Part shown: in pieces, positions 1 to 64,000 of the stretch
How the letters are laid out: every line of letters begins with the position of its first letter
Position numbering within the stretch: position 1 is the first letter of the stretch
Source: Acuticoccus yangtzensis
Lineage (GTDB): Bacteria; Pseudomonadota; Alphaproteobacteria; Rhizobiales; Amorphaceae
Assembly (NCBI RefSeq): GCF_001927245.1
Contig: NZ_MJUX01000002.1
Location: forward strand, 496,001 to 560,000
Direction: 5' to 3'
Length of the DNA: 64,000 nt
Made by a program: the position numbers and the translations under genes
Notes under the pieces: model-generated
What the model saw: only the letters and a program-made list of their open reading frames with translations
Told to the model about the DNA's origin: nothing
Database searches by the model: none

Positions 1-762
1 GGCCTGCTGCTCCTCGGTCAGGCTCTCGAAGGTGGATTTGTTCATCAGCAGCGGCTGATACATGAACCAGAGCGAGTAGTCCGACACCGGGGTGAAGCAC
101 TTCACCTGCTCGTAGAGGCGGTAGGAGACGAAGCTGGAGGACGAGGTGTTGGCCGCGTCGACCACGCCCGACTGCATCGCCGAATAGAGTTCGGACGAGG
201 GGAGCGAGGTGATGGAGGCGCCGGCTTCGGCCAGCATCTGCTCGAACGCCTTGCCGGCGGCGCGCATCTGCTTGCCCTTCACCGTGTCGGGCCCGGTGAC
301 GCACTCCTCGGCCCCGGCGAATCCACCGGCGAGGTAGCCGTGGACGAGGACCATCACGTCGTCCTCGGCCATGATCTCCTCGAGCTTCTCCATGAAGGGG
401 CTGTCGACGAGGCGGGCCGCATGGTCGTGGCTCTTCACGAGGCCGGGCATCAGGGTGAGGTTGTAGGCGGGGCGCTGGCCGCCGGCGTAGGACAGCGGCA
501 GCACCGTCATATCGAGCCGCCCGCGCGACAGCGGGTTATATTGCTCGTTCGCCTTGAACAGCGAGGCGGAGGGATAGATCGTGATGTTGATGTCGTCGTC
601 CGCGACCTCGTCGGCGACCATCTGCGCGACCTTGTGGCGCACGTCGCTGGTCGACCACTGGTGGCTGAGCTTCAGGTCGACGGCCAGCGCCTCGGTCGGC
701 GCGAAGGCGAGGGTCGGGGCGAAGGCGAGCGCGGCGAGCGTCGCCGTGAGGCGGTAAGCCAT
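1..762 (-). CDS. TRAP transporter substrate-binding protein (DctP family), 3'-truncated by window edge
   Basis: Periplasmic solute-binding subunit of a TRAP transporter, which captures an organic acid or related anion for an ion-driven permease. The first 254 residues are present and the C-terminal part lies outside the window. Residues 1-27 form a signal peptide ending in ALA; the mature protein starts VDLKLSHQWS. The stretch SSELYSAMQSGVVDAA near residue 190 is the typical DctP ligand-pocket region. The ATG is chosen because GGAGGAA lies just upstream. Its DctQ/DctM partners would be beyond the left edge. It is distinct from the second TRAP system at 52.6-55.5 kb. The family is sure; the ligand is unknown. 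Confidence 0.9.
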   Translation of the reverse strand, partial: MAYRLTATLAALAFAPTLAFAPTEALAVDLKLSHQWSTSDVRHKVAQMVADEVADDDINITIYPSASLFKANEQYNPLSRGRLDMTVLPLSYAGGQRPAYNLTLMPGLVKSHDHAARLVDSPFMEKLEEIMAEDDVMVLVHGYLAGGFAGAEECVTGPDTVKGKQMRAAGKAFEQMLAEAGASITSLPSSELYSAMQSGVVDAANTSSSSFVSYRLYEQVKCFTPVSDYSLWFMYQPLLMNKSTFESLTEEQQA

Positions 763-881
763 GGTGTTCCTCCGGGTTCGCGGCCATCTGGCGGGCCGCT
801 TTATCGAAGGCTAACCTGCGGCTTATCGCCCTTTCAATCAAGGCGAGTTTTACCGCTGCCCGCACCCGCTCCGATGGCGCC

Positions 882-1967
882 TCAGACCCAGCCCATCAGC
901 TCCCGCCGCACGACGCTTTCGATGACCCGCATCCCCTCCGCACTGTCGTTGAGGCAGGGCACCACGGAATAGTGCGTGCCGCCCGCGTGCTCGAAATATT
1001 CGCGGTTCTCGCCGCCGATCTCCTCGATCGTCTCCAGGCAGTCGGTGACGAAGCCGGGGGTCATCACCACGAGCTTCTTCATGCCCTTGCCGGGAAGGGA
1101 TTTGATGGTCTCGTCGGTATAGGGCTTGATCCACTCGGCCTTGCCGAAACGCGACTGGAAGGTGACCTTCAATCGCCCGTCCGGCCAGCCGAGCCGCTTC
1201 TGCAGGAGCCGCGTCGTCTTGTGGCACTGGCAGTGATAGGGGTCGCCCTTGTCGAGATACTCCTGCGGCACGCCGTGGTAGGAGGTGAGGATGAGGTCGG
1301 GCGTGAAGTCGAGCCCGGCCAGATGCGCCTCCAGCGAGCGGGCCAAAGCGTCGATATAGATCGGATCGTCGCAATATTGGGGCACGGTGCGAAGGGCCGG
1401 TTGCCAGCGCAGTGCCTTCAGCGCGTCGAACGCCTTGTCGTTGACGGTGGCGGTCGTCGCGGCGGCATATTGCGGGTAGAGCGGGAAGAGGAGGATGCGC
1501 TCGCAGCCCTTCTTCTGCAGCGCCTCCAGCTTCTCCTTGATCGGCGGCAGGCCGTAGCGCATCGCCCACTCGACCTCGATGCGCGGCTCATGGGCCAGCG
1601 CGGCGGCGAGCTTTTCGGACTGGCTGCGCGTGACGGTCTTCAGCGGGCTCTCGTCGAGCTCGCGGTTCCACACCTCGTCATAGGCCTTGCCGGACGCCTG
1701 CGGGCGCTTGGAGAGGATGATGAGGTTGAGGATCGGCCACCAGACGAAGGGGTTCACCTCGATGACGCGGCGGTCGGACAGGAATTCCTTGAGGTAGCGG
1801 CGCATCGGCCAATAGCTCGTCCCCTCGGGCGTGCCGAGGTTGACGATGAGGACGCCGATGCGGCCGGAGAGGACCGGCGGATGGCCTTCGGGCAGGCGCT
1901 GCGGGGTTCCCGCGAAGGGGGCGACGCCCTCTTTGAGGTTCGCGTTGCCGGCCTGGGCGCTGTCCAT
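882..1967 (-). CDS. hemH: Ferrochelatase
   Basis: Inserts Fe2+ into protoporphyrin IX, the last step of protoheme synthesis. The protein has 361 residues, the usual length. GVLIVNLGTP (about 38-47) opens the first Rossmann-like half. SYHGVP carries the catalytic histidine (H231), and DCLETIEEIGGE (from residue 309) holds the conserved acidic residue. The open frame extends 44 codons further upstream, but the ATG at 1967 has GGAGGG in front and gives the normal family N-terminus. Two other heme genes, hemE and hemJ, lie about 34 kb away beside the putative origin, so heme genes are dispersed here. Confidence 0.97.
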   Translation of the reverse strand: MDSAQAGNANLKEGVAPFAGTPQRLPEGHPPVLSGRIGVLIVNLGTPEGTSYWPMRRYLKEFLSDRRVIEVNPFVWWPILNLIILSKRPQASGKAYDEVWNRELDESPLKTVTRSQSEKLAAALAHEPRIEVEWAMRYGLPPIKEKLEALQKKGCERILLFPLYPQYAAATTATVNDKAFDALKALRWQPALRTVPQYCDDPIYIDALARSLEAHLAGLDFTPDLILTSYHGVPQEYLDKGDPYHCQCHKTTRLLQKRLGWPDGRLKVTFQSRFGKAEWIKPYTDETIKSLPGKGMKKLVVMTPGFVTDCLETIEEIGGENREYFEHAGGTHYSVVPCLNDSAEGMRVIESVVRRELMGWV

Positions 1968-2225
1968 CAATCCATCCCTCCTTCCGGCCCGCCCCCGCGC
2001 GGGGCGAGCGACTGTCTCGACACGGTTTGCTCGACACGGTTTGGAAGTGTTCTGCCGTGGCCGGTTCGTCAACTGCGGCAATGGTGCGGCAGGCCGCATT
2101 TTCCGCGGTGCCGCGCGCGATTGCTCTCGCCGCCTGCCGCAATTTCTGATAGAAAATGAGCATATCAGGGTGCGCCCTGTCCAGTTCCCGCACCCTGCCC
2201 CAAATCATAGATACGGAAATGCAAG

Positions 2226-2594
2226 ATGCCTTTGGTCGACAGGCGATGCATCTTCGCCATTCTTTTCGTCACCGGGTGGATGATGGTCCCGATGATGGTC
2301 CCAGAGGGCCGCGCGATCGCCCAAACCGTCGTCCAGGTGCCGACGATGGCGTCGATCGGCGCCATCGTCGGCACCTGGCGCTGCCCCTTGGGGACGATGC
2401 AGATCTCGCCGTCCACCTACGTCTTCTCCGGCGAACCGGCCACACGGATCCGCAGCATCGTCCGCCGCGGGCAGGACTACCGCGTCATCTTCAGCCGCGA
2501 GATGTCGGTCACACTCCTCGGCGTGAACCTGCGGTCGCTGACCTGGCACTCGCCGAAGACCGGCGACACGTTCGACTGCACCCGCACCCGCTGA
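2226..2594 (+). CDS. Small secreted protein of unknown function
   Basis: The family is not recognised. The protein has 122 residues. Residues 1-33 look like a signal peptide (hydrophobic stretch CIFAILFVTGWMMVPMM, then AIAQ). The remaining 90 residues look like a small beta-rich domain starting at GTWRCPLGTMQISPSTYVF, a layout seen in many short alphaproteobacterial periplasmic proteins. Two cysteines (in WRCPLG and FDCTRT) could form a disulfide. Codons about 37-51 are written by a perfect 19-bp inverted repeat, annotated separately. The gene is divergent from hemH and convergent with yggS. No strong Shine-Dalgarno sequence is seen. Reading frame and signal peptide support a real gene; its function is open. 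Confidence 0.6.
   Translation: MPLVDRRCIFAILFVTGWMMVPMMVPEGRAIAQTVVQVPTMASIGAIVGTWRCPLGTMQISPSTYVFSGEPATRIRSIVRRGQDYRVIFSREMSVTLLGVNLRSLTWHSPKTGDTFDCTRTR
2333..2378. repeat. Perfect 19-bp inverted repeat with 8-nt loop inside a coding region
   Basis: The arms CCAGGTGCCGACGATGGCG and its exact reverse complement flank TCGATCGG. The element lies just after the signal-peptide codons of the small secreted protein, so its mRNA can form a very stable hairpin on either strand. Coding constraint alone would not be expected to produce 19 paired bases. Confidence 0.9.
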
Positions 2595-2675
2595 CCCGCG
2601 CAGGGTCGCCGGGGGGCTAGGCGGACCGGCGCTTCCGGTGAAGCCGCCGCGGCCTCACCGGGTCCTCATGCACCC

Positions 2676-2698
2676 GGCGCGGGATCGGGCCCCGCGCC
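2676..2698 (+). terminator. GC-rich hairpin between convergent genes
   Basis: GGCGCGGG and CCCGCGCC form an 8-bp stem with a 7-nt loop, just before the yggS stop codon. It lacks a T-tract, so it may only slow polymerase or protect mRNA 3' ends. Confidence 0.3.
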
Positions 2699-2700
2699 GC

Positions 2701-3390
2701 TCATCCCGCCGCGAGCGGAGGCCGCGCGCCGAAGATGGCCGAGCCGACGCGGACCCAGCGCGCCCCCTGCGCCACCGCCGTCTCGTAGTCGCCGGACATG
2801 CCCATCGACGTCGCGAGGCCCAGCCCGTCCGCCATCGCCTTCAGCGCGGCGAAATGCGGGGCGGGATCCTCGTCCACCGGCGGGATCGCCATCAGCGCGA
2901 TGACGTCCAGACCCAGCGCCCGCACGCGCTCCACCAGCGCTGCGGCGTCCTCCGGCGCCACGCCCGCCTTCTGCGGCTCGTTGCCGATGTTGACCTGAAC
3001 CATCACCTTGGGCATCCGCCCCGCCGCCTCGCCCGCCTTGGCGATGGCCTCGGCGATCTTCTCCCGGTCCACGCTCTCGATCACGTCGAACAGCGCCACC
3101 GCGTCCTTCGCCTTGTTGGACTGCAGCGGGCCGAGGAGATGCAGTTCCACATCCGGGAACTCGGCCTTCAGCTCCGGCCACTTCGCCTTCGCCTCCTGAA
3201 CCCGGTTCTCGCCGACGATGCGTTGGCCCGCCTCCAAGGCTGGGCGGATGTGCTCGGCCTCGAACGTCTTCGTCACCGCGACGAGGTCGCACACGTCGCC
3301 GCGCCCGGCCGCCTTCATGGCGTCCGCGATCGACCTTTGGACCACAGTCAATCGCTCCGCGACCCCGCTTTGCGCACTCTCAACTGTCAT
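2701..3390 (-). CDS. yggS: YggS/PROSC family pyridoxal-phosphate homeostasis protein
   Basis: A monomeric fold-type III PLP-binding protein without known enzymatic activity, thought to buffer PLP and affect amino-acid metabolism. The protein has 229 residues, the usual length. AVTKTFEAEHIR carries the PLP lysine (K41). GENRVQEAKAKWPEL, HLLGPLQSNKAK and SMGMSGDYETAV are the family's phosphate and barrel motifs. The open frame continues about 120 codons upstream, but the family N-terminus begins at the ATG at 3390. It is divergent from leuS, with 69 bp between starts. Confidence 0.95.
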   Translation of the reverse strand: MTVESAQSGVAERLTVVQRSIADAMKAAGRGDVCDLVAVTKTFEAEHIRPALEAGQRIVGENRVQEAKAKWPELKAEFPDVELHLLGPLQSNKAKDAVALFDVIESVDREKIAEAIAKAGEAAGRMPKVMVQVNIGNEPQKAGVAPEDAAALVERVRALGLDVIALMAIPPVDEDPAPHFAALKAMADGLGLATSMGMSGDYETAVAQGARWVRVGSAIFGARPPLAAG

Positions 3391-3459
3391 GGCGGTTGAC
3401 CCCTTGCCTCCGCTCACCCATGGTCCCGCGACACCTCCCGACGCCGGTTCGACACACGA

Positions 3460-6273
3460 ATGAGTACCCACGAGCGTTACAACGCGCCCGCCACCGAAGC
3501 CAAGTGGCGTGCCGCCTGGGAACAGGCGGACATCTACCGCACGGACAACGACGATCCGCGCCCCAAGTATTATGTCTTGGAGATGTTCCCCTATCCCTCC
3601 GGCCGCATCCACATGGGCCACGTGCGCAACTACACGATGGGGGACGTCGTCGCGCGTTACCGCCGCGCCAAGGGCTTCAACGTCCTGCACCCGATGGGGT
3701 GGGACGCCTTCGGCATGCCCGCCGAAAACGCGGCGATGCAGAACAACACCCACCCCGCCAAGTGGACCTACGCCAACATCGACGCGATGAAGGCGCAGCT
3801 GAAGTCCATGGGCCTCTCGCTGGACTGGTCACGCGAGTTCGCCACCTGCGACGTGGCCTATTATCACCAGCAGCAGCGCCTGTTCCTGGCGTTCCTGAAG
3901 GAAGGGCTGGTCAAGCGCCAGACCCGCAAGGTCAACTGGGACCCGGTCGACCAGACCGTGCTCGCCAACGAGCAGGTGATCGACGGCAAGGGCTGGCGCT
4001 CCGGCGCCACGGTGGAACAGCGCGACATGCCGGAATGGTGCTTCGCCATCACCGACTATGCGCAGGACCTGCTCGACGCGATCGACACCCTGGACCGCTG
4101 GCCCGACAAGGTGCGCCTGATGCAGCGCAACTGGATCGGCCGGTCCGAAGGGCTGATGATGCGCTTTCCGCTGACGGTGCACGAACCGTCGGGACTCTCC
4201 GAGATCGAGGTCTTCACCACCCGGCCGGACACCATCTTCGGTGCGTCCTTCGTGGCGCTGGCGCCGGGCCATCCTCTCGCCAAGGCGGTGGCCGAGCATA
4301 ATCCGGACGTGGCGGCCTTCATCGCCGAGACGCAGAAGATGGGCACCAGCGCCGAGGTCATCGAAAAGGCCGAGAAGCGCGGCGTCTTCACCAATCTGCG
4401 CGTCGCCCACCCGTTCGATCCCGACATCACGCTGCCGGTCTACGTCGCCAACTTCATTTTGATGGACTACGGCACGGGCGCCATCTTCGGCTGCCCCGCC
4501 CACGATCAGCGCGACCTCGACTTCGCCCGCAAGTACTCGCTGCCCGTCCACCCGGTGGTGCGGCCGAAGGATGCCGACGACACCTTCCACGTCGGCGCCG
4601 ACGCCTTCACCGACGACGGCGTGATCTTCAACTCCCGCTTCCTCGACGGCATGTCCATCCCGGACGCGAAGAACGAGATCGCCACGCGGCTGGAGAACAC
4701 CGAGCTGGACGGTCGCCCCCAGGGGACCCGCAAGGTCAACTTCCGCCTGCGCGACTGGGGCATTTCCCGGCAGCGCTACTGGGGCTGCCCCATCCCGGTC
4801 ATCAAGTGCGACGCCTGCGGCCTCGTCCCCGTGCCGGACGATCAGTTGCCGGTGAAGCTGCCGGAGGACGTCACCTTCGACGTTCCGGGTAACCCGCTCG
4901 ACCGTCACCCGACCTGGAAGCATGTCGACTGCCCGTCCTGCGGCGCCCCCGCGCAGCGCGAGACGGACACGATGGACACCTTCGTCGACTCGTCGTGGTA
5001 CTTCGCCCGGTTCACCGCGCCGGACGCCGCCGCGCCGATCGACAAGGCGGTGATGGAAGACTGGCTGCCGGTCGACCAATATATCGGCGGCGTCGAGCAC
5101 GCGATCCTGCACCTTCTCTACTCGCGCTTCTTCATGCGCGCGGTGGCGAAGGCGGGGTATGGCGACCGGCCGGAGCCCTTCAAGGGCCTCTTCACCCAAG
5201 GCATGGTCACGCACGAGACCTACGGCAGCCTGACCCGCGAATGGCTGACGCCTGAGGAGACGCGCCCCGTCACCGCCGCCGAGGCTGCCGACCTCGCCGC
5301 CAAATATGCCCGCCACATCGAGGTGTCCAAGCGCCTCGACGCGGACCCGCGCATCGACAAGACGCTGCTTCACGTCGTGCTGGACCCGGCGGTCGAAACC
5401 AGCGCGTGCGAGGCCTATGACGCCTACTTCGCCGAGGCGAAGTGCGAGCCGCTCACCGCCGGGCGCATCTGGTTCTCCCCCGCCCACCCCTTGCGCGCCG
5501 CAGCGCCCGAGGCGTGGCTGATGAACCTCAAGGCGGCGACGCTCACCCCCGCCTTCAACTACGGCGTCGAGAAGATGTCGAAGTCGAAGAAGAACGTGGT
5601 GGATCCGGACTCCGTCCTCTCCACCTACGGCGCCGACACCGCCCGCTGGTTCATGCTGTCCGACACCCCGCCGGAACGCGACATCGAGTGGACGGACGCC
5701 GGCTTCGACGCTTCGCACCGCTTCGTGCAGCGCATCTGGCGCCTGGTGGGCGAGGCGATCGCCGCCATGGACCGCCCCGGCTCCGGAGACGGCGCGGCGC
5801 TGCGCAAGGCCACCCACGCCTCGGTCCGCGCCATCGAAGAGGCGATCGAAGGGCTCGGCTTCAACCGCGCCGTCGCCCGCCTCTACGAATGGACCAACGC
5901 GCTGCAGAAGGCGATCCCCGACACCGCCGTCCCCGGCTCCGTGCTGCGCGAGAGCGTGGAGGCCATGGTGGTCTGCTTCGGGCCGATGATGCCGCACCTT
6001 GCCGAAGAGTGCTGGACCGCGCTCGGCAAGGACGGCTTCGTCGCCAACGCGGCCTGGCCTGCGGTGGACGAGAGCCTTCTGGTGGAGGACACCATCACCC
6101 TCCCCGTCCAGGTCAACGGCAAGAGGCGCGCCGAAATCACCGTCGCGAAGGACACACCGAAGGACCAGATCGAAGCCGCTGTGCTTGAAATGGAAGATGT
6201 GAAACGCTTCCTCAATGGTCCACCAAAGAAGCTGATCGTCGTGCCGGGACGAATCGTCAATGTGGTTGCGTAA
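3460..6273 (+). CDS. leuS: Leucyl-tRNA synthetase with an enlarged segment before KMSKS
   Basis: Charges tRNA-Leu with leucine. It shows the class I signature HMGH (51-54) within [14 protein letters not shown], the editing-domain motif TTRPDTIFG (about 252) and [14 protein letters not shown] (about 336), and KMSKSKKN (about 705). The 937 residues exceed the roughly 860-880 usual for bacterial LeuS. The extra length lies between about residues 600 and 700, where roughly 100 residues separate EWLTPEE from VEKMSKSK. From memory of rhizobial homologues about 30 are normal. The frame is intact and both ends are conserved. It overlaps lptE by 14 nt, and leuS-lptE-holA form one transcription unit. 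Confidence 0.97.
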
Positions 6274-6784
6274 CGCCATCATCGCCATCGCGGTGGCCGC
6301 CCTCGCCGGCGGCTGCCAGGTGCGCCCGCTCTACATGGACACGGCGACCGGCGGCCCCCTGTCGCCGACTCCGGACCTGATGGCGATCGCCGTCGACCCG
6401 CCGCGCGACCGCACCGAGCAGGTGCTCACCAACGAGCTCAGCTTCATCTTCCGCGGCGACGGCTCGCGCCCCACCGAGCCGCTCTATCGCCTGCGCTTCG
6501 TCCTCGACTCCAGCGACGACAACCTCGCCGTGGAGTTGGAGCAGGACCTTCCGGCGGCGGTGCTGATCACGCTGAACGCCACCTTCATCCTGTCCGAGAT
6601 CGCCACGGAGCGCACGCTTCTGACCGGCGCCTCCACCACCACCGCGTCCTACGACTATTCGTCCCAGCGTTACGCCAACGTGCGGGCCGAGAAGGATGCG
6701 CGCGAGCGGGCGGCGCGGTCGATGGCGGAGAACATTGCCGGGCGCCTGGCCGCCTACTTCGCGGCGCGGCGCAGCGACACGTGA
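6260..6784 (+). CDS. lptE: LPS-assembly lipoprotein LptE
   Basis: Outer-membrane lipoprotein that plugs the LptD barrel during lipopolysaccharide export. Residues 1-18 are a lipoprotein signal with lipobox LAGGC (lipidated C19), followed by [13 protein letters not shown], the usual start of alphaproteobacterial LptE. The 174-residue length fits. It overlaps the end of leuS, as in many relatives, and shares a 4-nt overlap with holA. The body of the protein is poorly conserved in the family, so the call rests on lipobox, length and position. Confidence 0.88.
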
Positions 6785-7818
6785 CCGCAGCAAAGGCCGC
6801 CGACGTCGCACGGCGGTTCACCGCGCAGGACAAGCTGCCGCCCGTCATCCTCGTCTTCGGGCCGGACCGCGGCCTCGTCACCGAGGTGTCGGACCACATC
6901 CTCACCCTGTTCGACGGGGGCGACGACCCGTTCGCCATCGTCAAGCTGGATGCCGCCACCGTCGCCGCCGACCCCGCCCGGCTGATCGACGAGGCGGGCA
7001 CCATCTCCATGTTCGGCGGCAAGCGGCTCATCCTGGTGCGCGACGCGGCGGGCCGCAACATGTCGCCCGCCGTGCTGCCGCTCCTGACCCACGCGCCGAC
7101 GGACGCGGTCGTGGTCGTGGAGGCGGGCGACCTGAAACGCGGCACGGGCCTGCGCAAGGATGTCGAGGCGCACAAGAGCGCCGTCGCCGTCTACTGCCCG
7201 CCCGACGGCGAGCGCGACCTCGACCGCATGATCGACGATGAGACGGCCAAGTTCGGCCTGATGATCGACCCCGACGCGCGCGCCGTCCTGCGCGAGAGGC
7301 TGGGCGCAGACCGCGCCGCCTCGCGCAACGAGGTGCTTAAGGCGTGCCTGCACGCTGCCGGCAACGAGGCGCTGACGGTGGAGGACATCGACGCCGTGGT
7401 GGGTGACGTCGCCGCGAGCCAGGTGAGCGAGGCGGTGGACGCGGCCTTCCTCGGCAACCGCCATGCGCTGGACGCCGTGCTCGGCCGGGTGCTGCGCCAG
7501 GACAGCGCGGCGGTGCAGATCCTCATGGTGGCGCAGCGTGTCTGCCACGCGATGGAGCAGGCCGCGGCGCTGGTCGCCTCAGGTACGGTTCCGTCTCGCG
7601 CCGTGGAGGACGTGCGCCCGCCGCTCTTCGGCTCGGCCAAGGCGATGGCGGCGCGCGCGCTGGACCATTGGACCCCGGTCAAGCTGCGCGCCGCGTCCGA
7701 GGCGATCGCCGAAGCGACCTTTCGCACGCGGATCATGCCGCATCTGGCCGCGGCGGTGACGCGGGACGTCCTGTTCCGCATCGCCTCGCAGGCGTCCGCG
7801 CGGCGGCCGTCACGCTGA
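6781..7818 (+). CDS. holA: DNA polymerase III delta subunit
   Basis: Clamp-loader subunit that opens the beta sliding clamp. The protein has 345 residues. The N-terminal PVILVFGPDRGLVTEV matches the degenerate AAA+ P-loop region of delta. The C-terminal part is the helical collar domain, ending HLAAAVTRDVLFRIASQ. Translation starts at GTG, overlapping the lptE stop (GTGA), so translation is probably coupled. leuS-lptE-holA often follows parB in Rhizobiales; here the trio is about 37 kb from parB. Confidence 0.93.
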   Translation: MTAAKAADVARRFTAQDKLPPVILVFGPDRGLVTEVSDHILTLFDGGDDPFAIVKLDAATVAADPARLIDEAGTISMFGGKRLILVRDAAGRNMSPAVLPLLTHAPTDAVVVVEAGDLKRGTGLRKDVEAHKSAVAVYCPPDGERDLDRMIDDETAKFGLMIDPDARAVLRERLGADRAASRNEVLKACLHAAGNEALTVEDIDAVVGDVAASQVSEAVDAAFLGNRHALDAVLGRVLRQDSAAVQILMVAQRVCHAMEQAAALVASGTVPSRAVEDVRPPLFGSAKAMAARALDHWTPVKLRAASEAIAEATFRTRIMPHLAAAVTRDVLFRIASQASARRPSR

Positions 7819-7846
7819 CGCGCTCGCCCCGCGCGGCCGATCCCCG

Positions 7847-8302
7847 TCAGCTGTCCTTGCCGTTGCGGTCGATCTTCTCCAGCGACTCTGTGGCCTGACG
7901 CTCGATATCGCGGAGCTCTTCCAAGGTCAGCGCCAGAGCCGCACTCTGGTCCTCCAACCGCTTGATGCGCTTGCGCACGCCGCGGAGCAACGCGCACAAC
8001 TGCTCGGCCCCCGTGCGGTCGGCCTCGTAGAGGTCGAGATATTCTTTGATGTCCTGGATGGAAAAACCCAGCCTCTTGCCGCGCTGGACCAGGATCAGGC
8101 GCGCCCGCTCGCGCTCGGTATAGACGCGTGTGCTCCCCGCGCGTTGAGGCTGAATGAGCCCTTTCTGCTCGTAGAACCGCACGGCCCGGGCGGTCATGCC
8201 CAATTCGTCGGCCAGTTGGGTCACGGTGTAGAAGGTATCTTTCATCGTACTACGGCCCCACCCCGCGCGGGGCTGCTCGTGGCCGTGGTCCGTCCTCAGC
8301 AT
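7847..8302 (-). CDS. MerR family transcriptional regulator
   Basis: DNA-binding regulator with the MerR winged helix (YTVTQLADELGMTARAVRFYEQKGLI), then RVYTERERARLILVQRGKRLGFS and a long C-terminal coiled coil that dimerises the protein. There is no metal-binding cysteine cluster. The sequence resembles the LiuR-like branch associated with acyl-CoA catabolism more than metal sensors. Two starts are possible. The ATG at 8302 has a good GGGAGGA; the ATG at 8245 begins MKDTFYTV, which is closer to family N-termini but has a weak ribosome site. The longer form is given. It is convergent with holA, and no target operon is obvious next to it. Confidence 0.88.
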   Translation of the reverse strand: MLRTDHGHEQPRAGWGRSTMKDTFYTVTQLADELGMTARAVRFYEQKGLIQPQRAGSTRVYTERERARLILVQRGKRLGFSIQDIKEYLDLYEADRTGAEQLCALLRGVRKRIKRLEDQSAALALTLEELRDIERQATESLEKIDRNGKDS

Positions 8303-8866
8303 GCATTCCTCCCGTTAGGACGATCCATGGTCCGTCAAGAGACTTAATCCAGCGGCTGACTATTCGTTTCGAGCCGTGGTGGTGGACCTGAGAGAGCTGT
8401 CGCAAAATTCTGTCACGAACATTGGAAAAAGCTTCGAATCGCAAGCCGGTAAACTTGATCCATCTTTCGCTTGAATTCACGCGGACATCTTCCGTATGCG
8501 TCGAGACCGGCGCCGAAGCGCCGTGAATGACGCACCGCATACAACCTGCTTGCTCATTCCGTGTATTTATAGCGCGATTGATTTATGTTATGCAAGCTAA
8601 GGGACGGTCACGATTCATGCCGATTCGGCACCAATCGCAGGTGTTCGTGATATCCTGCTCTTTCCAAATGCAATTCTACCCAATCGAATACACGTATCGC
8701 GCGTACCGCTTTGCGTGATTCGGGTGTGTTTGACCACTATTGCAATATATTTCGCCCATTCAGAGCCTGAAGCAAATGGCATCCCATGATCCGGCCGCTT
8801 CCGGCGAGGACAACCGGCGATCGGGCCACGGCCTGCGGCACGGCGCCGCAGGACCATCGTTTGTGT
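8303..8866. other. Gene-free interval, AT-richer than its surroundings
   Basis: About 560 bp without a supportable gene. The centre (roughly 8550-8760) is visibly AT-richer than the flanks and holds several GANTC sites. The short open frames in it have no ribosome site or family resemblance. It probably contains the MerR promoter; nothing else is recognised. Confidence 0.5.
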
Positions 8867-8910
8867 AAAAACCATGCCGCCACGGCCGCCAGCCGGTGCC
8901 GCGGCGGCAT
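8867..8910 (-). terminator. Probable Rho-independent terminator of the liv/hydrolase operon
   Basis: Read on the minus strand, ATGCCGCC and GGCGGCAT enclose a further GC-rich hairpin and are followed by GGTTTTT. It lies directly after the stop of the cysteine hydrolase gene. Confidence 0.5.
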
Positions 8911-8915
8911 TTCAC

Positions 8916-9596
8916 CTACGCCGCCGCACTCTCGAGCGCGGCGAATTCGGCGACCATCTCCTCCGTCGTGCGCACGCGGGCATAGTGGCCATCCATCATC
9001 TTGATGGAGTTCAGGTGCCGCTCCTCCTCGTGTGTGGCACAGCAATCGGGCAGAAGCGTCACGAGGAAGCCGCGGTCGCAGGCATCGCGCACCGTGGTTT
9101 CGACGCACTGATCCGTGCACACGCCATAGATGACGAGGTATTCAACGCCGAGATTTCGCAGCACATACTCGATGTTCGTGGAGTTGAAGATACCGGATGC
9201 GGTTTTTGGGATGATGATCTCGTCCCCCACCGGCGCGACCTCGGGGATCACTTTGGCCTCCCACGCCCCTTTGGGGATGAAGAGACCGGAAATCATATGG
9301 TCGAGGCTGATGTCGCGACCGTCCTGGGTCAGCGCCTCGATGACGGTGTAGATCACCTCGACACCCGCCGCCCGCGCCGCGTCCTGCAACCGCTGCTGGT
9401 TCGGGATGACCGTATCCGTCAGCCGGGTGAGGAAGAATTTCTGGCCCGGCTCCGCGCCTTCGCTGCGCGCCGCCTCCGCCCGCGCGGGCGTCCATTCCAT
9501 ATTCTGCATGTCCACCGACAAGAGCGCGGTCTTGCCCTTCTCGATGGGGCGTTCGCGATCGTCCTTCTTGGCGGTTGCAACGGTCAACTTGGGCAA
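8916..9596 (-). CDS. Cysteine hydrolase (isochorismatase-like superfamily)
   Basis: Amidase-type hydrolase of the isochorismatase fold, related to biuret, ureidoacrylate and carbamoyl hydrolases. The catalytic triad is visible as D29 (in LLSVDMQN), K131 (in IIIPKTASGIFNST) and C164 (in GVCTDQCVETTVRDA). The TTG at 9596 is preferred because AGAGGA lies 6 nt upstream and it gives a 226-residue protein. An in-frame GTG at 9674 is the alternative. It is the last gene of the liv-type operon, so its substrate is probably an amide or urea-like nitrogen compound imported by that transporter. The exact substrate is not known. Confidence 0.85.
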   Translation of the reverse strand: MPKLTVATAKKDDRERPIEKGKTALLSVDMQNMEWTPARAEAARSEGAEPGQKFFLTRLTDTVIPNQQRLQDAARAAGVEVIYTVIEALTQDGRDISLDHMISGLFIPKGAWEAKVIPEVAPVGDEIIIPKTASGIFNSTNIEYVLRNLGVEYLVIYGVCTDQCVETTVRDACDRGFLVTLLPDCCATHEEERHLNSIKMMDGHYARVRTTEEMVAEFAALESAAA

Positions 9597-9704
9597 GGGG
9601 CGTCCTCTGATCAAACGGCGGCAGGGCGGCAGGCCCGGCGCCACGGGTTGTCTTGCGGCGATGGTAAAGCGCACGGCCCTCGCGCCGCCAGAGGGCCCGG
9701 CGCA

Positions 9705-10592
9705 TCAGGACCGGTCCACCTTCACCGCCGGCACCAGCCCGTCCGGGCGCACCAAAAGCACCGCGATCACCGTCGAGAGGACGATGGCGTCCCGGTAGGG
9801 CGACAGGGAATCGGGCAGGAAGGCTTGGCTGAACACCTCGACGGCGCCGACGAAGAAGCCGCCCAGAATGGCGCCCGAGAGACTGCCGAGACCGCCCAGA
9901 ACCGTGGCGATGAAGGCCTTCAGCACCGGGAAGAACCCCATCAGCGGGTCGACCGAGCCGCGCTGCGCCGTCCACATCACCGCCGCGATGCCGGCCAGGA
10001 GGCCCGACAGCGCGAAGGCGGCCGCCACCACCCGGTCCGCCCGCACGCCGAGGAGCCGCAGCATCTCGAAGTCCTCGGCAGCGGCGCGCATCGCCATGCC
10101 CGTCTCGGTGCGGCGCAGGAACAGGGTGAGTCCGAGGAGCGCGAGAAGCGTGGTGACGATCGAGATGGTGGGGATGACCCCCACCGTGATCGCCCCCACC
10201 TCGTAGCTCCCCGACAGCGCGGCGGGAAGCTGGATCGGCTTGGGCCGCGCCGAAATGCCGTTCTGGAACAGAACCTTCAGGATCTCGGAGATGGCGAAGC
10301 TGGTAATCAGAAGCGACACCACGCTGGCGCCGCGCATCGCCCGGAAGGCAACCCGCTCCATCGCCACCGCGGCGAACACCGCCGCGAACACGCCCGACGC
10401 CACCGCGAGGGGGATCGGCAACCCGAACACCGTCGCCGCGAAGACGCCGTAGCCGCCGACCGTCATGATCTCGCCGTGGGCGAAGTTGATCAGCCGCACG
10501 ATGGAAAAGACGATGGCGAGGCCCAGCGCCAGCATCGCATAGATGCCGCCGAGGGAAAGGGCGTTGACGGTCTGCTGAATCACATAGTCCAT
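9705..10592 (-). CDS. livH: Branched-chain-type ABC transporter permease (LivH)
   Basis: Inner-membrane permease of a HAAT-family importer, which carries branched-chain amino acids, amides, urea or similar compounds. The protein has 295 residues and about eight membrane segments. GGIYAMLALGLAIVFSIVRL followed by NFAHGEIM is the LivH N-terminal hallmark. It lies 66 bp after livF; that gap carries short degenerate repeats of a GTCATCCGG motif. Its partners are the fused LivM-LivG protein, LivK and LivF. Confidence 0.93.
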   Translation of the reverse strand: MDYVIQQTVNALSLGGIYAMLALGLAIVFSIVRLINFAHGEIMTVGGYGVFAATVFGLPIPLAVASGVFAAVFAAVAMERVAFRAMRGASVVSLLITSFAISEILKVLFQNGISARPKPIQLPAALSGSYEVGAITVGVIPTISIVTTLLALLGLTLFLRRTETGMAMRAAAEDFEMLRLLGVRADRVVAAAFALSGLLAGIAAVMWTAQRGSVDPLMGFFPVLKAFIATVLGGLGSLSGAILGGFFVGAVEVFSQAFLPDSLSPYRDAIVLSTVIAVLLVRPDGLVPAVKVDRS

Positions 10593-10658
10593 CGTCGCCT
10601 CTTCATGCCGGCCACGTCATCCGGCTCACGTCATCCGGCCCATGTCATGCGACCCATT

Positions 10659-11362
<704 letters not shown>

Positions 11363-11363
<1 letters not shown>

Positions 11364-12526
11364 CAGGGCGCGGGCAGCTTTTCGGGGTCGGCGGTGCCGC
11401 GCATGACGAAATCCTTCGACCCGTCGGCGTTGATCTTGGCGATCACCACCGGGCGCAGCGGCATCCGGTCCGTCCCGGCAAAGGTGAAGTTGGACATGAT
11501 ACCCTCGCCGTCCTCGATCGCGGCCAGAGCGTCGCGCACCGCCGCGGGGTCGGTGGATCCCGCCGCCTCCACCGCGTCCTCGATCATGTGGGCGATGTCG
11601 CAGCCGTTCACATAGTAGTTGTTGTCGGGCTCCGCGCCGGTCGCCTCGGTGTACTCCTTCACCCAGTCGCCATAGGCGCTGCCCTCCTCGGGAAAGCCGC
11701 CGGAGGTGTGGTAGGTGCCGTCCACCACGTCGCCGAGGCCGCGCACGGTGGGAGTGTCGAGCACGTCCCCGCCCATCACCTGCGTCGTCAGCCCCGCCCC
11801 GCGCAGCGCCTTGATGAAGGCGGGGAAGTCCGGCTCCCACGCCCAGGTGACGATGAGGTCGGGGGCGGGCTCCGTCGCCTTGATGTTGGTGACGATGGCC
11901 GAGAAGTCCGGCTGGTTGAGCGAATAGAGCGACTCGCCCACGACCTCGCCCCCGTTCGCCTGGAACACGGTGGCAAAATATTCCGGCCCGCCCATGGTGT
12001 AGGCGCTGTCGGGGGATTTGACGATGTAGACCTTCTCGAACCCCTGTTCGGTGGCGAAATCGGCGAGCACCGTCGCCTGCTGATTGTCGGCCGGGTAGGA
12101 GCCGAAGATGTAGTCGCCCACCTGGGTCAGCACCGGGGCGGTGCCGGCGAAGGTCATCGTCGGGATCCCCTCCGGCTGTGTGATCTGCCCGGCGGCGATG
12201 GTCGGGTCGGCGTCGGCGGACGAGACGATGAACTGGGCGCCGTTGTCGACCATCTCCTGCGCCACCTTCACGGTCTCGGCCATGTCGGACCGCGTGTCGC
12301 GCACGTCGAGCTCGACCTGATATTGGCCTGCGAGCCCGCCCGCGGCGTTCATCTTGTCGATGCAGTATTTAAAGCCGGCATAGCTCGGCTGGTCGTAGGG
12401 GGTGAGGTAGCCGGACTGGGCGCTCATCACGCCGATCTTGTAGGTGTCCTGCGCCGCGGCGGGGGTGGCGAGGGGCGTGAACGCGGTCCCGGCCATCAGG
12501 GCGAGGGACGTCAAAACGGGTCTCAT
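11363..12526 (-). CDS. livK: Branched-chain-type ABC transporter substrate-binding protein
   Basis: Periplasmic type I binding protein of 387 residues. The signal peptide ends at TPAAA (about residue 25) and the mature protein opens QDTYKIGVMSAQSGYLTPYD. The lobe motifs VKVAQEMVDNGAQFIVSS and FIFGSYPADNQQ-like segments fit the Peripla_BP_6 family. It sits inside the operon between livMG (4-nt overlap) and livF (1-nt overlap), an unusual central place for a binding protein. The neighbouring amide hydrolase and the formylglutamate/GS-like pair suggest an amide or amino-acid derivative as ligand (inference). Confidence 0.92.
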
Positions 12527-14400
12527 GTCGATGCTCCTTCCTTGGCGTAATCGGTCGTCTTCGCGTCGTCGTCGACTCTCCGGGCGCGGCCGCGGCCGAT
12601 GTAGGCCTCGATCACCGCCGGATCCTGGCGGATCGCCTCGGGTGTGCCGGATGCAATCACCTTGCCGCGGTTCATCACCACGATGGATGAGGACAGCCGG
12701 TTCACGAACTCGAGGTCATGGTCGATGAGGAGAAGGCCGATGCCGCGCTCGGCGGTGAGGCGCTTCAGGCGCTCGCCGAGGTCGGCGGTCTCGTCGGGGT
12801 TCATGCCGGCGGCCGGCTCGTCGAGCAGGATGAGGCTCGGCCCGGAGGCGAGGCAGCGGGCGATCTCCAGCCGCTTGCGGGCGCCGTAGGGGAGCGCGGC
12901 GGCCGTGGTCGTTGCGGCGTCCGAAAGCTCCAGCGCCGCGATCTCGCGCAGCGCCAATGCGCTCGCCGCCCGTCCTGCATGCCCCGCCGCCAGCGCCGCG
13001 ACGAGGACGTTCTCGTAGACGGTGAGCGTGCCGAAGAGACGAAGGTTCTGGAAGGTGCGCGCGAGGCCGAGGGGCGCGATCGCATGGGCGGCACGTCCGC
13101 GCAGCTCGTCAGTGCCGAAACGAATCGATCCTTCGTCGGCTAAGAACTGCGCGGTGATGAGGTTTACGACGGTCGACTTGCCGGCACCGTTCGGGCCGAT
13201 GAGACCGGTGACCTGGCCCGGTGGCACCTGGAAATCCGCGCAATCCACTGCTGTTAAGCCGGCAAAGTGTTTTGTGAGCCGGCTTATGGTGAGCTCCTTC
13301 GCGGCGTGCATCGGCGCCGCTGGCGCCTGCTCTCGCCGCGGAAGAAGAAGGGCGATGAGGCGGGCGTGGCCGGGCAGGCGGACCTCGCGAGTGCCGATCA
13401 GCCCGTCCGGCCGGAGCCAGATGACGAGGAGGATCGCGGCCGACAGCGCTACCGTCGTAAGCCCGAAGACGGCCGGAAGTTCCACGCCCGCCACCGTGCC
13501 CCCACCCTCGAGCTGGCGCACACCGTCCTGCAGCAGCGTCACCAGCACCACGCCAGTGACCGCGCCCGACACGGTGGCCATGCCGCCGATGATCAGCATC
13601 GCGACCAGCGAGAACATCAGCCCGAAATAGAAGGTTGTGGGCGAGAAGGCGCCGAGCATGAAGCCGTAGAGCGCGCCGGCCACCGCCGCCATCGCCCCCG
13701 ACAGCACCCACGCCCCGTACTTCACCGCCCGCGCGTTGATGCCGAGCGCCGTCGCCGCCGCCTCGTCGTCCCGCACCGCGCGCAGCATCAGCCCCCACCG
13801 GCTCTCGCGGTAGAGCCGCGCCGCCAGGATGAAGAGGACCGCCGCCCCCAAGGCGATCTCGAACGTCGTCACCCGCGGCACGCCGAAGAAGGTCTGACTG
13901 CCGCGGGTGATCTCGCGCGCGCCGATCAGCACCGAATGGACGATGATGAGGAGACCCAAAGTGGAAATGGTGGCCGAAGCCCCCCTCAGCCGCGCGATGG
14001 CAAGGCCCGACAGCCCCGCCGCGACGAGGCCGATGCCCGCCGCCGGGACGAGCGCCACCCAGGGGGACAGCTCCCACCCCTTGAGCGCGTCCGGCAATTG
14101 GGCGAGGGCGGTGCGCTGCATCATCGCCGGCATGGAGAGGATGCCCGCCGTGTAGGCACCCAGCGCCATGAAGGCGGAATGGCCGAAGGAGACGATGCCC
14201 GAATTGCCGGTGAACAGCCCCAGCGCCACCACCGCCGACACGAACACGCACATCTGCACGGCGATCCGCTCGCCCATGCGGCCGAGGCCGAACACCAGCG
14301 CATAGGACACCGCGGCCAGCGCCACGACGATGACGAGCGTCTGGCCGATCGCCCCGGCGCGCCGCAGCCGCGGCAGGTCAGCAAGCGCGGTAGAAGCCAT
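12523..14400 (-). CDS. Fused branched-chain-type ABC permease and ATPase (LivM-LivG)
   Basis: One chain of 625 residues joins two subunits that are usually separate. Residues 1 to about 340 are a LivM permease with many membrane segments (GNSGIVSFGHSAFMALGAY is typical). After a short linker, residues from about 375 form a LivG-type ATPase with Walker A GLIGPNGAGKST near 397-404, signature ALPYGARKRLEIARCLA and Walker B LILLDEPAAGMNP. It is the first gene of the operon livMG-livK-livF-livH-hydrolase. Such fusions are known in alphaproteobacteria. The frame is continuous, so this is not a sequencing artefact. Confidence 0.94.
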   Translation of the reverse strand: MASTALADLPRLRRAGAIGQTLVIVVALAAVSYALVFGLGRMGERIAVQMCVFVSAVVALGLFTGNSGIVSFGHSAFMALGAYTAGILSMPAMMQRTALAQLPDALKGWELSPWVALVPAAGIGLVAAGLSGLAIARLRGASATISTLGLLIIVHSVLIGAREITRGSQTFFGVPRVTTFEIALGAAVLFILAARLYRESRWGLMLRAVRDDEAAATALGINARAVKYGAWVLSGAMAAVAGALYGFMLGAFSPTTFYFGLMFSLVAMLIIGGMATVSGAVTGVVLVTLLQDGVRQLEGGGTVAGVELPAVFGLTTVALSAAILLVIWLRPDGLIGTREVRLPGHARLIALLLPRREQAPAAPMHAAKELTISRLTKHFAGLTAVDCADFQVPPGQVTGLIGPNGAGKSTVVNLITAQFLADEGSIRFGTDELRGRAAHAIAPLGLARTFQNLRLFGTLTVYENVLVAALAAGHAGRAASALALREIAALELSDAATTTAAALPYGARKRLEIARCLASGPSLILLDEPAAGMNPDETADLGERLKRLTAERGIGLLLIDHDLEFVNRLSSSIVVMNRGKVIASGTPEAIRQDPAVIEAYIGRGRARRVDDDAKTTDYAKEGAST

Positions 14401-14442
14401 GATCCCCCGTCAACGGTTCAGTAAGGAGTGAAGAACGGGCAT

Positions 14443-14458
14443 CGTTTGATGTCAAACG
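14443..14458. promoter_or_regulatory. Palindrome CGTTTGA-TG-TCAAACG between divergent operons
   Basis: A 7+7 bp inverted repeat with a 2-bp centre lies in the 151-bp gap between the liv operon and the formylglutamate amidohydrolase gene. Its position and symmetry suit an operator shared by both operons. The regulator is unknown and is not encoded beside it. Confidence 0.45.
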
Positions 14459-14551
14459 GAATACTGGGATGGTGCCGGCACCTGTCCGCCGCCGACGGCC
14501 GCAGGTGCGCGGGGGTTTGCCAGCCGTGCGGCCCTGTGCGACCGATATGCG

Positions 14552-15460
14552 ATGAGCGAGAGCGCCCCCTCCCCCGCTGCCGACGCCGCCGCAGCCGCCG
14601 CCGACCGCGGCGCAGTCGGCCGCGCGTCGATCGAGCCCGCCCCCCTGATGGGCGCGGCCGGACCGCGCTGGGCGGGCGGCTGTCTGGCGCCGGACGATCC
14701 GCCGCCCGTCATCCACCGCAACCCCGGCGCCACCTCGCCGATCCTTCTGACGTGCGACCATGCCGGCCATCGCGTCCCCCGAACTCTGCCTCTGGGCGTC
14801 GGGGAGCAAGATCTTTGCCGCCACATCGGCTACGACATCGGCGCGCTGGCGGTGGCGGAGCGCTTGGCGGACCTCCTCGGCGCCGAGCTGATCGCCCAGC
14901 GCTACAGCCGCCTCGTGATCGACTGCAACCGACCGCCCCACGCGCCGGACGCGATGCCACCGCGGGTCGACGGCACCGACATCCCCGGCAACAGCGCGCC
15001 GACGCCGGCCGACGCCGCCGCCCGCGTGGCCGAGATTTTCATGCCCTATCACGCCGCCATCGCCGCCAGCCTGGACGCGCGGGCCGCCCGCGGCGAAGCC
15101 ACCATCTACGTCGCCGTGCACTCCTTCACGCCGCACCATGGCGACTATCCGGCCGCGCGCCCCTGGCCAATCACCTTCCTGTTCAACCGCGAACCGGCTC
15201 TGTCCCACGCCCTCGCCCACCTCTTGCAGGCTGACGGGATCAACGCCGGGCTGAACGTGCCTTACGAGGTGGATGACGAGGGCGACTACGGCATCCCCGT
15301 CCACGCCGAGCGGCGCGGCCTGGTCTCCACCCTCGTGGAAATTCGCCAGGACACGATCGCCGACCAGGCAGGGATCAATGCCGCCGCGCAGCGCCTCGCC
15401 GATACTCTGTCCCAAGCCCTCGCGTCCTTTCCACCCTCGCCACCGGACCCCGCCTCATGA
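14552..15460 (+). CDS. N-formylglutamate amidohydrolase family protein
   Basis: Zinc-dependent hydrolase of the FGase family, which releases formate from N-formylglutamate or hydrolyses related N-acyl amino acids. The protein has 302 residues. Family motifs are ILLTCDHAGHRVP near residue 64, HIGYDIGALAVAERLADLL, SRLVIDCNRPP and EIRQDTIADQ. The first 45 residues are Ala-rich and probably unstructured. It overlaps the GS-like gene by 4 nt (ATGA), so the two are coupled. The true substrate may be another formyl or acyl amino acid. Confidence 0.9.
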   Translation: MSESAPSPAADAAAAAADRGAVGRASIEPAPLMGAAGPRWAGGCLAPDDPPPVIHRNPGATSPILLTCDHAGHRVPRTLPLGVGEQDLCRHIGYDIGALAVAERLADLLGAELIAQRYSRLVIDCNRPPHAPDAMPPRVDGTDIPGNSAPTPADAAARVAEIFMPYHAAIAASLDARAARGEATIYVAVHSFTPHHGDYPAARPWPITFLFNREPALSHALAHLLQADGINAGLNVPYEVDDEGDYGIPVHAERRGLVSTLVEIRQDTIADQAGINAAAQRLADTLSQALASFPPSPPDPAS

Positions 15461-16746
15461 GCTCGCCCCGCTTCGCCTTCCTCGGTAACGTCGAACTGTC
15501 GGCCATCTTCCGCGGCCGCTCCGTGCCGATCGAGCTTCTCGACAAGGCGATGAAGAGCGGCATGCCCTGGGTGCCGACGAACGTGTGCCTGTCCGCCTCC
15601 AACACCATCCCGCCCGACAACCCGTTCGGACCGATGGGTGAGACGCGCATCGTCCCCGACCCGAAGCGATCCGTCGTGCTGCCGAAGCGCGACGGGCGGC
15701 CGGAAATGCTGGTGCACCTCGCCGACATCACTCAGCATGACGGGGCCTTCTGGGAGGCGTGCGGGCGCAGTCAGCTGAAGCGCGCCCTCGCCGACCTCGA
15801 GGCCACGGGCTACAAGCTGAAGGTCGGGTTCGAGCACGAGCTCTACATCTACGGCCTCACCGAGATCTCGTCCTCCGCCTACGCGCTGCCGGGGAGCCGC
15901 GCGGTGTCGGAGCTCGCCGCCGCGGTGTTCGACACCTTGGAGACCGCGGGCACCCGGCTCGATCAGTTCATGTCCGAGTTCGGCCAGCACCAGTTCGAGA
16001 TTTCGAGCCCCGTGCGCGGGGCCCTGCGCGCGGCCGACGAGGCGGTGATCGCCCGCGAGGTGATCCGCGACGCCGCGTCCGGCCGCGGTCTGCGCGCCAC
16101 GTTCGCGCCGAAGCCGGACCTCGGCCAGGCCGGCAGCGGCGTTCACATCCACCTCAGCCTGTGGGATCTCGACGGGAACCCGGTGACCGGGGCGGGCGAC
16201 CTGCCGACCGGGCCCGCGGGCAGTTTCATCGCCGGCATTCTCGCGCAGATCGACGCCGTCCTGGCCTTCACCGCGCCGACGCCGAACTCCTACGACCGCA
16301 TCGGCCCATCGTCCTGGGTCGGCGCCTACAACTGTATGGGCGTGAAGAACCGCGAGGCAGCGGTTCGCTTCGTGCCGCGCCCGGCCGCGGAGGACGGCTC
16401 AAATCCCGGCGCGTCGATGGAGTTCCGCGTGTCGGACGGGTCGGCTAACCCCTACATCGCGCTCGCCGCGCTCGTCCGCGCCGGGCTGGAGGGCCTCGCG
16501 GACGGCCTGCCGACACCGCAGAGCATCGAGCGCGACCCCGCGACCTTCTACGTCGACGAGATCGACGCTCTCGGCATCCGCCAGGTGGCGCGCAGTCTGC
16601 CGGCGGCGCTGGCGGCGGCGGAGACGGTCGCCCCCGCCTGGTTCGGCGATCTCTTCTGGAGCGCCTACGGTTCGGTGCGCCGCAACGAGATGAACGACGC
16701 CGCCAACTCGCCCCACTATGGGGCACAGCTCGCGCGGGTCATCTGA
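15457..16746 (+). CDS. Glutamine synthetase family protein (GlnT / gamma-glutamyl ligase-like)
   Basis: ATP-dependent gamma-glutamyl ligase fold, 429 residues. Metal and ATP motifs include KVGFEHELYIYG (about 122), SEFGQHQFEIS (about 172), GSGVHIHLSLWD (about 228) and VRFVPRPAAED. The N-terminal FLGNVELSAIFRGRSVP is typical of the GS-like proteins of catabolic operons rather than assimilatory GlnA, and the usual GlnA adenylylation loop is not evident. Coupling to the formylglutamate hydrolase suggests it makes or uses a gamma-glutamyl intermediate of an amine or amide (inference). It ends 4 bp from the convergent puuD. Confidence 0.88.
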   Translation: MSSPRFAFLGNVELSAIFRGRSVPIELLDKAMKSGMPWVPTNVCLSASNTIPPDNPFGPMGETRIVPDPKRSVVLPKRDGRPEMLVHLADITQHDGAFWEACGRSQLKRALADLEATGYKLKVGFEHELYIYGLTEISSSAYALPGSRAVSELAAAVFDTLETAGTRLDQFMSEFGQHQFEISSPVRGALRAADEAVIAREVIRDAASGRGLRATFAPKPDLGQAGSGVHIHLSLWDLDGNPVTGAGDLPTGPAGSFIAGILAQIDAVLAFTAPTPNSYDRIGPSSWVGAYNCMGVKNREAAVRFVPRPAAEDGSNPGASMEFRVSDGSANPYIALAALVRAGLEGLADGLPTPQSIERDPATFYVDEIDALGIRQVARSLPAALAAAETVAPAWFGDLFWSAYGSVRRNEMNDAANSPHYGAQLARVI

Positions 16747-16750
16747 GGGT

Positions 16751-17986
16751 TCAGCCGTCGCGCAGCCAGCGGCCGAGGGCGGCGCGCTCCTCGTCGGTCA
16801 TGCCGGTGACGTTGCCGGGGGGCATCGCATGGGACAGCACCGCCTGACGGGCGATGCGCGACGCCTCCTTGGCGATGTCATACTCCGTCTCCAGCACGAC
16901 GCCGAGCGGCGGATGCACCATCCCCTCCCAGATCGGCTGACGCGCATGGCACATCGAGCAGCGCGACAGGATGACGTTCTGCGCGTCGGGGAAGCTCTCC
17001 GCCGCCACGAGGGTGCGCATCGCCGGCGTCGTCGGATCGAACCGCACCCCCGCCGCCTCCTGTTCGGGCATCTGCCGCACCAGGGGGTAGGTCGACAAGC
17101 CGACGATGACGAGGAAAAGCGCCGCCGTCACCACCCAGGTCCACACCAGGTTCCGGTGGTGCGCGTGCTTGGTGTTGAAGAAGTGCCGGATCACCGCGCC
17201 CATCACCAGCACCAGCGCGATGATCACCCACGACCACCGCGTCGACGTCGCCAGCGGATAGTGGTTGGCGAGGAAGAAGAAGATCACCGGCAGCGTCAGG
17301 TAGTTGTTGTGGAGCGACCGCTGCTTGGCGATCTTGCCGTACTTCGGATCCGGCTTGCGCCCGGCGATCAGGTCCGCCACCACAACGCGCTGGTTGGGGA
17401 TGATCACCATGGCGACGTTGGCGGCCATCATCGTCGCCGTCATCGCGCCGACGTGGATGAAGGCACCGCGCCCCGAAAACACGTGGGTGAGGATGAAGCC
17501 GACCACCGAGAGGAACACGAAGAGGACGACGAAGACCGCCGTATCGCCCAGCCCGATGAGCCGCTTGCAGAGCTGGTCATAGACGACCCAGCCGGCCGAC
17601 AGCACGGTGAGCGAGATAACCACCGCTTGCCAGGTCGCCAGCGGCATCACCGTGGGGTCGATGAGGTAGAGGTGCGCGCCAGCATAGTACATGAGGGCGA
17701 GAAGCGCGAAGCCGGACAGCCACGTCGTGTACGCCTCCCATTTGAACCACACGAGGTCGTCCGGCATGTGCTCCGGCGCAACGCCATATTTCTGGATGTG
17801 GTAGAAGCCGCCGCCGTGGACCTGCCACTCTTCGCCCAGCACACCGGCGGGCGCCGTCTTGGCCTTCTTCAGGCCGAGGTCCAGGGCGATGAAGTAGAAG
17901 GACGAGCCGATCCAGGCGATCGCCGTGACGATGTGCAGCCAGCGGACCGCGAACATCGACCATTCCCATAGATAGTCCAGGATCAT
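16751..17986 (-). CDS. puuD: PuuD: membrane urate oxidase with C-terminal cytochrome c
   Basis: Oxidises urate to 5-hydroxyisourate in bacteria that lack soluble uricase and passes electrons to the respiratory chain. The protein has 411 residues. The N-terminal region has about eight membrane segments with conserved WLHIVTAIAWIGSSFYFI and HGGGFYH. The C-terminal periplasmic domain carries a single heme site CSMCH (C343, C346, H347) and the distal methionine candidate HAMPPGNVTGM. It is divergent from a purine permease, consistent with purine scavenging. No xanthine dehydrogenase or 5-hydroxyisourate hydrolase lies in the window. Confidence 0.93.
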   Translation of the reverse strand: MILDYLWEWSMFAVRWLHIVTAIAWIGSSFYFIALDLGLKKAKTAPAGVLGEEWQVHGGGFYHIQKYGVAPEHMPDDLVWFKWEAYTTWLSGFALLALMYYAGAHLYLIDPTVMPLATWQAVVISLTVLSAGWVVYDQLCKRLIGLGDTAVFVVLFVFLSVVGFILTHVFSGRGAFIHVGAMTATMMAANVAMVIIPNQRVVVADLIAGRKPDPKYGKIAKQRSLHNNYLTLPVIFFFLANHYPLATSTRWSWVIIALVLVMGAVIRHFFNTKHAHHRNLVWTWVVTAALFLVIVGLSTYPLVRQMPEQEAAGVRFDPTTPAMRTLVAAESFPDAQNVILSRCSMCHARQPIWEGMVHPPLGVVLETEYDIAKEASRIARQAVLSHAMPPGNVTGMTDEERAALGRWLRDG

Positions 17987-18135
17987 CCGCCGCTCCTCGC
18001 CCTGTCGTCCCGCCTATATCGGCGCGCTATGCGAGAACGATGCCGTCCATCCGGCGCGGCGGCAAGCAATCCGCCTTGGCACCCGACGTGCAAGACCACC
18101 CCTTATTGAGATGTCAACATAAGAGGGTCGGGCCG

Positions 18136-19548
18136 ATGGCGATCAACGGGCTGGGAACGGCGGAGCAACTGCGCGATCCGAATTATATGCCACCCGTCGC
18201 CAAGGCGATTCCGCTGGGGATCCAGCACATCCTGGCCATGTTCATCTCCAACGTCACGCCGGCCATCATCATCGCCGGGGCGGCGGGCTTCGGCTTCGGC
18301 ACGCCCGGCGTCGGCGATCTCGTCTACATGATCCAGATGTCGATGACCTTCGCCGGCATCGCCACGCTGTTCCAGACGGTCGGCGCGGGGCCGGTCGGGG
18401 CGCGGCTCCCCATCGTCCAGGGCACCAGCTTCGCGTTCATCCCGGTGATGATCCCGCTCGTCGCCGGACAGGGGGTGGAGGCGATGGCGACGGTGACGGG
18501 CGGCGTCATCTGCGGCGGCCTCTTCCACGCCTGCCTGGCACCCTTCATCGGCAAGATGCGCTTTGCCCTGCCGCCGCTGGTCACCGGTCTCGTGGTGCTC
18601 CTCATCGGCCTCGCTCTAGTCAAGGTCGGCATCCAATACGCCGCCGGGGGTGTCCCCGCGATCGGCACGCCCGAATATGGCTCGGCGCTCAACTGGTTCG
18701 TCGCCTCGGTCGTCATCGTGGTGACGCTTGGGCTGAAATTCTTCACCCGCGGCCTGATGTCGATCTCGGCGATCCTCATCGGCCTCATCGCCGGCTACGT
18801 GGTGGCGCTCATCTTCGGCATGGTGTCGTTCGGTGCCGTCGCCCGCGCGTCGTGGATCCTGGTGCCGGACCCGTTCCACTTCGGCGTCGACTTCACCTTC
18901 GCGGCGGTCATCGGCTTCTGCCTGATGGGCGTCATCTCGGCGATCGAGACTGTGGGCGACGTGTCGGGCATCACCAAGGGCGGCGCCGGGCGGGAGGCGA
19001 CGGACGCGGAGATCCGCGGCGCCACCTTCGCGGACGGTTTCGGCTCGGCGGTCGCGGGCGTCTTCGGCGCGCTCCCCAACACGTCGTTTTCGCAGAATGT
19101 CGGCCTCATCGCGATCACCGGGGTGATGAGCCGCCACGTGGTCACGATCGGCGCGATCTTCCTCATCGTCTGCGGCTTCGTGCCGAAGATCGGCGCGATC
19201 ATCTCCACCATCCCGATCGAGGTGCTGGGCGGCGGCGTCATCGTCATGTTCGGCATGATCGCCTCCGCGGGCGTGAGCATGCTGGCCGAGGTGGAGTGGG
19301 ACCGGCGCAACATGGTCATCTTCGGCGTGGCGCTGTCGGTGGGGCTGGGGCTTCAGCTGGAGCCCGGCGCGCTGCAACATGCGCATCCGACGGTGCAGGT
19401 GCTGCTCACCTCCGGGCTCCTGCCCGCGGCGACCATCGCGATCGTCCTCAACCTCTTCCTGCCCACGACCCTGGCGGACGATCGCGCGCCGGAGGAGCCG
19501 GAGGGCGTGCGGCATGACGCCTATCTGCGGTCGACGCCCTCTCACTGA
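18136..19548 (+). CDS. NCS2-family purine/uracil (xanthine or urate) permease
   Basis: Proton-coupled nucleobase transporter of the inner membrane, 470 residues, about 12-14 membrane segments. The NAT signature is FSQNVGLIAITGV, and SAIETVGDVSGITKGG is the substrate-binding helix region. The ATG at 18136 has GAGGG upstream. The frame is open 32 codons further up but that part is charged and does not look like a permease N-terminus. Its pairing with PuuD suggests urate or xanthine uptake. Confidence 0.93.
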   Translation: MAINGLGTAEQLRDPNYMPPVAKAIPLGIQHILAMFISNVTPAIIIAGAAGFGFGTPGVGDLVYMIQMSMTFAGIATLFQTVGAGPVGARLPIVQGTSFAFIPVMIPLVAGQGVEAMATVTGGVICGGLFHACLAPFIGKMRFALPPLVTGLVVLLIGLALVKVGIQYAAGGVPAIGTPEYGSALNWFVASVVIVVTLGLKFFTRGLMSISAILIGLIAGYVVALIFGMVSFGAVARASWILVPDPFHFGVDFTFAAVIGFCLMGVISAIETVGDVSGITKGGAGREATDAEIRGATFADGFGSAVAGVFGALPNTSFSQNVGLIAITGVMSRHVVTIGAIFLIVCGFVPKIGAIISTIPIEVLGGGVIVMFGMIASAGVSMLAEVEWDRRNMVIFGVALSVGLGLQLEPGALQHAHPTVQVLLTSGLLPAATIAIVLNLFLPTTLADDRAPEEPEGVRHDAYLRSTPSH

Positions 19549-19590
19549 CCCTCGGATCAGGTGTCGCTTCTCCCACGTCCGCGGACGGGG

Positions 19591-20229
19591 TCAGCCCCCC
19601 GCGCCGACGATGCCGCCGGTCTGCAGCCGCGTCAGCGCCTCGGCCGTATCCGGCGCGGTCTCATAGAGCGTGGCCAGGGCCTGGCTCTCGTAGAGCTGCG
19701 CCAATTTGAGGTCATGGAGGATTGCAGTGCGGGTGCTGTCGCCGGTCTCGTCCTCGGGAACGCCTTCGAGCTCCATTCCGGCCAGCACGAGGCGCTGGAT
19801 GGCGGCGCGCGCGGTGTTCGGGGCGAGGGCGCGCGACCGGGCGAGGGCGGTGCGCGCGAAGTCGTCGAACCCGCCGGACGCCGCCGCGATCGCCGCCGCA
19901 TTCCAGGCGAAGACATTCCCCGGCGTCGCCTCGATTGCCTCGATTGCGAGCTCCAAGGCCAGGCGCTCGTCCTGCCAGCGCAGGGACGCCGTTTCGGAGC
20001 GGTCGATGTTGTAGAGGGACCGGTCGAACAGGGCGGTGCGGTTCTCGGGGAACCAGCTGTCCAGCCCAACATTCACCCTTTCATCCGGGCTGAACCCCGG
20101 AGAATCGTCCATCACCGCGGCAAATGATGCCAGCCCGATCAGCAAAAGCGTAATACTACTTATGCGTACGATTGTCTTGCCGAACGCGGGGTTAGATGCC
20201 TTCTGGTCGGACGTGGACGAGCGCCGCAT
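19591..20229 (-). CDS. Membrane-anchored protein with TPR-like helices, unknown function
   Basis: The family is not recognised. The protein has 212 residues from the ATG at 20229 (MRRSSTSDQ). One membrane segment (TIVRISSITLLLIGLASFAAV, roughly 19-39) follows a basic N-terminus, so the rest should face the periplasm. The C-terminal half is helical with Ala-rich pairs of the TPR kind, for example LALELAIEAIEATPGNVFAW and ARTALARSRALAPNTARAAI. Such proteins often belong to exopolysaccharide export or stress loci, but nothing nearby supports that. It is divergent from the phosphatase gene. Confidence 0.65.
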   Translation of the reverse strand: MRRSSTSDQKASNPAFGKTIVRISSITLLLIGLASFAAVMDDSPGFSPDERVNVGLDSWFPENRTALFDRSLYNIDRSETASLRWQDERLALELAIEAIEATPGNVFAWNAAAIAAASGGFDDFARTALARSRALAPNTARAAIQRLVLAGMELEGVPEDETGDSTRTAILHDLKLAQLYESQALATLYETAPDTAEALTRLQTGGIVGAGG

Positions 20230-20327
20230 AAGTTTCTGCCACTTCTTGTTTCTGCGGGGCACTCGCCCCAATTCATCTACAAGGCCGGGCCACGTTGCCC
20301 GATTCTTCGAACGTTGAGGAGGCCAAA

Positions 20328-21152
20328 GTGCTGCGCTTTCTGCGCCGCCCTCGCCCAGAGGCCGGCACCCCCGCCCCCACACCGCGGGTCGCACCGGACA
20401 CCCGCATCTACGCGATCGGCGACATTCATGGTCAAGCGCATTGCCTCGATATTCTGCTCGAGCGCATTGACGCCGATCAACAGACATATACGGACGGCCG
20501 CAATTCGCGGATTGTCCTGTTGGGCGATTATGTCGACCGCGGGGCGGACAGCCGCGCCGCGCTGGAGCGCGTGAAGGCCCTCGTCGCGGACGGCGCGGTG
20601 GCCCTTCGCGGCAACCACGAAGAGGCGCTGCTGAACTTCATCGACGAGCCGTTGGCGGGCGCGCGCTGGTTCGGCTTCGGCGGGAAGCAGACCGTCGCCT
20701 CCTACGGCATCACCCCGCCCCAGCGGATGGACAAGGACAGCCTCACCACCCTCGCCTCCGAGCTGGCCCAGGCGATGGGCGATCACATCGCCTTCCTGCG
20801 CTCCTCCCTCGTCCCGTACCATGAAAGCGGCGATGTGGTCTTCGTTCACGCCGATCTCGCACCCGGCGTGCCGCTGGCCGAGCAGGACCCGCATATCCTC
20901 ACCTGGGGCCATCCCGACCAGCCGTGCGCGGCGTGGATGGAGGGCAAGCTCGTCGTGCACGGCCATTATCCGGATGTCGACCCCATGGAGAGCGAGGGGC
21001 GCATCTGCATCGACACCGGCGCCTTCTACACCAACAAGCTCACTTGCCTGCGGCTGGACGAGGGCACCGGGTTCCTCAACAGCGTCGGCGGCAGCCCCCG
21101 CATCGGCCCGGTGCCGCCATCTTCCGCGCGCGAGGATACCGAGCCCGCGTGA
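20328..21152 (+). CDS. Calcineurin-like serine/threonine phosphatase
   Basis: Metallophosphoesterase of the PPP type, 274 residues. The metal-binding blocks are GDIHG (31-35), GDYVDRG (66-72), GNHE (95-98), VVFVHADLAPG and VVHGHYPD. The GTG at 20328 is chosen because GGAGG lies 5 nt upstream; an in-frame TTG at 20295 has no such site. The substrate could be phosphoprotein, diadenosine tetraphosphate or similar. It is monocistronic and ends at a bidirectional terminator. Confidence 0.9.
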   Translation: MLRFLRRPRPEAGTPAPTPRVAPDTRIYAIGDIHGQAHCLDILLERIDADQQTYTDGRNSRIVLLGDYVDRGADSRAALERVKALVADGAVALRGNHEEALLNFIDEPLAGARWFGFGGKQTVASYGITPPQRMDKDSLTTLASELAQAMGDHIAFLRSSLVPYHESGDVVFVHADLAPGVPLAEQDPHILTWGHPDQPCAAWMEGKLVVHGHYPDVDPMESEGRICIDTGAFYTNKLTCLRLDEGTGFLNSVGGSPRIGPVPPSSAREDTEPA

Positions 21153-21196
21153 CGGCCCGCAGCAGGCAAGCGACCGGCCGCCGCCGTCCAAACATG

Positions 21197-21224
21197 AAAA
21201 AAGGCGCCCCTCGGGGCGCCTTTT
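21197..21224. terminator. Bidirectional Rho-independent terminator
   Basis: GGCGCCCC-TC-GGGGCGCC is flanked by six A on the left and four T on the right. It serves the convergent phosphatase and dadA genes. Confidence 0.9.
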
Positions 21225-21264
21225 CGCGTTGCCGGTTCGGATCGCCGGGCCGCCACGCAGGCCG

Positions 21265-22515
21265 TCAGGCGGCGCGCGCCACCACAGGCTGATGCACCGG
21301 ACGGGAGGGGGCGATCTCCATCGCCACCTGGTCCGCGACCATCTCGGCCGTCGCGGCGGAGAGCGTCCAGCCGAGGTGACCGTGGCCGGTGTTGTAGAAC
21401 ACGCCCTGGCGCGAGCCACGGCCGACGCGGGGCATCATGTTCGGCATCATCGGGCGCAGGCCGGCCCACGGCACCGCATGCTCGGTCGACACCGCCGGGA
21501 AGTGCTTCTCGCACCAATCCACCAGCGGGCGCACCCGGTCGGAGCGGATGTCGAGGTTGGCGCCGTTGAACTCGGCCGTTCCGGCGATGCGCAGACGGTC
21601 CTCGCCGAGGCGCGACGAGACGATCTTCGCCTTGTCGTCCAGGAGCGAGATCCACGGCGCGGCCTTGCGGCTGAGCTCGTCCTTCAGCTCCACGGTGATG
21701 GAGTAGCCCTTCACCGGGTAGATATCGACCGTGTCGCCCAGCGTCTTGGCGATGGCGCGGCTCTTGATGCCGGCCGACACCACCACGCCGTCGAACGCCT
21801 GGTCGTGGCCGTCGGCGGTCACGCGCACGCCGCCGTCGACGGTTTGCACCGCGCCGACGTCGACACCGAAGCGCAGCGTGGCGCCGCGGCGGACCAGGGC
21901 ACGGGCGAGACCCATGGAAAACTTATGGATGTCGCCGGAGGCGTCGCTCTCGGTCAGGAAGCCGCCGAGATAGTCGCCCTTCAGCGCGGGCTCCACGTCC
22001 TTCACCTCGGCACCGGACAGCTCGCGCCGGGTGAGGCCGCCTTCGGCCAGCAGCGTGTTCACCGCGCGTGCGTGGGCCATGTCCTTCTGCGACGTATAGA
22101 AGTGCAGGATACCGCGGTTTTCGAGGTCGAAGTCGATGCCTTCGCGCTCGGCCATCTCGAACAGCACGGCGCGGGCGGCGATCGCCATGCGCACGGTCTC
22201 GACCGTGTTGGCCTTGTAGTGCGGGATGTTGGCGAGGAACTTCGCCATCCAGCCGATCTTATGCAGCGTCGGGCGCGGGTTCACGAGGAGCGGGGCGTCC
22301 GCCTGGAGCATCCACTTGAGGCCCTTGAGGACGGTGCCCCACTGGGTCCAGGTCTCGGCATTGGAGGCGGAGAGCTGGCCGCCATTGGCGAAGCTCGTCT
22401 CCATCGCTGCATAGCGGTTCTTGTCGAAGACGGTGACTTCGAAGCCGCGGTCCATGAGGGCGTAGGCGGTGGTCAGGCCGGTGATGCCAGCGCCGATGAC
22501 GGCAATGTGAGACAT
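21265..22515 (-). CDS. dadA: D-amino acid dehydrogenase (DadA family FAD oxidoreductase)
   Basis: Membrane-associated FAD enzyme that oxidatively deaminates D-amino acids (D-alanine and possibly glycine) and feeds electrons to the quinone pool. The protein has 416 residues. The FAD-binding motif VIGAGITGLTTAYALM lies at 5-20, and the C-terminal FAD contact is GVFYNTGHGHLGWTLS. A tandem glycine riboswitch occupies its 5' leader, so expression should respond to glycine. This makes a glycine-oxidising or D-amino-acid plus glycine catabolic role plausible. No alanine racemase follows. Confidence 0.93.
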   Translation of the reverse strand: MSHIAVIGAGITGLTTAYALMDRGFEVTVFDKNRYAAMETSFANGGQLSASNAETWTQWGTVLKGLKWMLQADAPLLVNPRPTLHKIGWMAKFLANIPHYKANTVETVRMAIAARAVLFEMAEREGIDFDLENRGILHFYTSQKDMAHARAVNTLLAEGGLTRRELSGAEVKDVEPALKGDYLGGFLTESDASGDIHKFSMGLARALVRRGATLRFGVDVGAVQTVDGGVRVTADGHDQAFDGVVVSAGIKSRAIAKTLGDTVDIYPVKGYSITVELKDELSRKAAPWISLLDDKAKIVSSRLGEDRLRIAGTAEFNGANLDIRSDRVRPLVDWCEKHFPAVSTEHAVPWAGLRPMMPNMMPRVGRGSRQGVFYNTGHGHLGWTLSAATAEMVADQVAMEIAPSRPVHQPVVARAA

Positions 22516-22554
22516 GAATGGGCTCCCGTGCGGTCGCGCATTGCGCCGCGGGTG

Positions 22555-22725
22555 CCCCCTCCGTGCTTGAACCTGAGAGCTTCACCCTGCCGAAGCGGGG
22601 CTTTCTCCTACGGTGGGCCTTGCGGCCACTTTCCGGAGTGTTGAGGCGACGCCGGTCCTGGGACCTGAGAGTTTCCGGGGCGGTTGCTCCTTCGGCGGCG
22701 GGTTGCCCCGCCTTCTCCCGGCGTC
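22555..22725 (-). ncRNA. Tandem glycine riboswitch (gcvT type) in the dadA leader
   Basis: Read on the minus strand, two successive glycine aptamers are visible. Aptamer 1 (22725-22647) is closed by GACGCCGG/CCGGCGTC and contains GCCGAAGGAGCAACCGC and AACTCTCAGG. Aptamer 2 (about 22638-22555) is closed by CTCCG/CGGAG and contains a GGCC-GCAA-GGCC arm, CCGTAGGAGAAAGCCCC, AAGCTCTCAGGTTCAAG and GGAGGGGG. About 8-9 nt link them. The layout matches the cooperative tandem class in alphaproteobacteria. The expression platform is the roughly 40 nt to the ATG. No clear terminator is seen there, so control may be translational. Confidence 0.9.
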
Positions 22726-22740
22726 GTCTTGTATGGCCGC

Positions 22741-23214
22741 GATATAGCCGCGGCCCCCGCACCGCGCAAGATCCAACCTCCTGCTCCGACGATAATATTT
22801 ACTTCGGCCAGCGATCTCGCGCCGATAGGACAAAATGAACCTCCGCATCGCAATTCGCGGAAACGTCGGTGAACATTTCCCTATGAGCACAGGGGCGCCG
22901 AACGGGGGTCGTCAGGCTGTACGCTGCACAAATCCAAAATCCTTTCAGATTGAATGGATTAGGCGCGAACTTTCCGTGCGACATTTAATGATCATCTGAC
23001 GAACCAACGCAGTCGCGATGCGTTTGCCCCTTATGTCGGTGATTGAATTCCTTGCTGGCCTGCCGGTGTCGTTCCGCAGCGCGCCCTCCGGGGCATGGCG
23101 CGGAGCGACCGGACCGGACGCCGCGGGAACGGCTCGGCCTCCCCTGGCACCGTTCCCCCGGCCATGCCCCAGCCTTTCGATGCCGTCTCGCTCAAACTTC
23201 AAAGTGAGGGAATT
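22741..23214. other. Intergenic leader region between dadA and the PQQ dehydrogenase genes
   Basis: About 470 bp without a supportable gene, AT-richer at 22780-23000. It should hold the dadA promoter (left) and the dehydrogenase promoter (right). GGGAACGG/CCGTTCCC forms a hairpin at 23125-23157 in the probable dehydrogenase leader. No recognised operator was seen. Confidence 0.45.
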
Positions 23215-23592
23215 ATGGTGGCGCCTTCCACATCGCCGCACGCGCGGCCGCGCACCCACTGGGCAACGACGCTGATCGCCATCGTCGTCGCGCTGCTCGG
23301 TCTTCCGCTTCTCGGCCTCGGGGCCTGGCTCATCGTCCTCGGCGGCAGTTGGTACTATGCGCTTGCCGGACTCGGCCTCGTCATCGTTGCCGCCCTCCTC
23401 GCCCGCCGCTCCATGGCCGCGATCTGGCTCTATCTCCTCGTCTGGCTGGCCACGCTCGGCTGGGCCTATTGGGAGGTCGGCCTCGACTATTGGGCCCAGG
23501 TGCCGCGCGTCGTCGCCCCCACCATCCTCCTGGTGATCCTGCTCCTCTTCACGCCGCTCCTGTCCGGCCGCAAAACCGAGGGTGCACGCTGA
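23215..23592 (+). CDS. Membrane-anchor subunit of a PQQ-dependent glucose/quinate-type dehydrogenase
   Basis: A 125-residue protein with four to five membrane segments (HWATTLIAIVVALLGLPLLG, WYYALAGLGLVIVAALLA, AIWLYLLVWLATLGWAYWEV, VVAPTILLVILLLFTPLL). It matches the N-terminal membrane domain that normally begins membrane-bound quinoprotein glucose dehydrogenase (E. coli Gcd). Here it is a separate gene. The ATG has GTGAGGGA just upstream. The last base of its stop codon is the first base of the next start (TGATG), so the two chains are probably made in equal amounts and assemble together. Confidence 0.85.
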   Translation: MVAPSTSPHARPRTHWATTLIAIVVALLGLPLLGLGAWLIVLGGSWYYALAGLGLVIVAALLARRSMAAIWLYLLVWLATLGWAYWEVGLDYWAQVPRVVAPTILLVILLLFTPLLSGRKTEGAR

Positions 23593-25775
23593 TGCCCGTT
23601 TCGCCCAAACCCCTCCTCGCAGCGCTGCTCGTCTCCAGCGCTTTGACCGCGCCGGCGCTGGCCCAGGCCCCCGCAGAGACCACGCCCGACCCCCTGCCCG
23701 CCGCCACCGGCACGACCACGCCCGAAGCGACCCCGGCGGTCGACGCCGACACGGACGATGCGGCAGGTGCGCCGGAGGACGAAATCGCGGCGCCGACCGC
23801 CGCCGAACCGGACCCCGGCACCCAACCGCAGCAGAGCGCCAGAGCGCCGCAGCCACAGCCCGCCGTCGGCACCGACTGGCCCTTCTGGGGCGGGGACGCC
23901 AACGCCCAGCGCTATTCGCCGCTGGACCAGATCACGCCGCAAAATGTCGGCCGGCTCGAAAAGGCCTGGACCTTCCACACCGGCGACCTTCCCACCGGCT
24001 CGGCGGCCGGCAAATATTCGCCGGAGGTCACGCCGCTGAAGATCGGCGACAATCTCGTCATGTGCACGGCGATGAACAATCTCATCTCCGTCAACGCCGC
24101 GACGGGCGAGAAGAACTGGGAATTCGACGCCGAGGTCTCCAACGACGCCATCCCCTACGGCGCCACCTGCCGCGGCGTCTCCACCTATACGGCGCCCGAT
24201 CTGCCGGACGACGCGCCGTGCAAGGTGCGCATCATCGAAGGCACCCTCGACGCGCGGCTGATCGCCGTCGACGAGGCGACGGGCGCGCTCTGCCAGGACT
24301 TCGGCGAGAACGGCCAGGTGGACCTGTGGCAGGGCATCGGCGAGAAGGTCCCCGGCTGGTACTCGGTCACCGCGCCGCCCGCCATCGTCCGCGGCATCGC
24401 CGTCACCGGCGCGCAGGTGAAGGACGGCCAGGCCGAGGACGCCCCGTCCGGCGTCATCCGCGGCTACGACGCGGTAACGGGCGAACTCGTCTGGGCCTGG
24501 GACATGGGCGCACCGGAGGCCAACCGGAACGGCCCGCCCGAGGGCGAAACCTACACCCGCGGCACGCCCAACATGTGGACCACCGCCACCGCCGACGAGG
24601 AACTCGGCCTCGTCTACCTGCCGATGGGCAACTCCTCGGTCGACTATTGGGCGTCCAACCGAGCCGACTACGAGCACGACTGGTCGACGAGCCTCGTCGC
24701 CATCGACGTGACCACGGGCGAGCCGGCCTGGAGCTTCCAGACCGTCCACCGCGACGTGTGGGACTACGACCTCGGGTCCCAGGTGACGCTGATCGACTAT
24801 CCGAACGGCGACGGCTCGACGACGCCGGCGATCATCCTGCCGTCCAAGCAGGGCGACATCTACATTCTCGACCGCGCCACAGGCGAGGCACTGACCCCGG
24901 TGGGTGAGATCGCGGTGCCGTCCCGCGGCGACCTGGAGCCGGAGGCCCTCTCCGCGACGCAGCCGGTGTCCGAATGGCACACGCTGAGGAAGCCGGACCT
25001 CGAAGAGAAGGACATGTGGGGCTTCTCCCCCATCGACCAGCTGTGGTGCCGCATCCAGTTCGCCCGCGCGCGCTATGAAGGCTTCTACACCCCGCCGACC
25101 ACCGAGACGCGGTGGATCCAGTACCCCGGCTACAACGGCGGCAGCGACTGGGGATCCATCGCCTACGACCCCGAGCGCGGCCTCATCATCGCCAACTACA
25201 ACGACATTCCGAACTACAACCGCCTCATCCCGCGCGACGAGCCGCTGGCCCCGCCCATCTACGAACAGACGGACGGCGGCGATGCCGGCGGCAAGGCGGA
25301 AGGTGCCGGCGATCCGCAGGTGGGCGCGCCCTACGGCATCTCGGTCAACGCCGGCTGGCGCAACTTCACGGGCATTCCCTGCACCTCGCCCCCCTATGGC
25401 GGCATCCGCGCGATCGACATCAACACCGGCGAGACGGTGTGGGACACGCCCATCGGCACCGCGCGCCGCAACGGACCGTGGGGGATAAAGTCCTACCTGC
25501 CGTTCAAGATCGGCACGCCGAACAACGGCGGCTCGGTCATCACCAAGAGCGGCCTGATCTTCATCGGTGCGGCCACGGACAATCTCTTCCGCGCGATCGA
25601 CACGGCGACGGGCGAGACGCTGTGGTCTGACGTCCTGAACGGCGGCGGTCAGGCCAACCCGATCACCTACGAGGTGGACGGTGAGCAATATGTCCTCATC
25701 GCACCGGGTGGGCATCACTTCATGGAAACCGAGGTCACCGACGAGGTGGTCGCCTACAAGCTGCCGCGCGACTGA
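23592..25775 (+). CDS. PQQ-dependent dehydrogenase, glucose/quinate/shikimate family, catalytic chain
   Basis: Periplasmic quinoprotein of 727 residues that oxidises a sugar or cyclic polyol and donates electrons to ubiquinone. Residues 1-25 are a signal peptide (ALLVSSALTAPALAQ). Residues 26 to about 100 are a Pro/Ala/Thr/Asp/Glu-rich linker. The eight-bladed propeller begins at DWPFWGGDANAQRYSPL, with WDYDLGSQVTLIDYP, GTPNNGGSVITKSGLIFIGA and GGQANPITYEVDGEQYV as family blocks. The N-terminal signal peptide replaces the fused membrane domain, which is the preceding gene. No pqq synthesis genes lie in the window. Substrate unproven. Confidence 0.92.
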   Translation: MPVSPKPLLAALLVSSALTAPALAQAPAETTPDPLPAATGTTTPEATPAVDADTDDAAGAPEDEIAAPTAAEPDPGTQPQQSARAPQPQPAVGTDWPFWGGDANAQRYSPLDQITPQNVGRLEKAWTFHTGDLPTGSAAGKYSPEVTPLKIGDNLVMCTAMNNLISVNAATGEKNWEFDAEVSNDAIPYGATCRGVSTYTAPDLPDDAPCKVRIIEGTLDARLIAVDEATGALCQDFGENGQVDLWQGIGEKVPGWYSVTAPPAIVRGIAVTGAQVKDGQAEDAPSGVIRGYDAVTGELVWAWDMGAPEANRNGPPEGETYTRGTPNMWTTATADEELGLVYLPMGNSSVDYWASNRADYEHDWSTSLVAIDVTTGEPAWSFQTVHRDVWDYDLGSQVTLIDYPNGDGSTTPAIILPSKQGDIYILDRATGEALTPVGEIAVPSRGDLEPEALSATQPVSEWHTLRKPDLEEKDMWGFSPIDQLWCRIQFARARYEGFYTPPTTETRWIQYPGYNGGSDWGSIAYDPERGLIIANYNDIPNYNRLIPRDEPLAPPIYEQTDGGDAGGKAEGAGDPQVGAPYGISVNAGWRNFTGIPCTSPPYGGIRAIDINTGETVWDTPIGTARRNGPWGIKSYLPFKIGTPNNGGSVITKSGLIFIGAATDNLFRAIDTATGETLWSDVLNGGGQANPITYEVDGEQYVLIAPGGHHFMETEVTDEVVAYKLPRD

Positions 25776-25834
25776 TCCTCGGCGGGCCCTTCCGTCCGGC
25801 CGCCTGCCGGGCGGTCGGCCCCCGTCACCGCGAC

Positions 25835-25872
25835 GCGCGGACCGGTCCCAGCCGGTCCGCGCTTGCTGTTTG
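25835..25872 (+). terminator. Strong hairpin terminator after the PQQ dehydrogenase
   Basis: A perfect 11-bp stem GCGCGGACCGG/CCGGTCCGCGC with a 6-nt loop is followed by TTGCTGTTTG, a weak T-rich tail. Confidence 0.65.
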
Positions 25873-25918
25873 GGCCCGTGGGCGATAAACGGCCCCATCA
25901 CCAAACAGCGCCGTCGAT

Positions 25919-26953
25919 ATGCCTTTCACACCCCGCGTCTTCTCGGGCGTCCAGCCCACCGGCCAGCTGCACCTTGGCAACTACCTCGGTGCCGTGCGCC
26001 GTTTCGTGGCCATGCAGGACGACTATCCGTGCATCTATTGCGTGGTGGACCTCCACGCGATCACGATGTGGCAGGACCCCAAAGAGCTGATCGACGCCAC
26101 CTATAGCGTCACCGCCGCCTACCTGGCGGCCGGCATCGACCCGAAAAAGTCCATCGTCTTCAACCAGAGCCGGGTGACGGCCCACGCCGAACTCGCCTGG
26201 ATCTTCAACTGCGTCGCCCGCATGGGCTGGCTCAACCGCATGACGCAGTTCAAGGAGAAGGCCGGCAAGGACAAGGAGAACGCCTCCACGGGCCTCTTCG
26301 TCTACCCGAACCTGATGGCGGCCGACATTCTGGCCTACCAGGCGACCCACGTCCCCGTGGGCGACGACCAGAAGCAGCACCTGGAACTGACGCGCGATAT
26401 CGCCCAGAAGTTCAACCACGACTATGCCGAGCGGCTGGCCGAACTCGGCTACGGCGAGGACGGGCTCTTTCCGATGACCGAGCCCATCATCCAGGGCCCG
26501 GCAACGCGCGTCATGAGCCTGCGCGACGGGTCGAAGAAGATGTCGAAGTCCGAGGCCTCTGACGCGAGCCGCATCAACCTGACGGACGATGCCGACGCCA
26601 TCGCCCAGAAGATCCGCAAGGCGAAGACGGATCCGGAGCCTCTGCCGTCGGACGTGAAGGGCTTGGAAGGCCGGCCGGAGGCGGACAACCTCGTCGGCAT
26701 CTATGCCGCGCTCGCCTCCACCACCAAGGAGGCCGTGCTGACCGACCATGGCGGCCAGGGCTTCTCGGCCTTCAAGCCCGCCTTGGCGGAGCTCGCGGTG
26801 GAGGTGCTGGCGCCGATGAACGCCGAGATGCGCCGCCTTCTGGACGATCGCGCCCACCTCGACGCCGTGCTGACCGACGGTGCCGAGCGCGCCCACGCCA
26901 TTGCCGCGCCGATCCTGCGCGACGTGAAACGCGTCGTCGGCTTCGTCTCCTGA
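25919..26953 (+). CDS. trpS: Tryptophanyl-tRNA synthetase
   Basis: Charges tRNA-Trp. It has 344 residues, a normal bacterial length. The class I HIGH motif appears as [11 protein letters not shown] (near residue 15), KMSKS as KKMSKSE (near 205), and [21 protein letters not shown] is the typical dimer/active-site segment. Its stop overlaps the hemerythrin start (TGATG). Confidence 0.97.
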
Positions 26954-27528
26954 TGAGCGGCGCCGACGGCCTGTTCGAGCGTGTGCCCTTCACGGACGAG
27001 ATCGCGGTCCTGCGCGATCTCTACCCGCGCTCGGTCTGGCCGGGCCACAAGAACCTCGGCCAGACGGCGAAATTCTGGCTGCAGCGGCACGACATGTTCC
27101 GCGAGCTGGGCGAGATGATGACCACTGGCGCCGGCGCCTTCCTGGAGAACCAGGACGATCCGCGCGCCTTCATGGGGTGGCTTGCCCCGCGCCTGAACCT
27201 CTTCCTGCGCGAGCTCCACTCGCACCACCATGTCGAGGACGTGCACTATTTCCCGATCTTCCGCGCGGCGGATGAGCGGCTGGGGCGCGGGTTCGACATT
27301 CTGGACGCGGACCATCACACGATCGACGCGCTGATCCACGATATCGCCGGCACCGCGATGACCCTCCAGACCGCGATCCAGACGCGCGGCGAGGTGCGCC
27401 GGGCGGCCGACGCCTTCGCACAGCAGCTCGGCCACACCACCACCGGCCTCATCCGCCATCTCGACGACGAGGAGGACATCGTCGTGCCGCTGATCCTCGA
27501 CCGCACCGAGGTGAAGCTCGGCGTCTGA
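26953..27528 (+). CDS. Hemerythrin HHE domain protein
   Basis: A 191-residue four-helix protein predicted to bind a diiron centre. The ligands look like H47 (LQRHDMF), the H-xxx-E-xx-H pattern in HSHHHVEDVHYFP, LDADHHTID and the C-terminal LIRHLDDEED. Proteins of this type sense or store oxygen or nitric oxide, or repair iron centres. It is coupled to trpS by a 1-nt overlap, a link without an obvious functional reason. Confidence 0.88.
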   Translation: MSGADGLFERVPFTDEIAVLRDLYPRSVWPGHKNLGQTAKFWLQRHDMFRELGEMMTTGAGAFLENQDDPRAFMGWLAPRLNLFLRELHSHHHVEDVHYFPIFRAADERLGRGFDILDADHHTIDALIHDIAGTAMTLQTAIQTRGEVRRAADAFAQQLGHTTTGLIRHLDDEEDIVVPLILDRTEVKLGV

Positions 27529-27609
27529 CGTCGCCCCCGACCTCTGAGGAACGGAGTCTCGTCGGCCTATCGTCGCCGCGCGCCTCGCACGCCGCCACCT
27601 GCCGGCCGA

Positions 27610-28173
27610 TCACCGTTTGGGCGTACGCAGCCGGACATAGAGCGCGCCGTCGCCGCCGTGAGCGGCGTGGGCCGGACCGAAGGTGACGACGTGGGGCGCA
27701 AGCTCGCGGCTCGTGAGCCAGTGGGGCACGCTGCGGCGAAGAACGCCCCTGCCTTCACCGAAGCCGCGCGCCGGCCCCATCCCCTTCCCGGTGATGACCA
27801 GCACCACGCGCCGCCGCATCCCCGCTGACGAGACGATGAACCGCACCAGGGCGCCGTGCGCCTCCTCCTGCGTCATGCCGTGCAGGTCGATCCGCCCGTC
27901 GATGGTCACCACCCCGCGTGCCAGCTTGCGCCGCGTCTTGCGGTCGAGGTCGGCGGGCGCGCGGGAGGGACCGGGCGCGGTCTTGGGCGCCGGATCGGGC
28001 GTACGCGGCGCCGGCTCGGGCGGCGAGCCCGCCTGTTGCGGGACGGGCGGTTCCGTCTCGACAGGCGGTGGCTCCGGTGCGGGGGGCTGCGGCTTCAGCG
28101 GCGTGACCGAGCGCGACACGCGGGTCCACAGCTCCTTCTCACCGCTCGTCAGATCCCGGCGGCGGCGCGTCAT
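27610..28173 (-). CDS. Smr domain protein
   Basis: Small MutS-related domain protein of 187 residues, a likely nucleic-acid endonuclease. The N-terminal half (about 25-85) is Pro/Glu-rich and disordered. The Smr domain starts at RIDLHGMTQEEAHGAL and contains VLVITGKGMGPARG and the C-terminal HGGDGALYVRL. It overlaps mltA by 4 nt, a pairing (timA-mltA-smr) common in Rhizobiales beside secB. Confidence 0.93.
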   Translation of the reverse strand: MTRRRRDLTSGEKELWTRVSRSVTPLKPQPPAPEPPPVETEPPVPQQAGSPPEPAPRTPDPAPKTAPGPSRAPADLDRKTRRKLARGVVTIDGRIDLHGMTQEEAHGALVRFIVSSAGMRRRVVLVITGKGMGPARGFGEGRGVLRRSVPHWLTSRELAPHVVTFGPAHAAHGGDGALYVRLRTPKR

Positions 28174-29345
28174 GATGCTGTCCCGTCATCCGCTCCGGCG
28201 GCATCCGAAGGGGCCTCGCTCGCCTCGCCCCCGGCGCTCTGGCCTCCACGGGGGGCGCCGTGGCCGGCCGACCGGTGCGCAGGTGCCCGCTCGGCCAGCG
28301 GCCCTGTGCCGCCGCGCGCGCCCGGAATGATGCCCTTCGGCAGAAACAGCGTCATCACCGCCGGAGCCTTCACCCGTCCCGCGATCTCGCCCGCCTCGGC
28401 GCCTGTGCCGATGAAGAGGTCACCCCGCGCCGGGCCGATGATCGCCGACCCCGCATCCTCGGCCATGACCACGCCGGCGAAATCGCCCGTCGGGAGCCTC
28501 GTCTGAAGATGGATCGGCGTGCCGAGGCCGATGAAGGCCCGATCGACCGCCAGACTGCGCATCGGCACCAGCGGCACGCCTCCGGCCGCCGCCGGTCCGA
28601 GGGCGGGATCGCCCATCGGCCGCTCGCGGAAGAAGACGTAGGAGCGGTTGGCGTTCAGAATCTCGGGCACGATCCCTGGCCGCGCGGCGAGCACCGCGCG
28701 GATCGACTGCATCGTCGCGCCGCCCTCCGGCAAGAGCCCGCGGTCGATCATCACGCGCCCGATCGCCGTATAGGAATGGCCCGTCTTGCCGTGATAGCCG
28801 ATGCGCATCGCGCCGCCGTCGGTGAACCTCAGCCGCGCCGAGCCCTGCACCTGGGCAAAGAATGCGTCCACCGGGTCGGCGACGAGGGCGAGCTCCAGCC
28901 CCATCGCGTCCAGCGCTCCGCCGCCGATCGCCTCACGGTCCGGATAAGGCTCGACGCCCCCCGCCACCGCCCTCCCCCATGTGCCGTCGCCCGGCAGGTC
29001 GGCCTGCGGAGGCACCCGAACGAGGTCCGGCGGCCGGCGAAGAAGCGGGGTTTGAAACGGCCCGGTGCGGGTGCGCGATGCGTCGATCACCGGCTCATAA
29101 TAGGCCGTGACGAAACCGGGTTCAGCAACCCGCCAGGCATCGAAGGTGTCCACCACGATGGCGTTGGCGCTGCGGCCGCGCGGGACCAGCGCTTCGGCGA
29201 TCGCACACAGCCACGCGGCCTGTGCGGGCCGCGCGGCGATGGCCGGATCGAGATGGCGGGCAACCCCGGTGAGAAGGGCCTCTGCCTCGCGCTCACACCA
29301 GCCGGGAAGGCCGGCGATCGGGGTTTGAACCGCCGGGCCGTTCAT
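28170..29345 (-). CDS. mltA: Membrane-bound lytic murein transglycosylase A family protein
   Basis: Cleaves peptidoglycan glycan strands to 1,6-anhydro-muropeptides. The protein has 391 residues. The MltA domain includes FVTAYYEPVIDASRTRTGPF, and the C-terminal 3D domain carries aspartates D297 and D309 in AEDAGSAIIGPARGDLFIGTG. Unlike E. coli MltA, no signal peptide or lipobox is visible at the N-terminus, so export is unclear. Its C-terminal 50 residues are Gly/Ala/Ser-rich and probably disordered. It lies 15 bp after timA. Confidence 0.93.
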   Translation of the reverse strand: MNGPAVQTPIAGLPGWCEREAEALLTGVARHLDPAIAARPAQAAWLCAIAEALVPRGRSANAIVVDTFDAWRVAEPGFVTAYYEPVIDASRTRTGPFQTPLLRRPPDLVRVPPQADLPGDGTWGRAVAGGVEPYPDREAIGGGALDAMGLELALVADPVDAFFAQVQGSARLRFTDGGAMRIGYHGKTGHSYTAIGRVMIDRGLLPEGGATMQSIRAVLAARPGIVPEILNANRSYVFFRERPMGDPALGPAAAGGVPLVPMRSLAVDRAFIGLGTPIHLQTRLPTGDFAGVVMAEDAGSAIIGPARGDLFIGTGAEAGEIAGRVKAPAVMTLFLPKGIIPGARGGTGPLAERAPAHRSAGHGAPRGGQSAGGEASEAPSDAAGADDGTAS

Positions 29346-29360
29346 TCGCTGTGCCGTCCG

Positions 29361-30071
29361 TCAGGCGGATTCGGTGGCGACCAGGGTCCAGTTCGGGTTG
29401 GGCGAGTCCACCTGGCGCTCGAACGTCCACACGTCCACAACGTCGGTCACCTTGTTGGGGTCACCGTCGATCAGAGTGCCGTCGCGGTCGTAGGTGGCGG
29501 TGATCATCTGGCTGTCGATCCGCGCGGTGACGCGGGCGATCTTGCCCTTCAGCGACGCATCGGTGATGGCCATCTTGTCGATCCCGATGAGGGTGGTCGA
29601 CATCGTCTGCCCCTTCGCCTCGCGATCGGCGATCGCCGCGGAGAAGCCTTCCATCACCTCTTCGGACAGGAGCGGGCGCAGATTGTCGCGCTCGCCGGCG
29701 GCGAAGGCGGTAACGATCATCTCGTACGCCATCTGCGCGCCGTTGAGGAACGGCTTCGGCTCGAACGAGGGGTCGGCGACGATGATGTCGCGCAGCGCAT
29801 TGTAGACCGGGGTGTCCTTGGTCGCGATCGTCTTCAGCCGCTCTTCGACGACGCTGGGCTCGGGCGACGCGGTGTCCTGACCGGACGGCTGGCGCGGAAG
29901 GGCGACCACATTATCGTTGCCGCGGGATTCTCCGCTGCTGCGGGCGGTGTAGCGGTCCATCGGCGGACGCTCGTTCCCTGTCCTGCGGCCCAGCACGCTA
30001 CGGAGCCGCAGAAAAATCGCCACAGCCAGCGCGAGGATCATCAAATTGTAGATGTCGAAGAATTCACTCAT
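29361..30071 (-). CDS. Tim44/TimA family putative adaptor protein
   Basis: A 236-residue protein with an N-terminal membrane segment (FFDIYNLMILALAVAIFLRL, residues 3-22), a polar linker and a C-terminal Tim44-like domain (FLNGAQMAYEMIVTAFAAGE through VVDVWTFERQVDSPNPNWTLVAT). It is related to the mitochondrial Tim44 C-terminal domain. Its bacterial role is inferred to be membrane-protein assembly. The ATG at 30071 gives the conserved MSEFFDIYN start; the 25 upstream codons of the open frame do not fit. It is divergent from fxsA. Confidence 0.92.
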   Translation of the reverse strand: MSEFFDIYNLMILALAVAIFLRLRSVLGRRTGNERPPMDRYTARSSGESRGNDNVVALPRQPSGQDTASPEPSVVEERLKTIATKDTPVYNALRDIIVADPSFEPKPFLNGAQMAYEMIVTAFAAGERDNLRPLLSEEVMEGFSAAIADREAKGQTMSTTLIGIDKMAITDASLKGKIARVTARIDSQMITATYDRDGTLIDGDPNKVTDVVDVWTFERQVDSPNPNWTLVATESA

Positions 30072-30291
30072 CCACTGGTAACCTGTCAGCCCGTGTCCTG
30101 AGCCCTGCCGCGGCGCGCACCGCGTTTCGCCCTCAACACCACACATAAGACGCCGCGAAGCGTCGTACAGGTGTCGAATGCAGCACGGCGTGCGGCGGAC
30201 CGTATCGGACTGCGCGGGGCGGGTCTACGCCCAACGGTCGAAAAGGCCGGCGGCGCTTCCCATATTGCGCCGAGTGCAAAGGGAAAATGTC

Positions 30292-30879
30292 GTGATCCGC
30301 TCCATCCTCTTCGTCTTGCTCCTGATCGTGCCGATCGCCGAAATCGCCGTGTGTCTCACGGTCGGCAGCGCGATCGGCGTGCTGCCGACGCTTCTCATCA
30401 TCATCGCGACGGCGGTCCTCGGCGCGGCCTTGTTGAAGCGGCAGGGAGTCGCCGCGTTCGCCCGCCTTCAGTCGGACATGAAGGAGGGGCGCGTGCCGGC
30501 TGCGGCAATCGGTCAGGCCATCACGGTGGGCATCGCCGGGGTGCTGCTCCTCACGCCGGGCTTCATCACCGATGCGGTCGGCTTTCTCCTCTTCATTCCC
30601 AAGGTGCGCGCGTGGCTGTGGCAGCAGATTTCCGGCTCCGTAAAGGTCTACGACGCCAGCGGCCGCACCGGGTCCAGCCCGTTCGGTGGCGGGTCCGGCA
30701 GCTTCGGGGGCTCCCCGTTCGGCGGATCGCAGGGGGCGCGGCCGCGCCCCGGCAATCCGCGCGTGATCGACCTGGAGGCCGAAGAGGTGCGACAGGGGCC
30801 CGGCAGCGGCTCGTCCGGCACCGATCCCTCGTCCGACCCCGATCCCTCGACACCGTGGCGGCAGGGTCCGCGCGACTGA
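30292..30879 (+). CDS. fxsA: FxsA family membrane protein
   Basis: Inner-membrane protein with two to three membrane segments (IRSILFVLLLIVPIAEIAVC, VLPTLLIIIATAVLGAALL, AVGFLLFIPKVRAWL) and the family motif GVLLLTPGFITDAVG. The GTG at 30292 is chosen for the AAAGGGAA upstream and because the open frame before it is Arg-rich and not membrane-like. The protein has 195 residues, and the last 75 form a Gly/Ser/Pro-rich low-complexity tail. In E. coli FxsA limits phage exclusion. It is neighbour to secB, as in relatives. Confidence 0.9.
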   Translation: MIRSILFVLLLIVPIAEIAVCLTVGSAIGVLPTLLIIIATAVLGAALLKRQGVAAFARLQSDMKEGRVPAAAIGQAITVGIAGVLLLTPGFITDAVGFLLFIPKVRAWLWQQISGSVKVYDASGRTGSSPFGGGSGSFGGSPFGGSQGARPRPGNPRVIDLEAEEVRQGPGSGSSGTDPSSDPDPSTPWRQGPRD

Positions 30880-30952
30880 ACGGCGGCGGTCTGACCGCCC
30901 TGCCGGGCATGGGCCGACGGTTGGGGCTGCCCCCGTGGGACGAAAGGCCCTA

Positions 30953-30996
30953 GGATTGTGGGCGCCAAAGTGTTAGCCCCGCGCCCAATCCTTTTT
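30953..30996 (+). terminator. Hairpin with T-tract directly before secB: terminator or leader attenuator
   Basis: GGATT-gt-GGGCGC pairs with GCGCCC-AATCC across a 15-nt loop and is followed by five T. It lies 20 nt before the secB ATG, so it either ends fxsA transcripts while the secB promoter overlaps it, or it acts inside the secB leader. Confidence 0.7.
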
Positions 30997-31015
30997 GTTC
31001 ACCAACGGACTCACC

Positions 31016-31504
31016 ATGACCGACGCCACGATGGGCGCCCCCGAAGGCCAGGCTCAGCCCTCGGTTCGCGTTCTCGCCCAGTACGTTAAAGATCTCTCTT
31101 TCGAAAATCCGCGGGCTCCGCTGTCGCTTCAGACGAACAACACGACCCCCGCCATCAATATTGGCGTCAACGTCGGCGCGCGGAACCTGTCGGAAACCGA
31201 CTTCGAGGTGACGCTGTCGCTGGAATGCACCGCGGGCAAGGATGACGAGATCGCCTTCCAGGCCGAGCTCGCCTATGCGGGCGTGATCCGCGTCGGCGGT
31301 ATGAAGCCGGAGCATGTGCAGCCGTTCCTGCTGATCGAAGGGCCGCGCCTTCTCTTCCCGTTTGCGCGTCAGATCATCGCCGACGCGGTGCGCAACGGCG
31401 GCTTCCCGCCGCTGATGATCGACCCGATCGACTTCGTGGCGCTCTACCGCAAGAACCTCGAGCGTGCGCAGTCCGCGCAGCAGCAGGCCCCGAAGGCCAA
31501 CTGA
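31016..31504 (+). CDS. secB: Protein-export chaperone SecB
   Basis: Tetrameric cytosolic chaperone that holds preproteins unfolded and hands them to SecA. The protein has 162 residues. The conserved core is [55 protein letters not shown] (in parts) and [12 protein letters not shown]. The start MTDATMG is typical. The ribosome site is weak (ACGGA). A strong hairpin with a T-tract sits in its leader. Confidence 0.97.
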
Positions 31505-31522
31505 TCCGCTCCGGCGGTCGCC

Positions 31523-32242
31523 TTATTCGGCGGCGATCGCCGGGCGTTCCTCCGCGGGCTGCGGCATCACCTTGGCCCAGACGGAGTCCTTGAACGTCGC
31601 CATGAAGGCGGCGTGGGCGGCGCGCTCCGCCTCCGTCAGCCGCGGCGCCAGCGGCACGGGGCGCGGCTTGTGGCGCAGCGGGCCGGCCGCTCTGTCGCCC
31701 CCCGAACCGGCACCGCCCAGCACCAGCGTCGCCTGGCGCCCGCCGGTCAACTCCAGATAGACTTCCGCCAGAAGCTCAGCGTCGAGCAGGGCGCCGTGCT
31801 TGGTGCGGCGCGAGGAATCGACGCCGTAACGCGCGCACAAGGCGTCCAGCGAGTTGGCGCCGCCGTGCTTGCGGCGGGCAATGGACAAGGTGTCCACCAC
31901 CTGATGCGGCGGGATCGCCTCCTTGCCGCAGCGCTTCAGCTCGTGATTCAGAAAGTTGACGTCGAATGAGGCGTTGTGGGCGACGAGGTTGGCGTCCCCC
32001 AGGAAGGCCACGAAATCGTCCACCACCTGCGCGAAGACCGGCTTGTCGGCCAGGAAGTCGGCCGAGATGCCGTGGACGCGGAAGGCTTCCTCCGGCATGT
32101 CCCGCTCGGGATTGATGTAGACGTGGAAGACGTTGCCGGTCGGAATCGCGTTCAGCACCTCGACGGCGCCGATCTCGACCACGCGGTCGCCGGTTGCCGG
32201 GTCGAGGCCGGTGGTTTCGGTGTCGAGCACGATTTCGCGCAA
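31523..32242 (-). CDS. dnaQ: DNA polymerase III epsilon subunit (proofreading exonuclease)
   Basis: 3'-5' exonuclease of the replicative polymerase. The DEDDh residues are visible: D7 and E9 (VLDTETTG), D94 (HNASFDVNF), H149 and D154 (KHGALLDAE). The C-terminal segment ends EERPAIAAE; the clamp/alpha-binding region is Pro/Gly-rich. A TTG start at 32242 is chosen: GGGAGG lies 6 nt upstream and translation then begins MREIVLDTETTG, as in relatives. The protein has 239 residues. It is in line with coaE and aroE. Confidence 0.96.
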   Translation of the reverse strand: MREIVLDTETTGLDPATGDRVVEIGAVEVLNAIPTGNVFHVYINPERDMPEEAFRVHGISADFLADKPVFAQVVDDFVAFLGDANLVAHNASFDVNFLNHELKRCGKEAIPPHQVVDTLSIARRKHGGANSLDALCARYGVDSSRRTKHGALLDAELLAEVYLELTGGRQATLVLGGAGSGGDRAAGPLRHKPRPVPLAPRLTEAERAAHAAFMATFKDSVWAKVMPQPAEERPAIAAE

Positions 32243-32339
32243 GGCTGGCCTCCCTGCCAAGGCGGCGATCAGAAACTTCGCCGCCTGGAACCCGCCGACA
32301 GTGCCACAGGGCGGGGCCGATTTCACCCGCAGCGGGCGG

Positions 32340-32933
32340 TTAAGCGAGAGCCATCAACGCTTTGCGAACCGCGCCGACCTGCCGCGCCGCATCCTCGACG
32401 CTCGTCCCGGTGTCGATGACGAAGTGGGCTCCCGCGCGTTTCTCCGCGTCCGGCAACTGCTTGGCGAGGATGGCGGCAAAGGTCTCCTCCGTCATATCCG
32501 GCCGCGCCAGCACGCGCGCGCGCTGCACGTCGGCCGGCGCGCTGACGACGACCACCGCGCCGACATCGCGGTTGCGCCCTGTCTCGAACAGCAGTGGCAC
32601 GTCGAGGATGGCGAGGCGCGCCCTCGCCTCCCGCGCGGCGGCGAGGAAGGCCTCCTGGTCGGCGCGCACCAGCGGGTGAACGATCGCCTCCAGCCGCGCC
32701 ATCGCCTCGGGTTTGCCGAGAACATGGCCGCGCAGCCGCATGCGGTCGACGGCGCCATCCACGACGACGCCGGGAAAGGCGGCACCGACAGGCTCCACCG
32801 CCGCGCCGCCCGCCGCATAGAGCCGGTGGACCGCCGCGTCGGAATCGTAGACCGGGTCGCCCGCCGCCTTGAACAGGGCCGCCGTGGTGGACTTGCCCAT
32901 GCCGATGGAGCCGGTCAGGCCGACGATGATCAT
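32340..32933 (-). CDS. coaE: Dephospho-CoA kinase
   Basis: Final step of coenzyme A synthesis: phosphorylates the 3'-hydroxyl of dephospho-CoA. The protein has 197 residues. The P-loop is [12 protein letters not shown] (5-16). [14 protein letters not shown] and [16 protein letters not shown] are the CoA-binding and lid motifs. The ATG at 32933 gives the normal start MIIVGLTGS. It lies 13 bp after aroE. Confidence 0.96.
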
Positions 32934-32946
32934 CGCCGCGCTCCCG

Positions 32947-33756
32947 TCATAATGTGGCGACCACCTTGGCGCGCAGGGCGGCATCCACCTCCGGACGGAA
33001 GCCGAACCACTTCTCGAACCCCACCGTCGCCTGGTGGATCAGCATGCCGAGCCCGTCGACCGTGGTGAGGCCCCGCGCGGCGGCCGCCTCCAGAAGCGGC
33101 GTTCGCAGCGGGTTGTAGACGATGTCCGCCACCACCGCACCCGCAGGCAGCGGGGCGAGGTCGACCTTGAGCGGCTCGTGCCCGTCCATCCCGAGCGAGG
33201 TGGTGTTGACGAGGAGGTCCGCCTCGCCCAGCAGCGCCGGGATGTCGTCCCACGCCATCGCCCGCGCGCCGACCTTCGCGGCCAGAAGCTCCGCCCGCTG
33301 CTGGCGCCGGTTGACGATGACGAGGTCCAGCCCCGCGTCGATCAACGCATCGCACACCGCGACCGAGGCGCCGCCCGCGCCGAGCACCAGGCCGCGCTTG
33401 GCGCTGCGCCAGTCCGGCGCCTGCTCGTCGAGGCTGGCGATGAACCCGGCACCGTCGCTGGACGTGCCGGCCAACGCGCCATCCTCCATCCACACCGTGT
33501 TGATGGAGTTGAGCCGCGCCCCGACGGGGTCCAGCCGCACATGCCCCGCCGCCGCGATCTTGTGCGGCACGGTGACGTTGACGCCGGTCAGCCCCATCGT
33601 CCCGAATTCGGCGAAGAAACGGTCCAGCTCCGCAGGGTGGACGGGCAGAAGCTCGTACCGGGCCTTTATGTCATACCGCTCGAACCAATGACCGAAGATC
33701 ATCGGCGAGCGCGAGTGGGCCACGGGAAATCCCACGAGTCCGACGCGCGTGACCAT
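32947..33756 (-). CDS. aroE: Shikimate dehydrogenase
   Basis: NADPH-dependent reduction of 3-dehydroshikimate. The protein has 269 residues. The catalytic K66 (VNVTVPHK) and D101 (SSDGAGF) are present, the NADP loop is LGAGGAS (125-131), and the shikimate site is AHSRSP. Its start shares one base with the stop of the upstream dikinase-regulator gene. In several Rhizobiales a maf gene lies between these two; it is absent here. Confidence 0.96.
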
Positions 33757-34607
33757 CAGAAGTCTTCCGCCAGGCCGCCCGAACCGTAGCGCCGGTCCGA
33801 CAGCAGCGCGACGATCGCCGCCGCGGTTTCCTCGATCGACCGGCGCGTGACGTCGATCAGCGGCCAGCCGTTCTCCGCGCAGAGCTTGCGCGCATAGGTC
33901 ACCTCCTTCGCCACCGCCTGACGATTGACGTAGGTGGAGCCCTTGCGCTCGGCGTTCATGGAAATGAGCCGGTTTTCGCGCAAGGCGACGATTCGCTCAG
34001 GGCTCGCCGTCAGCCCGACCACCAGCGCCCGGCGCGCATCGAACAGGTTCGGCGGCAACGGCAAGTCCGTCACGATGGGAAGGTTGGTCGCCCTCACCCC
34101 GCGGTGCGCCAGATAGATGGACGTCGGCGTCTTCGACGTGCGCGACACGCCGATCAGCACCACGTCCGCCTCGTCGATATCGTCCGGCAGCGCACCGTCA
34201 TCGTGGCGCATGGCGAAGTTCAGCGCCTCGATCCGGCGGAAATAGCTCGCGTCCAGCTCGTGCTGCGCGCCGATGCGCGACGCCTTCTGCACGTTGAGGT
34301 AGGTCTGAAACACCGCGACCAGCGGGTCGAGAACGTCGATGCAGGGAAGGCCGAGCTCGTTACAGGTCGCCTGCAGCCGGGTCAAAATGTCCGGGTCCAC
34401 CAGCGTGAACATGACGATGCCGGGGGCGTCCTCGATCTCGGCCAGAACGCGGTCGAGCTGCCGATCGGAGCGCACCAGCGGGTAGACGTGCTCGATCGCC
34501 TCCACATCCTCATAACGCGCGACGGCCGCCCGCGAGGCCGTCATCAGGGTCTCGCCGGTGGAGTCCGACACGAGATGTACGTGGACAAACGTGCGTTTTC
34601 GGTTCAC
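33756..34607 (-). CDS. Pyruvate phosphate dikinase / PEP synthase regulatory protein (bifunctional kinase-pyrophosphorylase)
   Basis: DUF299-family protein that switches a dikinase by ADP-dependent phosphorylation and phosphate-dependent dephosphorylation of a threonine. The protein has 283 residues. Motifs are HLVSDSTGETL at the N-terminus, the P-loop-like GVSRTSKTPTSIYLA (about 153-167) and GLTASPERIVALRENRL. It is transcribed leftward from the noncoding segment shared with hemE, which is the classic arrangement at alphaproteobacterial origins. The target dikinase is not in the window. Confidence 0.94.
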   Translation of the reverse strand: MNRKRTFVHVHLVSDSTGETLMTASRAAVARYEDVEAIEHVYPLVRSDRQLDRVLAEIEDAPGIVMFTLVDPDILTRLQATCNELGLPCIDVLDPLVAVFQTYLNVQKASRIGAQHELDASYFRRIEALNFAMRHDDGALPDDIDEADVVLIGVSRTSKTPTSIYLAHRGVRATNLPIVTDLPLPPNLFDARRALVVGLTASPERIVALRENRLISMNAERKGSTYVNRQAVAKEVTYARKLCAENGWPLIDVTRRSIEETAAAIVALLSDRRYGSGGLAEDF

Positions 34608-35004
34608 GGACGCCTTCGCAACTTGAGGATCACTGTGGAGAACGTCGTGACCGGAGAGGCGCGCCAGCGCAAGCCTGTGGATTCACCTCTTGTTAATCCA
34701 CTGCTGCATCCCCGGCACTCGATCGGTGGACAGGCGTGTGAGCGAAAGAGAGCGGCGCGTCCGGCGATTGCGCCTTTGCCTCGGCCTTCCACAACCCCTC
34801 GCCCTGAAATTACCGCATCGCCGATGAGGCGCCGTGCGGTGTCCAGCACGAAATCGAAGGCGTTGATCCAATGTGTGAACAGTGGCTTTGCGGCAACGCG
34901 GCGCGTCGCCCCCAGGCTCTCAATAGCGTGAATGAACCGGTGATCCCCGCGATTCGGCGGCCATCAGAATCATCAGATCTTCTTAAATAAAGATTGATAG
35001 ATTG
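34608..35004. other. Candidate chromosomal replication origin (oriC)
   Basis: A 397-bp noncoding segment between the divergent dikinase-regulator gene and hemE, a known oriC location in Caulobacter and Rhizobiales. It holds several degenerate DnaA-like boxes (TGTGGAGAA at 34635, TGTGGATTC at 34676, TAATCCACT near 34694, TGATCCAAT near 34864, TGATCCCCG near 34941). There are three GANTC methylation sites (34680, 34951, 34967). An AT-rich tract runs from about 34965 to 35010 and contains TTAA-N7-TTGA (34983-34997), one base off the CtrA consensus. No box is perfect. The call also rests on gene order and on parAB/parS nearby. Confidence 0.7.
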
Positions 35005-36045
35005 ATGAACGGTAAACGAGACGGCATACAGATGCTCGTGCAAGCCTTGCGTGGCGAAAGGGTCACGCCGGCTCCGGTGTGGTTCATGCGCCAAGCCGGG
35101 CGCTACCTCCCCGAATATCGCGAGCTTCGCACCAAAGCCGCGTCCTTCCTCGAATTCTGCTACACGCCGGACCTCGCCGTCGAAGCCACGCTGCAGCCGA
35201 TGCGCCGTTACGCCTTCGACGCCTCCATCGTGTTCTCGGACATCCTCGTCGTGCCCGACGCGCTCGGTCAGAAGACATGGTTTGTCACCGGCGAGGGTCC
35301 AAGGCTGGAGCCGATCACGAACGCGAGCGCGCTTTCGCTGAAGGGCTTCGACGCGCACCTTTCGCCGGTCTACGAGACCATTGCGCGGCTACGCGCAGAA
35401 TTGCCGGCGGAGAAAGCGCTGCTGGGCTTCTGCGGCGCGCCGTGGACGCTGGCGACCTACATGATCGCCGGCAAAGGCGGCGGCGACCAGTTCGCGGCCC
35501 GCAAGGCGATGGCGGCCGACCCTGAAGCCTTCCGCGGCATCATCGACATGCTGGTCGAGGCCTGCTCGCGCCATCTGGTCGCCCAGGTCCGCGCCGGTGC
35601 CGACGCGCTGCAGATCTTCGACTCCTGGGCGAGCGCGCTCGACGAGGAGGGTTTCCACGAATGGTCCATCCGGCCCATCGGGGATATCGTGAAGAAGGTC
35701 CGCGCGGAGGTGGATGTGCCGATCATCGGCTTCCCCCGCGGCGCCGGGGCGGGCTACCAATCCTTCGTCGATGAAACGGGGGTGGATGGCGTGTCGATCG
35801 ACTGGTCGGTGCCGATGGACTTTGCGCGCAACCTGCAGGGCCGCGGCGTCTGCGTTCAGGGCAATCTCGACCCCGCCCGGCTGGTGGCGGGCGGTCCGCA
35901 GCTCGACGCCGCCGTCGACCGGATCTGCGACGCGCTGAAGGACGGGCCATTCATCTTCAACCTCGGCCACGGCATCTCGCTCGAGACGCCGCCGGAGCAC
36001 GTCGCGCAGGTGATCGCCCGCGTCAAAGAAAGGACTGCCGCATGA
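35005..36045 (+). CDS. hemE: Uroporphyrinogen decarboxylase
   Basis: Converts uroporphyrinogen III to coproporphyrinogen III. The protein has 346 residues. FMRQAGRYLPEYRELR (about 27-42) carries the substrate-binding arginines, and DILVVPDALG, GFCGAPWTLATYMIAG and GNLDPARLVAGG are family blocks. A TTG lies directly before the ATG; the ATG is used. There is no clear ribosome site, and the start is embedded in the AT-rich edge of the putative origin. It overlaps hemJ by 4 nt. Confidence 0.97.
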   Translation: MNGKRDGIQMLVQALRGERVTPAPVWFMRQAGRYLPEYRELRTKAASFLEFCYTPDLAVEATLQPMRRYAFDASIVFSDILVVPDALGQKTWFVTGEGPRLEPITNASALSLKGFDAHLSPVYETIARLRAELPAEKALLGFCGAPWTLATYMIAGKGGGDQFAARKAMAADPEAFRGIIDMLVEACSRHLVAQVRAGADALQIFDSWASALDEEGFHEWSIRPIGDIVKKVRAEVDVPIIGFPRGAGAGYQSFVDETGVDGVSIDWSVPMDFARNLQGRGVCVQGNLDPARLVAGGPQLDAAVDRICDALKDGPFIFNLGHGISLETPPEHVAQVIARVKERTAA

Positions 36046-36473
36046 CCGAGTATTATCATTGGATCAAGGCGGCGCACATCATCGCGGTCATCTGCTGGAT
36101 GGCGGCGCTTCTCTACCTGCCGCGGCTGATGGTCTATCACGTGTCCGCCGAAACGGGGTCGGTGCAGTCCGAAACCTTCAAGGTCATGGAACGGCGCTTG
36201 ATGCGCGGGATCGCCAACCCGTCGATGATCGCGACCTGGGTGTTCGGCCTGATGCTGGCCTACGTGCTCGACGCTTGGTCCATGGGCTGGTTCCACGCCA
36301 AGGTCGCGCTGGTGATCGCGATGACCGTGATCCACCACATGGCGGTGCGTTGGATGAAAGCCTTCCAGAAGGACGAGAACCGCCACTCGGCAAAATACTA
36401 CCGGATCGCCAACGAAGTGCCGGCCGTGTTGATGCTCGGCATCGTGATTTTGGTGGTCGTCAAGCCGTTCTGA
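36042..36473 (+). CDS. hemJ: Protoporphyrinogen oxidase HemJ
   Basis: Membrane heme-pathway enzyme that oxidises protoporphyrinogen IX, the usual alternative to HemG/HemY in alphaproteobacteria. The protein has 143 residues and four membrane segments. The conserved first-helix histidine is in WIKAAHIIAVICWMAALLYLPRL (in part), and RRLMRGIANPSMIATWVFG and YYRIANEVPAVLML are typical. It is coupled to hemE (ATGA overlap). Confidence 0.95.
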   Translation: MTEYYHWIKAAHIIAVICWMAALLYLPRLMVYHVSAETGSVQSETFKVMERRLMRGIANPSMIATWVFGLMLAYVLDAWSMGWFHAKVALVIAMTVIHHMAVRWMKAFQKDENRHSAKYYRIANEVPAVLMLGIVILVVVKPF

Positions 36474-36640
36474 GGGCGCAAACAGCATTTTTGTGGGGTG
36501 GCGCCCTTGCGAACGGGCCTGAGGGCCTGTAGATAGGACGCCATCCATCGGTCGTTGCACCAAGGGCGCGCGTTCCCACCTTCCGCGCCGCGCACGTCCG
36601 GAGGACACCCCTCCTCCCTTATCCGCCCACCTCCGCGGCG
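36474..36640 (+). promoter_or_regulatory. rho leader with C-rich, G-poor tract
   Basis: The 167-bp leader contains a GGGCGC/GCGCCC hairpin at its start. Just before the gene it has a cytosine-rich tract (about 36606-36633, CACCCCTCCTCCC and CCGCCCACCTCC) with few G. That composition suits a rut site for Rho acting on its own transcript, as known for rho autoregulation elsewhere. GGAGG near 36601 can pair with CCTCC downstream. Confidence 0.45.
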
Positions 36641-37927
<1,287 letters not shown>

Positions 37928-37977
37928 CACGCGGGGATTGCGCGCATCTTGAGGGCTGCGGCACTCGGATCCGGCAG

Positions 37978-38008
37978 AAGGCGGCGCTCCTCGAGCGTCG
38001 CCTTTTTT
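37978..38008 (+). terminator. Rho-independent terminator after rho
   Basis: AAGGCGGCGCT pairs with AGCGTCGCCTT across CCTCG, with one G-T wobble, and is followed by a T-tract. It lies between rho and the convergent thioredoxin-domain gene. Confidence 0.88.
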
Positions 38009-38020
38009 CGTGCCCTCCCC

Positions 38021-39982
38021 TCAATCCGGCTGCCACAGTGCGCTGGTGAGGTCGTCGGCGCCCGTCAACGGCAGCGAGCACACGCCGCGGCGGCAGATGA
38101 TGGCGCTGCCCGCCGGGAGCGCTGCGGCGTTGGCGGGGTGGCCCTCGGGCGGCTGCGGCAGCGTCAGTGCGGTTGGATGGCCAGAGCGCATCGCCGCGGT
38201 GGCGAGCGCGGCATCGGCCGTCGTCACCGTCGCCGCCCTGTCGAGCTGATCGAGCCCGTTCACCATGCTGGCGCAACCGAAGACGTTGGCGGCCAACGCG
38301 CGGGCGTGGACCCGCAAGGTGGCCCGGGCCGCTTGCTCGAACCGCTCCGCCCCGGTCAGGGCCCACAGCGTTGCGAGGTTGTTAACCATAAGGCCGTTGG
38401 CATTCGGGACGGCCTCGTCGAGCGGGCTGGACGGGCGCATGATCAGCGCGTCGGCATCGTCGGCGGTCCAATAATATCCGCCGCCGGGTGCGCCGTAGTG
38501 GCGGGAGAGCGTATCGGTCCACAGGATGGCGTCGGCCAGCGCATCGCCCGGGCGCCCCGCTGCGACAAGGCTGAGCGCGGCCTTGATCATCGCCGCATAA
38601 TCGAGCGCGAAACCCTGCCCGAGGCGGACCTTGCCCCTCACCGCGTGAATGAGGCGCCCGCCCTCCCCGAACGTCGCCTTGGCGTTGGCGTAGGTGGTCT
38701 CGGCGAGATCCAGCCAGTCCTCGCGGCCCAGCACGGCCCCGGCGCGCGCGAGTGCGGCGATGGTGAGGCCATTCCAGTCGGCCAGTGCCTTGTCGTCACG
38801 CGCAGGACGCGGTCGTCGCTCACGTGCGTCAAGGAGCTGCGCACGGCAGGCCGATAGAAATGCCTCCTCCTCCGGCTCGGCAAGTCCGTCCCGGTCGAGC
38901 CGGTGAAGCACGTTCGTGCGTTCCCAGTTGCCGTGCTCCGTCACGTTGTAGGCGGCGGCGAACCGGGCAGCGTGGGCGCCGAGCACGTCCTGAAGCTCGG
39001 CGAGGGTCCAGACGTAGAAGCGCCCCTCCTCGCCTTCGGAGTCCGCGTCGAGGCTGGCGGCGAAGAGACCGTCGACGCTCATCTCCCGCGTCAGCCAGGT
39101 GACGATTTCGTCGCAGCGCGTGGCGAGCAGCTCCGAACCCGTCGCTGCACTCACCTCCGCCATCAACGTGAGGATCTGCGCATTGTCGTAGAGCATCTTC
39201 TCGAAATGAGGCACATGCCATTGACCGTCGACGGAGTAGCGGGCGAGGCCGCCGCCGACATGGTCCCATATCCCGCCCATCCCGATGCGGCCGAGGGCGA
39301 GCGCAACGGCGTCGCGATAGGCCACGTCGCCGGTGCGGGCGAAGGCGCGCCACAGCACCTCGAACAGGCTGGCGTTGGGAAATTTGGGAGCGCCGCGCGT
39401 TCCGCCATTCACCGGGTCCATGATGCTGAGAAGCTGCCGCGCCGCCTTGTCGACCGTGTCCGCCGGCAACTCGCCCGGCTCGTTCTCGGTGGCGAGACGC
39501 TGGCGCAGTGCGGTGACGTTGTCGGTCACGATCGGCTGGCCCGCTGCGAACGCATCGGCCACGGCTGAGAGGACGTTCACGAATTTCGGCCTCCCGAAGC
39601 GCGCGTCCTTCGGAAAATAGGTGCCGCCGAAGAAAGGCTCGCCGTCCGGCGTCAGGAACATGGTCAGCGGCCACCCGCCTTGTTCGCCCGTGGCGTGGAG
39701 CGCGGCCATATAGATCTGGTCGATGTCGGGCCGTTCTTCCCGGTCGACCTTGATGTTGACGTAGCGGTCGTTCATCACCGCCGCCGTGGCCTCGTCTTCG
39801 AAGCTCTCGTGTGCCATCACATGGCACCAGTGGCAGGCGGCATAACCGACCGACAGAAGGATGGGTTTTCCCGTCCGCTGGGCTTCGGCGAGTGCCTCGG
39901 CGGACCATGGCCACCAATCGACGGGATTGTCCGCGTGTTGCAGCAGGTAGGGGCTGGCTTCCTGCGCCAGTCTATTGGCCAT
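38021..39982 (-). CDS. Thioredoxin-domain protein of the YyaL/SPATA20 (DUF255) family
   Basis: A 653-residue protein with an N-terminal thioredoxin-like domain (C50-HW-C53 in [18 protein letters not shown]) and a C-terminal alpha/alpha barrel resembling N-acylglucosamine epimerases ([34 protein letters not shown]). The family is conserved from bacteria to man; its reaction is not established. The ATG at 39982 has GGGAG upstream. It is divergent from mnmE with only 11 bp between the start codons. Confidence 0.93.
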
Positions 39983-39993
39983 CGAGAACTCCC

Positions 39994-41280
39994 ATGCAGT
40001 TAGACGGAACAATTGTGGCACTGTCGTCCGGTCGGCCACCCAGCGCGATCGCAATTGTGCGTGTGAGCGGTGCTGAAGCCGTGGCGCTGGCCGCATCCTT
40101 TGGTGTGACCGGGCTCGCGCCGCGCCGCGCTAGCCTGCGCCGGCTGGTATCGCCGTTGGACGGCGCCCTTCTGGACCGCGCGGTGTGCGTCCACTTTCCC
40201 GGCCCCGAGACGTCGACGGGCGAAGACATCGTCGAATTTCATTGCCACGGGAGCCCCGCCATCGTCGAGCGGGTGTTGGCCGATGCGGTGACGTTGAGCG
40301 GCGTGCGGATGGCCGAGCCCGGCGAATACACGCTGCGGGCCGTGCTGAACGGGCGGATGGGAATGGCCGATGCGGAGGCGTTGGCCGACCTGATCGAAGC
40401 GCGGACGGAAGGGGAGAGGCGGCGGGCGCTGCGACTGTCCGAAGGCGCGCTGTCGATGCGGGTGGCGGAGTGGCGCGCGCGGTTGATCGGCCTCCTCGCC
40501 GACGCTGAGTCCCGTCTCGACTTCGCTGACGAGGGCGACGTGCCGGACGACCTGACCGACCTGGCGTGCCGCTGCGACGCCCTGGCACGGGAGATCGCCA
40601 CCGTGCTCTCCGACAGCTCCGACGCGGACAAGCTGACGGACGGCTTCCACATCGTCCTGACCGGTTCGCCGAACGCGGGCAAGTCCAGCCTCATCAACGC
40701 GCTGACAGCGCGTGAGGCGGCCATCGTCACGCCGGAGGCGGGCACCACGCGCGATGTTGTGGCGGTGACGATCGACCTCGGCGGCTACAAGGTGACGCTC
40801 GAAGACACCGCCGGGCTTCGCGATGGCGCCACGGGTGTCGAGGCGATCGGCATCGCGCGGACCAGAGAGAGGATCGCGCGGGCCGACCTCGTCATCGCCG
40901 TGATCAGCCCTGACACTGCGGCCACCGACGTTCCCGCCGATCTCGTCGTCCACCACAAGGCGGACCTCGGCGGGCCGGCCGGTGCGCTCGCCACCTCGAT
41001 CACCGATCCTGCCTCCATCGACCTGCTGCGCGATCTTCTGCGCGAGCGCGTTTCGGAGGCGATGCGTCCGGCTGAAGCGGCGCTTGTCACGCGGGCCCGT
41101 CAGCGTTCCGCGCTGGGGGCCTGCATCGCACGGCTTTCGGATGCGGCAGGGGAGGGGCAGTTGGAGCTTCAAGCCGAGGCATTGCGCTTGGCGTGTTATG
41201 AAATGGCGCGTATGACAGGGGAGATCGGCATCGAGGACGTCTTGGACGACGTGTTCGGCCGCTTCTGCATCGGTAAGTAG
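39994..41280 (+). CDS. mnmE: tRNA modification GTPase MnmE
   Basis: With MnmG it forms the enzyme that places a carboxymethylaminomethyl group on U34 of tRNAs. The protein has 428 residues. The N-terminal formyl-THF-binding domain starts [20 protein letters not shown]. The inserted G domain has G1 GSPNAGKS (224-231), G2/G3 TTRDV and DTAGLR. The C-terminal CIGK is the catalytic cysteine motif. The gene is followed after 5 bp by mnmG, forming mnmE-mnmG-rsmG-parA-parB. Confidence 0.96.
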
Positions 41281-41285
41281 GGTCA

Positions 41286-43142
41286 ATGTTTCACGTGAAA
41301 CACGATGTGGTCGTCGTCGGCGCGGGGCACGCTGGCTGCGAGGCTGCTGCTGCGGCCGCGCGGGCGGGCGCCAAAACCGCGCTGGTGACGCTGAACCAGG
41401 ATGCCATAGGCCGCCTGTCTTGTAACCCCGCGATGGGTGGGATTGGTAAAGGCCATCTGATCCGTGAGGTGGATGCGCTCGACGGCATCATCGGCCGGAT
41501 CTCAGACTTGGCTGGAATTCAGTATCGACTTCTTAACCGTAGCCGCGGCCCTGCGGTGCGTGGACCGCGCGCGCAGATCGACCGTGCGGCCTATGCCGCA
41601 GCGATGCAGGCCGAGATTGCAGCCACCGATGGGCTGACCGTGGTCGAAGGCGAGGTCGCCGACCTCACCGTAGACGGCGGCGTCGTCACGGGTGTGCGTC
41701 TGGCGGATGGGCGCACCCTGACGGCGGCTGCGGTGATCCTGACCACCGGCACCTTCCTTGGCGGCGTGATCCACCTGGGCGAGAAGACGTGGACTGCGGG
41801 ACGGATGGGGGAGGCGGCCGCGACGGACCTGTCGCACCGCCTGCGCGCCCTCGGGCTACCGATGAAGCGGCTGAAGACGGGAACGCCGCCGCGCCTCGCC
41901 GCCTCCAGCATCGACTGGGACGCGCTGCCCGAGCAGCCCGGCGATGCGGATCCGGTGTTCCTCTCCACCATGACGACGGCGCCCGCGCTGGAGCAGCGGC
42001 CCTGCCACGTCACCGGCACCAACGTCGAAACGCATGCGGTCATTCGCGTGAACCTCACGCGGTCGGCGATGTATGGCGGCGGGATCACGGGGGTGGGGCC
42101 GCGCTATTGCCCCTCCATCGAGGACAAGGTCGTGCGTTTTGCCGACCGGGAGGGGCATCAGGTCTTCCTCGAGCCGGAGGGGCTGACGAGCGATCTCATC
42201 TACCCCAACGGGATCTCCACCTCGCTGCCGGAGGACGTGCAGATCGCCATGGTCCGCTCCATGGCCGGGTGTGGCCGCGCCGAAATCGTCCAGCCCGGAT
42301 ACGCCATCGAGTACGACGCGATCGATGCGCGCGCCCTTGCGCCGACGCTGGAGCTACGCGCACTGCCGGGGCTGTTCCTCGCGGGACAGATCAACGGGAC
42401 CACGGGCTACGAGGAGGCCGCCGCGCAGGGGCTTCTCGCTGGCCTCAACGCGGCGCGGTTGGCGGGTGGCGCGCAGGCCGTCACCATGAGCCGCGACGTC
42501 AGTTACATCGGTGTGATGGTGGACGATCTCGTCACCAACGGCGCCGACGAGCCCTACCGCATGTTCACCTCCCGCGCCGAGAACCGCCTGTCCCTCCGCG
42601 CGGACAATGCCGGTGAGCGGCTCACCGCTTGGGGTGAGACGCACGGCCTCATCGGTGCCGCGCGCAAGGCGCATCATGCCGCCTCCATGGCGGCGAAGCA
42701 GGCGGCGGTGGAGCGGCTGCGTGGCCTTGCCATCACACCGAACGAGGCGGCAGGGGAGGGCGTCGGCATCAACCGCGACGGGCGGCGGCGCGACGGGTTC
42801 GAGCTGCTTTCGCATCCCGAGGGCGGCTGGCGCGTGGTGGACAGGTTCTGCCCCGACCTCGAGACCCTGCCGCGCGAGGTGCGCGACAGTCTCGAAGCCG
42901 ATGCGCTCTACCGCACCTACACGGACCGGCAGATGACGGTGGCAGCCGAAACCCGCGCCGCCGACGCGCTGGCGATACCGCAGGACCTCGCGGAGCAGCC
43001 GATCCCGGGCCTCTCCAACGAGCTGCGACAGAAACTCATCGCCCGGCGCCCGGCCACCATCGGCGAGGCGCGGCGCATCTCTGGGATGACCCCGGCGGGG
43101 CTCGCGCTCATCGCCGCACACGCAAGGCGCGCCGTTGCCTGA
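41286..43142 (+). CDS. mnmG: tRNA uridine-5-carboxymethylaminomethyl modification enzyme MnmG (GidA)
   Basis: FAD- and NADH-dependent partner of MnmE. The protein has 618 residues. The FAD motif GAGHAGCEAA lies at 12-21. NPAMGGIGKGHLIREVDALDG, the cysteine motif CHVTGTN, TGYEEAAAQGLLAGLNAA and the C-terminal helical MnmE-binding region ending ISGMTPAGLALIAAH are typical. The first six codons (MFHVKH) are written by the parS palindrome, so the protein N-terminus here is shaped by a DNA site. Confidence 0.97.
   Translation: MFHVKHDVVVVGAGHAGCEAAAAAARAGAKTALVTLNQDAIGRLSCNPAMGGIGKGHLIREVDALDGIIGRISDLAGIQYRLLNRSRGPAVRGPRAQIDRAAYAAAMQAEIAATDGLTVVEGEVADLTVDGGVVTGVRLADGRTLTAAAVILTTGTFLGGVIHLGEKTWTAGRMGEAAATDLSHRLRALGLPMKRLKTGTPPRLAASSIDWDALPEQPGDADPVFLSTMTTAPALEQRPCHVTGTNVETHAVIRVNLTRSAMYGGGITGVGPRYCPSIEDKVVRFADREGHQVFLEPEGLTSDLIYPNGISTSLPEDVQIAMVRSMAGCGRAEIVQPGYAIEYDAIDARALAPTLELRALPGLFLAGQINGTTGYEEAAAQGLLAGLNAARLAGGAQAVTMSRDVSYIGVMVDDLVTNGADEPYRMFTSRAENRLSLRADNAGERLTAWGETHGLIGAARKAHHAASMAAKQAAVERLRGLAITPNEAAGEGVGINRDGRRRDGFELLSHPEGGWRVVDRFCPDLETLPREVRDSLEADALYRTYTDRQMTVAAETRAADALAIPQDLAEQPIPGLSNELRQKLIARRPATIGEARRISGMTPAGLALIAAHARRAVA
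41287..41302. promoter_or_regulatory. parS centromere site
   Basis: TGTTTCACGTGAAACA is a perfect 16-bp palindrome identical to the bacterial ParB-binding consensus. It overlaps the start codon of mnmG, about 3.3 kb from parB and 6.3 kb from the putative origin. It is the only exact copy noticed in this window. Confidence 0.95.
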
Positions 43143-43758
43143 ACTAAGTGAGGAAAAGGCACGCGAGGACGTACGTTCGCGCGTGACGCCGGCCGCGTTT
43201 GACGCGATTGAAAGGTTTGTCGGCGCTTGTACCCGTTGGGGGCGTGTGTCGAACCTCGTCAGCGCGTCGGACCGGGCAAGGCTGTGGGAGCGGCACGTTC
43301 TCGACAGCCTCCAGCTCGTACCGCTCGCGGAAGGCCAAGGGCCGGTGTGGGTCGACCTCGGATCGGGGGGCGGCTTCCCCGGCATCGTCGTCGCGATCGC
43401 CCGCGAAGGAACCCGGATGACACTGGTCGAGGCCAACAAGAAAAAGTCCGCCTTCTTGCTCCAGGCCGCCGCGGAGGCTGGGGTGAAGGTCACCGTCGTG
43501 CCCAAACGCATCGAGGACGTCGCCCCCTTCGCCGCCGATGTCGTCTCCGCGCGGGCGCTGACGGCGCTGGACGGGCTGATCGACCTTGCGCGGCCCTTCT
43601 TCGCCGCCCACACCATCGGCCTCTTCCCCAAGGGGCGGGAGGCGCAGACGGAGCTGGCCGCGGCGAAAGCCGCACACGATTTCACCGCGAGCCTCGTGCC
43701 GAGTCTCACGATCGATTCATCCATCGTAAAGGTTACCGATCTGAGGATGGTGACATGA
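43135..43758 (+). CDS. rsmG: 16S rRNA (guanine-527-N7) methyltransferase RsmG (GidB)
   Basis: SAM-dependent methyltransferase acting on 16S rRNA G527. The protein has 207 residues. The SAM site is VDLGSGGGFPGIVVAI (about 73-88), VSARALTALDGLIDLA and LFPKGRE are family motifs, and HVLDSLQL is typical. The start is TTG, overlapping mnmG by 8 nt. It overlaps parA by 4 nt, the standard gid-par arrangement. Confidence 0.95.
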   Translation: MPELSEEKAREDVRSRVTPAAFDAIERFVGACTRWGRVSNLVSASDRARLWERHVLDSLQLVPLAEGQGPVWVDLGSGGGFPGIVVAIAREGTRMTLVEANKKKSAFLLQAAAEAGVKVTVVPKRIEDVAPFAADVVSARALTALDGLIDLARPFFAAHTIGLFPKGREAQTELAAAKAAHDFTASLVPSLTIDSSIVKVTDLRMVT

Positions 43759-44561
43759 CGCTTCCTGCCCGTCCGCGCGTGATCGCGGTCGCCAACCAGA
43801 AGGGCGGTGTGGGCAAGACCACCACCGCCATCAACCTCGCCACCGCTCTGGCCGCCACCGGCCAGACGGCGCTTCTCGTCGACCTCGACCCCCAGGGCAA
43901 CGCATCCACAGGCCTCGGGATCGACCCCGACAAGCGTGACGTGACGACCTACGACGTCCTCACCCGCGTGAGCGCGCTGAAGGACGCCATCCACGATACC
44001 GGCATCCCCGGCCTCACCATCGCCCCGGCGACGATGGACCTGCTCTCGATCGACATCGAGCTGTCCACCCAGTCCGACCGCGCGCGCCGGCTGGCGGACG
44101 CCATCGCCACCCTGTCGCGCACCGAGCAGTCGCCGGACTACATCGTCATCGACTGCCCGCCCTCGCTCACCATGCTGACGGTGAACGCGCTGACGGCCGC
44201 GCACGCCGTGCTGGCGCCGCTGCAGTGCGAGTTCTTCGCCATGGAGGGTCTCTCCCAGCTTCTGCGGACAATCTCGGAGGTGCGCGAGAGCGTGAACCCG
44301 CAACTCGCCATCCACGGCATCGTGCTGACGATGGTGGACGGGCGGAACAACTTGTCCAATCAAGTGGAGCAGGACGTGCGCTCGACCATGGGCGATCTCG
44401 TCTATACGACGACGATCCCGCGCAATGTCCGCCTGTCCGAAGCGCCGTCCTACGGCAAGCCGGCGCTTCTTTATGACATCAAGTGTGCGGGCAGCCAGGC
44501 CTATCTGCGCCTGGTGTCCGAACTGATGGATCGTGAGCAACGTATGATGGGAGCGGCCTGA
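43755..44561 (+). CDS. parA: Chromosome partitioning ATPase ParA
   Basis: Walker-type ATPase that moves ParB-parS complexes and segregates origins. The protein has 268 residues. The deviant Walker A is KGGVGKTTT (16-24), the segment LVDLDPQGNAS and Walker B IVIDCPPSLTMLTVNAL follow. The start overlaps the rsmG stop (ATGA) and the stop overlaps the parB start (TGATG). Confidence 0.97.
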   Translation: MTLPARPRVIAVANQKGGVGKTTTAINLATALAATGQTALLVDLDPQGNASTGLGIDPDKRDVTTYDVLTRVSALKDAIHDTGIPGLTIAPATMDLLSIDIELSTQSDRARRLADAIATLSRTEQSPDYIVIDCPPSLTMLTVNALTAAHAVLAPLQCEFFAMEGLSQLLRTISEVRESVNPQLAIHGIVLTMVDGRNNLSNQVEQDVRSTMGDLVYTTTIPRNVRLSEAPSYGKPALLYDIKCAGSQAYLRLVSELMDREQRMMGAA

Positions 44562-45448
44562 TGGAGCAGGACTCCAAGAAGCGCCTCGGCCGCGGCCTCT
44601 CGGCGCTGCTGGGCGACACCAACCTTCCGGCCGCCACGGTGCCGATGGGCGGCAGCGGGGGAGGGCCGGGCGGCCCGAACCGCGTCGCCATCGACCGGCT
44701 GGTGAGGAGCGACAAGAATCCGCGCTTCACCTTCTCGGACGAGTCGCTCGACGAACTCGCCGATTCCATCAAGGAGCGCGGCGTGATGCAGCCGCTTCTG
44801 GTCCGGCCGCTGGAGGACGGGCGCTACATGATCATCGCCGGTGAGCGGCGGTGGCGCGCGGCCCAGAAGGCCGGGCTGCACGAGGTGCCGGTCGTCGTGC
44901 GCGAGGCGACCGAAGGCGAGGCGCTCGAACTCGCGATCATCGAGAACGTTCAGCGTAGCGACCTCAACCCGATCGAAGAGGCGATGGGCTATCAGCGCCT
45001 CGTCGACGAGTTCGCGCACCGGCAGGAAGACCTCGCCAAGCTGATCGGCAAGAGCCGCAGCCATGTCGCCAACACGCTGCGGCTCTTGAACCTGCCGCCG
45101 TCCATCCGCGCCAGCGTTGCGGATGGGTCGCTGACGGCGGGGCATGCGCGCGCGCTCATCGGCACTGCGAACCCGGACGCCATCGCGGACGAGATCATCC
45201 GCAACGGCCTCTCGGTGCGCGCGACCGAGGCGCTGGTGGCACGTCTCAACAAGGAGGCGAACGCGCCGAAGCCCGAGCGCAAGAAGCGGGACGATCCGGA
45301 CACGCGGGCCCTCGTCAACCGCCTCTCGACGCGGCTGGGGCTGGCGGTCAGCCTCAACCACAAAGAGGACGAGAGCGGCCAATTGACGATCAAATATTCG
45401 TCGCTGGAACAGCTCGAGGAAGTCTGCCGGATGCTCGGCGAAAGCTGA
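44561..45448 (+). CDS. parB: Chromosome partitioning protein ParB
   Basis: CTP-dependent DNA clamp that loads at parS and spreads. The protein has 295 residues. It starts with KKRLGRGLSALLGD (ParA-activating region). The CTPase box has GERRWRAAQKAG followed by IIENVQRSDLNPIEEA, the parS-reading helix-turn-helix is LAKLIGKSRSHVANTLRLL, and a C-terminal dimerisation domain ends the protein. The target parS lies upstream at the mnmG start. Confidence 0.97.
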   Translation: MEQDSKKRLGRGLSALLGDTNLPAATVPMGGSGGGPGGPNRVAIDRLVRSDKNPRFTFSDESLDELADSIKERGVMQPLLVRPLEDGRYMIIAGERRWRAAQKAGLHEVPVVVREATEGEALELAIIENVQRSDLNPIEEAMGYQRLVDEFAHRQEDLAKLIGKSRSHVANTLRLLNLPPSIRASVADGSLTAGHARALIGTANPDAIADEIIRNGLSVRATEALVARLNKEANAPKPERKKRDDPDTRALVNRLSTRLGLAVSLNHKEDESGQLTIKYSSLEQLEEVCRMLGES

Positions 45449-45478
45449 GCAGCCGGCCAGACCAGACGCGGAAACGCG

Positions 45479-46492
45479 TTACAACTCGGGAAGCTGAATC
45501 CGGTCGTCGATCCCGAACAGCATCGTCAGCAGCGCGGCACGGACCCACATGCCGTTGCGCTCCTGCCGCCAATATTTGGCGCGCGGGTCGTGGTCGATGG
45601 CGGGGTCCAGCTCGTCGCGCCGCGGCAGCGGGTGCATGATCACCGCGTCGCTCTTCAGCGCGCCCAGGTGCTCGGCCTTCAGGTGGTAGTTGGAGTAGTC
45701 CTTTGCGCCATCCTCGGGGCCGATGTCGTACTCGTCCTGAATGCGCGTCATGTAGATCGCGTCCGCCTCGGCGATGGCGGTGAGGAAGGCGTCCGTCTCC
45801 TCGAAGGCGATGCCGGTGGCGGCGAGATCGGCCCGCAGATCCTCGGCGATGCGGAAGGCAGGCGGCGAGGAGAAGATGATCCGCACGTCCTTGTAGTTCG
45901 CCAGAAGCCGGGCCAGCGAGCGCACGGTTCGCCCGCGCCTCAGGTCGCCCACCATGCAGATGGTCTTGCCGTCGATCCCGCCGCGCATCCGCAGGGAGCG
46001 GGTGAGGGTGTAGATGTCGAGGAGCGCCTGGGTCGGATGCTCGTCCGGCCCGGAGCCCGCGTTGACGATCGGCACCGGGCGCGGCGTCGCGTCGAGCAGG
46101 CGGGCGGTGCGCTCGCACAGGCCGGCGATCGGCGAGCGCATGATGATGAGGTCCACATAGGACGAGAAGGTGCGCAGCGAGTCCTCCACGCTCTCGCCCT
46201 TGCGTTCGGACGAGGTGGCGGAGTCGCGGATCTCCGACGCGGTGATGCCGAGGATGTGGCACGCCGAGTGGAAGGACAGGAAGGTGCGCGTCGACGGCTG
46301 GGTGAAGTAGAGCATCGCTCGCTTGTGCGACAGCAGCGAGCCGAGATAGGCGAGGCCTTCGCGGCTCTTGTCGAAGCGGCGGACGGTATTCGTCAGTTGG
46401 CAGAGATAGTCCAGGAAGGCCCGGTCGAATTGGCTGGATGAAAGGACGTGCCGCAGCGGCTCTTTGGGTGGCTGGGCAAGGCTGAAGTCCAT
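45479..46492 (-). CDS. pyrB: Aspartate/ornithine carbamoyltransferase family protein, probable aspartate carbamoyltransferase
   Basis: Condenses carbamoyl phosphate with an amino substrate, probably aspartate for pyrimidine synthesis. The protein has 337 residues. The carbamoyl-phosphate site is FTQPSTRTFLSF, then NAGSGPDEHPTQALLD and IMHPLPRRDEL. In canonical PyrB the signature reads STRTRxSF; here the arginine is replaced by phenylalanine, as in a divergent clade, so another carbamoyl acceptor is possible. It is not next to pyrC or pyrI and converges on parB. Confidence 0.85.
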   Translation of the reverse strand: MDFSLAQPPKEPLRHVLSSSQFDRAFLDYLCQLTNTVRRFDKSREGLAYLGSLLSHKRAMLYFTQPSTRTFLSFHSACHILGITASEIRDSATSSERKGESVEDSLRTFSSYVDLIIMRSPIAGLCERTARLLDATPRPVPIVNAGSGPDEHPTQALLDIYTLTRSLRMRGGIDGKTICMVGDLRRGRTVRSLARLLANYKDVRIIFSSPPAFRIAEDLRADLAATGIAFEETDAFLTAIAEADAIYMTRIQDEYDIGPEDGAKDYSNYHLKAEHLGALKSDAVIMHPLPRRDELDPAIDHDPRAKYWRQERNGMWVRAALLTMLFGIDDRIQLPEL

Positions 46493-46569
46493 GGCGTCCC
46501 CCGGTTCGCTCCCGCCGTCTTTATCCCCTCCCGCGTGGCCGCACTAGGTCTTTTGATCCGATCTTGCCG

Positions 46570-47484
46570 TCAGCTCATGCGGGCCAGCGCATCGCGGGCG
46601 GTCAGGTGCAAGATCGCGTGGCGCCGCGCCAACGCCTCCACGTCGTCCATGTAGCCGCCGCCGAGGACGCCCGCGACGGGGATGCCGCGCCGGGTGAAGG
46701 TGTCGATCACGCGCCGGTCGCGCGCGGCGAGCCCCGCGTCGGTGAGGGCGAGGCGGCCGAGGCGGTCGTCGCGGTGAGGGTCCACCCCGGCGTTGTAGAA
46801 GACGATGTCGGCGGGCATCGCGGCGGCGGCCTCGAGTGCGCCGTCCAGCGCGGCGAGGTAGGCCTCGTCCTCCATACCGTCCGGCAATGGCACGTCGAGC
46901 GTGGAGACCGCCTTGCGCGCCGGGTAGTTCTTCTCGCCATGCAGGGAGACGGTGGCGACGGTGGGGTCGTCGGCGAAGATGAACGCGGTGCCGTCGCCCT
47001 GATGAACGTCGCAGTCGAACACCAGCGCGCGGCCGATCGCGCCGTCCGCTTGGAGCACGCGAATGGCGACGGCGACGTCGTTGAACACACAGAAGCCCGC
47101 GCCCTGCTCGCGCCGCGCATGGTGGCTGCCGCCGGCCGTGTTGCAGGCGATGCCGTGCTCCAGCGCCAGCCGCGCCGTCAGCGTGGTGCCCGACGAAGCT
47201 GTGCGGGCGCGCAGGGCGACGCTGTCGGTCATGGGAAAGCCGATCTCGCGTGCGACCTTGGCGGGCACGTCGGCGGACAGCACCTGATCGACATAGGCGC
47301 GGTCGTGGGCAAGCGCGATCCACTCGGCCGGGGCCGGGGCGGGCTGGTGGAAGGGGCCGAAGCCCAGATCGGTCAGCACCCGCGCGATGGCGCCGAACTT
47401 CCCCATCGGGAAGCGGTGCCCCGGCGGAAAGACGGCCTGGTAGCGCGGGTTGTGGACGATGGGGAGGGCGGCATCGCTTGGCAT
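46570..47484 (-). CDS. Histone deacetylase-like amidohydrolase
   Basis: Zinc-dependent deacetylase fold of the HDAC/acetylpolyamine amidohydrolase/AcuC superfamily, 304 residues. Active-site features are the tandem histidines in [12 protein letters not shown], the zinc ligands in [13 protein letters not shown] and [12 protein letters not shown], and the C-terminal [10 protein letters not shown]. The sequence resembles the class IV-like bacterial branch. Likely substrates are acetylated polyamines or small acetylamides; no neighbour identifies them. It lies 77 bp from pyrB and may be separately transcribed. Confidence 0.9.
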
Positions 47485-47508
47485 GGCAACAACTTAAGCC
47501 GCCGCCGC

Positions 47509-47546
47509 GCAAGCGAAAGGGGGCGCGGCCGCATGGCCACGCCCCC
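47509..47546 (-). terminator. Long GC hairpin downstream of the DUF1328 gene
   Basis: GGGGGCG-c-GGCC pairs with GGCC-a-CGCCCCC around GCAT. On the minus strand it is followed by CTTTCGCTT, a weak T-tail. It separates the DUF1328 gene from the deacetylase gene. Confidence 0.5.
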
Positions 47547-47568
47547 CGACGTCGTTGGCAAGTCGCGC

Positions 47569-47823
47569 TTACGCCCTGTCGGACGACCGTTCGCGCTTCA
47601 GGCGGGCCGCCGGGACGACGGCCAGCGAGGCGGCGGCGACGGGTGCCGCCATGGCACCGACGCCGAGCACCATCAGGATCAGGAAGATCACCGCGATGAC
47701 GACGAAGATGAAGAAGAGAATGCGCGCGATGCTGGCGGCCCCGGCCGCGACGCCGGAGAAGCCGAAGAAGCCCGCGATGACGGCGATGACGGCGAACACG
47801 ATCGCCCAGGTCAGAAAGTCCAT
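47569..47823 (-). CDS. DUF1328 small membrane protein (YtjA-like)
   Basis: An 84-residue protein with two hydrophobic segments: [19 protein letters not shown] with [20 protein letters not shown] (the DUF1328 core), then a third weaker stretch near the end. The C-terminus is charged ([11 protein letters not shown]) and longer than the usual family length of about 55-60, so the last 25 residues are an extension. Homologues are often stress- or biofilm-induced; the role is not known. Confidence 0.85.
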
Positions 47824-47992
47824 GATAGCCCCAGATGTCTCGGTCTAATGATATCTGGGTGAACAACGGGCCGACCGGGTGCGCGGTTCCGCGCAGCGTG
47901 CACGCGCGAAACCGGGCCTCGCTGATGCGGCGATAATCAAGTAATCTTCGGCTAAATGCGCTGTCCACGCGCCTCGAACCTGGAAGACGACC

Positions 47993-48262
47993 ATGATGAA
48001 GACTGTCCTCGCCGCAGGCGCTGCGGTTTTGTTCTCTCTGACCGCTGCGGCGGCTCAGGAGGTGACGCTGGAAGGGCGCCTCGAAGCCGGGCAGGAGTGC
48101 GCCCTGATCCACACGACCGACGGCAAGATCTACGGCGTCGAAGGAAACGTGGATTCGACCGACTACGAGGCGAAGGTGCGGGTCACCGGCACCGTAGAGA
48201 AGGCCGACTATTGCACGGAGACGAAGGAGAAAATCATCATCTCCACGCTCACCAAGCTCTGA
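47993..48262 (+). CDS. Small secreted protein of unknown function
   Basis: An 89-residue protein (88 if the second ATG is used). The signal peptide covers about 1-21 (VLAAGAAVLFSLTAAAAQ). The mature part is a single small domain, EVTLEGRLEAGQECALIHTTDGKIYGVEGN to VRVTGTVEKADYC, with two cysteines. The pattern recalls small beta-barrel periplasmic proteins of the DUF5818 kind, where G-x-Y-x-L/V elements recur. No neighbour suggests a function. It lies convergent to the acyl-CoA ligase gene. Confidence 0.65.
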   Translation: MMKTVLAAGAAVLFSLTAAAAQEVTLEGRLEAGQECALIHTTDGKIYGVEGNVDSTDYEAKVRVTGTVEKADYCTETKEKIIISTLTKL

Positions 48263-48267
48263 TGCGA

Positions 48268-48297
48268 GGCGGCGCCGCCCGCTCGCGGGAGGCGCCG
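48268..48297. terminator. Nested hairpin between convergent genes
   Basis: GCGGCGCC/GGCGCCGC encloses CCCGC/GCGGG. It has no T-tract, so termination activity is uncertain. Confidence 0.35.
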
Positions 48298-48304
48298 CAC
48301 ATCG

Positions 48305-49921
48305 TCAGCCGTTGGCGATTTCCTTCGCGCGCTGGCGCAGGGCGAACTTCTGGATCTTGCCGGTCGACGTCTTCGGCATCGGCTCGAACACCACCGTGCG
48401 CGGCGCCTTGTAGTGGGCGATGCGCTCGCGCACCCAGGCGATGAGCTCCTCCTCCGTCACCGTCTGCCCGTCCACCAGCTCGACGAAGGCGCACGGCGTC
48501 TCGCCCCACTTCTCGTTCGGCATGGCGACGACGGCGGCCGAGGCGACGGCCGGGTGGGTGTAGAGCGCGTCCTCCACCTCGATCGACGAAATGTTCTCGC
48601 CGCCCGAGATGATGATGTCCTTGGCGCGGTCCTTGATCTCGACGTAGCCGTCGGGATGGCGCACGGCGAGATCACCTGAGTGGAACATGCCGCCGGCGAA
48701 AGCCTTCTCCGTCGCGTCCTCGTCCTTCAGGTAGCCCTTCATCACGATGTTCCCGTACATCATGATCTCGCCGACAGCCTCGCCGTTGGCGGGGACCTCC
48801 TGCATCGTTTCCGGGTCGCGCACCGAGATGCCGTCCTGCAGCGTGTAGTTCACGCCCTGGCGCGCTTTGAGGCGGGCCCGCTCCTCCACCGGCTTGGCAT
48901 CCCAATCAGGGTCCCAAGCCGAGACGACGCACGGGCCATAGACTTCGGTGAGACCATAGACGTGCGTCACCTCGATGCCGACCTCCTCCATGCGCTGGAT
49001 GACGACGGCAGGGGGCGGCGCGGCGGCGGTCATCATCTTCACCGGATGGGGCGAGGTGAAGCCGCGCTTGGTGCAGCCCTCCACCACCATCTGCATGATG
49101 ATCGGCGCGCCGCAGAAATGGGTGACGCCGTGCTTCTCGAACATGTCGACGATGAAGTCGGCGGACACCTGGCGGCAGCAGACGTTGACGCCGGCCTTCA
49201 TGGCGATGGTGAAGGGGAAGCACCAGCCGTGGCAGTGGAACATCGGCAGGGTCCACAGGTAGACCGGGAAATGCGGCATCGCCCAGTCCAGCGCGTTGGA
49301 GATCGCGCCCATGGCGACGCCGCGGTGGGAGTAGACGACGCCCTTCGGCTTGCCCGTGGTGCCCGAGGTGTAGGACAGCGTGAACGAGGCCCACTCGTCG
49401 GCGGGCGGCACGTAGGTCATCGGCGTGTCGGCGAAGACCTCGTCGTAAGTGTACTCGAACGGGCCTTCGGTGGGTTTCGCCAGCGGGTCCTCGATCCGCA
49501 CGATGACCGGCGGGGCGGACATCTCCTCGACCGCCTCGCCCAGACGCGCGGCGAGTTCTGAATCGACCAGCACCATCTTCGCCTCGGAGTGTTCCAGGCA
49601 GTAGCGCAGCGTTCCGGCATCGAGCCGGGTGTTCAGCGTCAGGATGACCGCGCCGGCGATCGGCACCGCGAAGCTCGCCTCCACGAAGGCGGGCGTGTTG
49701 GGGGCGAGGATCGCGACGACGTCGCCCGGCTTGATGCCCTTGTCGCGCAGGCCGGCGGCGAGGCGGCGGGCGCGCACGTCGGTCTCGGCCCAGGTCTGCA
49801 CCAGGTCGCCGTGCACGATCGCGGTCTTGTTCGGATAGACGGCCGCCGTCCGCGCGAGGAAGTTGAGAGGCGTGAGAGCGCGGAAATTGGCGTCGCGCTG
49901 GTGAAGGCCGCGTTCATCCAT
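48305..49921 (-). CDS. AMP-binding acyl-CoA synthetase (DmdB-like / medium-chain)
   Basis: Activates a carboxylic acid to acyl-CoA through an acyl-adenylate. The protein has 538 residues from the ATG at 49921. The AMP motif is YTSGTTGKPKGV, then YGLTEVYGP, DRAKDIIISGGENISSIEVE and the C-terminal catalytic lysine in KTSTGKIQK. The sequence is closest to the clade that includes methylmercaptopropionate-CoA ligase and fatty-acyl-CoA synthases. The open frame extends upstream to 50077, but that part has no family resemblance. Substrate unknown; the gene appears monocistronic. Confidence 0.9.
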   Translation of the reverse strand: MDERGLHQRDANFRALTPLNFLARTAAVYPNKTAIVHGDLVQTWAETDVRARRLAAGLRDKGIKPGDVVAILAPNTPAFVEASFAVPIAGAVILTLNTRLDAGTLRYCLEHSEAKMVLVDSELAARLGEAVEEMSAPPVIVRIEDPLAKPTEGPFEYTYDEVFADTPMTYVPPADEWASFTLSYTSGTTGKPKGVVYSHRGVAMGAISNALDWAMPHFPVYLWTLPMFHCHGWCFPFTIAMKAGVNVCCRQVSADFIVDMFEKHGVTHFCGAPIIMQMVVEGCTKRGFTSPHPVKMMTAAAPPPAVVIQRMEEVGIEVTHVYGLTEVYGPCVVSAWDPDWDAKPVEERARLKARQGVNYTLQDGISVRDPETMQEVPANGEAVGEIMMYGNIVMKGYLKDEDATEKAFAGGMFHSGDLAVRHPDGYVEIKDRAKDIIISGGENISSIEVEDALYTHPAVASAAVVAMPNEKWGETPCAFVELVDGQTVTEEELIAWVRERIAHYKAPRTVVFEPMPKTSTGKIQKFALRQRAKEIANG

Positions 49922-50094
49922 CGGGTGTCTCGTCTCCTCTTCGGTCGGTCGCCCGTTTGCGAGATCCATCATCGCCGGGTCGCCGGAACGTCTGCCGTTG
50001 TTGCCCTTCGCATGGGGTGGCGCAAGCCTCGCCCCACCATGGTGGTTGACCTTACCCGAACGCCGAAAACTGACCATCAGATCTGGATCAAACG

Positions 50095-51825
50095 ATGTTC
50101 CTCAACCGTCTCTCGATCGCGGCGAAGCTCTGGCTGCTGACGGGGATCAGCGTCCTGTCGCTCGCAGGTCTCGCGCTCGCCATCATTCCGCAGGCGCACA
50201 CCTATGCCATCGAGCTCGAGGCGGACAAAGCGCGGGCGGTGGCTGAGGTGGCGCGCAACATGGCCCTCGAACTCGCCAGAGAGGCGGACGAGGGCATCAT
50301 GACCGAGGAGCAGGCGAAGACGCAGTTCCGCGCCGCGATCAAGGCGATGTGGTACGACGACCACAAGGAATATCTCTTCGTCTTCGATATGGAGGGCAAC
50401 ACCATCGTCCATCCGGCCAAGCCGGAATTGGACGGCCGCAATCTGTGGGGGCTGACGGACCCGAACGGCAACAAGGTGGTGCAGCGCCTCGCCGAAGCGG
50501 CGCGGGCGGGTGGCGGCCGCGCCGACTATTGGTGGGAGCCCGCAGGATCGAAGACGCCGGAATACAAGCTGTCGTTCGCCTACCCGATCGAGCCGTGGGG
50601 CTATTTCGTCGGCACCGGCGTCTATACGGTCCGCGTCGATGCCAAGTTCGCACAGTTGAAGTGGATGGCGACCGCGATCACGGGCGTCGCCATGCTGATC
50701 GTCGCCATCGCGTGCTGGTTGGTGGCGCGGGACATCTCCCGTCCCGCCTCGGCGATGGCGGCGCTGGTCGAACGTATCGCGCGGAACGAGATCGTCGAAG
50801 AGGCGCCTTTCCAGCATCGCGCCGATGCCATCGGGAAGATCGCGCGGGCGGTGAGCGGGCTGCGGGACGGCGTGATCGAGCGGATGGAGCTTCAGAAAGC
50901 GCGCGAGCGGGAGGATCACGAGCGTCAGCGCGAACGGGCCGAGGCCATGCGGCGGATGGCCGACCAGCTCGACGCCAAAGTCTCCACGGAAGTCGGCGGT
51001 ATGGATTCGGAGGTCGGCTCCATGGTGAACCGGGCCGAGACTCTGCGCGAGCTGTCGGAGCGGATGCGCACCATGGCCAACGAGACCTTCTCTGCGTGCG
51101 AGGAGGGGCAGACCAGCGTGCAGACCGTGGCGACGGCGGCCGAAGAGCTCAGCTCCAGTGCGCAGGAGATCAGCCGCCAGGTCGAAGGCACCGCGCAGAC
51201 GACGCGCAAGGCGGTCACCGCGGCGGAGGGTGCGACCAGCTCGGTCAACGCCCTGGTCGAGAAGAGCCGGTCCATCGGCGAGGTGACGCAGCTCATCAAC
51301 TCCATCGCCGAGCAGACCAACCTGTTGGCGCTGAATGCGACCATCGAGGCGGCGCGCGCCGGGGAGGCGGGCAAGGGCTTCACCATCGTCGCCCAGGAGG
51401 TGAAGGGCCTCGCCGAGCAGACCGGCAAGGCGACGGCGGAGATCGAGGCGCAGATCCGCGCGATCCAGGCCGAGACGGACCACAGCGTCGGCGCCATCCG
51501 CGGCATCGTCGACATCATCAGCCAGGTGTCGACGAACACGGACGCGATGGCGAGCGCGCTGGATCAGCAGGTGGAGGCGATCCAGGAGATCGCGCGCAGC
51601 ATCGCCAACGCATCGGAATCCTCGAAGCTGATCGGCAAGAATATGAGCCAGCTGCGGACCAACGCGGAGGAGACGGGCGAGGCGATCGAGGTGCTCTATT
51701 CGGCCTCATCGTCGCTGCGCGGGCGGTCGACCGGGGTGCGCGGCGCGGTGGACGGGTTCCTCTCCAGCCTTCGCCACGCCAATGACGACGAGAATGGGCG
51801 GGGCCGGGCGGCGGCGGTCCGCTGA
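50095..51825 (+). CDS. Methyl-accepting chemotaxis protein with single Cache domain
   Basis: A 576-residue transmembrane chemoreceptor. TM1 lies at about 10-30. A periplasmic Cache domain of the sCache_2 type ([40 protein letters not shown]) covers about 31-190. TM2 lies near 190-212 ([20 protein letters not shown]), followed by HAMP and a coiled-coil signalling domain with the conserved tip [20 protein letters not shown]. No CheR-binding pentapeptide is seen at the C-terminus. sCache_2 receptors often sense small carboxylates. No che genes are nearby. Confidence 0.94.
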
Positions 51826-51847
51826 CGCTACCCGCCCCACGAAGCAG

Positions 51848-51875
51848 AAAGGCCGGTCTCGGGGACCGGCCTTTG
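51848..51875. terminator. Bidirectional Rho-independent terminator
   Basis: AAAGGCCGGTC and GACCGGCCTTT form a perfect 11-bp stem with a 5-nt loop. It serves the chemoreceptor gene and the convergent TRAP/racemase operon. Confidence 0.85.
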
Positions 51876-51877
51876 TC

Positions 51878-52621
51878 TCATCCGCCGATGCGCGCGGCCA
51901 GAGCGGCGGGAAGGCCGATCGACGGTTTGCCCGGCGGTCGCGCATAGGCGCCGCGGCGGGGGACGGTCAGGTCCATGCGCACCAGCATTTCGGCGTAGAG
52001 GGTGGCGGCGACGACGGGGTCGATCATCGGCACCGACGCGCGGTCGCGCACCTTGGCGGCGAACCCGGCCAGCGGGGCGCCGCCAATGATCACGGCGTCC
52101 GCCCTGTCGCGCTCCACCGCGTGCTCGACCAGGTCGACGAGGCGGGTGCCCAGCGTGTCCTGCACCTCGTCGATGCCGCCCTGCATCGGCTCGTCCGGCA
52201 CGCGCACGCCGGTGAAGCGGCCCGTCAGCCCGGCGCGGGTGACGGTGTCGAGGTACCAGGTGGACATCACCGGCGAGAAGGTGACGATGCCGAAGCGGTC
52301 ACCCACCGCGCAGGCGGTGAGGATCGACGCCTCGGCGACGCCGACGACCGGAATGTCGAACAGTTCGCGCGCGGCGAGCAGACCGGGATCGCCGAACGCG
52401 GCGACGATCACCGCGTCCACCCGGCCTTCGTGGGCGGCGATCATCTCCAGCACGATGGAGGCGGAGATGTCCGCCTCGGCCCGCGAGGAGATGTAGGGGA
52501 AGCCGCGGTCCGCCGTGGCGAGGACCAGCTCCGTGCCGGGCGCCAGGACAGGGCGCGCCGCGTCGGCCATGCGCTCGGTGAGGCTGACCGAGGTGTTGGG
52601 ATTCAGGAAGAGAAGGCGCAC
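51878..52621 (-). CDS. Aspartate/glutamate/hydantoin racemase family protein lacking both catalytic cysteines
   Basis: A 247-residue protein of the Asp/Glu/hydantoin racemase fold (LLFLNPNTSVSLTERM at the start, VVGVAEASILTACAVGDRFGIVTFS). In active racemases of this family a cysteine sits in the A-C-F-x-D-P-G motif and a second in L-G-C-A-G-M. Here these read VAAFGDPGL (A75) and IIGGAPLAG, and the only cysteine is C104 elsewhere. A two-cysteine racemisation is therefore not possible as usually drawn. It is the last gene of a TRAP operon and may be a decarboxylase, isomerase or binding protein for the transported acid. Confidence 0.85.
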   Translation of the reverse strand: MRLLFLNPNTSVSLTERMADAARPVLAPGTELVLATADRGFPYISSRAEADISASIVLEMIAAHEGRVDAVIVAAFGDPGLLAARELFDIPVVGVAEASILTACAVGDRFGIVTFSPVMSTWYLDTVTRAGLTGRFTGVRVPDEPMQGGIDEVQDTLGTRLVDLVEHAVERDRADAVIIGGAPLAGFAAKVRDRASVPMIDPVVAATLYAEMLVRMDLTVPRRGAYARPPGKPSIGLPAALAARIGG

Positions 52622-52628
52622 GGCTGTC

Positions 52629-53930
52629 CTAGCGGAGCATCATCTGCGGCAGGAAGGTGACGATCTGCGGGAAGATCGTGATGATGACCAGCCCCAGCAT
52701 CATCAGGAAGAAGAACGGCATCGCCGCGCGGGTGACCTGCAAGATGTCCCGTCCACTCATGCCTTGGAGCACGAACAGGTTGAACCCCACCGGCGGGGTG
52801 ATCTGCGCCATCTCGACGACGATCACGCAGAAGATGCCGAACCACAGAAGGTCGATCCCGGCCGCCTGCACCATCGGCAGCACCACCGTGGCGGTGAGAA
52901 CCAGCATGGACACGCCGTCCAGGAAGCAGCCGAGGAGGATGTAGAAGATGCCGAGCACGAAGAGCAGCATGTAGGGCGACAGCTCGAGGCTGTTGACCCA
53001 GGCTGCGAGGTGACGCGGCACGCCGGTGAAGCCCATCGCCATCGACAGGAAGGCGGCGGTGACGAGGATGAAGGCGATCATGCACGAGGTGCGCACGGCG
53101 CCGAGCAGCGTCTCCATGAAGGTGGCCGGCGTGAGGCTGCGCGACACGGCGGCGAGCACCAGCGCACCGATGACGCCGATGGTGGCCGCCTCGGTCGGCG
53201 TCGCGAACCCGCCATAGATCGAGCCGAGCACCGCCAGGATGAGCAGCATCACCGGAATGAGGAAGCGCGAGCGCCAGAGCTTCTGCTTGAACGAGAGCTT
53301 GTCGGTGTCGGCGGGCGTCAGCTCGGGGCGGATGAAGGACCAGATCATCACGTAGGCCATGAACAGGCCGACGATCATGAGGCCCGGAATGATGCCCGCC
53401 ATGAAGAGCCGCGAAATCGACTGCTGCGAGATGATGCCGTAGACGATGAGCATGATCGACGGCGGAATGAGAAGGCCCAGCGTGCCGGATCCCGCCAGTG
53501 TGCCGATGATCATCCGCTCGTCGTAGCCGCGCTTCTTCAGCTCCGGCAGCGAGATGCGGCCGATCGTGGCGCAGGTGACCGCCGACGAGCCCGCCACCGC
53601 CGCCATGATGCCGCAGCCGACGATGTTGACGTGGACGAGGCGGCCCGGAAGCCACGAGAGCCAGGCGGACAGGCCCATGAACATGTCCTGGCTGAGCCGC
53701 GTGCGGAAGAGGATCTCGCCCATCCAGATGAACAGGGGCAGCGCGGTGAGCGCCCAGTTCCACGAGGAGTCCCAGACGGTGGAGGCGAGCAGCGAGCCGG
53801 CCGGGGCGGGGGTGAAGAATTCGAGCGCCACCCAGCCGACGATGCCGAGCGAGACGGCGATCCACACGCCGCCCGCCAGGAGAATGATCATGACCGTGAA
53901 GAGAACGGTCGCAAGTGCGCCGGCAGCCAT
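52629..53930 (-). CDS. dctM: TRAP transporter large permease (DctM)
   Basis: The 433-residue twelve-helix subunit that carries the translocation path. Typical segments are GSSAVTCATIGRISLPELKK with GYDERMIIGTLAGSGTLGLL, LIPPSIMLIVYG, GGFATPTEAATIGVIGALVL and ITPPVGFNLFVLQG. The start overlaps the dctQ stop (TGATG). It works with the small permease and the binding protein upstream. Confidence 0.95.
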   Translation of the reverse strand: MAAGALATVLFTVMIILLAGGVWIAVSLGIVGWVALEFFTPAPAGSLLASTVWDSSWNWALTALPLFIWMGEILFRTRLSQDMFMGLSAWLSWLPGRLVHVNIVGCGIMAAVAGSSAVTCATIGRISLPELKKRGYDERMIIGTLAGSGTLGLLIPPSIMLIVYGIISQQSISRLFMAGIIPGLMIVGLFMAYVMIWSFIRPELTPADTDKLSFKQKLWRSRFLIPVMLLILAVLGSIYGGFATPTEAATIGVIGALVLAAVSRSLTPATFMETLLGAVRTSCMIAFILVTAAFLSMAMGFTGVPRHLAAWVNSLELSPYMLLFVLGIFYILLGCFLDGVSMLVLTATVVLPMVQAAGIDLLWFGIFCVIVVEMAQITPPVGFNLFVLQGMSGRDILQVTRAAMPFFFLMMLGLVIITIFPQIVTFLPQMMLR

Positions 53931-54517
53931 CAGATGGAACGCTCCGCCTGGGCGGGCACGCCGCCGTCGTTGGACATGTCGACCGGGTGGTCGGAGAGGA
54001 CGCCCTCTTCGGCCTGGTAGCCGGGGGTTTCGCCTTTGAGGACGAGGATCAGCTCGTCGACGAGGGCGAGCACGAGAAGCGCGCCGCCGATCGCCATGCC
54101 GGTCTGGGGGATCCAGAAGGGCATCTTCACGAGGCCGGGCGAGATGTCGCCGAAGTCGTAGGATTGGATCGCGAGCTTCACCGAGAAGTAGGTGAAGTAG
54201 GCGGCGGCGGCGATGCCCACGGCGCAGCACATCACCTCGACCGCGAGCTTCAATGTCGGCGGCAGCCCGCGGATGGCGAGATTGACGCGCACATGGGTGC
54301 CGCTCTTCAGCGTGTAGGCGAGACCGAGGAAGGTGGAGGCGGCCATGCAAAAGCCCGCCGCCTCCGTTCCGTCGATGGTCACGCCGACGAAGCGGCCAAT
54401 GATCTGGGCGATGATGCTGATGGCGATACCCATCAGAAAAAGCCCGGCGAGGACGCCGCTTGCGAGGTAGACCCCGTCAAGCGCCTTGCGCACTGGTCCG
54501 ATCCGGCCGCTCGTCAT
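53930..54517 (-). CDS. dctQ: TRAP transporter small permease (DctQ)
   Basis: A 195-residue membrane protein with four predicted helices (GVLAGLFLMGIAISIIAQII, EAAGFCMAASTFLGLAYTL, LAVEVMCCAVGIAAAAYFTY, MAIGGALLVLALVDELILVL). FLGLAYTLKSGTHVRV is the family core. The polar C-terminal 30 residues are an extension. It lies 3 bp after dctP and overlaps dctM by 1 nt. Confidence 0.93.
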   Translation of the reverse strand: MTSGRIGPVRKALDGVYLASGVLAGLFLMGIAISIIAQIIGRFVGVTIDGTEAAGFCMAASTFLGLAYTLKSGTHVRVNLAIRGLPPTLKLAVEVMCCAVGIAAAAYFTYFSVKLAIQSYDFGDISPGLVKMPFWIPQTGMAIGGALLVLALVDELILVLKGETPGYQAEEGVLSDHPVDMSNDGGVPAQAERSI

Positions 54518-54520
54518 GGT

Positions 54521-55519
54521 TTATTCGAGGCCCTTCGCCTGGAAGTAGGGGGTCACGGCCGCGAGGGCGTCCTCGGAGGCGGTTTCCTTCCACGCTTTGA
54601 GCATCTCACCGCCGACTTCGGTCATCTTGGTGACGATCGACTCGGGCGCGTCGGTGACGGTCATGCCGTTCTCGGCGAGGATGCCCTTCTGCTCTTCGTG
54701 GACGGCCTCGGACATTTCCCAGCCGCGCTTCTCGGCGGTTTCGGCGGCGGCGAGAACGGCCTCCTGCACCTCGGCGGGCAGCGCCTCGAAGGCGGCCTTG
54801 GAGACGATGACGGCGTTCTTGGAGTAGAGCGCGCCGACGTCCATGTAGTTGCTGGTGTTGTCCCAAGCCTGCACGTCGATGCCGGTCTGGGGCGAGGTGA
54901 AGAGCGCTTCGATCAGCCCGGTCGAGAAGGCCTGCGGCACTTCGGCGAACGGCAGGATGGTGGCCTGGAAGCCGAGGCGCTCGGCCATCTCCTGCGTGGA
55001 GGTCGAGTAGATGCGGATCTTCACGCCCTCGAAGTCGGCCGGGCTTTCGACCGGGAACTTGGTGTAGAAGCCCTGACCCGGCCACGGGCTGTAGAACAGC
55101 ACCTTCATGCCGGCTTCGTCGAAGATCTTGTCGAAATAGGGCTTCTGGGCGTCCTTCAGCTCCCACGCCGCCTCGTAGGTGGAGGCGATGAAGGGCACGC
55201 CGGCCAGAATATACATCGGGTCTTCGTTGCCGTAGACGCCGAGGCGGATCTCGCCGATCGGGATCTGGCCGGACTGCACGGCGCGCTTGATCGAGTCGAG
55301 CTTGATCAGCGAGTCGTTGGGCTGCAGGTCGATCGTGAGTTCACCGCCGGACGCTTCGGCCACCTCGTCGATGAACATGCGGATGTTCTTGGTGTGGAAG
55401 TTTTCTTCCGGGTAGCCGGAGGCCATCAGCCACGTCGTCTCCGCGCTGGCGGGGACGGCCACCGTGAGGGCCGCCGCCCCCAAGGCTGCGGCGAACGCGA
55501 AGGTTCCGCTCAGTTTCAT
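54521..55519 (-). CDS. dctP: TRAP transporter substrate-binding protein (DctP)
   Basis: A 332-residue periplasmic binding protein. The signal peptide is about 1-27 (TFAFAAALGAAALTVAVPASA), and the mature start is ETTWLMASGYPEENFHTKN. The conserved arginine-containing loop FEGVKIRIYSTSTQEMAERL (in parts) and EVPQAFSTGLIEALFTSPQTG mark the DctP pocket. The ATG has GGAGA upstream. It leads the operon dctP-dctQ-dctM-racemase-like. The ligand is probably a carboxylate, unproven. Confidence 0.94.
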   Translation of the reverse strand: MKLSGTFAFAAALGAAALTVAVPASAETTWLMASGYPEENFHTKNIRMFIDEVAEASGGELTIDLQPNDSLIKLDSIKRAVQSGQIPIGEIRLGVYGNEDPMYILAGVPFIASTYEAAWELKDAQKPYFDKIFDEAGMKVLFYSPWPGQGFYTKFPVESPADFEGVKIRIYSTSTQEMAERLGFQATILPFAEVPQAFSTGLIEALFTSPQTGIDVQAWDNTSNYMDVGALYSKNAVIVSKAAFEALPAEVQEAVLAAAETAEKRGWEMSEAVHEEQKGILAENGMTVTDAPESIVTKMTEVGGEMLKAWKETASEDALAAVTPYFQAKGLE

Positions 55520-56222
55520 CGTGCTCTCCTCAAAAATTCGTCGTCGGCCCGAAGGCGGATCGTAGGGCAGAGTGCATTTGGCATGCCACTTTGTCACCGC
55601 CTTGGACGCAGCAGAGGCATGGGTGATGCCGCTATGCTGCCACACCAGAGGCTGGCTGCCGAGAAGGAGAGCAGGAATCGGGCCGCGTATTCGTGACCCC
55701 GCGAAAAATTCGTCGCACCGCCGAAAAAGCATCGACTGTCGAAGAGACCGCCGCCGATAAGTTTCGGTGCGATTTTCATTTGCAGACCTATGATCTCCGA
55801 ACCGTGCGGGAGACCTCCGCGGCTTCTCCACCCCTGCGGTGGCGCTCTTGTGGGCCGCGACGGTGGCGCGCGGGCGTCCCCCGGCCGTCACACGCGCGTG
55901 CGGAGCGTTCTTCGCGGCGGTGCAAGCGGCGGTGCAGCCCTTGGATTTAGGTGCCGCGTCAGACGCTTAGGGCCGCGCCTATCCCGTAATGGCGGCGCAT
56001 CCGGCGCCCGGCGCAGCGGGCGTCCGTGACAGATCAGCAGCCGGGATGTTCAATGTTTGAACGAGTTGCCTAGCGAATCTGATAAAATTTGTGCAGGCGC
56101 ACCCGTTTTAGCCAATGGTGCTGAAAAAGAAAGCGGATAAGAATCGGGTGATCCGGCGCTGATGTCTCACCACCATTGGGCGGCATCGCGATGGCATTCG
56201 ATTTATAGACAATGGGGAGCCT
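55520..56222. other. Gene-free interval between divergent TRAP and ABC operons
   Basis: About 700 bp without a supportable gene. AAAAATTCGTCG occurs twice (55532 and 55704). The right end (56080-56220) is AT-richer and should hold the ABC-operon promoter. A palindrome at 56048 is listed separately. The short open frames here lack ribosome sites and conserved features. Confidence 0.5.
56048..56062. promoter_or_regulatory. Palindrome GTTCAA-TGT-TTGAAC upstream of the dipeptide-type ABC operon
   Basis: A 6+6 bp perfect inverted repeat with a 3-bp centre, about 160 bp before the binding-protein start. Its symmetry suits a dimeric repressor. The regulator is not encoded nearby. Confidence 0.4.
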
Positions 56223-57818
56223 ATGTCGTCTTTGAAGACTATGCTGGCCGCTGCCGGCATTGCCGCCAGCTTGGTGGCGCTGCCAGCCTCCGCCCAGGAG
56301 AGTGGCGGCACCTTGGTGATGGTGACGCAGCCCGAGCCGCCGAACCTCGCACCCTATATTTCGACCTCGGGCCCGATCGGCCAGGTGGCCAGCAAGGTCT
56401 ACGAAGGGCTCGTCAACATCGGCCCGGATTTCGAGATCCTGCCGAGCCTCGCCAAGTCGTGGGAGATCTCCGACGACGGCCTCACCTACACCTTCTCCCT
56501 CCAGGAAGGTGTGACGTGGCACGACGGTGAGCCCTTCACCTCCGCCGACGTCCAGTTCGGCATCATGGACGTTCTGCGCGAAGTCCACCCGCGCGGCGGG
56601 TCGCTGCTCCAGGTCATCGAGTCGGTCGACACCCCCGACGATCTGACCGCAGTGCTCAACCTGTCCGAGCCCGCGCCCTACCTCCTCGTCGCCCTCAACG
56701 GCTACGAGAGCCCGATCGTCGCCAAGCACATCTTCGACGGCACGGACATCCGCGGCAACGAGACGGCCAACGCGCCGATCGGCACCGGCCCCTTCAAGTT
56801 CGTCGAATGGCAGAAGGGCCAATATGTCCGCATGGACAAGAACGAGGACTATTGGCAGGACGGCAAGCCGTACCTCGACCGCGTCGTCGTTCGCTTCATC
56901 GCCGATGCGGCCACCCGCACCGCGGCCATGGAGTCCGAGGAAGTGCTGCTCGGCGGCTTCGGGGCGATCCCGAACATCGACGTGCCGGCGCTGGAGGAGC
57001 TTCCCTATCTGGAGGCGACAACCGAGGGCTACGGCTACTTCGCGCCGATGATGCAGCTCCAGTTCAACACCTCGAAGGCGCCTTACGACAACGAGAAGGT
57101 GCGCCAGGCCATCGCCTATGCGGTGGACCGTGACTTCGTCGTCGAGAACATCTGGTTCGGCTTCGGCAAAGTTGCCACCGGCCCGATCTCCTCGCTGTTC
57201 GAGCCGACCGGCCTCTACACCACCGACGGCGTGATCGACTACACGGTCGACGACCGCATCGAGAAGGCCAACGCCCTGCTCGACGAGGCGGGCTATCCGC
57301 GCGGCGACAACGGCATCCGCTTCTCGATGGTCCACGACATGACGCCCTACGGCGAAGAGTGGCGCCGTTTCGGTGAATACGTGAAGCAGGCGCTGGGCGA
57401 AGTCGGCATCGCGGTCGACCTGCGCTACGAGGACGTCGCCACCTGGCTGAAGCGCGTCTACACCGACTACGACTACGAGATGTCGTCCAACTGGCTGTTC
57501 GGCCTGCCCGATCCGGTGATCGGCGTGCATCGCCAGTTCCACTCCGACCAGATCCGCCAGGGCACCGTGTTCGTGAACGGTATGCTGTGGTCGACCCCGG
57601 AGATGGATGCGCTGATGGACAAGGCGAAGACCGAGAACGACCCGGCCGCCCGCGCCGAACTCTACAAGGAGTTCCAGCAGGTCGTGACCGAGGCCGCCCC
57701 GGTGATCTTCATGCACGAAATGGAGTTCGTCACCGTCTACAATACGAAGTTGCATGACGTGGTGACGGGTCCGCTCGGCATCTACAACAACTTCGCCGAC
57801 ATGTGGATGGAACAGTAA
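56223..57818 (+). CDS. ABC transporter substrate-binding protein, family 5 (dipeptide/oligopeptide type)
   Basis: Periplasmic binding protein of 531 residues. The signal peptide is about 1-24 (MLAAAGIAASLVALPASAQ). Family motifs are GGTLVMVTQPEPPNLAPY, SKVYEGLVNIGPDFEILPSL, AKSWEISDDGLTYTFSLQ, GVTWHDGEPFTSADVQF and YDNEKVRQAIAYAVDRDF. It heads an operon of two permeases, a double ATPase, a small AtzG/GatC-like protein and an amidase. That context suggests amides or short N-acyl compounds as ligand rather than ordinary dipeptides (inference). Confidence 0.94.
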   Translation: MSSLKTMLAAAGIAASLVALPASAQESGGTLVMVTQPEPPNLAPYISTSGPIGQVASKVYEGLVNIGPDFEILPSLAKSWEISDDGLTYTFSLQEGVTWHDGEPFTSADVQFGIMDVLREVHPRGGSLLQVIESVDTPDDLTAVLNLSEPAPYLLVALNGYESPIVAKHIFDGTDIRGNETANAPIGTGPFKFVEWQKGQYVRMDKNEDYWQDGKPYLDRVVVRFIADAATRTAAMESEEVLLGGFGAIPNIDVPALEELPYLEATTEGYGYFAPMMQLQFNTSKAPYDNEKVRQAIAYAVDRDFVVENIWFGFGKVATGPISSLFEPTGLYTTDGVIDYTVDDRIEKANALLDEAGYPRGDNGIRFSMVHDMTPYGEEWRRFGEYVKQALGEVGIAVDLRYEDVATWLKRVYTDYDYEMSSNWLFGLPDPVIGVHRQFHSDQIRQGTVFVNGMLWSTPEMDALMDKAKTENDPAARAELYKEFQQVVTEAAPVIFMHEMEFVTVYNTKLHDVVTGPLGIYNNFADMWMEQ

Positions 57819-57827
57819 GAACTCGGC

Positions 57828-57858
57828 CCGGCCGCTCCCACGCGGAGCGGCCGGTTCT
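57828..57858 (+). terminator. Intra-operon hairpin after the binding-protein gene
   Basis: CCGGCCGCTC/GAGCGGCCGG with a 7-nt loop is followed by TTCT. Such stems after binding-protein genes commonly protect the upstream message and lower permease expression. Confidence 0.55.
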
Positions 57859-57900
57859 CCGACGCCTCTTTCGCGCGTTTACCAATCATTCGGAGGGCTG

Positions 57901-58878
57901 ATGCCCAACGCCCGACTGCGTTATGTCGCCAGGCGGATCGTCCAAGCGATCCCCATCCTGCTGGCGATTGTCGTCCTGAACTTCTGCCTGCTGAAGCTGG
58001 CCCCCGGCGATGCCGTCGATGTGCTGGCCGGCGAAGCAGGCTCCGCCACGCCCGAATACATGGCCGAGCTCCGTGCCAAATTCGGCCTCGACCAGCCGCT
58101 CCCCGTGCAGCTCGTGCGCTATGTGGGCCAGATCGCCACGGGCGATTTCGGCTATTCCTTCCGCCACGAAATGCCGGTCTGGGATCTCATCGTCGACCGC
58201 CTCGGCCCGACCGCCATCTTGATGGTCACCACCATCGTTCTCGCCGTCGGTGTCGGTGTGCTGCTGGGCCTGCTCGCGGCGGTGAACCTCAACACCTGGA
58301 AGGATTCCGTCATCTCGATCCTGGCGCTTGTGTCCTATGCGACGCCGCTCTTCTGGGTCGGGCTGATGCTCATCGTCGTCTTCTCCATCAATCTCGGATG
58401 GTTCCCGACATCCGGCATGGAGAACGTCGCCGCCTTTTATGAAGGGTGGGACCGCGTGTGGGACATCGCCCACCATCTCGTGCTGCCGGCGATCACCCTC
58501 TCCCTCTTCTACCTCGCCCTCTACACGCGCCTGATGCGTGCCTCCATGCTGGAGCAGGCGGGGATGGACTATGTGACCACCGCCCGCGCCAAGGGCGTGA
58601 AAGAGGGCCGCATTACCTTCAAGCACATCCTGCGCAACGCCCTCCTGCCGGTGCTGACGATGGCCGGCGTGCAGGTGTCGGCGATGATCGGCGGGTCGGT
58701 GATCGTGGAGACCGTGTTCGGCTGGCCGGGCCTCGGTCAGCTCGCCTTCGAGTCCCTCTTCGCGCGCGACCTCAACCTCTTGCTGGGCATCTTCTTCCTG
58801 TCTGCCGTTCTCGTTCTGGTGGTGAACCTTTTGGTCGACATCCTCTACACGTTCCTCGATCCCAGGATTGAGCTGTGA
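57901..58878 (+). CDS. ABC transporter permease, DppB/GsiC type
   Basis: A 325-residue inner-membrane permease with six predicted helices. It opens LRYVARRIVQAIPILLAIVV, has LKLAPGDAVDVLAGEAGS and the EAA loop DYVTTARAKGVKEGRITFKH (in part), followed by HILRNALLPVLTMAGVQ. It ends LVDILYTFLDPRIEL, as in DppB. Its stop and the next ATG share one base. A GGAGGG lies just before the start. Confidence 0.95.
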   Translation: MPNARLRYVARRIVQAIPILLAIVVLNFCLLKLAPGDAVDVLAGEAGSATPEYMAELRAKFGLDQPLPVQLVRYVGQIATGDFGYSFRHEMPVWDLIVDRLGPTAILMVTTIVLAVGVGVLLGLLAAVNLNTWKDSVISILALVSYATPLFWVGLMLIVVFSINLGWFPTSGMENVAAFYEGWDRVWDIAHHLVLPAITLSLFYLALYTRLMRASMLEQAGMDYVTTARAKGVKEGRITFKHILRNALLPVLTMAGVQVSAMIGGSVIVETVFGWPGLGQLAFESLFARDLNLLLGIFFLSAVLVLVVNLLVDILYTFLDPRIEL

Positions 58879-59753
58879 TGACGGACGCCGCCGCAGCCAC
58901 CGTCCCCGCACCGCCCAAACGCTTCATGTTCTGGCGGCGCTTCGCCCGGAACCGCTCGGCCCTCGTCGGCCTGGCCTTCCTCTTCCTCGTCATCCTGCTC
59001 GCCGCCATCGCTCCGGTGATCTATCCGGCGGACCCGTTCGCCCTGGTCGGCCGGCCGATGCTGCCGCCCTTGTCCGGTGACTTCCTCTTCGGCACCGACA
59101 CCTTGGGGCGCGACGTCGCCGCCGGCATCGCCCACGGGGCGCGTACCTCGCTCTTCATCGGCGTGGTGGCGACGCTGGTCGCGGTCGCCTTCGGCACCCT
59201 GATGGGCGGTCTCGCCGGCTATTATGGCGGCTGGATCGACGATCTTCTGATGCGCGTGACGGAGGTCTTCCAGACCATCCCGTCCTTCATCTTCGCCATC
59301 CTTCTGGTGGCGATCATGACGCCGTCGATGGAAAGCGTCGTCATCGCCATCGCGGTGGTGTCGTGGCCGCCGCTCGCCCGGCTGGTGCGCGCCGAGTTCA
59401 TCTCGCTGAGGAACCGCGAGTTCGTGCAGGCGCAGGTGCTGATGGGGATGCCCGACTGGAAGGTCATCCTCATTCAGATCCTGCCCAACGCGATCTCGCC
59501 GATCATCGTCGCCGGCTCGCTCCTCATCGCCACCGCGATCCTGACCGAGAGCGCGCTCGCCTTCCTCGGTCTCGGCGATCCCAACATCATGTCCTGGGGC
59601 TTTCAGGTCGGTGCGGGGCGCACGGTGCTGAGGCGCGCGTGGTGGATCTGCACCTATCCGGGTGTTGCGATCCTCCTCACGGTGCTCGCCATCAACCTCG
59701 TGGGCGAAGGCCTCAACGATGCGCTCAATCCGCGCCTGAGGGAGCGTTCGTGA
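58878..59753 (+). CDS. ABC transporter permease, DppC/GsiD type
   Basis: A 291-residue permease. The cytoplasmic N-terminus (residues 1-25) precedes the first helix, SALVGLAFLFLVILLAAIAP. FLFGTDTLGRDVAAGIAHGA and the EAA loop QAQVLMGMPDWKVILIQILP are typical of DppC. It ends GLNDALNPRLRERS. A GTG directly before the ATG could add one residue. Both ends overlap neighbours by one base (TGATG), so the operon is tightly coupled. Confidence 0.94.
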   Translation: MTDAAAATVPAPPKRFMFWRRFARNRSALVGLAFLFLVILLAAIAPVIYPADPFALVGRPMLPPLSGDFLFGTDTLGRDVAAGIAHGARTSLFIGVVATLVAVAFGTLMGGLAGYYGGWIDDLLMRVTEVFQTIPSFIFAILLVAIMTPSMESVVIAIAVVSWPPLARLVRAEFISLRNREFVQAQVLMGMPDWKVILIQILPNAISPIIVAGSLLIATAILTESALAFLGLGDPNIMSWGFQVGAGRTVLRRAWWICTYPGVAILLTVLAINLVGEGLNDALNPRLRERS

Positions 59754-61375
59754 TGGAAAATCCTGTGCTTGACGTGCGCGGTCTGTCGATCGCGCTGCCC
59801 AAGGGCGCCGACCGTACGTTCGCCGTGGAGGGGCTGGATCTCCAGGTCTTCCCCGGCAAGATCACCTGTGTCGTCGGCGAATCCGGGTCCGGCAAGTCGC
59901 TGACCGCGCGGGCCGCCATGGGCCTCCTCCCGCCCAAGGTGGCGCCGACGTCCGGTCAGATCATGTTCGAGGGCCGGGACCTGTTGACGCTGAAGCCGGA
60001 TGAGATGCGGCAGATGCGCGGCCAGAAGATCTCGATGATCTTCCAGGAGCCGATGACGGCGCTGAACCCGCTCATGACGGTCGGCAAGCAGATCGACGAG
60101 ATCCTGACCGTCCACACCAGCCTCGGCGGCAAGGCGCGGCGGGAGAAGATCCTGGCGCTGTTCGACGAGGTGAAGCTGCCGAACCCGAAGCGCATCGCGG
60201 CGGCCTATCCGCACGAACTCTCCGGCGGGCAGCGCCAGCGCGCGATGATCGCCATGGCGCTGATCCTGGACCCGAAGATCCTGGTGGCGGACGAGCCCAC
60301 CACCGCGCTCGACGTGACCACTCAGGCGCAGATCCTGAAGCTGATTGCCGAGCTGCAGGAGAAGCATAAGACCGGCGTCCTCTTCATCACCCACGATTTC
60401 GGCGTGGTGGCGGAGATCGCCGACCAGATCGCGGTGATGCAGTATGGCAAGCTGGTCGAGGTCGGGACGGCGGACCAGATCCTGAACGCGCCCAAGGCGG
60501 AGTATACCAAGGCGCTGATCGGCGCGGTACCGAGCCTGACGCCGCGCGCGGCCCGCAGCGGCTTCGGCCGGCGGATGCTGACGGTGGACGGTCTCAACAA
60601 GTACTATAAGTCCGGCGGCGGCCTCTTCGGTAAGCCCACCGCCTTCCACGCGGCGAAGGACGTGTCCTTCACGCTCGACCGGGGCGAGACGCTCGGCGTG
60701 GTGGGCGAATCGGGGTCCGGCAAGACCACCGTGGCGCGCTGCCTCGTTCGGCTGCTGCAGCCGGAGGAAGGCAAGATCGACCTCGACGGCATCGACCTCG
60801 CCGGCATGACGAAGCGCGAGCTGAAGCCCTACCGCAACCGGGTGCAGATGGTGTTTCAGGACCCCTATGCGTCGCTGAACCCGCGCCGCAAGGTGGCGGA
60901 CATCCTGGTGGAGGGGCCGATCAACCTCGGCAAGCCCGCCAAGGAGGCGCATGCGCGGGCGCGCGAGCTTCTCTCGCTGGTCGGCCTCGACCCCAAGGTG
61001 GCGGAACGTTACCCGCACGAGTTCTCCGGCGGGCAACGTCAGCGCATCGGCCTCGCCCGTGCGCTGGCGCTGGAGCCGGAGGTTCTCGTGGCCGACGAGC
61101 CGGTGTCCGCGCTCGACGTGTCGGTCCAGGCGCAGGTGCTGAAGCTGATGGACGAGATCCGCGAGAAGTTCGGCCTGTCGGTGGTGTTCATCACCCACGA
61201 CCTCCGCGTCGCGGCGCAGGTGTGTGACAAGATCATCGTCATGCAGCGCGGCGTCGTGGTGGAGGCGGGCAAGACGGCGGACGTGTTCGCCGCGCCCAGC
61301 CACGACTATACGCGCGAGCTGTTCGCCTCCATTCCGGGGCGCGAATGGTCGAGCGCGCCGGAGGTGACCGCATGA
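59753..61375 (+). CDS. Fused double ABC ATPase (DppD-DppF type)
   Basis: A 540-residue protein with two complete ABC cassettes that are usually separate genes. Cassette 1 has Walker A GESGSGKS (42-49), signature [11 protein letters not shown] and Walker [14 protein letters not shown]. Cassette 2 has Walker [10 protein letters not shown] (about 318), signature [13 protein letters not shown] and Walker [14 protein letters not shown], with the [12 protein letters not shown]-loop region typical of DppF. It powers both permeases before it. The open frame before 59753 is a shadow of the permease gene. Confidence 0.95.
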
Positions 61376-61557
61376 GTGCTCCCGACTGGCGGGCCATTTT
61401 GACGGCGCAGGGGATCGACCCCGCCGTCATCGACCAGGCCGAGGCGACCGCGGCGGGGATGGCGGAACTCGCCGCCTCCATGCCGCACGACCCGACGACT
61501 CCCGTCGTGACGGCTGACCTCGTCACCCTCCTGATGCAACGGCGAGACGACACGTGA
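61372..61557 (+). CDS. Small AtzG/GatC-like protein preceding an amidase
   Basis: A 61-residue helical protein starting [20 protein letters not shown], with an amphipathic segment QAEATAAGMAELAASM and a Pro-containing C-terminal arm. It overlaps the ATPase gene by 4 nt (ATGA) and the amidase by 4 nt, so it is translated with both. Its size, helix-then-arm layout and place match AtzG (DUF4089), the small subunit that wraps 1-carboxybiuret hydrolase AtzE and resembles GatC. Sequence identity cannot be judged by eye, so this is a structural and positional inference. Confidence 0.6.
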   Translation: MSAPDWRAILTAQGIDPAVIDQAEATAAGMAELAASMPHDPTTPVVTADLVTLLMQRRDDT

Positions 61558-62960
61558 GCGAGACCATCGGCGCCTCCCTGGAGGCCATTCTGGACGCCGT
61601 CGCGACGCGCAGTGTGTCTGCCGCCGAGCTGGTGGAGACCCACCTTGCGGCACTGGCGCGGATCTCGGCGCTGAACGCGGTGGCGCGGCTGGAGCCCGGT
61701 TTCGCACGCGAAACGGCGGCGGCGCTGGACGCGCGCATCGCCGCCGGTGAGCCGGTGGGCATGCTGGCGGGTGCGCCGCTCGCCCACAAGGACCTCTACG
61801 ACCGTGCGGGCTGGCTCTCCGAGGCCGGCTCGAAGATCGCCAAGGGCCGCATCGCTCCGGCGACGGCGCACACCGTCGCCAAGCTCGACGCGGCGGATGC
61901 GCTGGACCTCGGCCGCCTCAACACGGTGGAGTTCGCGCTGGGGGCGGAGGGCCGCAACATCCACACCGGCCCGCCGCGCAATCCGTGGAACCCGGGGTAT
62001 GCGACCGGCGGCTCGTCCAGCGGCTCCGGTGTGGCGGTGGCGACAGGTGCGGTGCCCGCGGCGCTGGGGTCCGATACGGGCGGCTCCATCCGTCTGCCGG
62101 CGGCCGCGTGCGGTCTCGTGGGGCTGAAGGCGACGGCGGGGCGTATCGGCCGCTCCGGCGTGTTCCCGCTGTCGGGCACGCTCGACACGGCGGGCGCGCT
62201 GTGCCGCACGGTGCGCGACTCGGCGCTGATGCTGTCGGCGCTGGCGGGTCCGGACCCGGCCGACCCGCAGTCGGTCGACATGCCCTACCCCGACCCGCTC
62301 CGCGGCATCGAGGACGGCTACGCGGGGCTGAAATTCGGCATCGCGCGGCCCTATTTCTTCGACCCGGTGACGGCGCCCGTGGGCGATGCCTTGGAGGCGA
62401 CCTTCGCGGCGATGGCGGCGGACGGTGCGTCACTCGCCGAGGTGGCGATCCCCGGCATCGAGCTCGCCAACCGTCTCAACATGATCATCATCGGCTCGGA
62501 GGCGGCCGGCCAGCACCGCGACTGGCTGCGGGAGCGTGCGGCGGACTACGGCCCCGAGACCTTCCAGCGGCTGACGGCGGGTCTCCTGGTGCCGGCTAAC
62601 GCCTATCTGAAGGCGCTGACGCACCGGCGCGCGCTGCTGACGGCGGCGCTGGACGGCCCCTTCGCCGAGGTGGATGTGATCATGACGCCGGCGTGGCCGA
62701 TGGAGGTTCCCGAGATCGTGCCGGACGGCGATCCCAACTTCGCGGCCAAGACGCTGGACACGGGCCACAGCTCGCGTCCGTTCAACTATCTCGGCCTGCC
62801 GGCGATCGTGGTTCCTGTGGGTCTCGACACGCACGGCGTCCCTGTCGCGGTGCAGCTCGTCGGCCGCCCCTACGCCGAGCGCACGTTGCTGCGCGCCGCC
62901 CGCGCCGTGGAGCGCACGCTGGCCTTCAACGAAAGCCACAGCCCGCCGCACACGGCCTGA
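61554..62960 (+). CDS. Amidase signature-family hydrolase
   Basis: Ser-cisSer-Lys amidase of 468 residues. The catalytic residues are K79 (APLAHKDLY), the cis-serine in GGSSSGSG (about S155) and the nucleophile S178 in GSDTGGSIRLP. The C-terminal segment LGLPAIVVPVGLDTHGVPVAVQLVG is typical. It resembles GatA/AtzE-like amidases, and the preceding small gene fits a GatC-like partner. The operon with a dipeptide-type ABC importer suggests it hydrolyses the imported amide. Substrate unknown. Confidence 0.93.
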   Translation: MSETIGASLEAILDAVATRSVSAAELVETHLAALARISALNAVARLEPGFARETAAALDARIAAGEPVGMLAGAPLAHKDLYDRAGWLSEAGSKIAKGRIAPATAHTVAKLDAADALDLGRLNTVEFALGAEGRNIHTGPPRNPWNPGYATGGSSSGSGVAVATGAVPAALGSDTGGSIRLPAAACGLVGLKATAGRIGRSGVFPLSGTLDTAGALCRTVRDSALMLSALAGPDPADPQSVDMPYPDPLRGIEDGYAGLKFGIARPYFFDPVTAPVGDALEATFAAMAADGASLAEVAIPGIELANRLNMIIIGSEAAGQHRDWLRERAADYGPETFQRLTAGLLVPANAYLKALTHRRALLTAALDGPFAEVDVIMTPAWPMEVPEIVPDGDPNFAAKTLDTGHSSRPFNYLGLPAIVVPVGLDTHGVPVAVQLVGRPYAERTLLRAARAVERTLAFNESHSPPHTA

Positions 62961-63004
62961 CCGCGTTCGGGTCCCGCGAAAGCCTCACGCATCGCGGGCC
63001 CCCT

Positions 63005-63160
63005 CTGCCTGATCGCTGGAGCCGCCGTCACGCAAATTCTGGGGCCGGGCCGTGGTGCGCCGTCAAGGAGCCGGAGGCCGGCTTTAGCCGCTTGTCCTTG
63101 ACGGTGTGCCGCGGCTCGGCCACGGGATGCAGCGTGATGGCGGCTCCAGTGATCAGGCGG
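63005..63160 (+). repeat. 156-nt long imperfect inverted repeat forming an extended plus-strand hairpin
   Basis: Outer arms 63005-63033 and 63132-63160 pair over 29 positions; inner arms 63043-63069 and 63095-63121 pair over 27, separated by an internal loop of 9 and 10 nt. The apex can form CGGC-TTTA-GCCG. By hand count eight pairs are G-U wobbles when read as plus-strand RNA, and no pair is a mismatch. The element is noncoding and lies downstream of the amidase gene. Candidate roles are an mRNA 3' structure, a small RNA or an extragenic palindrome. Confidence 0.85.
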
Positions 63161-63174
63161 CGCCCCTGATCGCT

Positions 63175-63235
63175 AGAACTGCGCTGTTGCGCAGTTCTGT
63201 TCCTCGCGGCCAAAGTCCGCAACAGCGGACTTTGG
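63175..63235. repeat. Two perfect hairpins with complementary loops
   Basis: Hairpin A (63175-63198) is AGAACTGCGC-TGTT-GCGCAGTTCT. Hairpin B (63210-63235) is CCAAAGTCCGC-AACA-GCGGACTTTGG. The loops TGTT and AACA are complementary, and with flanking pairs CGCTGTTGCG and CGCAACAGCG are exact reverse complements, so loop-loop pairing or an alternative long-range helix is possible. The preceding CCTGATCGCT at 63165 repeats the start of the long hairpin. Confidence 0.85.
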
Positions 63236-63257
63236 TGAGCCCGAGCCCGCCGGAGGC

Positions 63258-63285
63258 AAAACGGCGCCCCCTGTCGAGGGCGCCG
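63258..63285 (-). terminator. Rho-independent terminator of the dimethylformamidase-like gene
   Basis: On the minus strand CGGCGCCC and GGGCGCCG form an 8-bp stem with an 8-nt loop, followed by TTTT, directly after the stop codon. Confidence 0.85.
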
Positions 63286-63292
63286 CGCAGTC

Positions 63293-64000
63293 TCACGCAG
63301 GCATCGCGAACGGCGCCGGGTCGATGAACCGGCGGATGACGTTGGCGATCATGCGGGTGGTCGCAGGGTCGCCGCCGGTTTGGGGCAGGCTGCCGCAGAA
63401 GGTGATGGACCCGGTGGCGAAGACGGCGCCACCCTTGGGCGTCTCGAAGAAGACGATTTCGGCGCGAACGAGGTCGGGCGCGGGTTCGCGCGGCACGGTG
63501 GTGAGGTGGGTCAGCATCTCCTCGTGCACCACGATGAACTTTTCCGAATGGCCGAAGGACCGCGCCAGGATCAACGTATGGGCGGGCGTGCCGAGGCGGA
63601 TGTCGGCCCGGTCGAGCTCGAAGCCCGCGGCGCCACCGCCGGAGAGGCCGGCATCGCCGATCACCTCGTCCTCGATCCCCTCGAAGATCCAGGCGGCGCG
63701 GGGATCTTTCGCGGCGGGCAGGATGCGGTAGGGCGCACCGTCCAGCGGCCCCTGGGACGAGAAGCCGACACCGGCGAGCGCCTGGGGCGGACGGCCTGAG
63801 CGGCGCCAGAGCCCGCCATAGGCACCGTCGAAGGCGTTGAAGTACTCGCCGGGCTGGGCGTCCCACGCGCGGATGCCGCCTTCGCCGCGGCGGATCTCGA
63901 TCGCCTCGGGCACCTCGGGATGACGCGCGACGCGCCAGTAGAATCCGTTTCCGCCGAGATACATGAACCGGCCGCCCTGGTTGCGGTAGGCGAGCAGCGC
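63293..64000 (-). CDS. N,N-dimethylformamidase large-subunit-like protein, 5' part outside the window
   Basis: The last 235 codons of a gene that enters from the right edge. The frame is open to the window end: AYRNQGGRFMYLGGNGFYWRV continues upstream of the first ATG at 63964, so that ATG is internal. GGNGFYWRVARHPEVPEAIEIRRGEGG (in parts), GGLWRRSGRPPQALAGVGF and FFETPKGGAVFATGSITFCGSLP are typical of the C-terminal domain of the dimethylformamidase beta subunit family, which hydrolyses formamides. Its convergence on an amidase and an amide-type ABC operon fits amide catabolism. The active-site part is not visible. Confidence 0.85.
   Translation of the reverse strand, partial: ALLAYRNQGGRFMYLGGNGFYWRVARHPEVPEAIEIRRGEGGIRAWDAQPGEYFNAFDGAYGGLWRRSGRPPQALAGVGFSSQGPLDGAPYRILPAAKDPRAAWIFEGIEDEVIGDAGLSGGGAAGFELDRADIRLGTPAHTLILARSFGHSEKFIVVHEEMLTHLTTVPREPAPDLVRAEIVFFETPKGGAVFATGSITFCGSLPQTGGDPATTRMIANVIRRFIDPAPFAMPA

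Follow-up and report, generated by a model that had tools for sequence, protein, structure and literature searches.

A dispersed family of long intergenic hairpins in a few alphaproteobacteria, with covariation, a plus-strand G-U bias and a third 12-mer copy that can pair at the stem base

Results

An intergenic element between two convergent genes

The window analysed here, a stretch of 64,000 nucleotides from the genome of Acuticoccus yangtzensis, ends on a pair of convergent genes, and the gap between them holds an element that spans about 62976–63257 and is broken by a nested two-hairpin insert. The genes and the parts of the element are listed below by their positions in the window, with the evidence for each in brackets.

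61554–62960, plus strand: left convergent neighbour, an amidase gene (PF01425; gene calls, domain match)
62976–63006, plus strand: 5' block, GCGAAAGCCTCACGCA... (alignments; kept in many, not all, copies)
63007–63033, plus strand: arm 1, at the base of the long hairpin (fold, alignment)
63036–63069, plus strand: inner variable stem, 5' strand (compensatory changes between subfamilies)
63070–63078, plus strand: tip mini-hairpin 1, GCCGNAGGC (three pairs invariant in 33 copies)
63079–63090, plus strand: tip mini-hairpin 2, CGGCTTTAGCCG (alignment, covariation)
63095–63128, plus strand: inner variable stem, 3' strand (fold, alignment)
63132–63158, plus strand: arm 2 (fold, alignment, third-copy test)
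63165–63174, plus strand: third 12-mer copy, CCTGATCGCT (alignment)
63175–63233, no strand assigned: nested 59-nt two-hairpin insert (fold, alignment)
63236–63257, plus strand: conserved 3' tail, TGAG-CCCGAGCCCGCCGGAGGC (alignment, motif matches)
63293–63964, minus strand: right convergent neighbour, a gene with a DMF-ase beta C-terminal domain (PF20254), its frame open past the end of the window

Across the family the order of the parts is 5' block, arm 1, variable inner stem, conserved two-hairpin tip, arm 2, third 12-mer and tail. Arm 1, for which the family-wide sequence is GCCTGATCGYYGGAGCCGCCGTCGCG, carries the first (CCTGATCGCTGG) of three covarying copies of a 12-mer. The copy in arm 2 (63146–63157) can take as its partner either arm 1 or, where the insert is absent, the third copy, the final GG of which is shifted here to 63234–63235 by the nested insert. 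In the second tip mini-hairpin a G-C pair has been swapped to C-G, with pairing preserved, in 4 of 33 copies. The tip as a whole has a T-like form, which may resemble the T tip of the AAV ITR or integron attC sites. The tail has the family form TGRG-NCCCGAGCCCGCCGGAGGC, and its 14-nt core (reverse strand GCCTCCGGCGGGCT) has 21 matches in the own genome, of which 20 belong to complete or partial copies; since only one match, in a stretch resembling an ABC transporter gene by eye, falls outside them, the tail was rejected as a general 3'-UTR motif. Folding of the full-length consensus gave no clear outer helix.

Fold of the hairpin

The original prediction placed a 156-nt hairpin at 63005–63160, and folding of the plus strand confirmed it: the minimum free energy is -135.6 kcal/mol (z = -14.6), a value reached by none of 200 shuffled sequences (mean -72.8, sd 4.3). 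The helix is as had been described; the loop is not plain, the tip being formed by the two mini-hairpins, and the element reaches past this interval on both sides. The minus strand also folds, more weakly (-103.2 kcal/mol, z = -9.8; 0/200 shuffles as low). G-U pairs number 11 among the 68 pairs of the plus-strand fold and 1 among the 56 pairs of the minus-strand fold. The eight non-Watson-Crick pairs originally counted were therefore too few. An arm-to-arm alignment in which G-U and A-C are treated alike gives 9 G-U for this copy; the idea that every imperfection is a G-U pair came close, the same alignment containing one A-C and two transversions. As anticipated, the element matches no RNA family in Rfam: no model scored above its gathering threshold there, and the eight sub-threshold matches included four to microRNA models. 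Elsewhere in the window, a glycine riboswitch (RF00504, 61.1 bits) is found at 22643–22730 on the minus strand.

A family of dispersed copies

BLAST of 332 bases around the hairpin against the genome of A. yangtzensis (5,043,263 bases in 29 contigs) retrieved dispersed copies on both strands. A covariance model, R1, built on 33 copies, found 25 strong copies (120–168 bits) and five weaker places (41–80 bits on the better strand) in this genome. The 25 strong copies rule out an RNA unique to the amidase operon; the element does lie 3' of the amidase gene, as predicted, and is a copy of a dispersed, apparently mobile repeat. Read by eye, the five weaker places and two from the congener G001 share a similar anatomy with other arms and another tip, and look like a second subfamily.

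The congener G003 contains 19 strong copies. Ten G003 copies (L157–L161, contig C12) crowd a single 110-kb contig, possibly a plasmid or a recent import, of the 7.8-Mb genome, and by eye they look nearly identical. When these ten were compared with two copies from elsewhere in G003, common edges were found, one some 34 nt upstream of the point where arm 1 starts and the other about 196 nt downstream of it, with the 5' block inside the shared unit and flanks that, judged by eye, are unrelated. Shared edges with unrelated sequence beyond them indicate a repeat unit of about 230 bp. The hairpin in the window is one copy of this non-coding, intergenic family, present in a few alphaproteobacteria. 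A search of titles and abstract openings, with most subscription journals outside its scope, found no name for the family.

In the family-level search, 7 of 10 genomes matched R1, all of them of the host genus; G002 had one weak partial match and G006 none. Exact patterns further identified Mameliella sediminis, Mameliella sp. CS4, Parvularcula lutaonensis and one alphaproteobacterial MAG, and R1 gave 8, 20 and 1 matches in the first three, respectively, a few of these being the opposite strand of one place, or partial. Wider samples gave 6 positives, in 1 of 122 genera, among 297 genomes sampled from the order, 1 among 385 of the class, namely the own genome, and 2 among 149 in a Mameliella-centred family sample, one being the centre genome; in all samples of more than 40 genomes the filters were strict and few candidates were scored per genome, so absences there weigh little. 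The plasmid search returned no match for the window or for one Mameliella copy, the phage search none for the window and the IMG/VR pattern search none. The third-copy motif occurred in 29 of 385 genomes, and 25 loci were then folded: one proved to be a copy of the own genome, with an upstream fold of -142 kcal/mol, and the remaining 24, with energies of -5 to -97 kcal/mol, look like chance matches, so that a wider spread on the basis of this motif was rejected. Two copies have unusual forms: L010 has its 3' half tandemly repeated after the tail, and L227 is a partial copy combining a left-block-like stretch with the 3' half, without the tip.

Covariation and strand bias

Bacteria often carry small palindromic repeats, for which it can seldom be said which strand matters or whether selection acts on the fold. 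Here, dozens of diverged copies with strand-specific compensatory evolution and an exclusive second pairing make the choice between a DNA palindrome and a folded strand testable. The main alignment (A1) comprised 33 of 38 aligned copies, without L015, L039, L046, L049 and L021, the last excluded because an insert interrupts its arm 1. In A1, 96.9% of cells are paired and 27 of 56 pairs vary on both sides, so that the covariation proposed as a check is indeed present among the copies. Covariation scores 0.357 in A1 and 0.145 (sd 0.007) in shuffled alignments, none of 500 being as high, and structures slid along the alignment leave 30–46% of cells paired; the structure was drawn from the same alignment, and the shuffles ignore relatedness.

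In a symmetric alignment of the arms, G-U outnumbers A-C by 319 to 63 over 61 copies (own genome 191:31 in 23 copies, genus 58:11 in 14, Mameliella 70:21 in 24; the own-genome copies L021 and C26:172658 are omitted from this and from the context counts below). Copy by copy, G-U exceeds A-C in 57 of the 61, equals it in four and falls below it in none. Changes private to single copies among the 33 run in the same direction, with 29 from Watson-Crick to G-U and 3 from Watson-Crick to A-C, beside 36 from one Watson-Crick pair to another, 15 broken pairs, 27 from G-U to Watson-Crick and 7 from G-U to a broken pair; the structure used in this test permits G-U, and the cells are not independent events. 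In the 18 copies with a left gene directed away from the element the ratio is 99:14, compared with 220:49 in the other 43 (Fisher p = 0.18). Since the bias is equally strong in both settings, neither readthrough from the left gene nor a position at the 3' end of its mRNA explains it.

Sequence changes across the family keep one strand foldable, as judged from the alignments. Selection for pairing on the plus strand, beyond the upkeep of a mere DNA palindrome, is well supported by the covariation, the overall ratio and the private changes. This strand would be active either as RNA or as single-stranded DNA, and either would leave the same bias; the predicted selection on a plus-strand structure stands, with RNA and folded single-stranded DNA both as candidates.

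A third 12-mer copy downstream of the hairpin

A new feature is the third stem-base 12-mer, which tracks arm 2, the 3' arm, and can pair with it across a short loop, mostly of 4–8 nt. Over 67 copies the cells between the third copy and arm 2 comprise 598 Watson-Crick, 148 G-U, 5 A-C and 53 others. In L001 and L002 the nested insert misplaces the third copy in this count; without these two, which were also left out of the shuffle test, the 65 remaining copies give 587, 145, 5 and 43, respectively. Type II copies (L187–L193) enter the third-copy counts only, six of the seven being used, with L191 omitted because its model strand folds worse than the opposite strand. Position 10, a nearly invariant T in the third copy, accounts for 55 of the 145 G-U cells, and the other 90 are spread over ten positions, A-C occurring at four; these cells, too, are not independent events. 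In the 65 copies, 732 of 780 cells pair with the arm 2 of the same copy, compared with 710.9 (sd 3.0) after swaps within groups, and none of 2000 swaps did as well. Among 23 copies picked by hand, 20 have a weaker duplex of third copy and arm 2 than of arm 1 and arm 2, two have duplexes of equal strength and one has a stronger third-copy duplex; on the opposite strand the third-copy duplex was weaker still in all 23.

These data indicate that the plus strand allows competition between arm 1 and the third copy for pairing with arm 2. To judge by the sequences, the base of the stem can be closed in two mutually exclusive ways. A direct repeat serving DNA binding alone would not account for the excess of G-U at the third copy.

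Sites without the element and shared sites

Flanks of eight loci, out of 12 prepared, were searched in eight genomes of the genus sample, including the own genome. In four cases (L001, L002, L008 and L012) the two flanks are close neighbours in a congener; the other four gave no clear flank pair. Both flanks of L008 are present in G004, with poor alignment. The remaining three gene pairs occur without the element, L001 and L012 in both G003 and G004 and L002 in G004, and the matched flanks are there separated by about 44–132 bp, compared with 282–349 bp in the host. These congener gaps contain no hairpin of the element's kind. The L012 site in G003 (L153, around 426, minus strand) has a lone third-copy-like GCCTGTTCCCTGGTGA, which is perhaps the scar left by loss of the hairpin between two direct repeats, arm 1 and the third copy, in a single case.

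Target-site duplications and terminal inverted repeats mark classical MITEs. No target-site duplication was seen by eye in the alignments of empty sites, the flanks of which are too diverged for a decision. An outer inverted repeat of 8–10 nt is present in a few copies (e.g. L002 and L020) and is inconsistent over 36 copies, for which neither consistent terminal repeats nor single-base edges could be fixed. The Y1 transposase (PF01797), the one transposase family searched for, was found in none of 11 genomes, with 5 of 14 control genomes positive.

The two Mameliella species have copies in the same four gene pairs (L101/L118, L104/L109, L106/L117 and L107/L112), which points to retention of sites, and so to a function in cis, or to insertion hot spots. 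Copies in the same gap are 75–78% alike. Of 12 within-species pairs formed from eight copies, four are 94–97% and eight 67–76% alike. The high likeness within species suggests either that some of the copies arose by recent copying or conversion inside one species or that the sites are hot spots, and it makes the shared pairs weaker as proof of selection in place. That four gaps are shared by the two species, yet some copies within a species are far more alike than those in one gap, is a testable puzzle for which conversion, turnover and hot spots are candidate solutions.

Gene context of the copies

Convergent-gene gaps hold 35 of the 58 copies that have both neighbours called, and the right neighbour has its 3' end towards the element in 50 of 59, often within tens of bases; gene calls were GC3-based and uncurated, and in 4 of the 61 copies (L013, L120, L121 and L125) the caller also placed an ORF over the element. 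Background convergence was 57 of 335 junctions in 25 regions around own-genome copies, a count that takes in the element junctions; the window gave 11 of 51 and the G003 contig 14 of 70. The excess has a probability of about 1e-11 (35/57 at p = 0.2). Among the ten copies on the G003 contig, five are convergent and nine have the right gene facing in. Between 62900 and 63400, no intrinsic terminator (a G+C hairpin with a T run) and, in a scan for the sigma-70 consensus, no promoter-like site were found. GC skew in the orientation of the element was positive for 17, negative for 7 and undetermined for 1 of 25 copies; the excess (17 of 24 usable copies) is too weak to argue for a replication-coupled step.

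Interpretation

We think it somewhat probable that the copies form a non-autonomous mobile palindrome family, whose folded plus single strand, with its base exchange, would be recognised in trans, and which survives in convergent gaps. The plus strand folds into the long hairpin with its two-hairpin tip, and the downstream third 12-mer can displace arm 1 from arm 2, making the base bistable. Folded in this way, and with the base exchange, the single strand, either an RNA intermediate or single-stranded DNA, would be recognised by a trans-acting enzyme during copying or movement of the element. Copies would survive mainly behind stop codons in convergent gaps, the places where harm is smallest, and might in addition influence the 3' ends of mRNAs. 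Dispersal may alternatively have proceeded through duplication and gene conversion. It is a tentative and rather doubtful proposal that the intermediate of transposition or retrotransposition is itself the folded plus strand with three-strand exchange, in which arm 1 and the third copy vie for arm 2, the bistable base acting as a recognition or cleavage switch; were it true, this would be a new kind of mobile element, and with an RNA intermediate it would amount to a bacterial counterpart of SINEs.

A real, if minority, chance belongs to a 3'-UTR element acting in cis, an RNA hairpin that ends, insulates or stabilises the transcripts of convergent genes or is a target of RNase III, as proposed for NEMIS, with the third copy as an RNA switch. 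The excess of convergent gaps and of right genes facing the element over the background would fit such a role, as would the four gene pairs occupied with the fold kept in both Mameliella species and the preference for G-U among private changes. However, the plus-strand bias is independent of the direction of the left gene, the commonest near gene is the right one, which would transcribe the minus strand, no terminator-like T run or sigma-70 promoter was found in the interval 62900–63400, and congeners have no copy at three of the gene pairs occupied in the host.

Multicopy small RNAs acting in trans from their own promoter, the copies being redundant genes, would explain the strong structure and a plus-strand bias that is independent of the neighbours, but the lack of a sigma-70-like promoter site in 62900–63400 and the uneven presence among congeners (G006 and G002 in particular) make them quite improbable. 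The least probable account is a DNA palindrome or cruciform bound by protein as a duplex: both strands can fold, and correction of the palindrome during replication would keep the arms alike and could yield two-sided changes without selection for pairing, but A-C and G-U should then be equally frequent on the plus strand, whereas the overall ratio favours G-U and no single copy leans towards A-C, and the differences between the third copy and arm 1 mostly keep the pairing with arm 2 through G-U.

Relation to known repeats

The mobile family favoured above has several counterparts, compared here from excerpts of the published descriptions. Among them are YPAL/RU-2, the 168-bp Yersinia palindromic sequence, the 127-bp ERIC/RU-1 and NEMIS/Correia, the last two also long stem-loops (PMC2229807). 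On our best reading the element may work like YPAL, ERIC and NEMIS, to which we liken it by description. With YPAL it shares a long intergenic palindrome that is not A+T rich, inner inverted repeats and many copies, and with YPAL/RU-2-like elements the occurrence of filled and empty sites in relatives (here L001, L002 and L012, in G003 and/or G004). With ERIC and NEMIS/Correia it shares long stem-loops scattered between genes (PMC2229807). Unlike YPAL, it is about 230 bp long, with a two-hairpin tip and a third pairing copy, and we found no counterpart to the target duplications of 3–26 bp reported for YPAL (PMC2229807). ERIC and NEMIS are described as having TA ends and terminal repeats (PMC2229807), whereas TA ends were unseen in our alignments and terminal repeats are inconsistent. 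An orientation-dependent conformational change of the RNA has been proposed for ERIC (PMC2229807). Relative to the excerpted descriptions of YPAL, ERIC and NEMIS, the T-like tip, the compensatory turnover of the inner stem, the strand-specific wobble bias and the bistable base are found only here.

In Bradyrhizobium, Br-REP1 has a 20-nt consensus and about 200 sites, and Br-REP2 a consensus of about 40 nt and at least 50 sites; a long covarying stem such as that reported here is absent from their descriptions as excerpted (PMC5082802). REP/RAYT systems likewise consist of extragenic palindromes in many copies, but REPs measure 20–40 bp (PMC3733652), and assignment to them was rejected on the unit of about 230 bp and on the lack of the Y1 transposase in the 11 genomes.

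The nested insert and a second repeat family

The insert that interrupts the third copy in the window is shared, at the identical place, by copy L002, and an insert of this type also lies in arm 1 of L021. Related hairpins make up a second family of dispersed repeats, read at six other places of the own genome (L221–L226), with hairpins around CGCTGTTGCG and, mostly, CGGCAACAGCCG, often flanked on both sides by more hairpins. The L002 gap in G003 (L156, G003:C8:71800–72900) measures 467 bp and contains a different long hairpin and further hairpins, none of them with the type I or type II motifs searched for; by eye, they resemble the second family, which suggests that such gaps attract or tolerate hairpins generally. 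The hairpin elements in this one convergent gap thus differ between the two species.
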